Assembly (NCBI GenBank): GCA_019235415.1 | Contig: JAFAKN010000254.1 | Span: forward strand, 1-47,308 | Direction of reading: 5' to 3' | DNA: 47,308 nt | Origin: Alphaproteobacteria bacterium | GTDB lineage: Bacteria > Pseudomonadota > Alphaproteobacteria > Reyranellales > Reyranellaceae | Program-made: the position numbers and the translations under genes | Shown here: positions 1-47,308 of the stretch, one piece after another | Position numbering within the stretch: the first letter of the stretch is position 1 | How the letters are laid out: each line of letters starts with the position of its first letter | Notes under the pieces: generated by a model | Seen by the model: only the letters and a program-made list of their open reading frames with translations | Told to the model about the DNA's origin: nothing | Database searches by the model: none

Positions 1-1143
1 GAGGGAGGCGAGCGCGGCGGCGAACGAGCCGATGCCGGTGCTGCGCAACGGCACGTAGCGTTTGCCCATCTGTCGGCAGAGGCGTTTCACCAGCGTCACC
101 GCTTCGTGGCTGACGCAGTCGACCGGGAACATCACGAGGTCGGCCCGGCTCACCAGGCCGCCTAGAAGGCCGCTGCGGTCGTCGACGCCGCCGTCGTGGT
201 GCTGGAAACAGACACCGAGCCGCTCGCTGGCCGCGCGCAGATGGCCGACGCGATCGGTGCGCCCGCCGACATAGAGCAGCGACAGGCCGTCGAGCGACGC
301 CGCGGGCGTTCCTGTCTCGCGTTCAGGCGCGAGAAGCTCGGCTTCGAGCGCCTGCAGTTCCTTGCCCAGCGCCTGCTCACGGCGTCGCAATGTCTCGGTC
401 TCACGGCGCTCGCGCTGCAGCGCCTCGTTGGCGGTCGCCAGCCGCTCCTCGAGCGCGGCGCGCCGACCGGCTTCCCCGCGCAGCCGCCGTTCGAGGCTCG
501 CCACCAGGGGGGCCAGCGCCTCGTCGTCGGCCGTCGTCTCGGCGGGCTGCTCGGCGATCCGGTGCGCTAAAAGCTCGCTCAGGCCGCGGATCCGCTGGTC
601 GCGCGCGGTGATGGCGTCGCGCAGGTGGTCCTGCTGGCGCGCGAGCTTCTGCTTCAGCCGCGCGTTCTCGGCTTCGAGCTCGCTCAGCCGGCGGATGTCC
701 GCCCGGTTCGCCGCGCCGACGAGATGCGACAGCATGTGGACTTCGCCGAACACCTCGCGGACCAAGGCATCGGTGGTGGCGGGATGGGTGAGGGCCGCCC
801 AATAGCCGCCGGGGATCTCGCCCTGCTGGACGGCCTGGCGCCACAGGGCGCGGACCTCGTCGACCGTGCCGGCGGCGTCGAAGCGGGCGATCGCGGCCCG
901 GTGCCGCCGGTCGAGCGCCTTGTGCAGGAGCTTGGCGCGGCCGTCGCGCAGGCCGGCCAGCAGGACGCCTTGGCAGTGCAGGTCGTGATCGCTGCCGCCT
1001 TCGCTCAGCTTGCACTTGGCCACCAGCTGGCACAGCTCGACCGTCGAAAGACAGGTGCCCACGATCGAGCAATGCAAGTGCGACGAGAGCTCCCAGATGC
1101 GCGTGCGGCGCGCGCCGCGCGGGGCCGGCGCCGGCTCGATCAT
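1..1143 (-). CDS. DUF2325 domain protein, C-terminus cut by window edge
   Basis: I read this frame directly on the minus strand; it is open from beyond base 1 to past 1143. The N-terminal part has paired His/Cys motifs (HLHCSIVGTC near residues 21-30 and HDLHCQGV further on). The middle is a charged, coiled-coil-like stretch rich in Arg, Glu and Leu. The C-terminal part is a DUF2325 fold: LLYVGGRTDRVGHLR, then FQHHDGG, then a stretch ending in DCVSHEAVTLVKRLCRQ. The family has no established biochemical role. The start is uncertain: ATG at 1143 lacks a clear ribosome site, the frame stays open upstream, and the preceding residues (LPQLTIERLPLR) look protein-like, so a GTG at 1185 or 1242 is possible. 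It is divergent from the Mop-domain gene and shares with it a control region containing a ModE-box-like dyad, so a molybdenum-linked role is an inference from context. Confidence 0.82.
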   Translation of the reverse strand, partial: MIEPAPAPRGARRTRIWELSSHLHCSIVGTCLSTVELCQLVAKCKLSEGGSDHDLHCQGVLLAGLRDGRAKLLHKALDRRHRAAIARFDAAGTVDEVRALWRQAVQQGEIPGGYWAALTHPATTDALVREVFGEVHMLSHLVGAANRADIRRLSELEAENARLKQKLARQQDHLRDAITARDQRIRGLSELLAHRIAEQPAETTADDEALAPLVASLERRLRGEAGRRAALEERLATANEALQRERRETETLRRREQALGKELQALEAELLAPERETGTPAASLDGLSLLYVGGRTDRVGHLRAASERLGVCFQHHDGGVDDRSGLLGGLVSRADLVMFPVDCVSHEAVTLVKRLCRQMGKRYVPLRSTGIGSFAAALASL

Positions 1144-1246
1144 GCGCAGCGGCAGGCGTTCGATGGTCAGCTGAGGCAAGCCCACCGCCGCGCCGGCCCG
1201 CGGGCGCAGGGTCCAAGGATCGAGGCGAAGCGAGGCGGTCACGATA

Positions 1247-1270
1247 CGATGTATTCCATAGGATATAACG
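1247..1270. promoter_or_regulatory. ModE-box-like operator between DUF2325 and mop genes
   Basis: The core reads CGATGTATT-N6-GATATAACG, close to the ModE/Mo-box pattern CGnTATATA-N6-TATATAnCG with the same arm lengths and spacing; about three conserved positions differ. It sits inside a wider imperfect dyad (1240-1277) whose outer arms CACGAT and ATCGTG are perfect. The area is AT-rich compared with its surroundings. It lies about 105 bases before the DUF2325 ATG and 131 bases before the molbindin GTG, so it could control either gene. That it binds a ModE-type protein is inferred from the match and from the molybdenum-related neighbours. Confidence 0.5.
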
Positions 1271-1400
1271 CATCGTGTCAGACCGCGACCGCGGGGGCAA
1301 GGGCGGCCGCCACGCGCGGTTCTGCGGTTGCCAGGGAAGCCGCGGCCTGCTCCAATGGGCGCTGCATTCAGACCGATACAACGCGTGGAAGGAGCTCAGC

Positions 1401-1610
1401 GTGAAGATCAGCGCCAGGAACCGCCTCAAGGGCAGGATCGTCGAGGTCAAGAAAGGGGCGACCACCGCGCATGTCCGGCTGGACGTGAACGGCACCATCG
1501 TCACTGCCTCGATCACCAACGAGGCGGTCGACGAGCTCGGCCTCAAGGCCGGGCAGGAGGCCTACGCCATCATCAAGGCGTCCGACGTGATGATGGGCCT
1601 CGACGGCTGA
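1401..1610 (+). CDS. Molbindin: single Mop (molybdate-binding) domain protein
   Basis: This 69-residue protein is one Mop/TOBE domain: KISARNRLKGRI at the start, then VKKGATTAHVRLDV, then ASITNEAVDELGLKAGQEAYAIIKASDVMMGL. Molbindins of this length assemble into hexamers that bind several molybdate or tungstate oxyanions in the cytoplasm, buffering or delivering molybdenum for cofactor synthesis. I chose the GTG at 1401 because AAGGAG lies six bases upstream and the domain begins right there; a longer frame from 1275 would add an unlikely Arg/Gly-rich tail. It stops four bases before trmO, so the two are probably co-transcribed. A ModE-like HTH gene lies about 600 bases downstream on the other strand. 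Confidence 0.9.
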   Translation: MKISARNRLKGRIVEVKKGATTAHVRLDVNGTIVTASITNEAVDELGLKAGQEAYAIIKASDVMMGLDG

Positions 1611-1614
1611 GCCG

Positions 1615-2112
1615 ATGGTCCGCCTGAACGAGGTCCGTCCCGGCGAAGTCGCGATCGAGTTGCCGGACCGCACCGACGCCGAGATCTATTTCATCGGTCG
1701 CATCCATACGCCATGGACCGACCGGTTGACCTGTCCGCGGCAGGGCCGGCTGGATGGCCCGACTTGCCGGATCGAGGTCTTCCCGCCGTGGGACAAGGGG
1801 CTCGACAGCGTGGCGGGGCTCGAGCGGTTGGAGGTCCTCTATTGGCTGGACCAGTCGCGGCGCGACCTCGCCCTGCAAAGCCCGCGCAGCGACGGGCAGG
1901 CGCGCGGCGTGTTCTCGCTGCGCACGCCGGTGCGGCCCAACCCGATCGGCACGGCGATCGTCCAGCTCCTGAAGGTCGAGGGATCGACGCTGCTGGTGCG
2001 CGGGCTCGACTGCCTCGACGGCACGCCGCTCCTCGACCTCAAGCCCGATCGCAGCCTGTTCAAGCCCTTGGCGCCGGCGCAGGCCGGCGATTTCCAGGTC
2101 GGCGATCCTTAA
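1615..2112 (+). CDS. trmO: tRNA (t6A37) N6-methyltransferase TrmO (TsaA/YaeB family)
   Basis: TrmO uses S-adenosylmethionine to methylate N6-threonylcarbamoyladenosine at position 37 of certain tRNAs, fine-tuning codon reading. The 165-residue length fits the family's catalytic beta-barrel. Family motifs are visible: IGRIHTPW near the N-terminus, CPRQGRLDGPTCRIEVFP, the LYWLDQSRRD segment, RGVFSLRTPVRPNPIG, and GLDCLDGTPLLDLKPD near the C-terminus. The ATG follows the molbindin stop by four bases, suggesting translational coupling, although no functional link between molybdenum and this modification is known to me. A palindromic repeat follows, then the convergent ModE-like gene. Confidence 0.9.
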   Translation: MVRLNEVRPGEVAIELPDRTDAEIYFIGRIHTPWTDRLTCPRQGRLDGPTCRIEVFPPWDKGLDSVAGLERLEVLYWLDQSRRDLALQSPRSDGQARGVFSLRTPVRPNPIGTAIVQLLKVEGSTLLVRGLDCLDGTPLLDLKPDRSLFKPLAPAQAGDFQVGDP

Positions 2113-2144
2113 CACTTAGACGACCACGGGCGTCCCGCCCGCCT

Positions 2145-2213
2145 TGTCATCCCGAGCGTAGCGAGGGATCCTTCCTGTTGCCTCAAAGGTCCCTCGCTGC
2201 GTTCGGGATGACA
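2145..2213. repeat. Dispersed palindromic repeat, family A copy 1
   Basis: The element starts TGTCATCCCGAGCGTAGC and ends with the inverted copy TTCGGGATGACA, with a second inner inverted pair (GAGGGATCC and GGTCCCTC) around a short loop. It could fold into a long hairpin on either strand. Related copies are at 5482-5577 and 17924-18014. This one lies between the convergent trmO and modE-like genes and may act as a two-way terminator. Confidence 0.85.
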
Positions 2214-2234
2214 GCGGGGGCCGGGCTCCGGAAG

Positions 2235-2642
2235 TCAGTGGACTTTCGTCGCCGTCGGCAGGGCCGGGGCGAGCAGGCGGGCGAGCGAGCGCATCTCGGG
2301 CGTCGACGCGCCATAGGCGCGGCGCTCCAGCTCGCGGTAGAGGCGCACGATGTCGTTGCCGGTCTCGGTGACGACGGCGCCGCCGCCACCGCCGCCGCCG
2401 GTCTGGGCGATCACCACCGGCTCGCGGAACATGCGGTTGAGCTCGTCGATCAAGAGCCACGCCTGGCGGTAGGACATCGCCAGCGCGCGGCCGGCGGCCG
2501 AGATCGAGCCGGTCTCGTTGATCAGCTCGAGCAGGCGCACCTTGCCCGGCCCGATCGAGCGCTCGCCGCCGAAATCGATCCGCAGATGCAGCGATGTTTT
2601 AGCCGCAGGCGTTGCCGTGTGCCTGGCCTTGCCTCGTCCCAT
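2235..2642 (-). CDS. ModE-like HTH regulator lacking molybdate-binding domains
   Basis: This 135-residue protein matches the winged-helix N-terminal half of ModE, the molybdate-responsive repressor/activator. Visible are the lead-in LHLRIDFGGERSIGPGKVRLLELI, the helix-turn-helix TGSISAAGRALAMSYRQAWLLIDELN, and the glycine run before AVVTETGNDIVRLYRELE. Full-length ModE (about 260 residues) adds two Mop domains; here the protein ends after the HTH and dimer helix. HTH-only ModE proteins are known. I chose the ATG at 2642 because the sequence before it is not family-like. The separate molbindin gene nearby could supply the molybdate-sensing part, but that is inference. It is divergent from the MFS gene. 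Confidence 0.88.
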   Translation of the reverse strand: MGRGKARHTATPAAKTSLHLRIDFGGERSIGPGKVRLLELINETGSISAAGRALAMSYRQAWLLIDELNRMFREPVVIAQTGGGGGGGAVVTETGNDIVRLYRELERRAYGASTPEMRSLARLLAPALPTATKVH

Positions 2643-2867
2643 CGCCCGATTATGCGATCGAGTCCGGTGCGTTGCCAGTCGTGTCGGAACCAAGCCAAGC
2701 TGGCACAAAGGCCGGCATGGAGCCGGCCCGCTCCCGGCAGCCCGGTTGTCATCGCAGCGCGACAGGCGCAGTATGCGAGCCCTTCAGCATAAAGCAGGCG
2801 TCAGTACGAGTGGTCGGAGTATGTCCGCGTAAACCTGTACCCAATGAAAAAACGGGAGGTTTAGCAG

Positions 2868-4148
2868 ATGTCCGCGTCCGTCACGCCCAAAGCCGTGCCC
2901 TGGTGGAAGGAACCGACCAAGGACCAGTGGTACGCCTACATCGCCGCTTGGCTCGGTTGGACGCTCGATGCGTTCGACTTCACGATCTTCCTGCTGATCA
3001 TGCTGCCGATCTCCCAGGAGTTCGGCGTGCCGATCACGGCGGTTGCGATCGTCTTCACGCTCACCCTGTGGATGCGCCTGGTCGGCGCCACGGCGGCCGG
3101 ATGGATGGGCGATCGGCTGGGGCGGCGCGCGCCGCTCATGATCTCCATCCTTTGGTACTCGATCTGTAACTTCATCGCGGGCTTCTCGCCCACCTTCACC
3201 TTCCTGCTGATATTCCGTACCCTGCTGGGCATCGGCATGGGCGCGGAGTGGCCGGCCGGCGCGGCTCTCGCCATGGAATCGTGGCCGACGCGTTCGCGCG
3301 GATTCATGAGCGGCATCCTGCAAGGCTCATGGGGCCTGGGCTTCGCGCTGTCGGCGCTGGTCTACGGCACGCTCTACGATTCCCTCGGTTGGCGCGGCAT
3401 GCTGTGGATCGGCATCCTGCCGGCGCTGGTCGTGGTCTACATCCGCTTTTTCGTAAAGGAACCGCAGGTGTGGGTCGAGAACAAGCGCCAGCAGGCCGAG
3501 AAGAAGGCCGAGGTCAAGCTGCCGCTGTTCGTGATCTTCAAGCGCCAGCACCTCTACAACACGCTCACGGGCTGCGCCTGGATGGCCTCCGCCTTCTGCG
3601 TCTACTACTCGATCTGGGCGCTGTTCTCGACCTACCTGCAGAAGGAGCTGCAATGGACGCCGGCGATGGTGGCGGTGCCGCTGTTCTGGGCCAACATCGT
3701 AGTCTTCGCCGGCAACGGAATATGGGGCGTGGTCGCCGACAGGTGGGGGCGGAGGCCCGCCATTTACGTGCCGGCGCTGATCGCGATCGTCATCACGCCG
3801 CTCTATCTCTGGACCAAGGATCCGACCCTGGTGATTGGCGGCTTCATCCTCCAGGGCGTCTTCGGCGGCGCAATCTACGGACAGAATCCGAGCTATCTCT
3901 CCGAGCGCTTCCCGACCGAGGTGCGCGCCACCGCGTCGGGCTTCGTCTATCACCAGGGCGCGATCTTCGGCGGCTTCATCGCGCCCGTGCTGAGCTACTT
4001 TGCAGTGGAGCGGGGCATGGGCTTCGCCGTCCCCATGATGGTCAGCACGACCATCTTCCTGGTGCTGGTCGTCGTGTTCGTGGTGATGGGACCTGAGACC
4101 AAGGGCAAGGAGCTCACTGGCGACCTCCTGACGGTGCCTGCGGAATAG
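2868..4148 (+). CDS. MFS transporter, sialate/organic-acid symporter-like (SHS-type)
   Basis: A 426-residue inner-membrane carrier with about twelve hydrophobic segments. The major-facilitator signature GWMGDRLGRRAPL lies between helices 2 and 3 near residue 82, and a second copy-like motif VVADRWGRRPA occurs in the C-terminal half. The opening WLGWTLDAFDFTIF, with acidic residues in helix 1, is typical of the sialate:proton symporter and related lactate/aromatic-acid carriers; these import organic acids with protons. The substrate cannot be read from sequence. GGGAGG lies eight bases before the ATG. It stands alone between the ModE-like gene and the TRAP binding protein, and no catabolic genes are adjacent. 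Confidence 0.85.
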   Translation: MSASVTPKAVPWWKEPTKDQWYAYIAAWLGWTLDAFDFTIFLLIMLPISQEFGVPITAVAIVFTLTLWMRLVGATAAGWMGDRLGRRAPLMISILWYSICNFIAGFSPTFTFLLIFRTLLGIGMGAEWPAGAALAMESWPTRSRGFMSGILQGSWGLGFALSALVYGTLYDSLGWRGMLWIGILPALVVVYIRFFVKEPQVWVENKRQQAEKKAEVKLPLFVIFKRQHLYNTLTGCAWMASAFCVYYSIWALFSTYLQKELQWTPAMVAVPLFWANIVVFAGNGIWGVVADRWGRRPAIYVPALIAIVITPLYLWTKDPTLVIGGFILQGVFGGAIYGQNPSYLSERFPTEVRATASGFVYHQGAIFGGFIAPVLSYFAVERGMGFAVPMMVSTTIFLVLVVVFVVMGPETKGKELTGDLLTVPAE

Positions 4149-4350
4149 TGGAATAGAGCGGGCTGTGGTGGCGCAGGTCACTGCGCCACCGCTGGCGCGC
4201 TCCTTGCCGCGAAGCAGGATCTCCTGCGCATAAGGGAGATCCAATTCGGTCGCATTGCTGTGCGGTCCGAATGCTCTCGATGCCCCGGGGTCGCAATCGA
4301 CGGCGCCTGGAGCGCCGCCTAGAGTTCGCCGGCGCAAACAGGAGGAACAA

Positions 4351-5445
4351 ATGACCATTACCCGCCGGCGCCTTGCGCCCGCTGCTGCCGTAACGTCGTT
4401 TGCGGCGCTCGGTGCCACGGCAGCGTTCGGCCAGCAAACCAACGAAAACGTCAAGTGGCGGCTGACCGCGAGCTTCCCCAAGAGCCTCGACACGCTGTGG
4501 GGCGCGTCGACGACCATCGCGCGCGCGGTCGGCGAGATGACCGACGGCAAGTTCGTGCTGACGACGTTCGGCGCCGGCGAGATCGTGCCCGCCCTGCAGG
4601 TGCTGGATGCGGTGGCCAATGCCACGGTCGAATGCGGCCACACCTACACCGGCTACTACATCGGCAAGAACCCGGCCTTCATCTTCGATGGCTCGCTGCC
4701 GTTCGGGCTGACGCCGCGCATGCACAACGCTTGGATGATGTATGGCGACGGCCGCAAGCTGATGGACGAGATCTACGACAGCTTCGGCGTGGTCTCGCTG
4801 ACGGCCGGCCAAACCGGCGGCCAGATGTTCGGCTGGTTCCGCAAGGAGATCAAAACGCCGGCCGATTTCGTCGGGCTCAAGATGCGCACCGCAGGCTTTG
4901 GCGGCAAGGTGATGGCCAAGCTCGGCGCGGTGCCGCAGCAGATTGCCGGCGGCGACATCTATCCCGCGCTGGAGCGCGGCACCATCGATGCCTGCGAATG
5001 GGTCGGGCCCTACGACGACGAGAAGCTCGGCTTCAACAAGGTCGCCAAGTACTACTACACGCCGGGCGTGATGGAGCTCGAGGCGATCAACGTGTTGATG
5101 GTGAACAAGCAGGCCTGGGCCAGTCTGCCGCCGCGCTATCAAGCGATCCTGAAATACGCCTGCAACTACGCCATGACCGAGATGCTCGCGTCCTACGACG
5201 CCAAGAACGCCACCGCCATCGCGCGCCTGGTCGCCGCCGGCACGCAGCTCTCGGTGCTGCCCGAGGAGGTCGTCAAGGCGCTGCGCATCGCGCTCGAGCA
5301 GGTGCTCGAGGAGGAGGCGGCGCAGAGCGAGCAATTCAAGAAGATCCTGGCCAACTGGCGCGCCTTCCGCGCCGACCAGCACCGCTGGTTCTCGATCGCC
5401 GACACCCGCGCCGAGCTCGCGGTTTATCGGACGGATCGGACTTAG
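4351..5445 (+). CDS. TRAP transporter solute-binding protein (DctP/TakP-like)
   Basis: This 364-residue periplasmic protein would capture an organic acid for a TRAP transporter. It opens with a twin-arginine-style signal (TRRRLAPAAA, then a hydrophobic stretch ending around AFGQQ). The mature part has the DctP pattern: WRLTASFPKSLDTLWGA, TYTGYYIGKNPAF, LKMRTAGFGGKVMAKLGA with the conserved Arg that usually pairs with a substrate carboxylate, and GTIDACEWVGPYDD. The resemblance is to the alpha-keto-acid-binding TakP group. GGAGG lies five bases before ATG 4351; the frame extends upstream but lacks a signal there. No dctQ or dctM membrane subunits are nearby, so its partner must be encoded elsewhere. 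Confidence 0.9.
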   Translation: MTITRRRLAPAAAVTSFAALGATAAFGQQTNENVKWRLTASFPKSLDTLWGASTTIARAVGEMTDGKFVLTTFGAGEIVPALQVLDAVANATVECGHTYTGYYIGKNPAFIFDGSLPFGLTPRMHNAWMMYGDGRKLMDEIYDSFGVVSLTAGQTGGQMFGWFRKEIKTPADFVGLKMRTAGFGGKVMAKLGAVPQQIAGGDIYPALERGTIDACEWVGPYDDEKLGFNKVAKYYYTPGVMELEAINVLMVNKQAWASLPPRYQAILKYACNYAMTEMLASYDAKNATAIARLVAAGTQLSVLPEEVVKALRIALEQVLEEEAAQSEQFKKILANWRAFRADQHRWFSIADTRAELAVYRTDRT

Positions 5446-5481
5446 CTTCTTGCCGGATCGCGGGCCTCCAGGCCCGCCTCA

Positions 5482-5577
5482 TGTCATCCCGAGGCCCCTT
5501 CGCGAAGCTCAGGGTAAACTTCAGCCGAGGGACCTTTCTTGTTGTCGTAAAGGTCCCTCGCTTCGCTCGGGATGACA
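5482..5577. repeat. Dispersed palindromic repeat, family A copy 2
   Basis: It starts TGTCATCCCGAGG and ends CGCTCGGGATGACA, with the inner pair GAGGGACCTTT and AAAGGTCCCTC. Its left arm is longer than in the other copies, carrying an extra segment around 5494-5525. It lies between the convergent dctP-like and rne genes, again at a 3'-to-3' junction. Confidence 0.85.
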
Positions 5578-5616
5578 GAGGAGCGAGCCTTGAGGCTCGC
5601 GGTCCGGCGAGAGGAC

Positions 5617-8607
5617 CTACCGCCGCCACCAGCCGCGTTTGGGGTTGGCGGCCGGGGTGTCGATCACCGGCACGACCGGCACCACGGGCGGGGGCGGAGC
5701 CGTCGGCTCTGGGGCATCCGGCGGGATTTGCGGTGCGGCGGCCGCGACGGGTGGTGCGGGGCGCAGCGCGGGAGGCGCAGCTGGCTCCGGAGGCAGAGGC
5801 ACCTGGACCACCACTGTCGGCTCGTCGCCGAAAGGCGCCTGGTCGAGGGGTATGTGATGTTCGGCGGCGTGCTCGACAGGTTCATCCTGGACGGGCCGAT
5901 CCTGGACGGTCCCACCGCCGAGGGGCCGACCCTCGACAGGTATCGCGACGTTGACCCGCTCAGGCGACGCCTCGCCGTGGGCGTAGCCCTCCTCGTGGCC
6001 CTCCTGATGGCCCTCCTGGTGGCCCTCGTCGGGGCCGTTCTCGCGGCGACGCCGGCGGCCGCCGCGCCGGCCCCGCCGGCGACGGCCACGGTCGCCGTCA
6101 TCGCGGTCGCCCTCGCCGCGCTCCTCGCCGACGCCGTCGGCGTCGGCGTGCGGGGCCTCGCCCTCTGCCTCGCCGTCGGGCTCGCGGCCTTCATCGTCGG
6201 CCTCGCCGATAGGCTCGTCGCCGGTACGATCCTCCTCGCCCATCGCCTGCGGGCGGTCGGCGGCCTCGCCCTCGCCGTCGCGCCGGCCGCGCCGCCGCCG
6301 GCGCCGCCGGCGGCGGCGACCACCGTCGCGACCGTCGGCGTCTTCGTCCTCGCGCTCGCCCGCGTCGGCGGCATCGAAGCCGCCGGCCTCGCTCGACGCT
6401 TGCTCCTCGGCGACCTCATCGTAGCTCGCGCGCGCAGTCTCCAGGGCCGGGCGGTCGCGTTCGTCGCGGCGGCCGCGCACCCGCTCGATCTCGCAGTCGG
6501 CGGCGTGCAGCTCGCTATCGGCCTCGATCGACACCGAGAAGCCATAGCGCAGCTCGACCTCCGACAGCGTGTGGCGCTTCTGGTTCAACAGATAGAGCGC
6601 GACGTTGGGCGGCACGCTGACCACGATCTCGCTCGCCCGCTTGCGCACGCCCTCTTCCTCGACGGCGCGCAGCGCGTGCAGCGCCGCCGATTCGATGGAT
6701 CGGACGCGGCCGGTGCCGGCGCAATGCGGGCAGATCTCGGTCGAATGCTCGAGCAGGCTCGGCCGCAGCCGCTGGCGCGACAGCTCCAGCAGGCCGAAGG
6801 CGGAGATGCGGCCGATCTGGATGCGCGCCCGGTCATGGCGCATGGCATCCTTGACCTTGTGCTCGACCTGGCGCTGGTGGCGCGTCTCCTCCATGTCGAT
6901 GAAGTCGATCACGATCAGCCCGGCGAGGTCGCGCAGCCGCACCTGGCGGGCGATCTCCTCGGCCGCCTCGATATTGGTGCGCACCGCCGTTTCCTCGATG
7001 TTGCGCTCCTTGGTGGCGCGGCCCGAGTTGACGTCGATGGCGACCAGCGCCTCGGTCGGATTGATGACGATGTAGCCGCCGCTCTTCAGCTGCACGACCG
7101 GTGAGTGCATGGCGTCGAACTGGCTTTCCACCTGGTAGCGGTGGAACAACGGGATCGGCTCGCGGTAGAGCTCGACCTTGCCGGCCTGGTGCGGCACCAG
7201 CTGGCGCATGAACTCCGCGGCCGCCTGGTAGCCTGCCTCGCCCTCGACGAGCACCTGCGCGATGTCGGTGTCGTAGACGTCGCGCAGCGAGCGCTTGATG
7301 AGGTCGCCCTCCTCGTAGATCAGCGCCGGCGCCGTCGAGCGCATGGTGAGCTCGCGGATCGAATCCCACAACCGGGTCAGGTATTCGTAGTCACGCTTGA
7401 TGTCGATGGTGCTGCGCTCGAGGCCCGCGGTGCGCAGGATCACGCCCTGGCCTTGCGGCACGTCGAGCTCGCTCAGGACCTCTTTCATGCGCTTGCGGTC
7501 GGCCGGGTTGGAGATCTTGCGCGAGATGCCGCCGCCGCGGCCAGCGTTGGGCATCAGCACGCAATAGCGGCCGGCCAGCGACAGGTAGGTGGTGAGAGCC
7601 GCACCCTTGTTGCCGCGCTCCTCCTTGACGACCTGCACCAACAGGATCTGGCGGCGCTTGATGACTTCTTGGATCTTGTACTGGCGGATCGGGTTACGGC
7701 GCCGACGCTCGCGCGTCTCGCGCTGCTCGATCGCCTCGTCGCCGCCCAGGATCTCGACGACCACGTCCGCCGGCGGCGCGTCCGCGGCATCGGCCATCGC
7801 CTCGCGTTCCGGACCCTCGGGCAGAAGGTTGCCGGGAAGGTCTTTGGCAAGGTCAGTGGGCGTCGGCGGCTCGGCGAGCTCGGCGACCACATCAGCTTCC
7901 GTGGCGCCGGTCGGGATGTCGCTGGGGTCCATCGCCATCACGGCTTGCGCGTGTCCGACGGCTTCCGCAGACTCCTCGGGTTCGGTCGGCGCTTCGAGAC
8001 GCTCGCCGGCGACATCGAAGCCTCGAGGCTGGGCGCTCTGCTCGGGGCTCGTCTCCTCGTTCGGACGAGCGACATCGGCCGGCGACAGCGCGGCATCTGC
8101 GCGGGTTGCCGCCGTCGGCCCGACGGGCGGTTCGTCGCTTGGCGCGACGGCGCCTTCCTCGGCAGCGGCCTGCGGCGCAGCTTCAGGCGTAGCACCCGGC
8201 ACCGCCGACGCGTTCTCCGGCGGCGCGACAGCGGCCAGGTTCTCGGCCTTGACCTCGTCGATGTCGGTCCGATCGACCCGGGTCCGGTGCGGCTCGGGTT
8301 CCTCCTCCGCTTCCGCCTGCAGACGCTGCTGCTCGGCGATCAGCCGTTCGCGATCGGCGACCGGAATCTGATAGTAGTCCGGATGGATTTCGGAGAAGGC
8401 GAGGAACCCGTGCCGGTTGCCGCCGTACTCGACGAACGCCGCCTGCAGCGACGGTTCGATGCGAATGACCTTCGCAAGATAGATATTGCCCTTGAGGGGC
8501 TTGCGGCTCGCGGTCTCGAAGTCGAACTCCTCGAGTCGCGTTCCGTCGACCACGACCACCCGCGTTTCCTCGGGATGGCTCGCATCGATGAGCATGCGCC
8601 GTGCCAT
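5617..8607 (-). CDS. rne: Ribonuclease E
   Basis: RNase E is the essential endoribonuclease that starts mRNA decay and processes rRNA and tRNA precursors. The 996-residue protein has an S1 RNA-binding domain beginning near residue 37, interrupted by an acidic, Ala/Pro/Glu-rich insert of roughly 200 residues (about 90-300), then the catalytic DNase I-like domain. Magnesium ligands are visible at D525 (DVNSG) and D568 (DFIDM), 43 residues apart as in the E. coli enzyme. The zinc-link motif CPHC is at 626-629. The C-terminal third is low-complexity: Arg-rich blocks, a short HQEG repeat and a Pro-rich tail, as expected for a degradosome scaffold. ATG 8607 is chosen because MARRMLIDA starts the family homology and GGGAG precedes it; the open frame extends to 8736. 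Confidence 0.96.
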   Translation of the reverse strand: MARRMLIDASHPEETRVVVVDGTRLEEFDFETASRKPLKGNIYLAKVIRIEPSLQAAFVEYGGNRHGFLAFSEIHPDYYQIPVADRERLIAEQQRLQAEAEEEPEPHRTRVDRTDIDEVKAENLAAVAPPENASAVPGATPEAAPQAAAEEGAVAPSDEPPVGPTAATRADAALSPADVARPNEETSPEQSAQPRGFDVAGERLEAPTEPEESAEAVGHAQAVMAMDPSDIPTGATEADVVAELAEPPTPTDLAKDLPGNLLPEGPEREAMADAADAPPADVVVEILGGDEAIEQRETRERRRRNPIRQYKIQEVIKRRQILLVQVVKEERGNKGAALTTYLSLAGRYCVLMPNAGRGGGISRKISNPADRKRMKEVLSELDVPQGQGVILRTAGLERSTIDIKRDYEYLTRLWDSIRELTMRSTAPALIYEEGDLIKRSLRDVYDTDIAQVLVEGEAGYQAAAEFMRQLVPHQAGKVELYREPIPLFHRYQVESQFDAMHSPVVQLKSGGYIVINPTEALVAIDVNSGRATKERNIEETAVRTNIEAAEEIARQVRLRDLAGLIVIDFIDMEETRHQRQVEHKVKDAMRHDRARIQIGRISAFGLLELSRQRLRPSLLEHSTEICPHCAGTGRVRSIESAALHALRAVEEEGVRKRASEIVVSVPPNVALYLLNQKRHTLSEVELRYGFSVSIEADSELHAADCEIERVRGRRDERDRPALETARASYDEVAEEQASSEAGGFDAADAGEREDEDADGRDGGRRRRRRRRRRGRRDGEGEAADRPQAMGEEDRTGDEPIGEADDEGREPDGEAEGEAPHADADGVGEERGEGDRDDGDRGRRRRGRRGGRRRRRENGPDEGHQEGHQEGHEEGYAHGEASPERVNVAIPVEGRPLGGGTVQDRPVQDEPVEHAAEHHIPLDQAPFGDEPTVVVQVPLPPEPAAPPALRPAPPVAAAAPQIPPDAPEPTAPPPPVVPVVPVIDTPAANPKRGWWRR

Positions 8608-9091
8608 GGCTCGCTCCCAAGGCGATCCTGTCCTGCCGGCGGCGAGCGACCGGCGGCGAACCGCCTCTGTGGTGCGAGGGGAGCGGTGCGCCATCGACCC
8701 GTCGAACGGCCAACTCCGGCCAAGACGGGGAAGCATCGCGCCGCCGGACCTGTACTGGTCCTGCCGACCTCGGGTTTCCTATAGCCACCGCCTGTCTGAC
8801 AGTCCCTTTGCAGGCCCGGCGCGCCCATCTTTAGGAGGGCGCCAACCCGGCCCAGCTTGGAAACTGCCGTCGGTCCCCTCGCTTGCCCGAAGGCTGGAGA
8901 GGACCGAACGACGGCGACTGCTCGCGAACCGCAACATACGGGGTTCGATCCGGAGCGACAATCAAAAGATTGCGTTTATCCAGTAATATCCGTAAGCGGT
9001 TGAAAATACTTGAATTTACGGCGAATCCTAGCTATCAACCTTAACATATACGGACAATTATAAGTTTCCCCTCATAAAACTGGGCCTCGTC
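8608..9091. promoter_or_regulatory. rne leader and rne/amiC divergent control region
   Basis: This 484-base gap separates the divergent rne and amidase genes. No gene is convincing here. A hairpin can be drawn at 8867-8914 (CCGTC/GGTCC arms against GGACC/GACGG), which on the minus strand would fall in the rne 5' untranslated leader. RNase E commonly regulates its own mRNA through leader hairpins, so this is a plausible autoregulatory element. The stretch 8960-9075 is distinctly AT-rich for this genome and most likely holds the promoters; I could not assign -35/-10 boxes confidently. Confidence 0.4.
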
Positions 9092-9922
9092 ATGCCCGCC
9101 ATTTCACGTCGCGAGATGTTGGCTGCCATTTCAGGCGGTGTCGCCGCCTCCGGCTTGGCCACGCCCGCGGCCTGGGCAGAGCCTTCGAAGAAGTCGCCGC
9201 CCAAGCTTCTCCCGATGGCCAAGCCAAAGCTCATCATGCTCGATCCTGGCCACGGCGGACGCGACCCCGGCGCCCTTGGCGTGCGCGGCACGCAGGAGAA
9301 GGGTGTGGTGATGGCGGTCGCGCGCGAGCTGCAGAGCGAGCTGCTGGCCGGCGGGCGCTACCGCGTCCTGCTGACCCGCTTCAGCGACAGCTACGTGGGT
9401 CTGCGCGAGCGCGTGGCGCATGCCGAGGCGGCGAAGGCCGATCTTTTCCTGTCGCTGCACGCCGATTCGCACGCCGACTCGTCGATCCGCGGCGCCTCCG
9501 TCTATACGCTCTCGGAAGAGGCGACCGACCGCGAAGCGGCCGCCCTGGCGGCGCGCGAGAACCGGGCCGACGCGGTCGTTTCCGGCGTGCGGCTTGGCGA
9601 GCAGTCGGATGTCGTGGCGCGCAGCCTGGTTGCGATGAGCCAGCGCGGCACCGTCAACAACTCGCGCCGACTGGCCGACACGATCGTCGACACATTCGCC
9701 CGCAATGGCGTGCGGCTGCTGCCGCACACCCATCGCCAAGCGGGCTTCGCCGTGCTGACCTCGCCCGATATTCCCGCCGCGCTGGTCGAAATGGGCTACT
9801 TGTCCAACGCCCAGGACGAAAAGCTGCTCACGGTGCGCCAGCACCAACAGGCGCTGGCCCGTGCCCTGCGCGCATCGGTCGACGCCCATTTCGGCACGGC
9901 GGCTGCCATACGAAAGGCTTAA
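9092..9922 (+). CDS. N-acetylmuramoyl-L-alanine amidase (AmiC-type, Amidase_3)
   Basis: This zinc enzyme cuts the bond between N-acetylmuramic acid and the stem peptide in the periplasm, mainly for daughter-cell separation. The 276-residue protein begins with a twin-arginine signal (SRREMLAAISGG, Ala-rich, to about AWAE). The Amidase_3 domain follows: DPGHGGRDPGA gives the first zinc His (H54), TQEK the Glu (E69), SLHADS the second His, and VEMGYLSN near the C-terminus the catalytic Glu. It lacks the N-terminal AMIN targeting domain of E. coli AmiC, so it is shorter than usual. It precedes mrcA, a common pairing in alphaproteobacteria, with a palindromic repeat between them. Confidence 0.9.
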   Translation: MPAISRREMLAAISGGVAASGLATPAAWAEPSKKSPPKLLPMAKPKLIMLDPGHGGRDPGALGVRGTQEKGVVMAVARELQSELLAGGRYRVLLTRFSDSYVGLRERVAHAEAAKADLFLSLHADSHADSSIRGASVYTLSEEATDREAAALAARENRADAVVSGVRLGEQSDVVARSLVAMSQRGTVNNSRRLADTIVDTFARNGVRLLPHTHRQAGFAVLTSPDIPAALVEMGYLSNAQDEKLLTVRQHQQALARALRASVDAHFGTAAAIRKA

Positions 9923-9939
9923 CTCTTGCGCACAGTCGT

Positions 9940-10066
9940 CCTCCCCCGTCATACGGGGGAGGTGCCCCATCGGGGCGGAGGGGGAAGGCCACGATGAGTT
10001 CATTCTGTGGCCTTCCCCCTCCGCCCCGTTAGACGGGGGGCACCTTCCCCGTAAGATGGGGGAGGA
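9940..10066. repeat. Long dispersed inverted repeat, family B
   Basis: Outer arms are CCTCCCCCGTCATACGGGGG and the matching CCCCGTAAGATGGGGGAGG. Inner arms are GGCGGAGGGGGAAGGCCAC and GTGGCCTTCCCCCTCCGCC, around a short loop (ATGAGTTCATTCT). The element is a near-complete inverted repeat and fills most of the amiC-mrcA gap. Its right end supplies the purine-rich tract upstream of the mrcA start. No second full copy is in the window. Confidence 0.85.
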
Positions 10067-10084
10067 AAAGGTAAAAAGGTCGCC

Positions 10085-12544
10085 GTGCTGAAATTCTTCA
10101 AAATCCTGCTGGCCTTCACGACGGCCCTGCTCATCGTCGGGACGGGTACCGTCGCCGGGCTGTTCTGGCACTTCAGCCACGGCCTGCCCGATCACAAGCA
10201 GCTGGCCGACTATCAGCCGGCCACGGTGTCGCGGCTGTACGCTGCCGACGGCCGCTTGCTTGCCGAGTACGCCCGCGAAAAGCGCGTGTTCGTGCCGGTC
10301 GCCGCCATGCCCAAACGGCTGCTCGAGGCGTTCGTCGCGGCGGAGGACCAGCGCTTCTTCTCGCACCCGGGCGTCGACTTCGTGGGCGTGGCGCGCGCTG
10401 TCATCGCCAATCTCTCCAATCCCGGCAAGCGGCCGGAGGGCGCGTCGGGCATCACCCAGCAGGTGGCCAAGAACTTCCTGCTCTCCAACCAGGCGACGCT
10501 GGCGCGCAAGATCCGCGAGGCCATCCTCGCCTTCCGCATCGAGAACACCTATTCCAAGGAACGCATCCTCGAGCTCTATCTCAACGAGATCTATCTCGGC
10601 GCCGGCAACTACGGCGTTGCACAGGCGGCCATCAACTACTTCGACCATTCGCTGGGCGAGCTCACCCTGTCTGAGATCGCTTATCTCGCGGGCCTGCCGA
10701 AGGCGCCCAACCGCTACGGCATCGCGCGCAACGAGAAGGAAGCCTATGCCCGGCGCGATTACGTGCTCGGCCGCATGCTGGAGGACGGCTACATCACCCA
10801 GGCCGAGATGCAGCAGGCCAAGGCCGAGAAGCTGGTGTTGCGCAAGCGTGGCGCGACCGAGATCGTGCAGGCCGACTTCTTCGCCGAGGAAGTGCGTCGC
10901 AACCTGCTCGCCGCCTACGGCGAGAAGGGCCTGTACGAAGGCGGCCTGACAGTCAGCACCACGCTCGACCCGGCGATCCAGACCGTCGCCGACAACGCGC
11001 TGCGCGACGGCCTGATCACCTACGACCGGCGTCATGGCTGGCGCGGCCCGTATGCCAAGATCGCCGACATGAGCGCCTGGGAAGAGGAGCTGGCGCGCAT
11101 CGCCCAGCGGCGGCCGCTCGCCGGCCCGCCGGGCTGGCAGCTCGCGGTCGTGAGCAAGGTCGATCCCCAGGCGGCCCAGCTGGTCGGACTTGCCGACGGC
11201 GATGGCACGCTGCCGTTCGCCGAGATGACCTGGGCCGCGCCGAACCTGCCCGAGCAGCGGACCGGCGCGCCGCCGCGCAGCCCGCGTGACGTGGTGTCGG
11301 TGGGCGACGTGATCGTGGTCGAGAAGGTCGATAAGCCGGCCAACGGCGGCAAGCCCTATCCACCCAAGACCTACGCGCTGCGCCAGGTGCCCAACGTCGA
11401 AGGCGGCGTGGTGGTCATGGATACCCAGACCGGCCGCGTGCTCGCCATGTCCGGCGGCTGGTCGTACGGCCGCAGCCAGTTCAACCGTGCGGTCCAGGCA
11501 GCGCGGCAGCCCGGCTCCTCGTTCAAGCCCTTCGTCTATCTGACGGCCATGGACTCCGGCTTTTCGCCCGCGTCGGTCGTTGCCGACGAGCCGTTCAGCT
11601 ACGACCCAGGCTATGGCCAGCCCGTGTGGTCGCCCAAGAACTACGGCGGCGACTATATGGGCCCGATGACCTTGCAGCGCGCGCTCGAGCTGTCGCGCAA
11701 TCTCGTGACGGTGCGCCTGGCGGCCCAGATGGGCATGAAGAAGGTGGTCGCGACCGCCAAGGAATTCGGCGTCGTCGACAATATGGGCGCCTACTTGCCC
11801 AATGCGCTTGGCGCCACCGAGACGACGCTTCTGCGCATGACCATGGCCTACGCCATGTTGGCCAACGGCGCGCTCGAGCTCACGCCGAGCCTGGTCGACC
11901 GCGTGCAGGACCGCAACGGCAAGACGATCTACCGCCACGAGCCGCGCACCTGCCGCGGTTGCGGCGAGCACGCAGGGCCGGGCAAGCCCGAGGCGCCGGA
12001 GATCCTCGATCCGCGCAAGCCGTTCCACGATCCCGCGTCGGTGGGCCAGATCGTGCACATGATGCAGGGGGTGACGACGCGCGGAACAGCCGGCCAGCTC
12101 GCGGCCCTCGGCCGGCCGATTGCCGGCAAGACAGGCACGACCAACGATTCGCGCGACAACTGGTTCCTCGGTTCGACGCCCGACATCACCATCGGCGTCT
12201 ATATCGGGTTCGACGATCACCGCACGCTCGGTCACTCCAACTTGGAGACCGGCGGCGGCAATGCCGCGCCGATCTACGAAGCGATCGCCAAGGTGATCTT
12301 CAAGGGCAAGCCGCCGACGCCGTTCCGCATCCCTCCCGGCTTGCGCCTGGTGAAGTGGAGTTACGAGGGCGGCACGATCGACGAGGTCTTCAAGCCCGGC
12401 ACCGAGCCCGGCTCGGAGGGCTACGGCCAAACGCCGGCGCCGGTTGACGGCGCTACCCCCAGTGCGGGTATAGACGCCGGCGGCCCGCAACAGGCGGGCA
12501 ACGTCCGCCGCCCGGCACTGTCGGGCACGGGCGAAACGTACTAA
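10085..12544 (+). CDS. mrcA: Penicillin-binding protein 1A (bifunctional PBP)
   Basis: PBP1A polymerises glycan strands and cross-links stem peptides at the outer face of the inner membrane. The 819-residue protein has one N-terminal membrane anchor (FFKILLAFTTALLIVGTG), then a GT51 glycosyltransferase domain with the catalytic EDQRFFSHPGVD and a GITQQVAKNFLL segment. A linker/OB-like region follows. The transpeptidase carries SSFK with the active Ser at 478, SRN in LSRNLVTVRL, and KTGT with K682. A DDHRTLG region and a low-complexity tail close it. The start is a GTG preceded by AAAAAGG; no better in-frame start exists before the homology. Confidence 0.95.
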   Translation: MLKFFKILLAFTTALLIVGTGTVAGLFWHFSHGLPDHKQLADYQPATVSRLYAADGRLLAEYAREKRVFVPVAAMPKRLLEAFVAAEDQRFFSHPGVDFVGVARAVIANLSNPGKRPEGASGITQQVAKNFLLSNQATLARKIREAILAFRIENTYSKERILELYLNEIYLGAGNYGVAQAAINYFDHSLGELTLSEIAYLAGLPKAPNRYGIARNEKEAYARRDYVLGRMLEDGYITQAEMQQAKAEKLVLRKRGATEIVQADFFAEEVRRNLLAAYGEKGLYEGGLTVSTTLDPAIQTVADNALRDGLITYDRRHGWRGPYAKIADMSAWEEELARIAQRRPLAGPPGWQLAVVSKVDPQAAQLVGLADGDGTLPFAEMTWAAPNLPEQRTGAPPRSPRDVVSVGDVIVVEKVDKPANGGKPYPPKTYALRQVPNVEGGVVVMDTQTGRVLAMSGGWSYGRSQFNRAVQAARQPGSSFKPFVYLTAMDSGFSPASVVADEPFSYDPGYGQPVWSPKNYGGDYMGPMTLQRALELSRNLVTVRLAAQMGMKKVVATAKEFGVVDNMGAYLPNALGATETTLLRMTMAYAMLANGALELTPSLVDRVQDRNGKTIYRHEPRTCRGCGEHAGPGKPEAPEILDPRKPFHDPASVGQIVHMMQGVTTRGTAGQLAALGRPIAGKTGTTNDSRDNWFLGSTPDITIGVYIGFDDHRTLGHSNLETGGGNAAPIYEAIAKVIFKGKPPTPFRIPPGLRLVKWSYEGGTIDEVFKPGTEPGSEGYGQTPAPVDGATPSAGIDAGGPQQAGNVRRPALSGTGETY

Positions 12545-12554
12545 GTTCTCATGG

Positions 12555-12632
12555 CTGGGAGCGCGCCACTCCAGTGGCGCTCTTGACCTTGCAACCACCA
12601 GGAAGAGCGGCACTGGAGTGCCGCGCTCCCAG
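12555..12632. repeat. Dispersed inverted repeat, family C
   Basis: Arms are CTGGGAGCGCG...CCACTCCAGTGG and CCACTGGAGTGC-like...CGCGCTCCCAG, around an unpaired middle near 12585-12602. It fills the gap between mrcA and prfB. A shorter, degenerate relative (CGCCACTGGAGCGGCGCTCG) occurs at about 39447-39467, between the second lipoprotein and mnmA. Confidence 0.75.
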
Positions 12633-12649
12633 CGAAGAGTTGAGACGAG

Positions 12650-13772
12650 ATGCGCGCTGAAGCCCTGGCGATGGTCAACGAGATCGAGGAGTCGCTGGCG
12701 CTCCTGAGGAGGCGTCTTTGACTACGATCGCGCCGTCGTTCGACTCGCGGAGCTGAACGCGCGCGCCGAAGATCCGGCGTTGTGGAACGACCAGAAGGAA
12801 GCGCAGGGCGTGATGAAGGAGCGCACTCGGCTCGAGAGCGCGATCGGCATCATCAAGCAGTTGCGCGCCGCCGTGGACGACAATGCCGGCCTGATCGAGC
12901 TCGCCGAAGCCGAGGGCGACGAGAACATGATCGCCGACGCCGAGCGGGCGCTCGCCGAGGCCCGCCGCGAGGCGGCCAAGGCGCGGCTCGAGACGCTGCT
13001 GGCCGGCGACGCCGACGCCAACAACGCCTATGTCGAGATCAACGCCGGCACCGGCGGCACCGAGGCGCAGGACTGGGCCGAGATGCTGGCCCGCATGTAC
13101 GTCCGCTGGGCCGAGCGCCGCGGCTTCAAGGTGAGCTGGCTGGAGGAGAGCGCGGGCGAAGAGGCCGGCATCAAGTCGTGCGCCTTCAAGGTCGACGGTG
13201 CCAACGCCTACGGCTGGCTCAAGACCGAATCGGGCGTGCATCGGCTGGTGCGCATCTCGCCGTTCGACGGCAACGCGCGGCGCCATACCTCGTTCGCCTC
13301 GGTCTGGGTCTATCCCGAGGTCGACGACAACATCGACATCGAGATTCTAGACAAGGACCTGCGCGTCGACACCTACCGGGCATCCGGCGCCGGCGGCCAG
13401 CACGTCAACAAGACCGACTCCGCGGTGCGCATCACCCACATCCCGACCGGCATCGCGGTCGCCGTCCAGCAGGAGCGCAGCCAGCACCAGAACCGTGCCA
13501 AGGCCATGCAGATGCTGAAGGCGCGCCTCTACGAGCTCGAGCTGCAGAAGCGCGAAGCCGAGCGGCTGGCGGCCGAGGCCAGCAAGACCGACATCGGCTG
13601 GGGGCACCAGATTCGCTCCTACGTGCTGCAGCCCTACCAGATGGTGAAGGACCTGCGCACCGGCGTCGAACGCTCCGACCCGCAGAAGGTGCTCGACGGC
13701 GATCTCGACGAGTTCATGGCCGCGTCGCTGGCGGCGCGGGTCGGAGAGGGCGAGGGCAAGGAGGCGGCTTAG
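12650..13772 (+). CDS. prfB: Peptide chain release factor 2, programmed +1 frameshift
   Basis: RF2 recognises UGA and UAA stop codons and triggers peptide release on the ribosome. The gene is split between two frames. Frame one starts at ATG 12650 and reaches an in-frame TGA at 12719-12721 after 23 codons. The site reads AGGAGG-CGT-CTT-TGA-C, matching the classic autoregulatory frameshift (internal Shine-Dalgarno, then CTT TGA C). After the +1 shift the second frame runs from GAC TAC GAT at 12720 to the stop, giving about 373 residues. Family motifs present: the codon-recognition SPF tripeptide (VRISPFDG) and the catalytic GGQ ([14 protein letters not shown]). When RF2 is scarce, slow reading of the TGA favours the shift and raises synthesis. 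It ends one base before the convergent small membrane-protein gene. Confidence 0.96.
12710..12722 (+). promoter_or_regulatory. prfB programmed +1 frameshift site
   Basis: The local sequence is GAGG AGG CGT CTT TGA C. The purine-rich internal ribosome-pairing sequence is followed after one codon by the slippery CTT and the weak-context stop TGA C, with the spacing of the E. coli signal. The P-site tRNA slips from CTT to TTT. Recognised from established knowledge of prfB; the reading-frame change is seen directly. Confidence 0.93.
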
Positions 13773-13773
13773 T

Positions 13774-14069
13774 CTAACGCGCCTCGGCCTCTTGGGCGCT
13801 GATCTGGCTCACCATCCAGTTCGAGATCCAGCGCCAGACCCACGGGATTGGCACGATGAACAGCGAAGCCGCGAAGAAGCCTGCGACGTGGCCGAGCACC
13901 GACAGCCCGCTTGCCGTGAAGTCCCCGGCAGGGTGAAGTGGTCGCAGAGGAACCGGTAGAAGCGCCTGATCATCCACGGCGCCGGAACGATGAAGATCCA
14001 ACCGGGGGAGACCAGCAAGGTGTTGCCCAACAAGCCAATGTCGAACTTCGCGACGTTCAGGCGCGGCAC
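13774..14069 (-). pseudogene. Small membrane protein gene with one-base frame break
   Basis: Two overlapping minus-strand frames together give one sensible protein of about 98 residues. The first part, from a GTG at 14069, reads PRLNVAKFDIGLLGNT, then a hydrophobic stretch (VSPGWIFIVPAPWMIRRFYRF). Near 13931-13935 the frame must change within a run of four G's (GGGG on the minus strand; one more G would restore it). The rest reads DFTASGLSVLG, a second hydrophobic segment (VAGFFAASLFIVPIPWVWRW) and a short charged tail. I do not recognise the family. Either the gene is decayed or a homopolymer base was missed in sequencing. The start has no clear ribosome site. Confidence 0.55.
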
Positions 14070-14191
14070 GGTCGCGAGAGTAGGGTCCCTCGTCCAATCG
14101 AAGCAGTATCGGGAACCGCATCGGCCATGAGAGAAGGGCAACCGCGTGCGGCTTCGTTCGTTGTCGGCGTAACAAACGAACGAGGCCCCTC

Positions 14192-14416
14192 ATGCCACGC
14201 TTCTCACTTGTTGCAATCTGCGCCGCTCTGGCGCTCGGCACTGCGGCTTGCGGCGATACGCCGGGCCAGCGCGCACTCACCGGCGGCGCCATCGGCGCGG
14301 GCGGCGGTGCGCTGGTAGGCGCCGCGGCCGGCAACCCGGCAGCCGGCGCGATCGTCGGCGGCTTGGGTGGCGCCGCCGTCGGCGCCGCTACGACGCCGCG
14401 TCAATACTATTACTGA
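14192..14416 (+). CDS. Small glycine-zipper lipoprotein
   Basis: A 74-residue exported protein. The first 20 residues form a lipoprotein signal ending in the lipobox LGTAAC, so the mature protein should start with a lipidated Cys in the envelope. The remainder is a glycine-zipper: repeated GGAIGAGGGALVGAAAG and GAIVGGLGGAAVGAA segments able to pack as membrane-associated helices, ending RQYYY. GAGG lies upstream of the ATG with suitable spacing. Function is unknown; such proteins are common envelope components in alphaproteobacteria. It is convergent with the GMC oxidoreductase, with a strong hairpin between them. Confidence 0.85.
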   Translation: MPRFSLVAICAALALGTAACGDTPGQRALTGGAIGAGGGALVGAAAGNPAAGAIVGGLGGAAVGAATTPRQYYY

Positions 14417-14443
14417 CGGCTCGCCGAGGCCTTGTCCACGCGA

Positions 14444-14469
14444 AGCGGCGGCTGATTCAAGCCGCCGCT
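14444..14469. terminator. Perfect 10-bp hairpin at convergent gene ends
   Basis: AGCGGCGGCT, a six-base loop GATTCA, and AGCCGCCGCT form a perfect GC-rich stem. It lies downstream of the lipoprotein stop and overlaps the last codons of the oppositely oriented GMC gene. No U-run follows on either strand, so termination would not be of the classic intrinsic type. Confidence 0.5.
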
Positions 14470-16067
14470 CTTACCATGTCGGCGCACTTCTCGCCGATCA
14501 TGATGGAGGGTGCGTTGGTATTGCCGGCGATGATCGACGGCATGACCGACGCATCCGCCACGCGCAGTCCTTGGACGCCGTAGACCCGCAGCTGCGGATC
14601 GACGACGGCATCGACCTCGCGTCCCATGCGGCAGGTGCCGACGGGATGAAGGTTCGATACGCCGCGCGCGCGGATGTCGGCCTTGAGGTCGTCCTCTGCC
14701 GTGACGTGCGGTCCCGGCAGGATCTCCTCGACGACGAACGGCCGGAGCGCCGGCTGCGCGGCAATCCGACGGCAGACGCGCATGCCTTCGATCAGCGCCT
14801 GGAAGTCGTAACTGCTCCTCAGGAAGTTGAAGCGGATCTCGGGCGCCGCCTGCGGATCGGGCGACTTCAGCCGCACCGTGCCGCGCCCGTCCGGCCGAAG
14901 ATGCACCGGGCTCAGCCCGAAAGCGGAAAACGGCTGTGGCGTCACGCCGAGGCGGTTCCGCTCCTTGATCGCCCAGGCGAACATGTTGATCTGCAGGTCG
15001 GGGCGCTCGAGCCGCTTGTCGCTGCGGATCAAGGCGCCGACGTACAGGCCCATGCTGGCGAGCGGCCCGGTGCGCGCCAGCGCGTACTGCGCGCCGGCCA
15101 CCAGGCGGCGGGGCAGGCTGAGCGCAAGGTCGTTCATGGTCACCGGCTTGGCACAGCGGTAGGCGACGTAGGTGTTGAAGTGGTCGTGCAGATGGCTGCC
15201 GACGCCGGGCATGTCGCGCAGCACCGGGATGCCGAACGTCTGCAGATGCGTCGCCGGCCCCAGTCCTGACAGCATCAAGAGCTGCGGCGAGCCGTAGACG
15301 CCGCCCGACACGATGACCTCGCGGCGCGCGCGCGCCTGGCTCAGACCAGCCGGGGTGCGGTATTCGACTCCGGCGGCGCGGCCCTGCTCGATCAGCAGGC
15401 GCGTGGCGTGCGCGCCGGTCGCGATCGTCAGGTTGCGGCGGCCCTTGGCGTCGCCGAGGTAGGCGCGTGCGCTCGACCAGCGGCGCGCCTTGTTGATGGT
15501 GGTCTGGTAATAGCCCACGCCCTCCTGCGTCGCGCCGTTGAAATCGGGATTGACCGGAATGCCCGCCTCCACGGCGGCGTCATGCATGGCGCGGGCGAGC
15601 GATGGCTGCCAGCGATGGTCGCTCACCTTCAAAGGGCCGCCGACGCCGTGATAGTCGTCGGCACCGCGCTGCTGGTCCTCGGCGCGCTTGAAGTAGGGAA
15701 GAACGGAATCGTAGTCCCAGCCCTCGCAGCCGCGCTGGCGCCATTCGTCGTAATCGGCAGCATTGCCGCGCATGTAGACCATGCCGTTGATCGAGCTGGT
15801 GCCGCCCAGCACCTTGCCGCGTGGCTGGTACATCACGCGGCCGTTCAGCTCGGGCTCGGGCTCCGAGTCGAACATCCAGTTGACGCGCGGATTGTTGAAG
15901 GTCTTGTGATAGCCGAGCGGGATGTGGATCCACGGATAGCTGTCGCGCGGCCCCGCTTCCAGGAGCAGCACGCGAAAGCGGCCGTCTTCGCTGAGACGAC
16001 CGGCCACGGCGCAGCCGGCCGAACCGGCGCCGGTGACGATGAAATCGTAGACGTCCTCTCCTTGCAC
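14457..16067 (-). CDS. GMC-family FAD oxidoreductase (choline dehydrogenase-like)
   Basis: These flavoenzymes oxidise alcohols; substrates range from choline to long-chain or aryl alcohols, and this one cannot be assigned. The 536-residue protein starts with the dinucleotide fold [17 protein letters not shown] and the E-G-rich LLLEAGP strand. The GMC signature is clear in [19 protein letters not shown], the second in [21 protein letters not shown], and the active-site region is [11 protein letters not shown] with GNTNAP downstream. The frame is open far upstream, but a GTG at 16067 with GGAGG before it immediately precedes the FAD domain and is the best start. No partner dehydrogenase is adjacent. 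Confidence 0.92.
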
Positions 16068-16302
16068 GAGCACCTCCGTTGGAAGGGAAGCGTAGGGCGA
16101 GTTCGATGCCAAGAAAACCCGGTCGAGGTGCGTCCGATCGGGCTTCTCGTCCAAAAGATTGCCTGGCGGCTCACCGCCGTGGACCGCCGATGCGATCGCC
16201 GCGGCACGAACGACCAAGGCGGCATCTGGGAAGCTGTCCCGCCGGCAGCGGCCGGGGTACGTTTCGAACCGAGGTGGGTAATTCGTTGAAGCGGGGAGCG
16301 TA

Positions 16303-16503
16303 ATGTGGTTCGTCTTTGAAGCCGAGTATGCGACCGAGAATGGGCGAGCCAACTGGAACCGGCCGATACCCGAGACGATTGCCTGGCACGGCCCGTTCTT
16401 GTCCGAAGCGGAAGCCGATGCCGTCGCCCGGGCTCGCATGTGGGCGAAGATAGACATCTACGCCCACAAGGCGAGGATCGTCGACCTTACCGTACAGCAA
16501 TAG
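16303..16503 (+). CDS. Small uncharacterised protein (66 residues)
   Basis: A short acidic/aromatic protein (MWFVFEAEYATENGRANWNRP, then LSEAEADAVARARMWAKIDIY). It has GGGGAG at a good distance before the ATG and is followed after 15 bases by the YbaK-family gene on the same strand, so it is likely first in that transcript. No signal peptide or membrane segment is seen. I do not recognise a family. The 235 bases between it and the GMC gene on the other side show no other gene and probably hold divergent promoters. Confidence 0.6.
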   Translation: MWFVFEAEYATENGRANWNRPIPETIAWHGPFLSEAEADAVARARMWAKIDIYAHKARIVDLTVQQ

Positions 16504-16518
16504 CGGGACCGCAACGCG

Positions 16519-17031
16519 ATGACCATTGAGACGGTCCGCGACTTCCTGGCGGTGCACGCGCCGGACATCGAGATCCTCGAGCTGCCGCAGAGCACGGCGA
16601 CGGTAGAGCTGGCCGCCGCCGGACACGGCGTGGCGCCGGCGCAGATCGCCAAGACGCTGTCGCTGCGCATCAGGGACCGTATCGTGCTGGTGGTGGCCGG
16701 CGGCACGGCGCGGCTCAACAACAAGAAGGTGAAGAGCGTGCTGGGCGGCAAGGCCTCCATGCTGCCACCGCAGGAAGTGGCCGACCTGACCGGCCACCCG
16801 GTGGGCGGCGTCTGCCCGTTCGGTCTCGCCAACCCGCTGCCGATCTATTGCGATCTGTCACTGCGCGCCTTCGCGGAAGTGCTGCCGGCCGCAGGCTCGA
16901 CCAACAGTGCGCTGCGCATCACCCCCGCGCGCCTAGCCGAGCTGGTCGGGGCCGAATGGGTCGACCTGTGCGACGTCTCCGGCGAAACGGCGAGCCGGTC
17001 CGGGCTTGAACAGGGCGAGGCCTCCTCCTAG
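16519..17031 (+). CDS. YbaK/EbsC-type aminoacyl-tRNA deacylase
   Basis: This family removes wrongly attached amino acids (for example Cys or Ala on tRNA-Pro) in trans, protecting translation accuracy. The 170-residue protein shows the fold's hallmarks: GVAPAQIAKTLSLR with the conserved Lys, a VVAGGTARLNNKKVKSVLGG segment, LTGHPVGGVCPFG with the catalytic-site glycines, and GSTNSALRITPARLAEL near the end. Which amino acid it edits cannot be decided. It is the second gene of a short co-directional run and is followed 30 bases later by the amidohydrolase. Confidence 0.88.
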   Translation: MTIETVRDFLAVHAPDIEILELPQSTATVELAAAGHGVAPAQIAKTLSLRIRDRIVLVVAGGTARLNNKKVKSVLGGKASMLPPQEVADLTGHPVGGVCPFGLANPLPIYCDLSLRAFAEVLPAAGSTNSALRITPARLAELVGAEWVDLCDVSGETASRSGLEQGEASS

Positions 17032-17061
17032 CGTGGCGCGCGACGCGGAAGGGGAGGACAC

Positions 17062-17901
17062 ATGCCGACGATCGACGCCCAGGTCCATTGCTACGAGCGC
17101 AATCATGCCGGCCGACCGTGGCACGAAGCGCTGATCGGGCCGCCGGAAGTGACCGGCGCGGACATGATCAAGGCCATGGACGAAGTCGGCGTCGACGGCG
17201 CGCTGCTGATCTCCGTGTTCACCATGTACCGCTTCGATGCGAGCTATGCGGTGTCGGTGCGCAACGCTCATCCCGATCGCTTCGCCCTGATCAAGCCGGT
17301 CGATCCCAACGATCCGAAGGTCGGCGAGACCATCGCCGATTGGGCACGCACCGACGGCACGGTGGCGATCCGCATCATGATGCGGCCGGAAGTGTCGTCC
17401 GACCCTGCCGATCCCGGCGTCAATCGCGTGCTCGCGGAGGCCGGCCGGCACGACCTGCCGGTCAATCTCCTGTGCTGGGGTCGCACCGAGCAGGTAGGCA
17501 AGCTCGCCGAGCGCCATCCCGATACCCAGCTCGTGATCGACCATCTCGGGCTGCAGCAACCTTTCGAGCCGCCGGCGCCGCCGCAGGCGTGGGCCGAGCT
17601 GCCCAAGGTGCTGGCGCTCGCCCAGAATAAGAACGTCGCCATCAAGATCACGGGCGCCTGCACGCTCAGCCACGAGAAGTTCCCGTACAAGGACATCTGG
17701 GACCCGGTGTTGCGCATCATCGACACATTCGGTCTCGATCGCTGCATGTGGGGCACCGACTGGACCCGCGCGATCAAGCTCCTGACCTTCAGAGAGGGCG
17801 TCGAGGCGTTCCGCGTCACCGACCGGCTGTCCGACAGCGATCGGGCGCAGCTGATGGGCGGCTCGCTGGCGAAGATCTACGGCTGGGCGCCGAAGAAGTA
17901 G
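17062..17901 (+). CDS. Amidohydrolase-2 family metal-dependent hydrolase/decarboxylase
   Basis: A 279-residue TIM-barrel protein of the amidohydrolase-2 group, which includes lactone hydrolases and metal-dependent decarboxylases. The N-terminal metal motif is altered to IDAQVHCYE (D-x-Q-x-H instead of the usual H-x-H), a variant seen in this subfamily. Later barrel elements are visible: VAIRIMMRPE, the DHLGLQQPF strand with a likely metal-site His, and MWGTDWTRA with the catalytic Asp near the C-terminus. The substrate is unknown. GGGGAGGA precedes the ATG. It ends the run begun by the 66-residue gene and is followed by a palindromic repeat. Confidence 0.85.
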   Translation: MPTIDAQVHCYERNHAGRPWHEALIGPPEVTGADMIKAMDEVGVDGALLISVFTMYRFDASYAVSVRNAHPDRFALIKPVDPNDPKVGETIADWARTDGTVAIRIMMRPEVSSDPADPGVNRVLAEAGRHDLPVNLLCWGRTEQVGKLAERHPDTQLVIDHLGLQQPFEPPAPPQAWAELPKVLALAQNKNVAIKITGACTLSHEKFPYKDIWDPVLRIIDTFGLDRCMWGTDWTRAIKLLTFREGVEAFRVTDRLSDSDRAQLMGGSLAKIYGWAPKK

Positions 17902-17923
17902 GGTGCTGTCGCCGCTCATTCTC

Positions 17924-18014
17924 TGTCATCCCGAGCGTAGCACCCTGTCATCCCGAGCGTAGCGAGGGATCCTTCCTGTTGCCTTAAGGATCCCTCGCTT
18001 CGCTCCTGATGACA
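17924..18014. repeat. Dispersed palindromic repeat, family A copy 3
   Basis: The left arm TGTCATCCCGAGCGTAGC occurs twice in tandem (17924 and 17946), then the inverted pair GAGGGATCC and GGATCCCTC, then a closing arm CTGATGACA with one change from the other copies. It lies between the convergent amidohydrolase and VOC genes. The tandem arm suggests slippage or repeated insertion. Confidence 0.85.
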
Positions 18015-18025
18015 GCAGGGGCAGT

Positions 18026-18403
18026 TCACCGGTAGCTCACGACCTCGTACTCGATTCCATCGGGATCGAGGAAGTAGAAGCGGCGGCCCGGCTGGTAGTC
18101 GGCGTGAGCGAACGGCTTCAGGCCGGCGGCGACCACGCGCTTCTCGATGGCCTCGAGATCGTCGACCTCCACGCCGATGTGGTTGAGCGGTTGCCCTTTG
18201 GCGAAGTCGTCGGCCGAGTAGGCGATCCCTCCGGTGTAGAGGGCGAGGTAGTGCTGATCCGAGCCGACGTGGATGGTGTAGCCGCCGTCGCGTGCCGCGC
18301 CGCGCCAGCGCTCGCGCCAGCCGAACAGGCTCGTCATGAGGCGGGCAGCGCGTTCGGGATCGCTCACCGTGACGTTGACGTGCTCGATGCGCGGCGTGGA
18401 CAT
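18026..18403 (-). CDS. VOC (glyoxalase/bleomycin-resistance) family protein under a SoxR-type promoter
   Basis: A 125-residue single-unit vicinal oxygen chelate protein. Metal-site positions fit the fold: H8 in RIEHVNVTVSDPERA, a middle NHIGVEVDDLEAIEKR, and the C-terminal FYFLDPDGIEYEVVSY with its Glu. Members include glyoxalases, fosfomycin/bleomycin resistance proteins and dioxygenases; the exact activity cannot be read. The promoter upstream carries a near-perfect SoxR box with the long 19-base spacer, so the gene is probably induced by redox-active compounds through the divergently encoded SoxR, which points to detoxification or resistance. Confidence 0.88.
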   Translation of the reverse strand: MSTPRIEHVNVTVSDPERAARLMTSLFGWRERWRGAARDGGYTIHVGSDQHYLALYTGGIAYSADDFAKGQPLNHIGVEVDDLEAIEKRVVAAGLKPFAHADYQPGRRFYFLDPDGIEYEVVSYR

Positions 18404-18443
18404 GGGATCTGGCTCCGGTTGGGCTCTTGCGTTTCTCGCACCG

Positions 18444-18474
18444 ACCGTACAACCTCAAGCTTACTTGAGGTCAA
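18444..18474 (-). promoter_or_regulatory. SoxR box and MerR-type promoter of the VOC gene
   Basis: On the minus strand the -35 element TTGACC (18469-18474) and the -10-like TACGGT (18444-18449) are separated by 19 bases, the unusually long spacer that SoxR/MerR activators correct by twisting DNA. Within lies the perfect dyad CCTCAAG-N4-CTTGAGG (18453-18470), the canonical SoxR-binding sequence. It sits in the gap between the VOC gene and soxR and points toward the VOC gene. Confidence 0.9.
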
Positions 18475-18561
18475 GGGAGTAACGCTCCGCTCCTCTCCTT
18501 CCTCTCACCCGCTAGGGGGAGAGTAGATTTGAGAGGCAGTTCAAACCGGGCGAGGCGACGG

Positions 18562-19107
18562 ATGGCGATCGAATTGCTGCTGTCGATCGGCGAGCTGGCG
18601 CGGCGGACGGGGATGTCGGTGTCGGCGATCCGCTTCTACGAGGAGCGCGGACTGCTGAGCGCGGTGCGCACCCGAGGCAACCAGCGGCGTTTCCGGCGCG
18701 CCGACATCCGCCGCCTGTCGTTCGCGCAGATCGCCCAGCGCCTGGGGTTGAGCTTGGCGGAAATCGAAGCCGAGCTCGCGACTCTGCCGCTGGGCCGCGC
18801 GCCGACCCGGGCGGACTGGCAGGCGATCAGCCGCCGCATCCGCGGCCGGTTGCAGGACAGGATCGACCTGCTGCTCAGGACTCGCGAGCGGCTGGACGGC
18901 TGCATCGGCTGCGGATGCCTGTCGTTGCGCCGCTGCGCCCTGTTCAATCCCGAAGATCGTGCGGCAAGAGCCGGTCCGGGGCCGCGATTCTTGCTGGGGG
19001 ATCGGCCGCAGAGTGCCGTCAGCCGGCCAATTCCCGAAGGTAGGTCTCGGCCTCGGCCCGGTCGGTCGGCGAGCCGTCGAAGCCGACATAGCCGTCGGGA
19101 CGAATGA
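18562..19107 (+). CDS. soxR: SoxR redox-sensing transcriptional activator
   Basis: SoxR is a MerR-family dimer whose [2Fe-2S] clusters are oxidised by redox-cycling compounds or superoxide, switching on its target promoter. The 181-residue protein has the MerR helix-turn-helix (LSIGELARRTGMSVSAIRFYEERGLL), a dimer helix, and the cluster motif C-x2-C-x-C-x5-C at C114, C117, C119 and C125. Homology ends near residue 148 (GPRFLL); the last 30 or so Arg/Ser-rich residues are an unusual tail, encoded largely opposite the end of the convergent monooxygenase gene (89-base overlap). ATG 18562 is chosen over the in-frame start at 18529 because homology begins there. Confidence 0.93.
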   Translation: MAIELLLSIGELARRTGMSVSAIRFYEERGLLSAVRTRGNQRRFRRADIRRLSFAQIAQRLGLSLAEIEAELATLPLGRAPTRADWQAISRRIRGRLQDRIDLLLRTRERLDGCIGCGCLSLRRCALFNPEDRAARAGPGPRFLLGDRPQSAVSRPIPEGRSRPRPGRSASRRSRHSRRDE

Positions 19108-20470
19108 GCTTCAGAGCCGCGGCCTCCGGCCCCATCCGAACCAGCGTGGGGAACTGTCGGGCCAGCTCGGCGACGACGCCCGACGGTCCCACGGCCAGGA
19201 ACTGCGGCTTGGCGGAATCCATCGGCAGTCGGTCGGGCCAGCGCATGCCGGCGCGCGGCCCATCGCCGTGGCGTGCGGTGCGGCTGAGCGGGCTGTCGGG
19301 ATAGGCGATGTCGGTCTCCGACAGCATATTGGCGGCGCGCTCCTGGATCATGGGAAATCCCATCGCGAACGCGGCCACGGCATTGCGCAGGCCCTGGGCA
19401 ATGGGGTTGCGCATGATGGCGGCATCCGTCAGCCGTTCCGCATTGCGCAGCACCATGTCGCCCACCGCACTGCGCTCGACGGAAAAGCTGTCGAGCAGCG
19501 ACGGCTTGCAGACGCCTTGGATGACCAGCGCCAGCTTCCAGGCGAGGTTGAAGGCGTCCTGCATGCCGGTGTTCATGCCTTGGCCGCCGGCGGGACTGTG
19601 GATGTGCGCGGCATCGCCGGCGAGAAAGGTGCGGCCGGTGCCATAGTGAGCGACCTTGCGCTCGTTGATGCGGAAGGCGGCCAGCCAGTAGGCGTCCGTC
19701 ATGACGATGGGCTGCGAACTGCGATGCGTCAGCAGCGCCTGAACTTCCTCGAGAGTCGGATCGGCGTGCCGTCCAGCGTCCTTGGCGGGCCCGAGGTCGG
19801 CGATCACCCGCCAGCGGCCCTCGGTGATGGGGAAGAAGGCCAGGATGCCGTCGCGGTGCCAATAGATGTGCATCACATCGTGCGGTTCGAGTCCGGTGCA
19901 ATGCCCGTCCGCGAGATACCAGTCGCTTTGTTGGGTGGTGCCTTCGAAAGACAGGCCGAGCCCATGACGCACGGTCGAATGCGCACCATCGCAACCGACC
20001 AGCCAGTCGGCCTCGACGCTCTCGCTCGTGCCGTCGGCCTTCTTCAGCACGGCGCGCACGCCATCGCCGTGGTCCCTGAAGCTCTCCAGCGCAACGGTGC
20101 GCTCGACCTTGACGCCGCGCCCTTCCAGCGTCTCCTCCAGGATCCGTTCGGTGTCGCTTTGGGGGATCATCAGGGCATAGGCATAGCGGCTCTTGATGCC
20201 GTCGAGCGTGACGCGGGCCACGACGTTCTTGCCGTCGGAGAGTTGCGCGCCGTGCGCCGGCATGCCGGCGGCGAGGAACGGCTCGACATAGCCGGCCTGA
20301 TCCAGGAGCTCGAGGCTGCGGCTCCACAGCACCAGCGCTTTCGACTTGTCGGTCCGCGCCGGCGCCGGATCGACGATCCGGACGGCAATGCCGAAGCGGG
20401 CGAGCTCGTTCGCCAGCGTCAGCCCCACCGGTCCCGCGCCGGCAATCAACACACTCGTTTTGTCGACCAT
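19019..20470 (-). CDS. FAD-dependent aromatic-ring-type monooxygenase
   Basis: A 483-residue class A flavoprotein hydroxylase related to phenol/rifampicin-type monooxygenases; it would use NAD(P)H and oxygen to hydroxylate an aromatic or polyketide-like substrate. Visible motifs are the N-terminal FAD fold (VLIAGAGPVGLTLANEL), the GD motif WLVGCDGAHSTVRHGLG that binds FAD and NAD(P)H, and AGDAAHIHSPAGGQGMN with GMQDAFNLAWKLA. GGAGA precedes the ATG. It follows hicA by 16 bases on the same strand and overlaps soxR tail-to-tail. The substrate is unknown. SoxR regulation is tempting, but the SoxR box faces the VOC gene, not this one. Confidence 0.9.
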   Translation of the reverse strand: MVDKTSVLIAGAGPVGLTLANELARFGIAVRIVDPAPARTDKSKALVLWSRSLELLDQAGYVEPFLAAGMPAHGAQLSDGKNVVARVTLDGIKSRYAYALMIPQSDTERILEETLEGRGVKVERTVALESFRDHGDGVRAVLKKADGTSESVEADWLVGCDGAHSTVRHGLGLSFEGTTQQSDWYLADGHCTGLEPHDVMHIYWHRDGILAFFPITEGRWRVIADLGPAKDAGRHADPTLEEVQALLTHRSSQPIVMTDAYWLAAFRINERKVAHYGTGRTFLAGDAAHIHSPAGGQGMNTGMQDAFNLAWKLALVIQGVCKPSLLDSFSVERSAVGDMVLRNAERLTDAAIMRNPIAQGLRNAVAAFAMGFPMIQERAANMLSETDIAYPDSPLSRTARHGDGPRAGMRWPDRLPMDSAKPQFLAVGPSGVVAELARQFPTLVRMGPEAAALKLIRPDGYVGFDGSPTDRAEAETYLRELAG

Positions 20471-20486
20471 AGCGAATCTCCATTCA

Positions 20487-20699
20487 TCAGATGTCTTGCG
20501 GGCTCAGCCCCGTATGTTTCGCAATCCGCGATAGCATCCGCGGACCGATTTCGTCGCCATCATGAAAGGCGAACACGAAGTCGGGAAAGCCCTCCTTGCT
20601 CAAGACCAGATGAGATCCACTCTGACGCTTGATCCTCCAACCGAGTCTCAACAAGGCTGCCAGAACGCGTCGAGCACGCGTCGAGCGCCAGTTCGTCAC
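20487..20699 (-). CDS. hicA: HicA-family mRNA interferase toxin
   Basis: HicA toxins are small double-stranded-RNA-binding-like proteins that cleave mRNA and stop growth until neutralised by HicB. The 70-residue protein has the expected layout: VLAALLRLGWRIKRQSGSHLVL with the catalytic His in GSH, then FAFHDGDEIGPRMLSRIAKHTGLSP. Its ATG overlaps the hicB stop (ATGA), so the two are translationally coupled with the antitoxin first. It is followed closely by the monooxygenase gene. Confidence 0.88.
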   Translation of the reverse strand: MTNWRSTRARRVLAALLRLGWRIKRQSGSHLVLSKEGFPDFVFAFHDGDEIGPRMLSRIAKHTGLSPQDI

Positions 20700-20899
20700 G
20701 CCGCCAGCGATATGGAGACTGCAACCGGTTTGGTCTCCCCACGCTCGATGCGATCGGCAATGGCGCGAAGGGCAATGACCTCCGCTTTGGCCATCGCTTC
20801 ATCGCGCGTGCTTCCATACGCCATGGCGCCGGGGATCTGCACAATTTCCGCGATCCAGCGACCATCCGCTTCACGTTCACATTCGATCGACAATCTCAT
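20696..20899 (-). CDS. hicB: HicB-family antitoxin, small form
   Basis: A 67-residue antitoxin with only the partial RNase-H-like HicB domain: RLSIECEREADGRWIAEIVQIPGAMAYGSTRDEAMAKAEVIALRAIADRIERGE. The C-terminal DNA-binding domain (HTH or ribbon-helix-helix) found in longer HicB proteins is absent, so autoregulation may rely on another factor or not occur. ATG 20899 has GGAGGCGAG just upstream; the open frame continues far upstream but only as antisense of bcp and glnE. It neutralises HicA in the cytoplasm. Confidence 0.87.
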   Translation of the reverse strand: MRLSIECEREADGRWIAEIVQIPGAMAYGSTRDEAMAKAEVIALRAIADRIERGETKPVAVSISLAA

Positions 20900-20925
20900 T
20901 CTCGCCTCCGGCGCGCGCACGGATG

Positions 20926-21390
20926 TTACAAAGCCTTCACCGCATCCAGCACCTCGGCGACGTGGCCGGGTACCTTCACCTTGTGCCAGACGCGCGCCAC
21001 GGTGCCGGTCTTGTCGATCAGGAAGGTCGCCCGCTCGATGCCCATGTACTTGCGGCCGTACAGGCTCTTTTCGACCCAGGTGCCGTACTTCTCGCAGATC
21101 TTGCCGTCCTCGTCGGACACCAGGGGAAAGTTCAGGCCGTACTTCTTCTTGAACTTGTCGTGACGATCGACGCTGTCCTTGGAGACGCCGATCACCTCGG
21201 CCTTGACCTTGGAGAAATCCGGCAGCTGGTCTCGGAAGCCGCAGGCCTCGGCGGTGCAGCCGGACGTATCGTCCTTGGGATAGAAGTACAGCACGACCGG
21301 CTTGCCACGCAGCTCCGACAGCTTGAGCTTCTTGCCGCCGTCGGTGACGGCTGTGAAATCCGGCGCCTTCTTGCCCGCTTCGACGCTCAT
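20926..21390 (-). CDS. bcp: Thiol peroxidase Bcp (peroxiredoxin Q)
   Basis: Bcp reduces hydrogen peroxide and organic peroxides using thioredoxin-type donors. The 154-residue protein has the peroxidatic Cys in the DTSGCTAEACGFRD motif (about C45) with the resolving Cys five residues later, as in the two-Cys PrxQ subgroup. The surrounding YFYPKDDTSGCT and GVSKDSVDRHDKF segments match the family. Its ATG overlaps the glnE stop by four bases, so it follows glnE in an operon. The length is standard. Confidence 0.93.
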   Translation of the reverse strand: MSVEAGKKAPDFTAVTDGGKKLKLSELRGKPVVLYFYPKDDTSGCTAEACGFRDQLPDFSKVKAEVIGVSKDSVDRHDKFKKKYGLNFPLVSDEDGKICEKYGTWVEKSLYGRKYMGIERATFLIDKTGTVARVWHKVKVPGHVAEVLDAVKAL

Positions 21391-24359
21391 TTCTCTGGCT
21401 CCCCGTCTTCGCCTCTGTTGTCCTCACGCCGCGGCTGCCAGCCGACCGCGCGCGCCGGCCCCTCGACGATGCGCCGGTATATAGCACGCACCGCCTTCGT
21501 CTCGCCCTCGATGCGCGCGCGCAGGGCGACGAGGTCGCTCATGCCTTCGGCGGCGGCGATCAGGCGCTGCTGGCCCTCGGGTGCATTCGCCTCGTCGAAT
21601 GCCGACTCGTCGCCGTCAAGCGTCAGCCGAAGCAGGCTTTGCACGTCGCCGAGCAGGCCGCGCGTCGCGCGCAGGCAGATGGCGTCGGCGCGCGCCAGGT
21701 AGCCGGCGTCCGCGGCGCGGCGCAGCATCTCGGCGGGGTGCGGGTCGAGCAGGTCGGGTCGTTCCGGTGCATGGCGCAGGGCGAGGTACTGGGCCACGAA
21801 GTCGATGTCGAACAGGCCGCCGGGCAAATGCTTGAAGTCCCACGGGCTTTTGGGCGGCGCGTGACGGGCGATGCGGTCGCGCATGTCGGCCACGTCGCGC
21901 ACCAGGGCAGACGGGTCGCGCGGCCGACAGAGCGTCGATCGCACGATGTCCTCGAGCCGCTCGACGAGGCGCGGCGGGCCGTGGATCACGCGGGCGCGCG
22001 ACAACGCCATGTGCTCCCACGTCCAGGCCGACTGGGCGTGGTAGGTCATAAATCCCGCCAGCGAACTGGCGAGCGGTCCGGCTCGGCCCGAGGGCCGCAG
22101 CCGCATATCGACCTCGTAGAGGCTGCCTTCGTTGGTGTGCGCCGTAAGCGCCGTCACGATGCGGGCACTGAGCCGGGTGTAGTACTGAATTGGCGGCAGC
22201 GGCTGGTTGCCGTCGGACGCCTCGATGCCAGACGGAATGTCGTAGACGAAGATCAGGTCGAGGTCGGAGGTCGCGGACATCTCGCGGCTACCGAGCTTGC
22301 CCAGCGCCAGCACGGCGAGGCGGCGGCCCTGGAAGCCGCCGTGGTTTTCGCCGAACAGCCGCTCGATGCGGTCGCACAAGGCCGAGATGGTCGCGGCGGC
22401 GATGTCGGAATAGGCCATGCCGGCGCGCGCCGGTGTGACGATCGCCTTCAGCTGCTGGACGCCGACCTGGAAGCGACGGTCGTTGGCCCAGCGTCGCGCC
22501 ATGTCGAGGACGTCCTGCTCATGCTGGAGCTTGTCGAGCTGGGCGCCGAGGTCGGCGGCCATTTCCTCGGCCGAGGGCAGCGGATCGTAGAAGTCCGGCG
22601 ACAGGACCGAGTCCAGCAACAGCGTCCGGCGGGCGAGATGGGCGGCCAGCCCCGGGGCGCTGCCCATGATGGTCGCCACCAGCTCAAGCAGGGCCGGGTT
22701 GGCCTTGAACAGCGAGAAGAGCTGGATGCCGGCGGGCAGATTCGCCAGGAAGCGGTCGAAGTTCAGCAAGGCCTGGCCCGGCGCGGCGGTATCGCCCAGC
22801 GCCTTCAACAGCCCGGGCATCAGCTCGGTGAGAAGCTCGCGCGCCCGCGCTGTCGCCGTGGCCCGGAAGCGGCCATGATGCCAGTGTCGCACCAGGCGCG
22901 CCGCCGCTGAAGCGTCGCGGAAGCCGAGCGCCTGCAGCGTCTCGAGCGTCCCGGGATCGTCGTCGGTGCCGGTGAACACGAGGTTGCCGCCGGGGCCGGC
23001 GAGGCTCGGCGCCTCCTCGAACAGGTTGGCATAGTGGCCTTCCACGCAGCGGAGGTGCTGCAGCAGCTCGCTTTCGAACGAGCGGGCATCGGGATAGCCC
23101 AGGAAGGTGGCGATGGCCGCGATGCCCGCCTCGCGCTCGGGCAGGGTGTGGGTCTGCTGATCCGCCACCATCTGCAGGCGATGCTCGACCCGGCGCAGGA
23201 AGCCGTAGGCTTCGACCAGGTCCTGGGCGTCGGCCTGGGCAACGTGGCCGGTAGCGGCCAGCGCTTGCAGCGTCGCGCAGGTGCCGCGCAGGCGCAGCGC
23301 CGGATTGCGGCCGCCGAAGATCAGCTGCTGGGTCTGGGCGAAGAACTCGATCTCGCGGATGCCGCCGCGGCCGAGCTTCACGTTGTGGCCGAGCACCTTG
23401 ACGGCGCCGCCGCCGCGATGGGCATCGATCTGCCGCTTGATCGAATGGATGTCGTGGATTGCCGCGAAGTCCAGGTGCTTGCGCCAAATGTACGGCGTCA
23501 GGCCGTCGAGGAAAGTTCGCCCGACCGTGAGGTTGCCGGCGACGGGATGCGCCTTGATCATCGCGGCGCGCTCCCAATTCTGGCCGACGCTTTCGTAATA
23601 GAGCTCGGCGGCCTGGACCGAGAGGGCGAGCGGGGTGGACCCCGGATCCGGGCGCAATCGAAGATCGGTGCGGAAGATGTAGCCATCGACCGCCATTTCC
23701 GACATCAGCTGGACCAGCAGGCGAGCGCCGCGCACGAACGGCCGCACCAGCTGCTCGTTGCCGGCGAGCGCCGGCGCCTCGCGGTCGTAGAGCAGGATGA
23801 TGTCGATGTCGCTCGAATAGTTCAGCTCGTCGGCGCCGAGCTTGCCCATGCCCAGCACGGTGAAAGCCGCGCGCTCTGGATCGCCGCCGAGCGCAAGCTG
23901 CCCGTCGCGCTCGAGCTGCAACAAGATCGCATCGACCAACGCGGCGAGGCAGCGCGACGCGAAGCGGCTCAATGCGCCGGTCACCTGCTCGAGATTCCAA
24001 ACACCGGCGATGTCGGCGACGGCAATGTTGAGCGCGGCCCTGCGTTTCAGGCGCCGCAAGCAGGCCGCGATCGTCGCGGGCGGCGCACCGTTGCGCGCGT
24101 CGATGCAGAAGTGGTCGAGCGCCGCGGCGATCTCGCCGTCGATGGCATCGGGACCTCGGCGCCATACATCGGTCATAAAAACCGGGTCTTGTAGCGCGGT
24201 CTCGGTCAGGTACGGGCTATTGCCAAACAGCGCTTCGAGCAGCGCACGCGCTTCGGGATCTTCCGGACGGTTGCAGGTTTCGCTCCACCGCTTCCACGCC
24301 ACGGCGAGCCGCTCTGGGTCGTGTGGTCGCGGCAGCCGGGCGGTCGAAAGCCAAGACAT
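21387..24359 (-). CDS. glnE: Bifunctional glutamine synthetase adenylyltransferase/adenylyl-removing enzyme
   Basis: GlnE attaches AMP to glutamine synthetase when nitrogen is plentiful and removes it when scarce, under PII control. The 990-residue protein carries two nucleotidyltransferase domains: the N-terminal adenylyl-removing domain with GMGKLGADELNYSSDIDIILLYD, and the C-terminal adenylylating domain with ALGKLGSREMSATSDLDLIFVYD, each with the paired metal-binding Asp residues. An all-helical linker and C-terminal helices are as expected. Length is full for the family. It is divergent from the AsmA-like gene and co-directional with bcp. Confidence 0.95.
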   Translation of the reverse strand: MSWLSTARLPRPHDPERLAVAWKRWSETCNRPEDPEARALLEALFGNSPYLTETALQDPVFMTDVWRRGPDAIDGEIAAALDHFCIDARNGAPPATIAACLRRLKRRAALNIAVADIAGVWNLEQVTGALSRFASRCLAALVDAILLQLERDGQLALGGDPERAAFTVLGMGKLGADELNYSSDIDIILLYDREAPALAGNEQLVRPFVRGARLLVQLMSEMAVDGYIFRTDLRLRPDPGSTPLALSVQAAELYYESVGQNWERAAMIKAHPVAGNLTVGRTFLDGLTPYIWRKHLDFAAIHDIHSIKRQIDAHRGGGAVKVLGHNVKLGRGGIREIEFFAQTQQLIFGGRNPALRLRGTCATLQALAATGHVAQADAQDLVEAYGFLRRVEHRLQMVADQQTHTLPEREAGIAAIATFLGYPDARSFESELLQHLRCVEGHYANLFEEAPSLAGPGGNLVFTGTDDDPGTLETLQALGFRDASAAARLVRHWHHGRFRATATARARELLTELMPGLLKALGDTAAPGQALLNFDRFLANLPAGIQLFSLFKANPALLELVATIMGSAPGLAAHLARRTLLLDSVLSPDFYDPLPSAEEMAADLGAQLDKLQHEQDVLDMARRWANDRRFQVGVQQLKAIVTPARAGMAYSDIAAATISALCDRIERLFGENHGGFQGRRLAVLALGKLGSREMSATSDLDLIFVYDIPSGIEASDGNQPLPPIQYYTRLSARIVTALTAHTNEGSLYEVDMRLRPSGRAGPLASSLAGFMTYHAQSAWTWEHMALSRARVIHGPPRLVERLEDIVRSTLCRPRDPSALVRDVADMRDRIARHAPPKSPWDFKHLPGGLFDIDFVAQYLALRHAPERPDLLDPHPAEMLRRAADAGYLARADAICLRATRGLLGDVQSLLRLTLDGDESAFDEANAPEGQQRLIAAAEGMSDLVALRARIEGETKAVRAIYRRIVEGPARAVGWQPRREDNRGEDGEPEK

Positions 24360-24452
24360 GACGAACGCGGCTCGGTAGAAGGTTGATCAAATCCCGGCGG
24401 CACGCTCGCCCAGCGCGGCCGCCAGCGTCAAGAAACTTGAAAGCAACAGGCG

Positions 24453-27400
24453 TTGGTCAGGCGAACTTTCCGGGTATGCGTGCGCGTCGTGCTGGGGACC
24501 ATGCTGGTTGCCAGCGCGTTGCTCGTGGTGATTGCCCTGCGCCTGATGGCCGGCCCGGTGAGCCTCGACTTCCTCAAGGAGAGGATCGCCAGTGCGACCG
24601 ATGCGCCAGGCAACAACGTTCGCCCCGAGGTCGATCACATCACCCTGGAATGGGGCGGCCTCGGCCGGCCGATTCGGCTGGCGTTCCACGGCCTGCGCTT
24701 CGTCAACGCCGAGAACCAGGTCGTCGCCTCGGCGCCGTCGGCGGGACTGACTTTCGACCCGCGCAGCGTCATCCGCGGCATCTTCCTGCCGACATCGGTT
24801 ACCATCGAGAAGCCCACCATCGAGGCCGACATCGATCGGGAGGGCGGCATATTGCGACGCATCTTCGCCCATCCCGACGCCCAATCGCAGGACCAGGCCG
24901 TCGGCATTCTGGTCGAGCAGCTGCTGGCCGAACCCAACTACGATTCGCTGGTCGGGCAGCTCGACTCGGTGCGCATCGAGCAGGCCAAGGTGACCCTGCG
25001 CGACGTCAAGACCGGGCTGGCCTGGACCGCTCCCGATGCGCGCGCCGAGCTGAAGCGCGATCAGCGTGGCGTCATCATCTCGGCCAGCGCGCGGTTCATC
25101 GGCCACAGTGGTGACCCGTTCGATGTGTGGCTGGACGGCGTCTACTCACGCGATCGCAGCCGCATCTCGGTCGAGGCGAATGTCGAAGGCTTCAAGCCGT
25201 CGGTCCTGGCCGACCTTTCGCCGGACGTGGCCTTGCTGCGCGGCGTCAACGTTGTGCTTGCCGGACGGCTGCGTGTCGAGACCGACGGCAACGGCGACAT
25301 CCGCACGGTCGTGACGGAGGTAACCGCCGGCGACGGGCAGGTGACGCTGCCCGGGGTGCTGCCGGCATCGCACAAGGTGAAGGACGTCCAGGCGCGTATC
25401 CTGCTCGACGGCGAGAAGCATTCGGTGAGCATCGAACGGCTCTCGCTGGACTTCGGCGCGGCAACCGTCATGGTCACCGGCAGTCTGGCGCGAAATCACG
25501 GGCAGCAGACGTTTTCCGGCCGTGCCGAGGTCAAGCACGTGCCGGTCGACAGGCTGGGCGACTATTGGCCGCTCGAGTTCTCGGCCGGCGGCCGCCAGTG
25601 GGCGCTCGCCAACCTCAGCAGCGGCGAGATCGACGTCGCGGCCGACTTCGGCTTGACCGCACCGGTCGGCGACCTGGCGGCGCTCAAGCTCGACCGCATG
25701 GTCGGATCGATCGACTATCGCGGCATGAGCGTGCGCTACATGCCGCACATGCCGGAGCTGCAGGCGGTGTTCGGCAAGGCCCGCTACGAGAATGGCGCGT
25801 TGCGCTTCGACGTGGCCAGCGGCAAGGCCGTCGGCCTCAGCGTCAAGGACGCCTCGATCGAGCTCACTGGGCTCGACGGTCCGCCGCCGCAAAATGCCGA
25901 GATCCACATGCCGATCACCGGCAGCGCGCAGGACGTGATGCGCTTCCTGTCGCGACCCAAGCTCGGCCTGTCGCGCGACCTCCTGTACGATTACCGCCGC
26001 ATCGGGGGCGAGGCGGCGATCGATCTGTCGCTCAGGTTCCCGCTGGCCGCCGCGCTCGCCGTGAGCGATATCGAGATCAAGACGGATGCCACGGTATCGC
26101 ACTTCTCCCTGCAGGATGCCTTGGGCGATGTCGATCTCACCGACGCCAACGGCAAGGTGCAGTATTCGGGGTCGGAGTTCGCGGTCACGGGAACCGGCAA
26201 GCTCGATGGCAACAGCGTCGATATTGCCTGGCGTCAGATGTTCGACGCGAAGGCGCCGTTCCGCAGTCGCTACGACCTCAAGGGCACCATCCCGGCGGCC
26301 CTTGTCGCCAAGGCGGGGTTCCCGCCCATCGAGCCCTACGTCAGCGGTCCGATGGTCGCGACGGTGACCTACCAAGTGGCCACCAACGGCACGAGCGAAA
26401 TGAACGGCCGGTTCGATCTGCGCGGCGCCAGCGTCGACGCAGCGCCCCTCGATTGGCGGAAGGCGCCGGGCAGCGAAGGCCTCGTGACCTTGGACGTGAA
26501 GCTTGCCCAGGGCGGCAAGCTCTCCAGCATCGACTTCGAGGGCCGCGGCGACGGTCTGCTGGCCAAGGGCCAGGCGCGGTTCACAGGCGACAATGCCCTG
26601 CAGGCCATCAGCCTCAGCCAGCTCGGCGTCGGGCCGACCAATGTCGCGATCGATTGGACGCGCGGGCCGCTCGGCGTCGAGGTCTCGGTGCGCGGCGCGC
26701 TGCTCGAGCTGCCGCGCGTGCGACACGCCATGAAGGTGCGCGACGAGCTTGCCGCGAAGGATCCCCGTGGCGCTGCCGCCCAGGCCCATACCAAGACCCG
26801 GCTCACGCTCCAGCTGCAACAGATAACGACGCAGCACGGCTCGTTGGGCTATGCCAATGGATCGATAGACCTCGCCGCCGATCGCATCGCCGCGGCCGAC
26901 CTCGCGATCGGCGCCGGCCAGGGTTCGACGCTACGCGTGACGCCGGCCGGCAACGGCCGCAACCTTGCCCTCTTCATCGCGGACTTCGGCCTCATGATGC
27001 AGGAGGCGGGCTGGGTCGACGGCATGCTTGGGGGAACGCTGCAGATCAATGGCCACTACGACGATGCGTCGGCCAACTTGCCGTTTGCCGGCCTCCTCAA
27101 GATGGGGCCCTACCGTCTGCAAAAGGTGACGCCGCGCTGGGGAGTGGGTACGTTGAACTCGGCGATCGACGGGTTGGCGCGCGCCGGCAACGCGTTGCAG
27201 CAGTTCGACTCCCTGAAGGCCGACATCGGCAAGCTCGGTGACCGTATCAACATCAAGAACGGGCGGACCAGCGGCGCCTCGATCGGCCTCACGACGCAGG
27301 GCTTCGTCGATCTCGGCAACGAGACGGCGCGGCTGGCCGGCGTGGTCGTGCCGGCCTTTGCGTTCAACAATCTGCTGTCGAACGTGCCGCTCCTGGGACC

Positions 27401-27590
27401 GCTGCTGACCGGCGGCAAGGACGCCGGCCTGTTCGCCGTCGCGTACCAGCTCTATGGGCCGTTCGACGACCTCAGGACCAGCATCAACATGCTGTCGGCG
27501 GTGACGCCGGGCGCGCTACGCGACCTGTTCACCAGCGTGCCCGACGACAGCACGCCGCCGACCCCGATCCGGGCCCAGCCGACTCGCTAG
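24453..27590 (+). CDS. AsmA/YhdP-like envelope protein (DUF3971-type)
   Basis: A 1045-residue protein anchored by one N-terminal membrane helix (VLGTMLVASALLVVIALRLM) with a very large periplasmic part made of repeating beta-strand segments. The C-terminal AsmA-like block (NGRTSGASIGLTTQGFVDLGNETARLAG, then PLLGPLLTGGKDAGLFAVAYQLYGP) is characteristic. AsmA/YhdP/TamB proteins form long hydrophobic grooves that bridge inner and outer membranes and help move phospholipids. The start is uncertain: TTG at 24453 has only a weak purine tract, and GTG codons at 24480 or 24489 just before the membrane helix are alternatives. It is convergent with tyrS, nine bases apart. Confidence 0.85.
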   Translation: MVRRTFRVCVRVVLGTMLVASALLVVIALRLMAGPVSLDFLKERIASATDAPGNNVRPEVDHITLEWGGLGRPIRLAFHGLRFVNAENQVVASAPSAGLTFDPRSVIRGIFLPTSVTIEKPTIEADIDREGGILRRIFAHPDAQSQDQAVGILVEQLLAEPNYDSLVGQLDSVRIEQAKVTLRDVKTGLAWTAPDARAELKRDQRGVIISASARFIGHSGDPFDVWLDGVYSRDRSRISVEANVEGFKPSVLADLSPDVALLRGVNVVLAGRLRVETDGNGDIRTVVTEVTAGDGQVTLPGVLPASHKVKDVQARILLDGEKHSVSIERLSLDFGAATVMVTGSLARNHGQQTFSGRAEVKHVPVDRLGDYWPLEFSAGGRQWALANLSSGEIDVAADFGLTAPVGDLAALKLDRMVGSIDYRGMSVRYMPHMPELQAVFGKARYENGALRFDVASGKAVGLSVKDASIELTGLDGPPPQNAEIHMPITGSAQDVMRFLSRPKLGLSRDLLYDYRRIGGEAAIDLSLRFPLAAALAVSDIEIKTDATVSHFSLQDALGDVDLTDANGKVQYSGSEFAVTGTGKLDGNSVDIAWRQMFDAKAPFRSRYDLKGTIPAALVAKAGFPPIEPYVSGPMVATVTYQVATNGTSEMNGRFDLRGASVDAAPLDWRKAPGSEGLVTLDVKLAQGGKLSSIDFEGRGDGLLAKGQARFTGDNALQAISLSQLGVGPTNVAIDWTRGPLGVEVSVRGALLELPRVRHAMKVRDELAAKDPRGAAAQAHTKTRLTLQLQQITTQHGSLGYANGSIDLAADRIAAADLAIGAGQGSTLRVTPAGNGRNLALFIADFGLMMQEAGWVDGMLGGTLQINGHYDDASANLPFAGLLKMGPYRLQKVTPRWGVGTLNSAIDGLARAGNALQQFDSLKADIGKLGDRINIKNGRTSGASIGLTTQGFVDLGNETARLAGVVVPAFAFNNLLSNVPLLGPLLTGGKDAGLFAVAYQLYGPFDDLRTSINMLSAVTPGALRDLFTSVPDDSTPPTPIRAQPTR

Positions 27591-27599
27591 CGACGATCT

Positions 27600-28853
27600 T
27601 TAGACGGCTCGCACCAGGACGTGTCGCTTGCGCCCGGCGGACAGCTTCAAGGTGCCGCCGGCTTCGAGGTCGCCGTCGTCGATGATCTCGGTGTCGCTGG
27701 CGATCGGCCTGTCGTTCAGCCGACCGCCGCCGCCCTTGATCAGCTTGCGCGCCTCGGTGCGGCTGGGGGCGAGGCCGGCGTCATGGAAGAGCTCGAAGGC
27801 GGCAATGCCGGCGCTGAGCCGGGTGCGGTCGACGTCGACTGTCGGCAACGTATCCGCCCTGCCGCCCTCTTCGAAGGTGCGGCGCGCGGTCTCGGCCGCC
27901 TCCTCGGCCGCAGCCTGCCCGTGCGCCAACGCGGTGACTTCGGTCGCGAGCACTTTCTTGGCGTCGTTGATCTCCTGGCCTTCGAGCTTTTCCAGCCGGG
28001 CAATCTCCTCGAGCGGCAGCTCGGTGAACAGCCGCAGGAAGCGGCCGACGTCGGCGTCCTCGGTGTTGCGCCAGTATTGCCAGAAGTCGTATGGGCTGAG
28101 GCGCTCCGGGTTGAGCCACACCGCACCGGCGGCGCTCTTGCCCATCTTGGCGCCGGAACTGGTCGCGAGCAGCGGCGAGGTCAGCGCGAACAGCTCGGCA
28201 CCCTGCATGCGGCGCCCGAGATCGGCGCCCATGACGATGTTGCCCCATTGGTCCGACCCGCCCATCTGCAGGATGCAGTCGTAGCGCTTGCTCAGCTCCA
28301 CGAAATCGTAGGACTGCAGGATCATGTAGTTGAATTCGAGGAAGGAGAGCGGCTGGTCGCGCTCCAGCCGCAGCCGCACCGAGTCCATGGTGAGCATGCG
28401 GTTCACGGAGAAATGCCGGCCGACGTCGCGCAGCAAGGGGATGTAGAGCAGTGTGTCGAGCCACTCGGCGTTGTTCGCCATGAGCGCGTCGCCCGCGCCG
28501 TCGCCGAACGTCAGGTAGTTGGCGAAGCTTTTGCGGATGCTCGCCATGTTGGCGTCGATCTGCTCGGCCGTGAGCAGCTGCCGGCTCTCGTCGCGCCCAG
28601 ACGGATCGCCGACCTTGGTGGTGCCGCCACCCATCAGGGCGATCGGCTTGTGGCCGGTCTTCTGCCACCAGCGCAACAGCATGATCTGCAGCAGATGACC
28701 GACATGCAGCGAGTCGGCGGTGCAGTCGAACCCGATATAGGCGGTGCGCCGACCCCCCGCCAGGAGCTCGTCCAGCCGCGCCGCGTCGCTGCACTGATGC
28801 ACCATGCCGCGCTCGTGCACGATGCGCATGAAATCCGACCTGAAGTCCGTCAT
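27600..28853 (-). CDS. tyrS: Tyrosyl-tRNA synthetase
   Basis: TyrRS charges tRNA-Tyr. The 417-residue class I enzyme shows the HIGH-type motif as HVGH (SLHVGHLLQ), the tyrosine-pocket [10 protein letters not shown] region, [11 protein letters not shown], and the KMSKS loop as KMGKS (GAKMGKS). A C-terminal S4-like RNA-binding domain follows ([21 protein letters not shown]). ATG 28853 is chosen because homology begins there; the frame extends to 29249 without family similarity. It is divergent from the HIT/anmK genes, a neighbourhood common in this class. Confidence 0.95.
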
Positions 28854-28919
28854 CTCGCGTTGTCCGTAAGGGGGCGGGGATGTAACACGGAGGGAACCCC
28901 GTCTCAATGGAGATGGCCC

Positions 28920-29376
28920 TTGGCCAACCTGATCGAGCAACTCGTCGCTCTGGCGCGACAAGGGCAGAATCCGTACCTGATCTGCTGCATGCCATCGGGT
29001 TGGCCGGTCATCGGCGATGTTCAGCCGCTGCCAGGCTACTTGCGTGCTCCTGGCAGATCCCGTGGTCGAAAGCCTGAACGCGATGTCGCGCGACCAGCGC
29101 ATCCAATGTTCGCTCGACATGGTGGAAGCGGGAGACGCGGTGCTGGCCGTCACCGAGGCGTATCGCATCAACAACGAGACGCTCGGCAATGCCGAGCCGG
29201 CTTTGCATACGCATATCATTCCGCGCTGCCGGCATGAGCCGGACGACAAGCGCCGCCGGCCGGCCTGGGTCGGTTACGACTGGCCGACGTCGCGCCGCTT
29301 CGATCCGGTCGCGAAGCGCGCCTTCGTCGAGGGCGTGCTCATGCGGCTGACGAACAACGCGGTTGCGGGTGCGTGA
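28920..29376 (+). pseudogene. HIT-family hydrolase gene with one-base frame break
   Basis: HIT proteins are nucleotide hydrolases or transferases with a histidine-triad. Two frames join into one protein: from a TTG at 28920 (GGAG seven bases before) [22 protein letters not shown]...GDVQPLPGY, then after 29040 the next frame continues [20 protein letters not shown]... to [12 protein letters not shown], with two of the triad histidines. One extra T near 29040-29042 breaks the frame. With the shift, translation would end early or start internally. Either the gene is recently decayed or the base is a sequencing error. It sits between divergent tyrS and anmK. Confidence 0.7.
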
Positions 29377-29380
29377 CGTC

Positions 29381-30448
29381 ATGCGGGCCTTGGGTCTGAT
29401 GAGCGGCACGTCGCTCGACGGTGTCGACGTTGCCATGGTGGAGACCGACGGCGTGTCCGTGAAAGCGCTTGGCGGCTTTGTCACGGTGCCGTACGGGGAC
29501 GATGTGCGCCACTTGGTTCGCGCGTCGTTCGGCGCGGAGCAGGCGAATGCCACCAGCGCCGGGGCGGAAAAGGCGGTGACCGAGGCCCACGTCGCTGCGG
29601 TGCGCGAATGGTCGAGGGTGAGCAGCATCGCCATTGCGAGTCTCGACGTCGTGGGGTTCCACGGCCAAACCATCACGCACCGCCCCGAAAAGCGATTCAC
29701 GTGGCAGATCGGTGACGGTGTTGCGCTGGCGCAGGCCCTGGGGGTTCGCGTGGTCAACGATTTGCGTAGCGCCGACGTCGCCGCCGGCGGCGAAGGCGCT
29801 CCGCTGGTGCCGATCTACCACGCTGCGCTGGCGCGCGACCTGCCGAAGCCGTTAGCCGTGGTGAATATCGGCGGGGTGGCCAACGTCACGTGGATCGGCG
29901 AGGACGACCAGCTGCTCGCTTTCGATACCGGGCCGGGCAACGGGCCGATCGACGACTGGTGCGCCAAGCGAGCGGGGCTGCGCTTCGATCGCGATGGCGC
30001 CCTTGCCGCCGCCGGCAAGGTCGACCGGGGCCGGCTGGAGCGCTTCGCCGAGCATGGCTACTTCGCCAAGCGTCCACCCAAATCGCTCGACCGTGGCGAC
30101 TTCAATGAAACCTGGGCCGATGGGCTGAGTGTCGTGGATGGCGCCGCGACGCTGACGCGAGGCACGGCCAGAGCGATTGCCGTGGCCGGCCGGCATTTTC
30201 CGCAGGCGGTGCGCCTTTGGGTGATGAGCGGTGGCGGGGCGCGCAATATCACTCTCGTTCGCGACATCGCCGAGGAGACGGGCGGCAAGGTCGTGACCGC
30301 AGACAGTCTGGGCTGGAACGGCGATGCGATCGAGGCACAGGCTTTCGCGTTCCTCGCGGTGCGCTCGCTACAGGGCCTACCGATCACCTTCCCAGGAACG
30401 ACCGGGGCGCCGCGGCCGCTGACGGGCGGGCGGCTGAACTTACCTTAG
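29381..30448 (+). CDS. anmK: Anhydro-N-acetylmuramic acid kinase
   Basis: AnmK phosphorylates 1,6-anhydro-N-acetylmuramic acid released during cell-wall turnover to MurNAc-6-phosphate, a step in peptidoglycan recycling. The 355-residue protein has the phosphate-binding GLMSGTSLDGVDVA at the N-terminus, VGFHGQTITHRP, VNIGGVANVTWI, AFDTGPGNGPIDDW and the second ATP motif VMSGGGARN. Family size is typical. ATG 29381 directly precedes the first motif; an in-frame TTG at 29363 is possible. Its end overlaps the convergent alpha/beta hydrolase by four bases. Confidence 0.94.
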   Translation: MRALGLMSGTSLDGVDVAMVETDGVSVKALGGFVTVPYGDDVRHLVRASFGAEQANATSAGAEKAVTEAHVAAVREWSRVSSIAIASLDVVGFHGQTITHRPEKRFTWQIGDGVALAQALGVRVVNDLRSADVAAGGEGAPLVPIYHAALARDLPKPLAVVNIGGVANVTWIGEDDQLLAFDTGPGNGPIDDWCAKRAGLRFDRDGALAAAGKVDRGRLERFAEHGYFAKRPPKSLDRGDFNETWADGLSVVDGAATLTRGTARAIAVAGRHFPQAVRLWVMSGGGARNITLVRDIAEETGGKVVTADSLGWNGDAIEAQAFAFLAVRSLQGLPITFPGTTGAPRPLTGGRLNLP

Positions 30449-31119
30449 GGTTCCTTGTTGCTGGTCGCGCGGCCCGGCGGGTGCAGGAGGCTCTTCTGCA
30501 CGTACTTGTCGACTTCGATGGCAAGCTTGTCGAGCGACTCGTGGAAGAAATGGTTGGCGCCTTTGATGGTGCGTGATTCCACTGTGATGCCCTTTTGCAG
30601 CGAAAGCCGTGCAACTAGCTTCTGGATGTCCGGAAGTGGCACGACCTCGTCGCGCTCGGCGCCGACGATCAGTCCGGACGAAGGGCAGGGGGCGAGGAAC
30701 GCGAAGTCGTATGAATTGGCCGGCGGGGCGACCGAGATGAAGCAGTCGATCTCCGGCCGCCGCATCAGGAGCTGCATGCCGATCCAGGCGCCGAAGGAAT
30801 AGCCCGCGATCCAACACGATTTAGCATCGGGGTTCATGCTTTGCAGCCAGTCCAGCGCGGCAGCGGCGTCACTGAGCTCACCCATGCCGTTGTCGAAACG
30901 GCCCTGGCTGCGCCCGACGCCTCGCGTGTTGAACCTCAGGACCGAGAAGCCGCGATTCACGAACACGTGGAACAGCGAGAACACCACCTTGTGGTTCATC
31001 GTCCCGCCATACTGCGGATGGGGGTGAAGAATCAGCGCGATGGGCGCATGTTCTATCTTGCTCTGGTGATAGCGGCCCTCCAGGCGCCCTTCCGGGCCGG
31101 TGAACATCACATCAGGCAT
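30445..31119 (-). CDS. Alpha/beta hydrolase (dienelactone-hydrolase-like)
   Basis: A 224-residue cytoplasmic serine hydrolase. The lead-in LILHPHPQYGGTMNHKVV, the nucleophile elbow GYSFGAW, an acidic residue in VGAERDEVVP and the closing His in IKGANHFFHES give the full catalytic triad. It belongs to the small COG2945-like alpha/beta hydrolases of unknown substrate. It is divergent from iscR, whose operator region lies between them, and overlaps anmK by four bases tail-to-tail. Confidence 0.87.
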   Translation of the reverse strand: MPDVMFTGPEGRLEGRYHQSKIEHAPIALILHPHPQYGGTMNHKVVFSLFHVFVNRGFSVLRFNTRGVGRSQGRFDNGMGELSDAAAALDWLQSMNPDAKSCWIAGYSFGAWIGMQLLMRRPEIDCFISVAPPANSYDFAFLAPCPSSGLIVGAERDEVVPLPDIQKLVARLSLQKGITVESRTIKGANHFFHESLDKLAIEVDKYVQKSLLHPPGRATSNKEP

Positions 31120-31190
31120 CTACACTCCGGCGTTTCCTCATTATCCGCCGTTGCCGTCGGCGCGGAGGAGCGATTTTTCGGGGAATCTTG

Positions 31191-31215
31191 ATACTTGACC
31201 AACCAAGTAGGGTTT
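31191..31215 (+). promoter_or_regulatory. IscR-type operator and promoter before iscR
   Basis: ATACTTGACCAACCAAGT followed by AGGGTTT matches the E. coli type-1 IscR consensus (ATASYYGACTRWWWYAGTCRRSTAT) at about 19 of 25 positions. It contains the perfect inverted pair TACTTG-N6-CAAGTA. A likely -35 TTGACC (31195-31200) lies inside the site, with the -10 possibly at 31218-31223 (TAAACC, weak). Just downstream is another perfect dyad, GGTTTA-C-TAAACC (31211-31223). The iscR start is about 115 bases further on. The binding assignment is inference from the match and position. Confidence 0.55.
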
Positions 31216-31329
31216 ACTAAACCTTAGCAGGCTAGTTGGTTTTTCCCCAGATCCCAGCGTGGGGGTCGGAAATATCGTAGCAACGCCTTGGTTTTCAAGA
31301 CCTTTCGGCACTTGCTCGAGGAGGATGCG

Positions 31330-31812
31330 GTGAAGCTTAGCACCAAGGGGCGCTATGCCGTCATGGCAATGGTCGATCTGGCTCGGCACGCACAGGCCAA
31401 GCCCGTCTCGCTCTCGGACATCGCGGCCCGCCAGGAAATCTCTTTGTCATATCTCGAGCAGCTGTTCGCGCGGCTGCGGCGGGCCGGCTTGGTGAAGAGT
31501 GTGCGCGGCCCCGGCGGCGGCTACCGACTGGCGCGCACCTCGATCGAGACCCGCGTCTCCGAAATCATCCTTGCGGTCGACGAGCCGATCAGCGCCACGC
31601 GCTGCACGGAAATGGGGGCGACCGGCTGCCGCGCTGACCGCAGCAAGTGCCTGACCCACGATCTGTGGGAGGAGCTCGGCAACCAGATCCACGCTTTCCT
31701 GAGCTCGGTGACATTGCACGACGTGCTGGAGCGCAAACTGGCGCCGCGCATCGCCGAGGCGCCAGCCGCGCAGAGCGAGACCAAGACAGACAGCATGGCC
31801 GCGGCCAGCTAG
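31330..31812 (+). CDS. iscR: IscR, Rrf2-family iron-sulfur cluster regulator
   Basis: IscR carries a [2Fe-2S] cluster and represses the ISC operon when clusters are sufficient. The 160-residue protein has the Rrf2 winged helix (KLSTKGRYAVMAMVDLA, then SLSDIAARQEISLSYLEQLFARLRRAGLVKSVRGPGGGY). Three Cys ligands are present, spaced C-x7-C-x6-C (ATRCTEMGATGCRADRSKC) rather than the E. coli C-x5-C-x5-C, followed by the conserved LTHDLW with the His ligand. GTG 31330 has GAGGAGG upstream and starts the homology; the frame is open from 31288. It leads the ISC operon. Confidence 0.95.
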   Translation: MKLSTKGRYAVMAMVDLARHAQAKPVSLSDIAARQEISLSYLEQLFARLRRAGLVKSVRGPGGGYRLARTSIETRVSEIILAVDEPISATRCTEMGATGCRADRSKCLTHDLWEELGNQIHAFLSSVTLHDVLERKLAPRIAEAPAAQSETKTDSMAAAS

Positions 31813-31822
31813 GCCTGCCGCT

Positions 31823-32941
31823 ATGGTCGCGTTCGCGTACCTCGATCACAACGCCACGAGTCCGCTGCGGCCGGCCGCGTTCGCCGCCATGACCGAGGCC
31901 CTGGGCGTGATCGGCAATCCGTCGTCGGTGCACGCTGGCGGGCGCAAGGCGCGCGCTCTGGTCGAAGGCGCACGTCGCGAAGTTGCGATACTGGTCGGGG
32001 CATTGCCGGCCGAGGTCGTATTCACGTCCGGCGGCACCGAGGCCAACTGCATGGCCATCACCGGCACGGGTCGACGGCGCGTGCTGGTCTCGGCCATCGA
32101 GCATGACAGTGTGTCGAGTGCGGCGGCCGACGCTGAACGCGTCCCGGTGGACTGCGAGGGCGTGATCGACCTGGCGGCGCTCGAGCGCCTGCTCGCGTCC
32201 GGCGATGAACCTGCCTTGGTGTCGGTCATGTTGGCCAACAACGAGACGGGCGTGGTGCAGCCCGTCGCGGAGGTCTCGAGGCTGGCCCGCAAGGCTGGCG
32301 CGCTGGTGCATTGCGATGCCGTGCAGGCGGTCGGCAAGATCGCGGTAGATGTCCATGGCCTGGGTGTCGACTACCTTACCCTGTCGGCCCACAAGCTGGG
32401 GGGCCCGACCGGTGTCGGCGCGCTCGTGGTGCGCGATGGCGCGCCCTTTGCCAGTGACCGGCGCGGCGGCGGGCAGGAGGCCCGCCGACGCGCGGGCACC
32501 GAAAATGTGTCCGGCATCGCGGGCTTCGGCGCGGCGGCGGGCGAAGCTGTCAACGGGCTGGCGGTCGGTGACTTGCGCGATCGGCTGGAGGCGGCGCTGC
32601 TGGCGACCGCGGTCGATGCCAGGATATTCGGTGCCGGGGCGACGCGCCTTTGCAACACGACCTGCATTTCCATGCCGGGGGTGCGGGCTGAAACGCAGGT
32701 GATGGCGCTCGACCTGGCCGGCGTCTGCGTCAGCGCCGGTGCCGCCTGCTCGTCGGGCAAGGTGCAGCGCTCGGCCGTGCTGGCGGCCATGGACGTGCAA
32801 GATGCCGTGGCCGGAACCGCCATCAGAATAAGTTTGGGCTGGAACAGCCGGACAGAGGAAATCGAGCGCTTGATCGCGGTGTGGCGGGACCTATATGTCC
32901 GAGTATCGCAGTCGGATATGCCGCGTGCGCGGGCAGCCTAG
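31823..32941 (+). CDS. NifS-like cysteine desulfurase, second copy of the operon
   Basis: A pyridoxal-phosphate enzyme that strips sulfur from cysteine. The 372-residue protein has the N-terminal [12 protein letters not shown], the PLP-binding Lys in [11 protein letters not shown], the [10 protein letters not shown] signature and the active-site Cys C309 in the short loop GAACSSGK. It is more divergent and about 40 residues shorter than the following IscS. Two consecutive desulfurase genes after iscR occur in several alphaproteobacterial ISC operons. It begins ten bases after iscR. Whether it feeds IscU or another acceptor is unknown. Confidence 0.9.
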
Positions 32942-32958
32942 GAATTCAAGGGGTTAGC

Positions 32959-34197
32959 ATGACCGTACTCACCCAGATCCGGCGCAACGACCAGCCGATC
33001 TACCTCGACTACCAGGCGACGACACCGCTCGATCCGCGCGTCCTGGAAGCGATGATGCCCTACTTTACCTACAAGTTCGGCAATCCCCATTCGCGCAGTC
33101 ATTCCTACGGCTGGGAAGCCGAGGAGGCGGTGGAAAAAGCGCGGGCGCAGATCGCCAAACTGATCGGCGGCGACGAGAAAGAGGTGATTTTCACCTCCGG
33201 CGCGACCGAGTCCAACAACCTCGCCATCAAGGGGGTCGCCGAGTTCTACAAGGACCGGCGTAGCCACATCGTGACCACCGTGACGGAGCACAAGTGCGTG
33301 CTCGACACGTGCCGCCATCTCGAGCAGCAGGGCTTCAGCGTGACCTACCTGCCGGTGCAGAAAAGCGGGTTGGTCGATCTCGAGCAACTGCGTGCCGCCG
33401 TGACCGACAAGACCGTCGTGGTCTCGATCATGGCGGTGAACAACGAGATCGGCGTCATCCAACCGCTGGCCGAGATCGGCAAGATCTGCCGTGAGAAGGG
33501 CGCCTTCTTCCACACCGACGCAGCGCAAGCCGTGGGAAAGATCCCGCTCGACGTCGAGGCGATGAACATCGATCTCATGAGCATCTCGGGCCACAAGATC
33601 TACGGTCCCAAGGGCATCGGCGCGCTCTACGTGCGGCGCAGGCCGCGCGTGCGCCTGGTGGCGTTGATCAACGGCGGCGGCCAGGAGCGCGGCTTCCGGT
33701 CGGGCACCCTGCCGACGCCGCTCTGCGTAGGCATCGGCGAGGCCGCCGAGATCGCCATGAAGGAGATGGACTCCGAGGCCAAACGGCTGAAGAAGCTGCA
33801 GGACCGGATGCTGACGGGCCTGCAGTCGAAGCTCCCGGAGATCTATGTCAACGGCGACCTCGAGCATCGCATTCCCGGCAACCTCAACATCAGCTTTGCC
33901 TATGTCGAAGGCGAATCGCTGATGATGGGCATCAAGGGCCTGTCGGTGTCGTCGGGATCAGCCTGCACATCGGCGTCGCTCGAGCCCAGCTACGTGCTGC
34001 GCGCGCTGGGCGTCGACGAGGAGCTGGCGCACACATCGCTTCGCATCGGACTCGGCCGCTTCACGACCGAGACTGAAGTCGACACCGCGGTCGACGAACT
34101 GGTGCGCCACGTCAACAAGCTGCGCGAGATGAGCCCGCTCTGGGAAATGGCCCAGGAGGGGATCGACCTGAAGTCAATCGAATGGGCAGCCCATTGA
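32959..34197 (+). CDS. iscS: Cysteine desulfurase IscS
   Basis: IscS supplies persulfide sulfur to IscU for cluster building and to tRNA thiolation enzymes such as MnmA. The 412-residue protein has [19 protein letters not shown], the PLP Lys in [33 protein letters not shown], and the active-site Cys C336 in [20 protein letters not shown]. The C-terminus ([10 protein letters not shown], ending in SIEWAAH) matches the IscU-binding tail of IscS. ATG 32959 has AAGGGG upstream. It lies between the nifS-like gene and iscU. Confidence 0.96.
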
Positions 34198-34216
34198 GGC
34201 TGGAGGGAGCACAATC

Positions 34217-34654
34217 ATGGCTTACAGCGACAAGCTGATCGATCACTACGAGAACCCGCGCAACATCGGGTCGCTCGACAAGAACGATGACGACGTCGGC
34301 ACCGGCCTGGTCGGTGCACCGGCCTGCGGCGACGTCATGAAGCTGCAGATCAAGGTCGGCCCCGATGGACTGATCGAGGATGCCAAGTTCAAGACCTTCG
34401 GCTGTGGCTCGGCGATCGCCTCGTCGTCGCTCGTCACCGAATGGGTGAAGGGCAAGACGATCGACGAGGCCGGGACCATCAAGAACACCGACATCGCCAA
34501 GCACTTGGCGCTGCCGCCGGTGAAGATCCATTGCTCGGTGCTGGCGGAGGACGCCATCAAGGCAGCCATCGCCGATTATCGGGCAAAGGCGGTCCAGAAG
34601 ACCGAGCCGCAGGCCGGGAAGCCGGCCGATCAGACGGCTGAAGCCGCGGAGTAG
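34217..34654 (+). CDS. iscU: IscU iron-sulfur cluster scaffold
   Basis: IscU is the scaffold on which [2Fe-2S] clusters are assembled before transfer by HscA/HscB. The 145-residue protein carries the three conserved cysteines (C37 in GAPACGDVMK with D39, one in FGCGSAIASSS, one in KIHCSVLAEDAI) and the chaperone-recognition motif LPPVK. A Lys/Ala/Glu-rich tail of about 20 residues extends beyond the E. coli length. It starts 19 bases after iscS. Confidence 0.97.
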   Translation: MAYSDKLIDHYENPRNIGSLDKNDDDVGTGLVGAPACGDVMKLQIKVGPDGLIEDAKFKTFGCGSAIASSSLVTEWVKGKTIDEAGTIKNTDIAKHLALPPVKIHCSVLAEDAIKAAIADYRAKAVQKTEPQAGKPADQTAEAAE

Positions 34655-34660
34655 CATTGC

Positions 34661-35080
34661 ATGAGCACGACGACCGAAACGACGACATCCCCTCATGATC
34701 GAGTGGCACCTGCCGCGCCGGCACCCGCACCGCGGGCCCGCCGGCCGCGACCGCAGGTCATGTCGGTGACGCCGGCGGCCGTCGAGCGGATCAAGGAGCT
34801 GATCGACAAGCGCGGCAAGCCGACCGCCGGCATTCGCATCGGCGTGCGCAGCAAGGGCTGTTCCGGCATGAGCTACACTTTGGAATATGCCGACGGCCAG
34901 CAGCCGATGGACGAGGTGGTCGAGACAGGCGGCGTCAAGCTCCTGATCGATCCCAAGGCCTCGCTGTTTCTGATCGGCACCGAGATGGATTATGCGGAGG
35001 AGAAGCTGAAGACGGGTTTCGTGTTCAGGAACCCCAACGAGAAGGGCCGCTGCGGCTGCGGCGAATCCTTCCACGTCTGA
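34661..35080 (+). CDS. iscA: IscA A-type iron-sulfur carrier
   Basis: IscA accepts iron or clusters and passes them to target proteins. The 139-residue protein has the A-type fold with cysteines in SKGCSGMSY and in the C-terminal CGCGESF. An extra N-terminal Pro/Ala/Arg-rich stretch of about 33 residues precedes the family homology (VMSVTPAAVERIKELI). ATG 34661 is six bases after iscU, but an internal ATG at 34760 would give a standard-length protein and is an alternative start. Confidence 0.94.
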   Translation: MSTTTETTTSPHDRVAPAAPAPAPRARRPRPQVMSVTPAAVERIKELIDKRGKPTAGIRIGVRSKGCSGMSYTLEYADGQQPMDEVVETGGVKLLIDPKASLFLIGTEMDYAEEKLKTGFVFRNPNEKGRCGCGESFHV

Positions 35081-35086
35081 GGCGTC

Positions 35087-35599
35087 ATGGATCATTTCGC
35101 GCGGCTGGGCTTGCCGGCGGCGCTCGAGCTGGAGCCCGCGTCACTCGACCGGGCCTACTTTGCTTTGCAGCGCCAGTGGCATCCTGATCGTTTCGCGAAT
35201 CGGCCCGCCGAGGAACGGGCACGCGCCTCGGCGGAAGCGGCGGCTCTGAACGACGCCTATCGCACGCTGAAGGATCCGCTCAGTCGCGCGTTCTATCTCG
35301 CCGAGCTCAAAGGCGTCGCGCTGCCGGGCGACGGCAAGACGATCGACGACCCCGACCTGTTGATGGAGGCGATGGAAGCGCGCGAGGCGCTGCATGAGGC
35401 GCAGACAGTCGAGGCGATCGACAAACTCGCCGTCGAGGCTCGGGACGAGGTGAAGCAGGCTTTAGGGAATCTCGGCACTTTGTTCTTGCGAGGCGACAAG
35501 CCGGCCATCAGAAAGGCGCTCCTTCGTCTGCGCTACCTCGACAAGTTCGCCGACGAGGCGCGGACAAGACGGGCAAATCTCGAACGGTCGAGTGCATGA
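35087..35599 (+). CDS. hscB: HscB co-chaperone (J-type)
   Basis: HscB brings IscU to the chaperone HscA and stimulates its ATPase. The 170-residue protein has an N-terminal J-domain with the HPD motif ([10 protein letters not shown]) and [19 protein letters not shown], then the C-terminal helical IscU-binding domain ([16 protein letters not shown]). Its end overlaps hscA by four bases (ATGA), indicating translational coupling. Confidence 0.94.
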
Positions 35600-37491
35600 C
35601 GTTGCTGGAGATCCACGAGCCCGGCGAAACGCCTTTGCCGCATGCCGGCGAGGGCTCGCTGGCGGTCGGCATCGATCTCGGCACGACCAACTCGGTCGTG
35701 GCGATCGCGCGCCAAGGCAAGCCGGCGGCTCTGCACGACGAAGTCGGCCGCGCCCTGGTGCCGTCGGTGGTGGCGTATCCCGGTGCGGGCGGCGTACGGG
35801 TCGGCGATGAAGCGCGGCAGCTGATGGCCTCTGAGCCGCGGAACGTCGTTGCCTCGGTCAAGCGTTTGATGGGCCGCGGTGCCGCCGATCTGCATGCAGT
35901 AGCCGGCGTCCTGCCGTACGAGATCGAGCCCGGCACGGGCGAGACCGACATGGTGAAGCTGCGTATCGGCGGCAAAGCACGCTCGCCGGTCGAGATTTCG
36001 GCGGAGATCCTGAAAGCGCTGCGCAACCGTGCCGAAGCGGCACTCGAAAAACCCGTCGAGCGCGCCGTGATCACGGTGCCGGCCTATTTCGACGACGCCG
36101 CGCGGACTGCCACCCGCGACGCCGCGCGTGTCGCTGGTCTGGAAGTGCTGCGCCTGGTGAACGAGCCGACGGCGGCGGCTCTCGCCTACGGCTTGGACAA
36201 GGGCTCGGAGGGCCTCTACGCGGTCTATGACCTGGGCGGCGGCACGTTCGACTTTTCCCTGCTGCGGCTGGAGAAGGGCGTGTTCCAGGTGCTCGCTACC
36301 GGCGGTGATACCGCGCTCGGCGGCGACGACTTCGACCGCGCCATTGCCGAACGCATGCTGGCCGAGCGCAACAGGGATGGGCTTGGCGATCGGGTCGACG
36401 AGGCGGCGGTGAAGACCACGCTGGCGCTGGCCCGCCACATGAAGGAGCAGCTCTCCGATCGCGAGCAGACCTCCGCGCGTCTCGAGCTCGCCGGCGTGCC
36501 GTCTTTCCACGCGCTCGGCCGCGCCGACTTCGAGGCCATGATCAGGCGCTATATAGGGCGTACGATCGACATCGCCCGCGACGTGCTGCGCGACGCTGGC
36601 GTGACAGCCGCCGAGGTCCAAGGGGTCGTGCTGGTCGGCGGCTCGACACGCGTGCCGCTGGTGCGCGCCGCGGTCGCGCGGCTGATCGGCAGGCCGCCGC
36701 TTACCGACATCGATCCCGACGAGGTCGTGGCGCTCGGCGCCGCGCTGCAGGCGGAAGCGCTGACCGGTGGTGGCGACTCGCTGCTGCTCGACGTCGCGCC
36801 GCTGTCGCTGGGGCTCGAGACCATGGGCGGCATCGTCGAGAAGATCGTGCCGCGCAATACGCCGATTCCCGTGCAACTCGCCCAGGACTTCACGACCTAT
36901 CAGGACGGCCAGGGGGCGATGGCCATCCACGTGGTCCAGGGCGAGCGCGAGATGGTGGCCGACTGCCGCAGCCTCGCCCGCTTCGAGCTTTTAGGCATTC
37001 CGCCGATGACCGCCGGCGCCGCGCGCATTCGCGTCACCTTCGCCGTCGACGCCGACGGTCTGCTCACGGTGAGCGCCCAGGAGCGCACCACCGGCGTGGC
37101 GCAGCGGGTCGAGGTCAAGCCGTCCTACGGCCTCAGCCACGAGGACATGGCCGACATGCTGTACGACAGTCTGGAGCATGCCGAGGAGGACATGAACGCG
37201 CGCCTGCTGACCGAAGCGCGGGTCGAGGCGCGACGCAGCCTGCTCGCCCTCGAGGCGGCCCTGGCCAAGGATGGGGCGCTGCTTTCGAGCGAGGAGCGCG
37301 CTGCGATCGATACCGGCCGGGCACGCCTGGAGGCGGCAATGGCGGCCGGCGATCGGGACGAGATCAATGCCGCTGCCGAGACGCTGGAGACGCTGAGCAA
37401 ACCGTTCGCCGAGCGGCGTATGGACCGCGGCATCCGCGACGCGCTCTCGGGGCTGTCGGTCGAGCAGCTGGAGAGGCGGGTGGGCGAGTGA
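35596..37491 (+). CDS. hscA: HscA, Hsp70-type Fe-S chaperone
   Basis: HscA is the specialised Hsp70 that releases clusters from IscU. The 631-residue protein has the ATPase domain with [62 protein letters not shown] and [13 protein letters not shown], followed by the substrate-binding domain starting near [17 protein letters not shown] and a helical lid. It is somewhat longer at the N-terminus than E. coli HscA. Both ends overlap their neighbours by a few bases. Confidence 0.96.
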
Positions 37492-37826
37492 TGGCGAAAA
37501 TGACGTTCATCCTGAAGGACGGCACGCGCAAGGAGGTCGACGCGCCGCTCGGTCTCAGTGTGCTGGAGATCGCCCATCGCAACCACGTCGACATCGAGGG
37601 TGCGTGCGAGGGCTCGCTCGCCTGCTCGACCTGCCATGTCATCGTCGAAAAAGTGTGGTTCGAGAAGCTTGCTCCAGCCAGCGAGGACGAGGAGGACATG
37701 CTCGACCTTGCGTTCGGCCTCACCCACACCTCGCGGCTCGGCTGCCAGATCAGAATGAGCGAGGCGCTCGACGGGCTGGTGGTTAAGTTGCCCGCAGCAA
37801 CGCGCAACATGATGGTCGACAAGTAG
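37491..37826 (+). CDS. fdx: [2Fe-2S] ferredoxin of the ISC system
   Basis: Fdx delivers electrons for sulfur reduction during cluster assembly. The 111-residue protein has the vertebrate/adrenodoxin-type motif C-x5-C-x2-C ([14 protein letters not shown]) and the fourth Cys in RLGCQIRM, with [19 protein letters not shown] between. ATG 37491 overlaps the hscA stop (TGATG); an upstream in-frame GTG at 37488 is possible. Confidence 0.96.
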
Positions 37827-37840
37827 CAGTAGGAGGGGCC

Positions 37841-38047
37841 ATGGCGCGCAAGTTGCGCTGGACGGACGTGCAGGACATCGCGGTCGAGCTCGAGGAGCGC
37901 CATCCGGAGGCCGACAACGTGAACCTGCGGTTCACCGATCTTCATCGCTGGGTGATGGACCTGCCCGACTTCGAGGACGATCCCAACCGCTCGAACGAAA
38001 AGATACTCGAAGCCATCCAAGCCGCGTGGATCGCCGAGCGGGATTGA
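37841..38047 (+). CDS. iscX: IscX, small iron/IscS-binding protein
   Basis: IscX binds IscS and iron and modulates cluster assembly. The 68-residue protein matches the family end to end: LRWTDVQDIAVELEERHPEADN, LRFTDLHRWVMDLPDFEDDP and SNEKILEAIQAAWIAE. GGAGGGGCC precedes the ATG. It closes the ISC operon as in enterobacteria; its presence here shows the operon is complete. Confidence 0.95.
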   Translation: MARKLRWTDVQDIAVELEERHPEADNVNLRFTDLHRWVMDLPDFEDDPNRSNEKILEAIQAAWIAERD

Positions 38048-38071
38048 CCAATCCAGGATTTGACCAATCCA
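38044..38071 (+). repeat. Tandem TTGACCAATCCA direct repeat after iscX
   Basis: The twelve-base word occurs twice, 16 bases apart, starting inside the iscX stop region. It resembles the core of the IscR-type site before iscR (TTGACCAACC). The second copy fits the type-1 consensus only at about 15 of 25 positions. It could be a second regulator site or a promoter for the two lipoprotein genes; evidence is slim. Confidence 0.45.
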
Positions 38072-38155
38072 CTGGGCAGGCAACGGACTGTTACTGGCTT
38101 GGCGCCCAAAATTGGACCAAAATGCAGTCGTAGATGTGATGCTCGGGAGGGTGTC

Positions 38156-38869
38156 ATGAGGGGCAACTGGATGCGCGTCCTGCTGCTGCCGATTTTCCTG
38201 TTGATGGGGTTGGGTGCCTGCGCTTCGAACGCTGTGCAGCCCGGCATCGTCTATTCAGCAGGAGTGCCGTCGGGCAGCGGGCCAGGACCGTATTATGGCG
38301 GCAATGGCCAGTACAACGGCGGGTACCAGGGCAGCGGCCCGTACTACGGGAACAACGGTGGTTACCAAGGCAGTGGGCCCTACTACGGCAACGGCCCCTA
38401 TCCCAACACCACCCAGGTCGCGAGCGCGCCGTCCCAGTTGCCGCCGCAGGGTAGCAATGCCAGCGGCGCCCCAGGCGATGCAGGCCGCGTCGTGTCGATC
38501 CGCGAGGTCGCAATGCAAGGCGGTGGCGCGGGCAGCTATGGCCCGAGCCAGGGGACTTTCATGGGCGGCCTGCTCGGCGCGATGAGTGGCGCGACGGTCG
38601 GCGCCGTCACGACCCAAACGGTGGGCGGCGGTATCGTCGGAGGCCTTCTGGGGTTGGTGGGTGGTGCGATCGTCGGCACCATCGCCAGCGGCAACCAGGG
38701 CTATGCCGCGCGCGGCATCGAGGTGACTGTCCAGCGCGACGACGGACAACAGGTGACGGTGGCGCAGCGGGACGACGGGGATATTCAGCTGGGTGATCGC
38801 GTACAGATCGTTCAGAATCGTCAGGGCGTTGCACAGGTCGTGCGTGATGCGGCCCGCGCTCCGGACTGA
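38156..38869 (+). CDS. Glycine-zipper outer-membrane lipoprotein, Rick_17kDa/SlyB-like
   Basis: A 237-residue envelope lipoprotein. The signal ends with the lipobox LGAC (LPIFLLMGLGACAS). A tyrosine/glycine-rich repeat region follows with three GPYYG units. Next comes the glycine-zipper (GGLLGAMSGATVGAVTTQ, GGGIVGGLLGLVGGAIVG) of the 17-kDa antigen/SlyB type, then a small beta-domain (GIEVTVQRDDGQQVTVAQRDD). GGGAGGG precedes ATG 38156; the open frame from 38060 has no signal. SlyB-type proteins guard outer-membrane integrity; the role here is unproven. The next gene is a paralogue. Confidence 0.86.
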   Translation: MRGNWMRVLLLPIFLLMGLGACASNAVQPGIVYSAGVPSGSGPGPYYGGNGQYNGGYQGSGPYYGNNGGYQGSGPYYGNGPYPNTTQVASAPSQLPPQGSNASGAPGDAGRVVSIREVAMQGGGAGSYGPSQGTFMGGLLGAMSGATVGAVTTQTVGGGIVGGLLGLVGGAIVGTIASGNQGYAARGIEVTVQRDDGQQVTVAQRDDGDIQLGDRVQIVQNRQGVAQVVRDAARAPD

Positions 38870-38918
38870 GACGGCCTGCTGGTGATCTTGATTCGCAGGC
38901 TCTGAAAGAAGGTACTCG

Positions 38919-39434
38919 ATGCTCGTCGCGAAGTCCGGCAGGTCATTGCTTGCGCTCCTCCTGCCCTTGGTTCTGGCTGGCGGACTCACGGCCTGCGAAC
39001 AAAGCAACGCGGTTCAGCCCGGTGTCGTGAACACGGCCTACGGCGGCTATCGCGGTGAAGGTGGGCGCATCGTCGGCATTCGCGAGGTGCCTGTGCGCGC
39101 CCGCAACTCGGGCGTCAGCGATGGCACGGTGATAGGTGGCGGCCTGGGTGCCGCCGGCGGTGCCGCCGTCGGAGCTGCGACCACCAACTCGGTGGGCGGC
39201 GCGGTGGTCGGGGCAGTCCTGGGCATGGTGGGCGGCGCGATCGCCGGCACCGCGATTGACCAGAACACTAGCAAGCGCGGTATCGAGGTCACGGTCCAGA
39301 AGGACGACGGCCAACGCGTCACCATCGCCCAGGCCGACGACGACAGCGTGCAAATGGGCGACCGGGCGATCATCGTCTACGATCGCAACGGCGTCGCCAA
39401 GGTCGTCCGCGACACCGGCTATCGCCGCGACTAA
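38919..39434 (+). CDS. Glycine-zipper outer-membrane lipoprotein, paralogue
   Basis: A 171-residue lipoprotein with signal and lipobox LTAC (LVLAGGLTACEQS). It shares with the preceding gene the NAVQPG start of the mature part, the IREV segment, a glycine-zipper (GGGLGAAGGAAVGAATT, GGAVVGAVLGMVGGAIAG) and the C-terminal GIEVTVQKDDGQRVTIAQADDDSVQMGDR block, but lacks the Tyr/Gly repeats. The pair looks like a tandem duplication that diverged. GAAGG precedes the ATG. Confidence 0.86.
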   Translation: MLVAKSGRSLLALLLPLVLAGGLTACEQSNAVQPGVVNTAYGGYRGEGGRIVGIREVPVRARNSGVSDGTVIGGGLGAAGGAAVGAATTNSVGGAVVGAVLGMVGGAIAGTAIDQNTSKRGIEVTVQKDDGQRVTIAQADDDSVQMGDRAIIVYDRNGVAKVVRDTGYRRD

Positions 39435-39488
39435 CCGCCGGGCAAGCGCCACTGGAGCGGCGCTCGCCCAGCGCTTATACAGCGGCTC

Positions 39489-40667
39489 ATGAACTCCCTC
39501 GCTATCGACAAGGCGCCTGCCGCGACACGAGTCGTCGTCGCGATGTCGGGCGGCGTCGATTCCTCGGTCACCGCCGCGTTGCTGCGCGAGCAAGGATATG
39601 ACGTGGTCGGCATCACCCTGCAGCTCTACGACCACGGCGCCGCCATCGGCCGGGCCGGCGCGTGCTGTGCCGGCCAGGACATTCTCGACGCCCGTCGCGT
39701 AGCCGAGCAACTGGCGATTCCCCACTATGTGCTCGACTACGAAAGCCGCTTTCGCGCCGAAGTCATGGACGCTTTCGCGGAGTCCTACCTGCGCGGCGAG
39801 ACGCCGGTCCCGTGCATCGAGTGCAATCGCACGGTGAAGTTCCGCGACCTCATGCGGACGGCCCGCGAGTTGGGGGCCGACGTCTTGGCGACCGGCCATT
39901 ACGTCCAGCGACTCGTCGGCCGGTCCGGCCCGGAGCTGCATCGTGCTGCCGATCCTTCGCGCGACCAGAGCTACTTCCTCTTCGGCACGACGGCCGAGCA
40001 GCTCGATATCCTGCGTTTCCCGTTGGGCGGCCTTTCCAAGCCCGAGACGCGTGCCATGGCCCAACGCTTCGCCCTGTCCGTCGCCGACAAGCCCGATAGC
40101 CAGGACATCTGCTTCGTACCCAATGGCGACTATGCCAGCGTCGTGACGAAGCTGCGGCCGCGCGCACAGCAGCCGGGCGACATCGTCGACCTCGAAGGGC
40201 GCGTCGTCGGCCGCCATGACGGTATCGTGCGGTTCACCGTCGGACAGCGCCGCGGCCTGGCGCTGGGTGGCCGCGACGGCACCGATAACGAGCCGCTTTA
40301 CGTCGTGCGCCTCGAACCCGCGAGCTGCCGAGTTGTGGTCGGCCCGCGTTCGGCGCTCGGCTGCCGAGAAATCGTGTTGCGGGATTTCAACTGGCTGGGT
40401 GAACCGTTGTTGGGCGCCTTGCCGGTGCAGGTCAGGGTGCGATCGAGCCAGCCGCTGCGGCCGGCGACCCTCGACAGGGCGGAAGAGGGTGCGTACGTCC
40501 GCTTCCATGAGCCGGAAGTCGGTGTCTCTCCAGGGCAGGCCTGCGTCGTGTACGACGCGGACAGGGGGAGCCGTGTGCTGGGTGGCGGATTCATCTTGCG
40601 TGGCGGGGACTTGAAGTCCTTCGGGCGCACGGCCGCCTTACGGAATAGTCAGCGTCCTGCGACCTAA
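39489..40667 (+). CDS. mnmA: tRNA-specific 2-thiouridylase MnmA
   Basis: MnmA thiolates uridine 34 of tRNAs for Glu, Gln and Lys, using sulfur relayed from IscS. The 392-residue protein has the ATP-binding PP-loop [17 protein letters not shown], the first catalytic Cys in [13 protein letters not shown] and the second in [13 protein letters not shown], then the C-terminal barrel domains. GHYVQR and the SYFLF segment are conserved. It lies downstream of the ISC operon and two lipoprotein genes in the same direction, consistent with its need for cysteine desulfurase. Confidence 0.95.
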
Positions 40668-40783
40668 TCGTAACAGTCGCATCGCGGCTTCGCTGAACGA
40701 TGTTCACTGAACTGTTGGAAATCCATCGCGCGAGCGAAATCCCGTGATGCCAAACGGCCCCCGACTCAAAGGAGGTAGGGGGT

Positions 40784-41194
40784 ATGCAGTTGTTTCGATC
40801 AGTGTCCGCGACGGCGTGCGCCGTCGTATTCGTTTGTTCGGTCGCCATTGATCGCGCCGTTGCGGCGGAGCCGCCATCGCAAGCGGCAACTTCATCTGCG
40901 CGGAAGATGTCGCCCGCGCGTACTGTGTGGCTGAAGGAGAGGTGCGCGCAGCTGGTGGCCTTCTTTGACTATTACGGCGTCAGCCGGGGAGAGAATTCCG
41001 ACGGTCCACGCAACCACACGCGCATCGGCGCCGCCATCGAGTGCTCGCAGGGCGATTTGCTGTACGGGAAGCGCACCATCGAGGCACTGATCGTGCGCAA
41101 GGCCTTCGTCGCCCCACCGCCCAACCGTCCCGAGGTCGAACCGGAGGACATCGAGGGGCCTGACATCACGCTGCCGACGCGCGCCGAGCGGTAG
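40784..41194 (+). CDS. Small secreted protein of unknown function
   Basis: A 136-residue protein with an N-terminal signal peptide (FRSVSATACAVVFVCSVA, cleavage probably after AVAA). The mature part contains two conserved-looking cysteines in KERCAQLVAFFDYYG and AAIECSQGDLLYGKRTIEALI and a Pro/acidic tail. AAAGGAGG lies upstream of the ATG. The pattern looks like a family of small exported proteins in soil alphaproteobacteria, but I know no function. The 116-base gap before it shows nothing else. Confidence 0.75.
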   Translation: MQLFRSVSATACAVVFVCSVAIDRAVAAEPPSQAATSSARKMSPARTVWLKERCAQLVAFFDYYGVSRGENSDGPRNHTRIGAAIECSQGDLLYGKRTIEALIVRKAFVAPPPNRPEVEPEDIEGPDITLPTRAER

Positions 41195-41277
41195 CAGAAT
41201 CGCGTCGCGACGCTTGTAGCGCGCGTACTAGATTGCGGCGAAGATTCCTTCTCCGCTGCTCCGTCTTGGTGCGCGCC

Positions 41278-41637
41278 ATGATGAAGTTCGATCATCTCAA
41301 TTTGCCCGTCCGCGACCTCGACAGGTCGCGGGACTGGTGGGTCTCGGTGCTGGGCCTCATGGTCGAGTTCGAGGTGCCGCAGCGGCGCGCCGTTGCGCTG
41401 CAGGACAGCGGCGGGTTTGCGATCTTCCTGGAGGAAAAGGACGGCGCCGCGGCGAACGGGGTCGCCTTGTGGTTCAAGGTCGACGATGTCGACGCGGCGT
41501 TCAGGACCTGGACCGAGCGTGGGATCGCTTTCGCCCACGGCCCGCAGAAGACCTTCTGGGGTTACGGCGCGGAATTGGCCGATCCCGACGGCTACGTGGT
41601 GCGCCTGTGGGATGAACGGTCGATGCGCGAAAAGTAG
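41278..41637 (+). CDS. VOC (glyoxalase-like) family protein
   Basis: A 119-residue single VOC unit: FDHLNLPVRDLDRSRDWWVSVLGL at the start (metal-site His), AIFLEEKD, VALWFKVDDVDAAFRTW, and ELADPDGYVVRLWDE at the end. Possible roles include a lyase, dioxygenase or antibiotic-binding protein; not assignable. ATG codons at 41278 and 41281 are adjacent; no strong ribosome site is seen. It is convergent with the IclR gene, with a hairpin between. Confidence 0.82.
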   Translation: MMKFDHLNLPVRDLDRSRDWWVSVLGLMVEFEVPQRRAVALQDSGGFAIFLEEKDGAAANGVALWFKVDDVDAAFRTWTERGIAFAHGPQKTFWGYGAELADPDGYVVRLWDERSMREK

Positions 41638-41645
41638 CGTTGCGA

Positions 41646-41675
41646 GCCGACGACCGGCGAGCGCCGGGCGTCGGC
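41646..41675. terminator. GC-rich hairpin between convergent VOC and iclR genes
   Basis: GCCGAC-GA-CCGGCG, loop AG, CGCCGG-GC-GTCGGC: two six-base perfect stems separated by a small internal bulge. It lies nine bases after the VOC stop and 14 before the iclR stop. No clear U-run follows. It could end transcription from both sides. Confidence 0.5.
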
Positions 41676-41688
41676 AGAGCTGAAGTAA

Positions 41689-42609
41689 TTACCGCCGGGC
41701 CATCGCCGCCAGCGGCGGCCGCTGGCCGTTGGCCATCGGCCGCATTGGCGCCGGTGCCGCCGCGGTGGACGGGGCCGCCATGCCGGTGCGGATGTCACGG
41801 GCGACCTTCACCAGCCGCGGACCCCAATCGGCCTCCAGCCGGTCGCGGCTGATCTGGTAGATCGGCGCCGAGGCGTTGATGGCATAGGCGGCCGTTCCGT
41901 CCGAGTTGCGCAACGGGGCGCCGACGCCGCAGAGCTCAGGCAGCCATTCGCCCCAGGTGACACAGAAGCCGCGGTCGGCCAGCTCCTTGAACGAGCGCTC
42001 GAGACCGGCCTTCACCTTGCTCCAGTCGTCGCGCCAGCGGCGGCGAATGGCATCGATCTGCTTGTTGCGATCGACGTCGGGCAGCGTGAAGAGGTAGGCG
42101 CGGCCGATCGCGGTGGTGGCCATCGGGACGCGGGTGCCGACGTCGTGCGTGATGGCGACGACCGAGGGTCCGCGGCAGGCCTCGAGATAGATCATGGAAT
42201 GACGGTCGCGGCCGCCCAGCGCCGTCGAGGCATTGAGCGAATGGGCAAGCTGCTCCAGCGGCTGCCGCGATGCCCGGCGGACGTCCATGCTGGAGATCGC
42301 CGCATAGCCCAGCGCGAGGACCGACGCCCCGAGCTCGTACTTGCGGAAGCGGCGGATGTAATTCAGGTAGCCGAGCTCGGTCAGCGTGTGGGTGAGGCGA
42401 GCCACGGTCGGCTTCGGCAGGCCGGTGCGATGCGCAATCTCCTGGTTGCCCAGCATGCCTTCGCCGGCATGGAAGGCGCGCAGGATGTCGAGCCCGCGAG
42501 CCAGCGCGGTGACGAACTGCCGATCCTTGCCGGGCATGCTTTCGAGGCCGGCCTCGGCCGAGCTCTGCAAAGCGGCGGTTCGTGTGACGAGGTGGCTGAC
42601 GTTGCCCAT
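41689..42609 (-). CDS. IclR-family transcriptional regulator (PcaR/PobR-like)
   Basis: A 306-residue regulator. The N-terminal winged HTH starts with KDRQFVTALARGLDILRAF and continues EIAHRTGLPKPTVARLTHTLTELGYL; this opening is typical of the Pca/Pob branch that controls aromatic-acid breakdown. The C-terminal IclR effector domain follows (ASTALGGRDRHSMIYLEACRG, then MATTAIGRAYLF and GVGAPLRNSDGTAAYAINASAP). A low-complexity Ala/Pro/Met tail ends the protein. No aromatic catabolic genes are adjacent, so the target is unknown. A perfect 15-base dyad lies upstream. Confidence 0.9.
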   Translation of the reverse strand: MGNVSHLVTRTAALQSSAEAGLESMPGKDRQFVTALARGLDILRAFHAGEGMLGNQEIAHRTGLPKPTVARLTHTLTELGYLNYIRRFRKYELGASVLALGYAAISSMDVRRASRQPLEQLAHSLNASTALGGRDRHSMIYLEACRGPSVVAITHDVGTRVPMATTAIGRAYLFTLPDVDRNKQIDAIRRRWRDDWSKVKAGLERSFKELADRGFCVTWGEWLPELCGVGAPLRNSDGTAAYAINASAPIYQISRDRLEADWGPRLVKVARDIRTGMAAPSTAAAPAPMRPMANGQRPPLAAMARR

Positions 42610-42675
42610 TGGCGTTCTTCTCCTGTGGTAAATGGCCGTTTATTTCTTTGCGGAGCGGAACCTGCCACTGTCATT

Positions 42676-42690
42676 GCATTGCCGCAATGC
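42676..42690. promoter_or_regulatory. Perfect 7-1-7 dyad upstream of the iclR gene
   Basis: GCATTGC-C-GCAATGC is a perfect inverted repeat 67 bases before the iclR start. IclR proteins often bind palindromes of about this length near their own promoters. It may be the autoregulatory operator; only position and symmetry support this. The rest of the 257-base gap to xseB shows no gene. Confidence 0.35.
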
Positions 42691-42866
42691 GCACGGAGGG
42701 GTTTTGGCATGCGAACGTGCAAAGCCGCCATGCCGCGGAAGCGGGATTCGCTTATCATCAGTTGTGAAAGCGCAAAAACTAGCGCTGTTTGGGAGTTACC
42801 CAAAGGCGGACGTCTGGCTGCCGCCGTCCAAGCCGGCTAGATTGCCGGCCCCCTTGAGAGGCATTC

Positions 42867-43121
42867 GTGGCCAAAGAAACTGGACTTCCCAAAGACATAG
42901 CCGGCATGTCCTTCGAAGACGCGTTGAAGGAGCTCGAAGGCATCGTGAAGCAACTGGAGCAGGGGCAGGTGAAGCTGGACGAGGCGATCACCGCCTACGA
43001 ACGCGGCGCGCTGCTCAAGAAGCACTGCGAGCAAAAGCTGGCCGAGGCCAAGCTCAAGGTCGACAAGATCATGATTTCGGCGGACGGAAGCGTCTCCGTT
43101 CAGCCGGCCGACCTCAACTGA
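42867..43121 (+). CDS. xseB: Exodeoxyribonuclease VII small subunit
   Basis: XseB pairs with XseA to degrade single-stranded DNA. The 84-residue protein matches the family: MSFEDALKELEGIVKQLEQGQVKLDEAITAYERGALLKKHCEQKLAEAKLKVDKI, an all-helical coiled hairpin. It starts with GTG 42867, with GAGAGG six bases upstream. It leads the xseB-ispA-dxs cluster, a conserved order across proteobacteria. Confidence 0.94.
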   Translation: MAKETGLPKDIAGMSFEDALKELEGIVKQLEQGQVKLDEAITAYERGALLKKHCEQKLAEAKLKVDKIMISADGSVSVQPADLN

Positions 43122-43130
43122 CCTAAGCCC

Positions 43131-44036
43131 ATGCCTTTGTCGTCGTATCGTCGGTTCGACGCCGCCTTGGCGCACGCCGCCCAGTCCGTCGAACGCACCT
43201 TGGATCGCTTGCTGCCCAAAGGGGACACGGGCGAGGCGCGCGTGTTCGAGGCCATGCGCTATTCCACCTTGAACGGCGGCAAGCGCCTGCGCGCCTTTTT
43301 CGTGCTGGCCGGCGCAACGCTGTTCAAAGTTTCCTCGTTGTCGGCCTTGCGCACCGCGAGCGCGGTTGAGATCGTGCACGCCTATTCGCTGATCCACGAC
43401 GACCTGCCCGCCATGGACGACGATGACCTCCGCCGCGGCCGGCCGTCCTGCCACAAGCAATTCGACGAAGCGACGGCCATCCTGGCCGGCGACGCCCTGC
43501 AGGCGCTCGCGTTCGAAGTGCTGGCGCACGAGGATACGCACGGCGACGCATCGGTGCGCGCGGTGCTGGTGGCCGAGCTCGCCAAGGCGATCGGTGCCCA
43601 TGGCATGGTCGGCGGGCAGATGCTGGACCTTCTGGCGGAGAGCCAGCCGGATCTGTCGATTGGTGCGATAACGCGCCTGCAACGGCTCAAGACCGGGGCA
43701 CTGATCTCATTTTCCTGCACCTCTGGTGCGATGTTGGGCAAGGCCGCCGAGTCGCTACGCATGGCGCTCGCCGCCTATGCCCACGATCTCGGCCTCGCCT
43801 TCCAGATGGTCGACGACCTGCTCGACATCGAGGGCACCGTCGCCGAGCTCGGCAAGACCCCGGGCAAGGACGTTGCTTCGGGCAAGGCGACCTTCGTGTC
43901 GATCCTCGGCAAGGAGCGCGCCCAGGATCAGGCCGAGCTCTTGGCCAAGCAGGCGGCCGCCCATCTCGAGCCGTTCGGCGAGGCGGCCGACCTCCTGCGA
44001 CAGGCTGCCCAGTTCGTCGTTTCCCGCCGGTCTTGA
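43131..44036 (+). CDS. ispA: Farnesyl diphosphate synthase (polyprenyl synthetase)
   Basis: IspA condenses isopentenyl diphosphate with dimethylallyl and geranyl diphosphate to farnesyl diphosphate, precursor of undecaprenyl carrier and quinones. The 301-residue protein has the first Asp-rich motif DDLPAMDDDDLRRGRPSCH, the second in MVDDLLDIEG, and GGKRLRAFF for substrate binding. The start lies nine bases after xseB. Confidence 0.95.
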   Translation: MPLSSYRRFDAALAHAAQSVERTLDRLLPKGDTGEARVFEAMRYSTLNGGKRLRAFFVLAGATLFKVSSLSALRTASAVEIVHAYSLIHDDLPAMDDDDLRRGRPSCHKQFDEATAILAGDALQALAFEVLAHEDTHGDASVRAVLVAELAKAIGAHGMVGGQMLDLLAESQPDLSIGAITRLQRLKTGALISFSCTSGAMLGKAAESLRMALAAYAHDLGLAFQMVDDLLDIEGTVAELGKTPGKDVASGKATFVSILGKERAQDQAELLAKQAAAHLEPFGEAADLLRQAAQFVVSRRS

Positions 44037-44063
44037 GACCTTCTGAAGGAGTATAGTGGTCCT

Positions 44064-45974
44064 ATGACCGCGACGCCGCTTCTCGACACGATTGACCTGC
44101 CGACCGACATCCGTCGGTTGCGTCCCGACCAGCTGCGCCAGCTCGCCGACGAGCTGCGTCAGGAAACGATCTCCGCGGTGTCGGTCACCGGTGGACATCT
44201 CGGTGCCGGGCTTGGCGTGGTCGAGCTGACCGTCGCGCTGCACTACGTCTTCGACACGCCCAAGGATCGCCTGATCTGGGACGTCGGGCACCAGGCCTAT
44301 CCGCACAAGATCGTCACGGGGCGCCGTAAGCGCATCCGCACCTTGCGCCAGGAGGGTGGTCTCTCCGGCTTCACCCGTCGCAGCGAAAGCGAGTACGACC
44401 CGTTCGGAGCGGCGCATTCGTCGACCTCGATCTCCTCCGGCCTCGGCATGGCCGTGGCGCGCGACCTTGCCGGCGGCAGCAACCATGTCGTCGCGGTGAT
44501 CGGCGACGGCGCCATGAGCGCCGGCATGGCCTACGAGGCCATGAACAATGCGGGCGCCCTGCGCAGCCGGTTGATCGTCGTGCTGAACGACAACGACATG
44601 TCGATCGCGCCGCCGACCGGCGCGATGTCGGCCCACCTGTCGCAGCTGCTGTCGGGACGGCCGTACGTCACGCTGCGCAACCTCGGCCGGACTTTCGCCG
44701 AAGCGCTGCCCAAGCCGCTCGAGCTCGCGGCCAAGCGGGCGGAGGAGTTCGCGCGCGGCTTCGTCACCGGGGGCACGCTGTTCGATGAGCTCGGCTTCTA
44801 CTATGTCGGTCCGGTCGACGGTCACAATCTCGACCATCTGCTGCCGGTTCTGAAGAACGCCCGCGACAGCCGGCTCGACAAGCCGATCCTGGTCCATGCC
44901 GTCACCAAGAAGGGCAAGGGCTATCCGCCGGCCGAGGCGAGCGCCGACAAGTACCACGGCGTGGTGAAATTCGACGTCATCACCGGCAAGCAGGCCAAGC
45001 CGGTGGCCAACGCCCCGGCCTATCAGGCCGTGTTCGCCAAGGCGCTGATTGCCGAAGCCGAGGTCGACAAGAAGATCGTCGCGATCACCGCCGCGATGCC
45101 GTCAGGCACCAGTCTCGACAAGTTCGCCGAGCGCTTCCCCGAGCGCTGCTTCGACGTCGGCATTGCCGAACAGCACGGCGTTACGTTCGCCGCCGGTCTG
45201 GCCTGCGAGGGCTTCAAGCCGTTTGCCGCCATCTACTCGACCTTCCTCCAACGCGCCTACGATCAGGTCGTGCACGACGTCGCCATCCAGAGACTTCCCG
45301 TGCGCTTTGCCATCGACCGCGCCGGCCTGGTCGGCGCCGACGGCGCGACCCATGCCGGCTCCTACGACGTCACCTATCTCGCCTGCTTGCCTGACTTCGT
45401 GGTCATGGCAGCGGCCGACGAGCTCGAGCTGATGCACATGGTGGCGACGGCCGCGCAAATCGACGACCGCCCGTCGGCGTTCCGCTATCCGCGCGGCGAG
45501 GGAATGGGCGTCGAGCTGCCGGCGCGCGGCACGCCGCTGCCGATCGGCAAGGGCCGCATCCTGCGCGAGGGCACCAAGATCGCCATCCTGAACTTTGGTG
45601 CGCGCCTCGGCGAATGCCTGGTCGCGGCCGAGGACCTGGCGACCAAAGGGCTGAGCACGACGGTCGCCGACGCCCGGTTCGCCAAGCCGCTGGACACCGA
45701 CCTGGTGCGCCGACTGGCGCGCGAGCACGAGGTGCTGATCACCATCGAGGAAGGCGCCATCGGCGGCTTCGCCGGCCACGTCCTGCAGTACCTGGCGACG
45801 GCAGGTCTGCTCGACCACGGGCTGAAGATCCGGCCGATGATCCTGCCCGACCGCTTCATCGACCACGCCGCGCCGGCCAAGCAATACGATCAGGCCGGCC
45901 TCAGCGCCGCGTCGATCGTCAGCACCGCGCTCGCCGCGCTCGGCCAGCACGCCGCCGAACGCGCGCGGGGTTAA
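44064..45974 (+). CDS. dxs: 1-deoxy-D-xylulose-5-phosphate synthase
   Basis: DXS joins pyruvate and glyceraldehyde-3-phosphate using thiamine diphosphate, the first step of the MEP isoprenoid pathway. The 636-residue protein shows [12 protein letters not shown], the TPP motif [18 protein letters not shown] followed by NDNDMSI, and the transketolase middle domain with [18 protein letters not shown] and [15 protein letters not shown], then the C-terminal domain. It follows ispA directly, so precursor supply and use are co-encoded. Confidence 0.96.
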
Positions 45975-46000
45975 ACGAGGCCGGTCCAGGGATCAAAGGA

Positions 46001-46112
46001 AACCTCATCCTGAGGAGCCGCGCGAAGCGCGGCGTCTCGAAGGATGGCCACAGTCTCGATGTCGTCCCACCCTTCGAGACGCGCACTGCGTGCGCTCCTC
46101 AGGGTGAGGTTT
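46001..46112. repeat. Dispersed inverted repeat, family D
   Basis: Arms AACCTCATCCTGAGGAGC and GCTCCTCAGGGTGAGGTT enclose inner palindromes (CGCGAAGCGCG; GTCTCGAAGG paired with CCTTCGAGAC; GCGCACTGCGTGCGC). It lies between convergent dxs and the broken GIY-YIG gene; the right arm also encodes the last residues of the latter's shifted frame. Confidence 0.85.
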
Positions 46113-46412
46113 TGGTCGTTGTACCCCGTTTTGCGAGCAGGCTAATCATCGCGTAGCCGCCCCTTATCAGGGCTTCCTTCTTCGCTCTGGACCAGCCCTT
46201 TATTTGCCGCTCGATCGCGATCGCGTCCGTGATCTGCTGGCACTGCTGAGCCCACACCAGAACGACCGGTCGCCGCTTGGACGTGTATCCTCATAGACTG
46301 CGGCATTGTGCTCTGCCACGCGCTGATCCAGTCCAAGCCGTGCCGATCCGACGTAGTAGCTGCCGTCGGCACAGCGCAGTATGTAGGCATACGCGCCTGG
46401 TTCGTCCGTCAT
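46099..46412 (-). pseudogene. GIY-YIG nuclease-family gene (UPF0213-like) with frame break
   Basis: The N-terminal frame from ATG 46412 reads GAYAYILRCADGSYYVGSARLGLDQRVAEHNAAVYE, the GIY-YIG core as AYILR...YYVGS. The family's next part, GYTSKRRPVVLVWAQQ, IERQIKGWSRAKKEALIRG, is found in another frame, so one base is missing near 46285-46292. Without correction the first frame ends at 46200 with an Arg/Ser-rich tail. Small GIY-YIG proteins of this type are probable DNA-structure nucleases of unclear role. The restored frame ends inside repeat family D. Decay or sequencing error are both possible. Confidence 0.75.
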
Positions 46413-46425
46413 CGGTGTCGCCCTC

Positions 46426-46472
46426 GCCCTTCGAGACGCGGTCCTTCGGACCGCTCCTCGGGGTGAGGGCTT
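46426..46472. repeat. Partial family D repeat
   Basis: CCCTTCGAGACGCGGTCCTTCGGACCGCTCCTCGG-type sequence, matching the right half of the element at 46001-46112 with a different inner hairpin (GCGGTCC and GGACCGC). It lies between the broken GIY-YIG gene and the peroxiredoxin gene. Confidence 0.7.
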
Positions 46473-46485
46473 ACCTCTGCCGCTA

Positions 46486-47148
46486 TCAGTCCTTGGGCTG
46501 CGGGACGATGCGCAAGTAAGGCTTGGGGGCCTTCCAGCCGCCGGGGAACTTCTGCTTGGCCTGCTCGTCGGAGACGGCCGGGACGATGATGACGTCGTCG
46601 CCCTTCTTCCAGTTCACCGGCGTTGCGACCTGATGCTTGGCCGTCAGCTGGCAGGAGTCGAGGAGCCGCAGGACCTCGTCGAAGTTGCGGCCGGAGCTCA
46701 TCGGGTAGGTGAGCATGGCCTTGATCTTCTTGTCCGGGCCGATGATGAACACCGAGCGCACGGTGGCGTTGTCGGCGGCGGTGCGGCCCTCGGAGGTCGT
46801 GCCGGCGCCCTCGGGCAGCATGTCGTAGGCGGTCGCCACCTTGAGCTCGGGATCGCCGATCATCGGGTAGGTGACCTTGTGGCCCTGGGTCTCCTCGATG
46901 TCCTTGGACCACTTCTCATGGTTGCCGACCGGGTCGACCGAGAGGCCGAGGATCTTGGTGTTGCGCTTGTCGAACTCGGGCTTCAGGCCGGCCATGTAGC
47001 CGAGCTCGGTGGTGCAGACCGGGGTGAAGTCCTTGGGATGCGAGAACAGGATCACCCAGCCGTCGCCGATCCACTTGTGGAACTCGATCGGACCCTGGGT
47101 GGTGTCTGCCTTGAAGTCGGGTGCGGTTGAATTGATACGAAGCGTCAT
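46486..47148 (-). CDS. Prx6-type (1-Cys) peroxiredoxin
   Basis: A 220-residue peroxidase that reduces hydrogen peroxide and alkyl hydroperoxides. The peroxidatic Cys lies in SHPKDFTPVCTTELGYMAGL (about C45); the long form with a C-terminal arm (TPVNWKKGDDVIIVPAVSDEQAKQKFPGG) is typical of the Prx6 group. A further Cys (LDSCQLTAKH) is present, which some members use. GGGGAG precedes the ATG. It is the second peroxiredoxin in the window besides bcp. Confidence 0.93.
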   Translation of the reverse strand: MTLRINSTAPDFKADTTQGPIEFHKWIGDGWVILFSHPKDFTPVCTTELGYMAGLKPEFDKRNTKILGLSVDPVGNHEKWSKDIEETQGHKVTYPMIGDPELKVATAYDMLPEGAGTTSEGRTAADNATVRSVFIIGPDKKIKAMLTYPMSSGRNFDEVLRLLDSCQLTAKHQVATPVNWKKGDDVIIVPAVSDEQAKQKFPGGWKAPKPYLRIVPQPKD

Positions 47149-47254
47149 GGTCGAACTCCCCAGTGTGAAACAACCCTGCTTTCAGGCCGTTAGATCGTCC
47201 TTCCAAGCGGCCCGGTCAAGCCGTCCGGTCAAGCTTGGGCAGGAATCCAGCTTA

Positions 47255-47308
47255 TCAGGCCCCACCACCGTCGACTTCGACTGTGGTCCCCACCACATAC
47301 CGATCAGA
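47255..47308 (-). CDS. C-terminal end of an SDR-type dehydrogenase, cut by window edge
   Basis: Only the last 17 residues are visible: SDRYVVGTTVEVDGGGA and a stop. The pattern (VVGTTVEVDGG) is the usual end of short-chain dehydrogenase/reductase proteins, whose final strand carries a VDGG motif. Everything upstream lies outside the window. The 106 bases between it and the peroxiredoxin start hold no other gene I can see. Confidence 0.6.
   Translation of the reverse strand, partial: SDRYVVGTTVEVDGGGA

Follow-up and report, generated by a model that had tools for sequence, protein, structure and literature searches.

HTH-only ModE is an already known form of this molybdenum regulator. The ModE-S proteins of Agrobacterium and Sinorhizobium belong to it, and the Agrobacterium protein reportedly answers to molybdenum-cofactor status, in work of 2016 attributed to Hoffmann et al. 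Desulfovibrio, in the excerpted text of the study describing it, has an HTH-only ModE, and its mod cluster encodes a distinct fusion protein that carries Mop; molybdenum sensing by the HTH-only form is called unclear there (PMC545781). The same excerpt gives the E. coli ModE box as ATCGNTATATA-N6-TATATANCGAT, equal in letters and spacing to the pattern CGNTATAT-N8-ATATANCG that we scored over 14 letters (PMC545781). For the other genes considered here, the closest described counterparts, again as excerpted, are the MolABC importer of Haemophilus, with a FecCD-type permease, a Peripla_BP_2-type binding protein and an ATPase (PMC4031551), TrmO/YaeB, a class VIII enzyme whose C-terminal DPRxxY domain is necessary in E. 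coli (PMC4132733), and Cj1384 of Campylobacter, a DUF2325 protein of 104 aa with 7 Cys that is regulated by PerR and RacRS and raised 352-fold under violet-blue light (PMC9426514).

In the window, i.e., the whole stretch of 47,308 nucleotides analysed here, the genes at the left end (Table 1) probably form an island for molybdenum homeostasis under the control of an HTH-only ModE; we would put the probability of this reading, which comes from sequence comparison, at about 0.8. DUF2325 and mop-trmO are arranged as divergent units, both with a ModE box close to their start, as in a ModE regulon, and both boxes keep their positions in relatives. With ample molybdenum or cofactor, ModE would occupy the 1247-1270 box and repress DUF2325, and would likewise repress mop-trmO from the weaker 1360-1383 box; molybdenum scarcity would switch both units on, and DUF2325 would be a further member of the ModE regulon. 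Repression is the sign that we infer, since sequence cannot show repression versus activation; in Rhodobacter, mop is activated with molybdate. A promoter and terminator scan of 1150-2900 gave a single promoter-like site (2678-2649, minus strand), located before modE, with nothing at either ModE box and no terminator. The MFS gene (2868-4148) and the gene at 4255-5445 were rejected as regulon members, neither having a box of at least 11 letters nearby.

Table 1. Features at the left end of the window and the evidence for them.
Feature	Position	Strand	Evidence
DUF2325 protein of the clade with ModE boxes	1-1242	-	PF10087, 65 bits (gathering score 33.6); contig overlap; clade and boxes
Putative ModE box of DUF2325, 13/14 letters	1247-1270		ends 5 bp before the assigned GTG start
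Second, weaker ModE box, 11/14 letters	1360-1383		17 bp before the mop start
mop, free-standing molbindin, 69 aa	1401-1610	+	TIGR00638, 84.7 bits (cut-off 55)
Single-domain TrmO/TsaA-family protein, class VIII AdoMet methyltransferase-like, 165 aa	1615-2112	+	PF01980, 98.3 bits; TIGR00104, 106.5 bits (over the equivalog cut-off)
Stretch at the place of the importer region in relative G007	2106-2271		palindromic REP-like repeat inside (2143-2212)
HTH-only ModE, 135 aa	2235-2642	-	TIGR00637, 88.4 bits, E 2.5e-25

The DUF2325, Mop and ModE genes proposed in the initial annotation are real by these family scores. None of the matches across the 61 searched genomes, the window ModE included, passed the TIGR00637 cut-off of 98.5 bits; the window ModE was the sole match above 75 bits in its own genome, the other one reaching 22.5 bits. 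The protein has ModE HTH similarity and no Mop domain, instead of the HTH and tandem Mop domains that full-length ModE carries in one chain. We recovered HTH-only ModE (>75 bits) in 35 of the 37 genomes of the genus, and the match lists for these 37 genomes showed no ModE-Mop fusion. Like ModE-S, the window protein is a DNA-binding half without the molybdate domain; it differs in its likely targets, which would include the DUF2325 clade and the TrmO-like gene and which we did not find described. The Desulfovibrio ModE, as far as the excerpt goes, is a DNA-binding half of the same kind, but its box differs from that of the window (PMC545781).

The dyad at 1247-1270, previously described as ModE-box-like, proved to be a real box, and the match at 1360-1383 had been overlooked. 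Two matches at no more than 3 mismatches compare with 0.16 expected in the window, and two or more occurred in 2 of 100 shuffles. The window and 30 fetched loci together held 43 boxes of at least 12 letters, against 0 in shuffles, and 55 of at least 11 letters, against 1.7, with 5 of the 30 loci (5 of the 55 sites) having been chosen for holding a pattern match. In the own genome, boxes were found before modA (C376), an importer binding-protein gene (C674) and a DUF2478 gene (C435). However, when up to 3 mismatches were allowed, the scan of this genome found 22 sites versus 16 for a reversed-pattern control, and one 1-mismatch site (C254) fell within an open reading frame; single weak sites are therefore not trustworthy. 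The mop box of the window is itself weak, a lesser form of the E. coli box given in the excerpt (PMC545781). Across the genus, a box lies 11-44 bp before 12 of the 14 mop genes, the window's included, and one mop gene (G003:C23) has none within 300 bp. We also considered the 1247-1270 box as operator of mop and rejected this because in G004, G012, G014 and G033, the four relatives within the genus whose DUF2325 gene is located away from mop, that gene has a box of its own, mop keeping a proximal one. From this comparison the 1247-1270 box is better assigned to DUF2325, the short distance to whose assigned start leaves scant room for a ribosome site.

The DUF2325 gene leaves the window at its left edge, with 414 codons inside. 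The end of contig C435 overlaps that of the window exactly over 147 bases, and this contig probably carries the last 8 codons; if it continues the gene, the protein is about 422 aa long. The molybdenum-related role that had been suggested for it is well supported: within its clade all 18 testable members have a box upstream, against 0 of 7 sequences outside, and in 17 of the 18 the box is at most 42 bp from the estimated start or overlaps it. The sequences with boxes formed one clade in the tree, apart from those without. G438, placed in the tree but lacking upstream sequence, is not counted among the testable members; the tree leaves out L201 (199 aa, box present) and G313 (a 140-aa fragment, with no box of at least 11 letters in 16 kb). 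The DUF2325 search scored four candidates per genome, and its 8/385 is a lower bound. Many clade members adjoin modE, modA-like, mop, MoeA, CoxG or molybdenum-hydroxylase genes, and part of an uncharacterised family gains a regulatory context in this way. Sequence comparison with solved structures gave no match up to E 0.1, and a fold search with a model of mean pLDDT 71 gave 1239 matches at E <=10, none of them at E <=0.001; a helical N-domain and a coiled coil are predicted for the protein. Weak partial DUF2325 matches were seen in G074 and G299. Separately, a 129-aa protein of G443 showed a possible link to the small Reyranella family at E 0.03, which led nowhere.

Directly behind mop and before modE lies a TrmO_N/TsaA gene that the initial annotation did not report. 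The nearest solved structure of its product is 3okx (RPA0152), and the barrel domain and AdoMet-binding residues are common to it, 3okx, 2nv4 and TrmO/YaeB as excerpted (PMC4132733). Q43, R103, D132 and K143 are invariant in 14 of 14 sequences, R103 and K143 being mapped to R82 and K122 of 2nv4, and Q43 and D132 being assigned by motif. In contrast to TrmO/YaeB in that excerpt, the window protein is an N-domain only, without DPRxxY, and is encoded in a molybdenum operon (PMC4132733). It would probably be an enzyme that uses AdoMet and acts on something different from tRNA A37, the target of E. coli TrmO. The gene is present in 14 of the 37 genomes, and in 13 of these a box of at least 11 letters lies within 110 bp of the (mop-)trmO unit, the exception being G005. 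In a wider set, the best 80 of at least 582 confirmed stretches, all named alphaproteobacterial loci (8 of them, judged by length, contigs of genus genomes used elsewhere), a box lay within 300 bp of the unit in 55 loci, versus 107 of 4000 random positions; mop was present in 49, a box placed directly before mop or trmO in 36 (28 with at least 12 letters), and neither box nor known molybdenum neighbour in 17.

For the TrmO-like protein, an equivalog score above cut-off and the kept AdoMet residues would suit a usual tRNA m6t6A37 methyltransferase present in the operon by chance. We consider this unlikely, as the domain required in E. coli according to the excerpt (PMC4132733) is absent, the gene occurs in just 14 genomes of the genus, and it occurs in association with mop, importer genes and ModE boxes. 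Single-domain TrmO-like proteins gain a regulatory context, and the tRNA methyltransferase label may be wrong for this subgroup. For DUF2325, the regulation and light response of Cj1384 could point to a protein of general redox or oxidative-stress function, controlled by ModE through association only. Cj1384 shares the domain, but its size and regulators, as excerpted, set it apart from the longer window protein with its predicted N-domain and coiled coil (PMC9426514). The separation of box-bearing from box-less sequences and the molybdenum genes beside many clade members argue against a general redox or stress role, which we rate as rather improbable. The open-licence literature, which misses most subscription journals, yielded no link to molybdenum for DUF2325 or for TrmO/YaeB/COG1720, papers on the ModE regulon included. 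It is a speculative proposal, and one we doubt, that the DUF2325 clade and the single-domain TrmO-like protein constitute an undescribed molybdenum-scarcity module, in which DUF2325 would bind molybdenum or its cofactor and signal to the sensor-less ModE, or remodel molybdoenzymes, and the TrmO-like enzyme would methylate a molybdenum-related small molecule or protein, not tRNA. The DUF2325 part of this proposal was prompted by invariant His/Cys residues in the clade and by an HTH-only modE within 4 kb in 10 of 20 clade loci, and it would offer DUF2325, often near modE, as candidate signal-giver for HTH-only ModE.

The obvious answer to the sensing question is a split ModE whose sensor half, Mop, once loaded with molybdate, acts on an HTH protein encoded separately; the initial annotation suggested the molbindin as a possible sensor or buffer. 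The two genes lie within 1.25 kb in the window, the 13 genomes of the genus with a free-standing Mop all have HTH-only ModE too, and the Desulfovibrio arrangement, as excerpted, counts in favour (PMC545781). However, ModE is found in 35 of the 37 genomes and free-standing Mop in 13; ModE therefore does not require Mop as a sensor half. The 22 of 35 ModE-bearing genomes without a free-standing Mop over the cut-off manage without it (in most of them ModC-type frames contain a Mop domain), and an obligate sensor half was rejected on this ground. The genus comparison thus argues against a separate Mop as required partner of HTH-only ModE, and since mop shares its unit with trmO and importer genes, not with modE, and has its own box, as expected of a target, a split ModE seems very unlikely. 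Mop, a single domain over the family cut-off, looks like a ModE target instead and would bind and buffer molybdate. The conserved co-occurrence anticipated for the three genes was partial: 6 of the 37 genomes have clade DUF2325, Mop and HTH-only ModE together on a single contig, inside a span of about 8 kb. As to the importer genes, 7 of the 11 mop-trmO units of the genus are followed by a complete FecCD-type (MolABC-like) importer, the operon then encoding a Peripla_BP_2 protein, a FecCD permease and an ATPase, component types like those of Haemophilus MolABC as excerpted (PMC4031551). The Reyranella soli contig carries the complete locus together with the importer; the window has none of these genes at this place. 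An assembly artefact at a repeat could account for this, the junction holding a repeated palindromic element and the assembly consisting of 768 contigs, but we find it hardly probable: the contig crosses the junction with collinear flanks, the permease had no match in the own genome (in a search without positive control), and the only match of the binding protein elsewhere in it is 42% identical. In our preferred reading the ancestral operon included an importer of FecCD type for molybdate or a chelate, lost rather than never gained at this place in this lineage, as we infer from G007, the closest collinear relative, where 2,866 bases with importer genes stand in place of 2106-2271 and both flanks are collinear with the window.

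The HTH-only ModE, free-standing molbindin (mop), DUF2325 gene and ModE-box dyad described in the initial annotation were all recovered from profile scores and, for the dyad, from letter matches to the E. coli-type consensus (PMC545781). A second box match and a TrmO/TsaA-family gene, which starts 5 bases past the final base of mop, were absent from that annotation. The simplest account of the locus is a ModE-regulated island of two divergent units. Since the boxes sit close to gene starts, high molybdenum would lead to repression, activation being the other possible sign. The ModE regulon likely includes the DUF2325 clade as well as the single-domain TrmO-like protein, a membership that is new as far as we can tell from the open-licence literature.

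Features of the window locus and the better ModE boxes of the window's own genome (C, contig; L, fetched locus)
Feature	Position	Strand	Remarks
HTH-only ModE	2235-2642	-	TIGR00637 88.4 bits, below the 98.5 cut-off
Free-standing molbindin (mop)	1401-1610	+	TIGR00638 84.7 bits
DUF2325 gene	1-1242	-	PF10087 65 bits
TrmO/TsaA-family gene	1615-2112	+	PF01980 98.3 bits; TIGR00104 106.5 bits
ModE box (dyad)	1247-1270		13 of 14 letters of E. coli-type ModE box
Second ModE box match	1360-1383		found with up to 3 mismatches
Better box, own genome	C376		before modA
Better box, own genome	C674		before binding-protein gene; 14 of 14
Better box, own genome	C435 2705-2728 (L105)		just upstream of DUF2478 gene 2177-2695 (-)
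Better box, own genome	window		before DUF2325
Better box, own genome	C428 6149-6172 (L136)		near luciferase-like monooxygenase gene; 14 of 14
Better box, own genome	C254		within open reading frame

With up to three mismatches, the window held 2 box matches against 0.16 expected. Across 448,766 bases, made up of the window plus 30 fetched loci, the pattern CGNTATAT-N8-ATATANCG gave 43 sites with at least 12 letters (0 in shuffles) and 55 with at least 11 (1.7 in shuffles), 5 of the 55 coming from five loci chosen for their pattern match. The window corresponds to contig C655, one of 768 in a genome of 7.6 Mb whose genus includes Reyranella soli. Scanning this genome with up to three mismatches gave 22 matches against 16 in the control, so a weak site on its own carries little meaning; the C254 box, inside a reading frame, is perhaps a chance match. 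Contig C435 shares a 147-base overlap with the window's left end.

We searched 61 genomes, 37 of them from the genus, the window's own included. HTH-only ModE scored above 75 bits in 35/37 genus genomes, free-standing Mop exceeded its cut-off in 13/37, the TrmO-like protein occurred in 14/37 and DUF2325 of the window's clade in 6/37. The proposal that Mop is the sensor half of a split ModE is thus weakened, because most genus genomes encode the HTH protein without a free-standing Mop. HTH-only ModE is reportedly known from work on Agrobacterium. It is an already known form in PMC545781.

Mop and TrmO were associated across the 37 genomes (both in 12, Mop alone in 1, TrmO alone in 2, neither in 22; Fisher p 6e-7, uncorrected for kinship), and mop immediately preceded trmO in 11 of the 14 trmO-bearing genomes. 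A box of at least 11 letters ended 11-44 bp upstream of 12/14 genus mop genes; the gap was 109 bp in genome G031, and the mop gene on G003:C23 had no such box within 300 bp. The (mop-)trmO unit was boxed in 13/14 genomes, G005 being the lone case without a box of at least 11 letters, and trmO without mop was still boxed in G011:C12 and G016 (both 11/14 letters). The best 80 of at least 582 confirmed trmO loci include 8 genus contigs already used. We found mop in 49/80 and the binding protein in 39/80, and in 55/80 a box was no more than 300 bp from the trmO unit, against 107/4000 random positions in the same loci; 17/80 had neither box nor molybdenum neighbour. Restricting the count to boxes immediately in front of mop or trmO, up to 250 bp away, gave 36/80, or 28/80 with at least 12 letters.

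Behind mop-trmO, a Peripla_BP_2 binding-protein homologue followed in 10/11 genus units, the window being the exception, and a FecCD-type permease and ATPase were also present in 7 of those 10 (families assigned by a Pfam run on the G004 protein set). The window and G007 are collinear over 10-2105 and again from 2272 onward; the intervening 166 bases of the window contain a repeated palindromic element, and G007 has 2,866 bases in their place. A search of the window's genome, run without a positive control, gave no match to the permease; a 42% identical binding protein lies on C674 downstream of the 14-of-14 box. The palindromic REP-like element recurs in the window (2143-2212, 5549-5577, 17946-17999) and on contigs C376, C428 and C435.

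The TrmO-like protein retains AdoMet-binding residues listed in PMC4132733, namely R103 and K143 (via the 2nv4 alignment) and Q43 and D132 (by motif), all invariant in 14 rows. It lacks the C-terminal domain, whose DPRxxY motif is required in E. coli according to the same source. By itself this absence would be only a hint, to which the operon and boxes add.

The DUF2325 query matched in at least 8/385 genomes of the class and 11/99 around genome G390. In a midpoint-rooted tree of 26 proteins, a branch with 99/98 support separated two sides. The window's side had 19 rows (Reyranella 6, Hyphomicrobiaceae 1, Methylobacterium 1, another family 10, unplaced MAG 1). A box of at least 11 letters was found in 18/18 rows with upstream sequence, which are not 18 independent events because near relatives share history; the opposite side had a box in 0/7, three of the seven from the same genus. 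Seventeen of the 18 boxes lay within 42 bp of, or overlapped, the estimated DUF2325 start; that of G443 lay 428 bp upstream, ahead of a small gene preceding DUF2325. HTH-only modE lay within 4 kb in 10/20 loci (the 19 rows plus L201), and other clade loci were beside modA-like genes, mop, MoeA fusions or CoxG, or upstream of a molybdenum-hydroxylase subunit. MoeA fused to a PBP_like domain was seen near DUF2325 in L245 (5138-7090) and L246 (4688-6460). The DUF2325 structure model (mean pLDDT 71) predicts an N-domain of helices, an extended coiled coil and, at the C-terminal end, an alpha/beta domain, and yielded no convincing match among known structures. Several His and Cys are invariant in 7 aligned sequences.

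Further boxes in relatives lay near aldehyde dehydrogenase genes: L093 (10510), L092 (12835), L095 (10322, 10367, 13799) and L248 (2534, 4148). Five of these genes, in L092, L093 and L095, were confirmed by Pfam, and those of L248 were judged by eye; their products might replace aldehyde oxidase without needing molybdenum. A small family of about 120-140 aa also occurs near HTH-only modE (L089 9061-9489, minus strand; homologues in L088, L090, L092, L093 and L261). The members scanned had no Pfam match, and ModE boxes were nearby in all five loci scanned (L088, L089, L090, L092 and L093).
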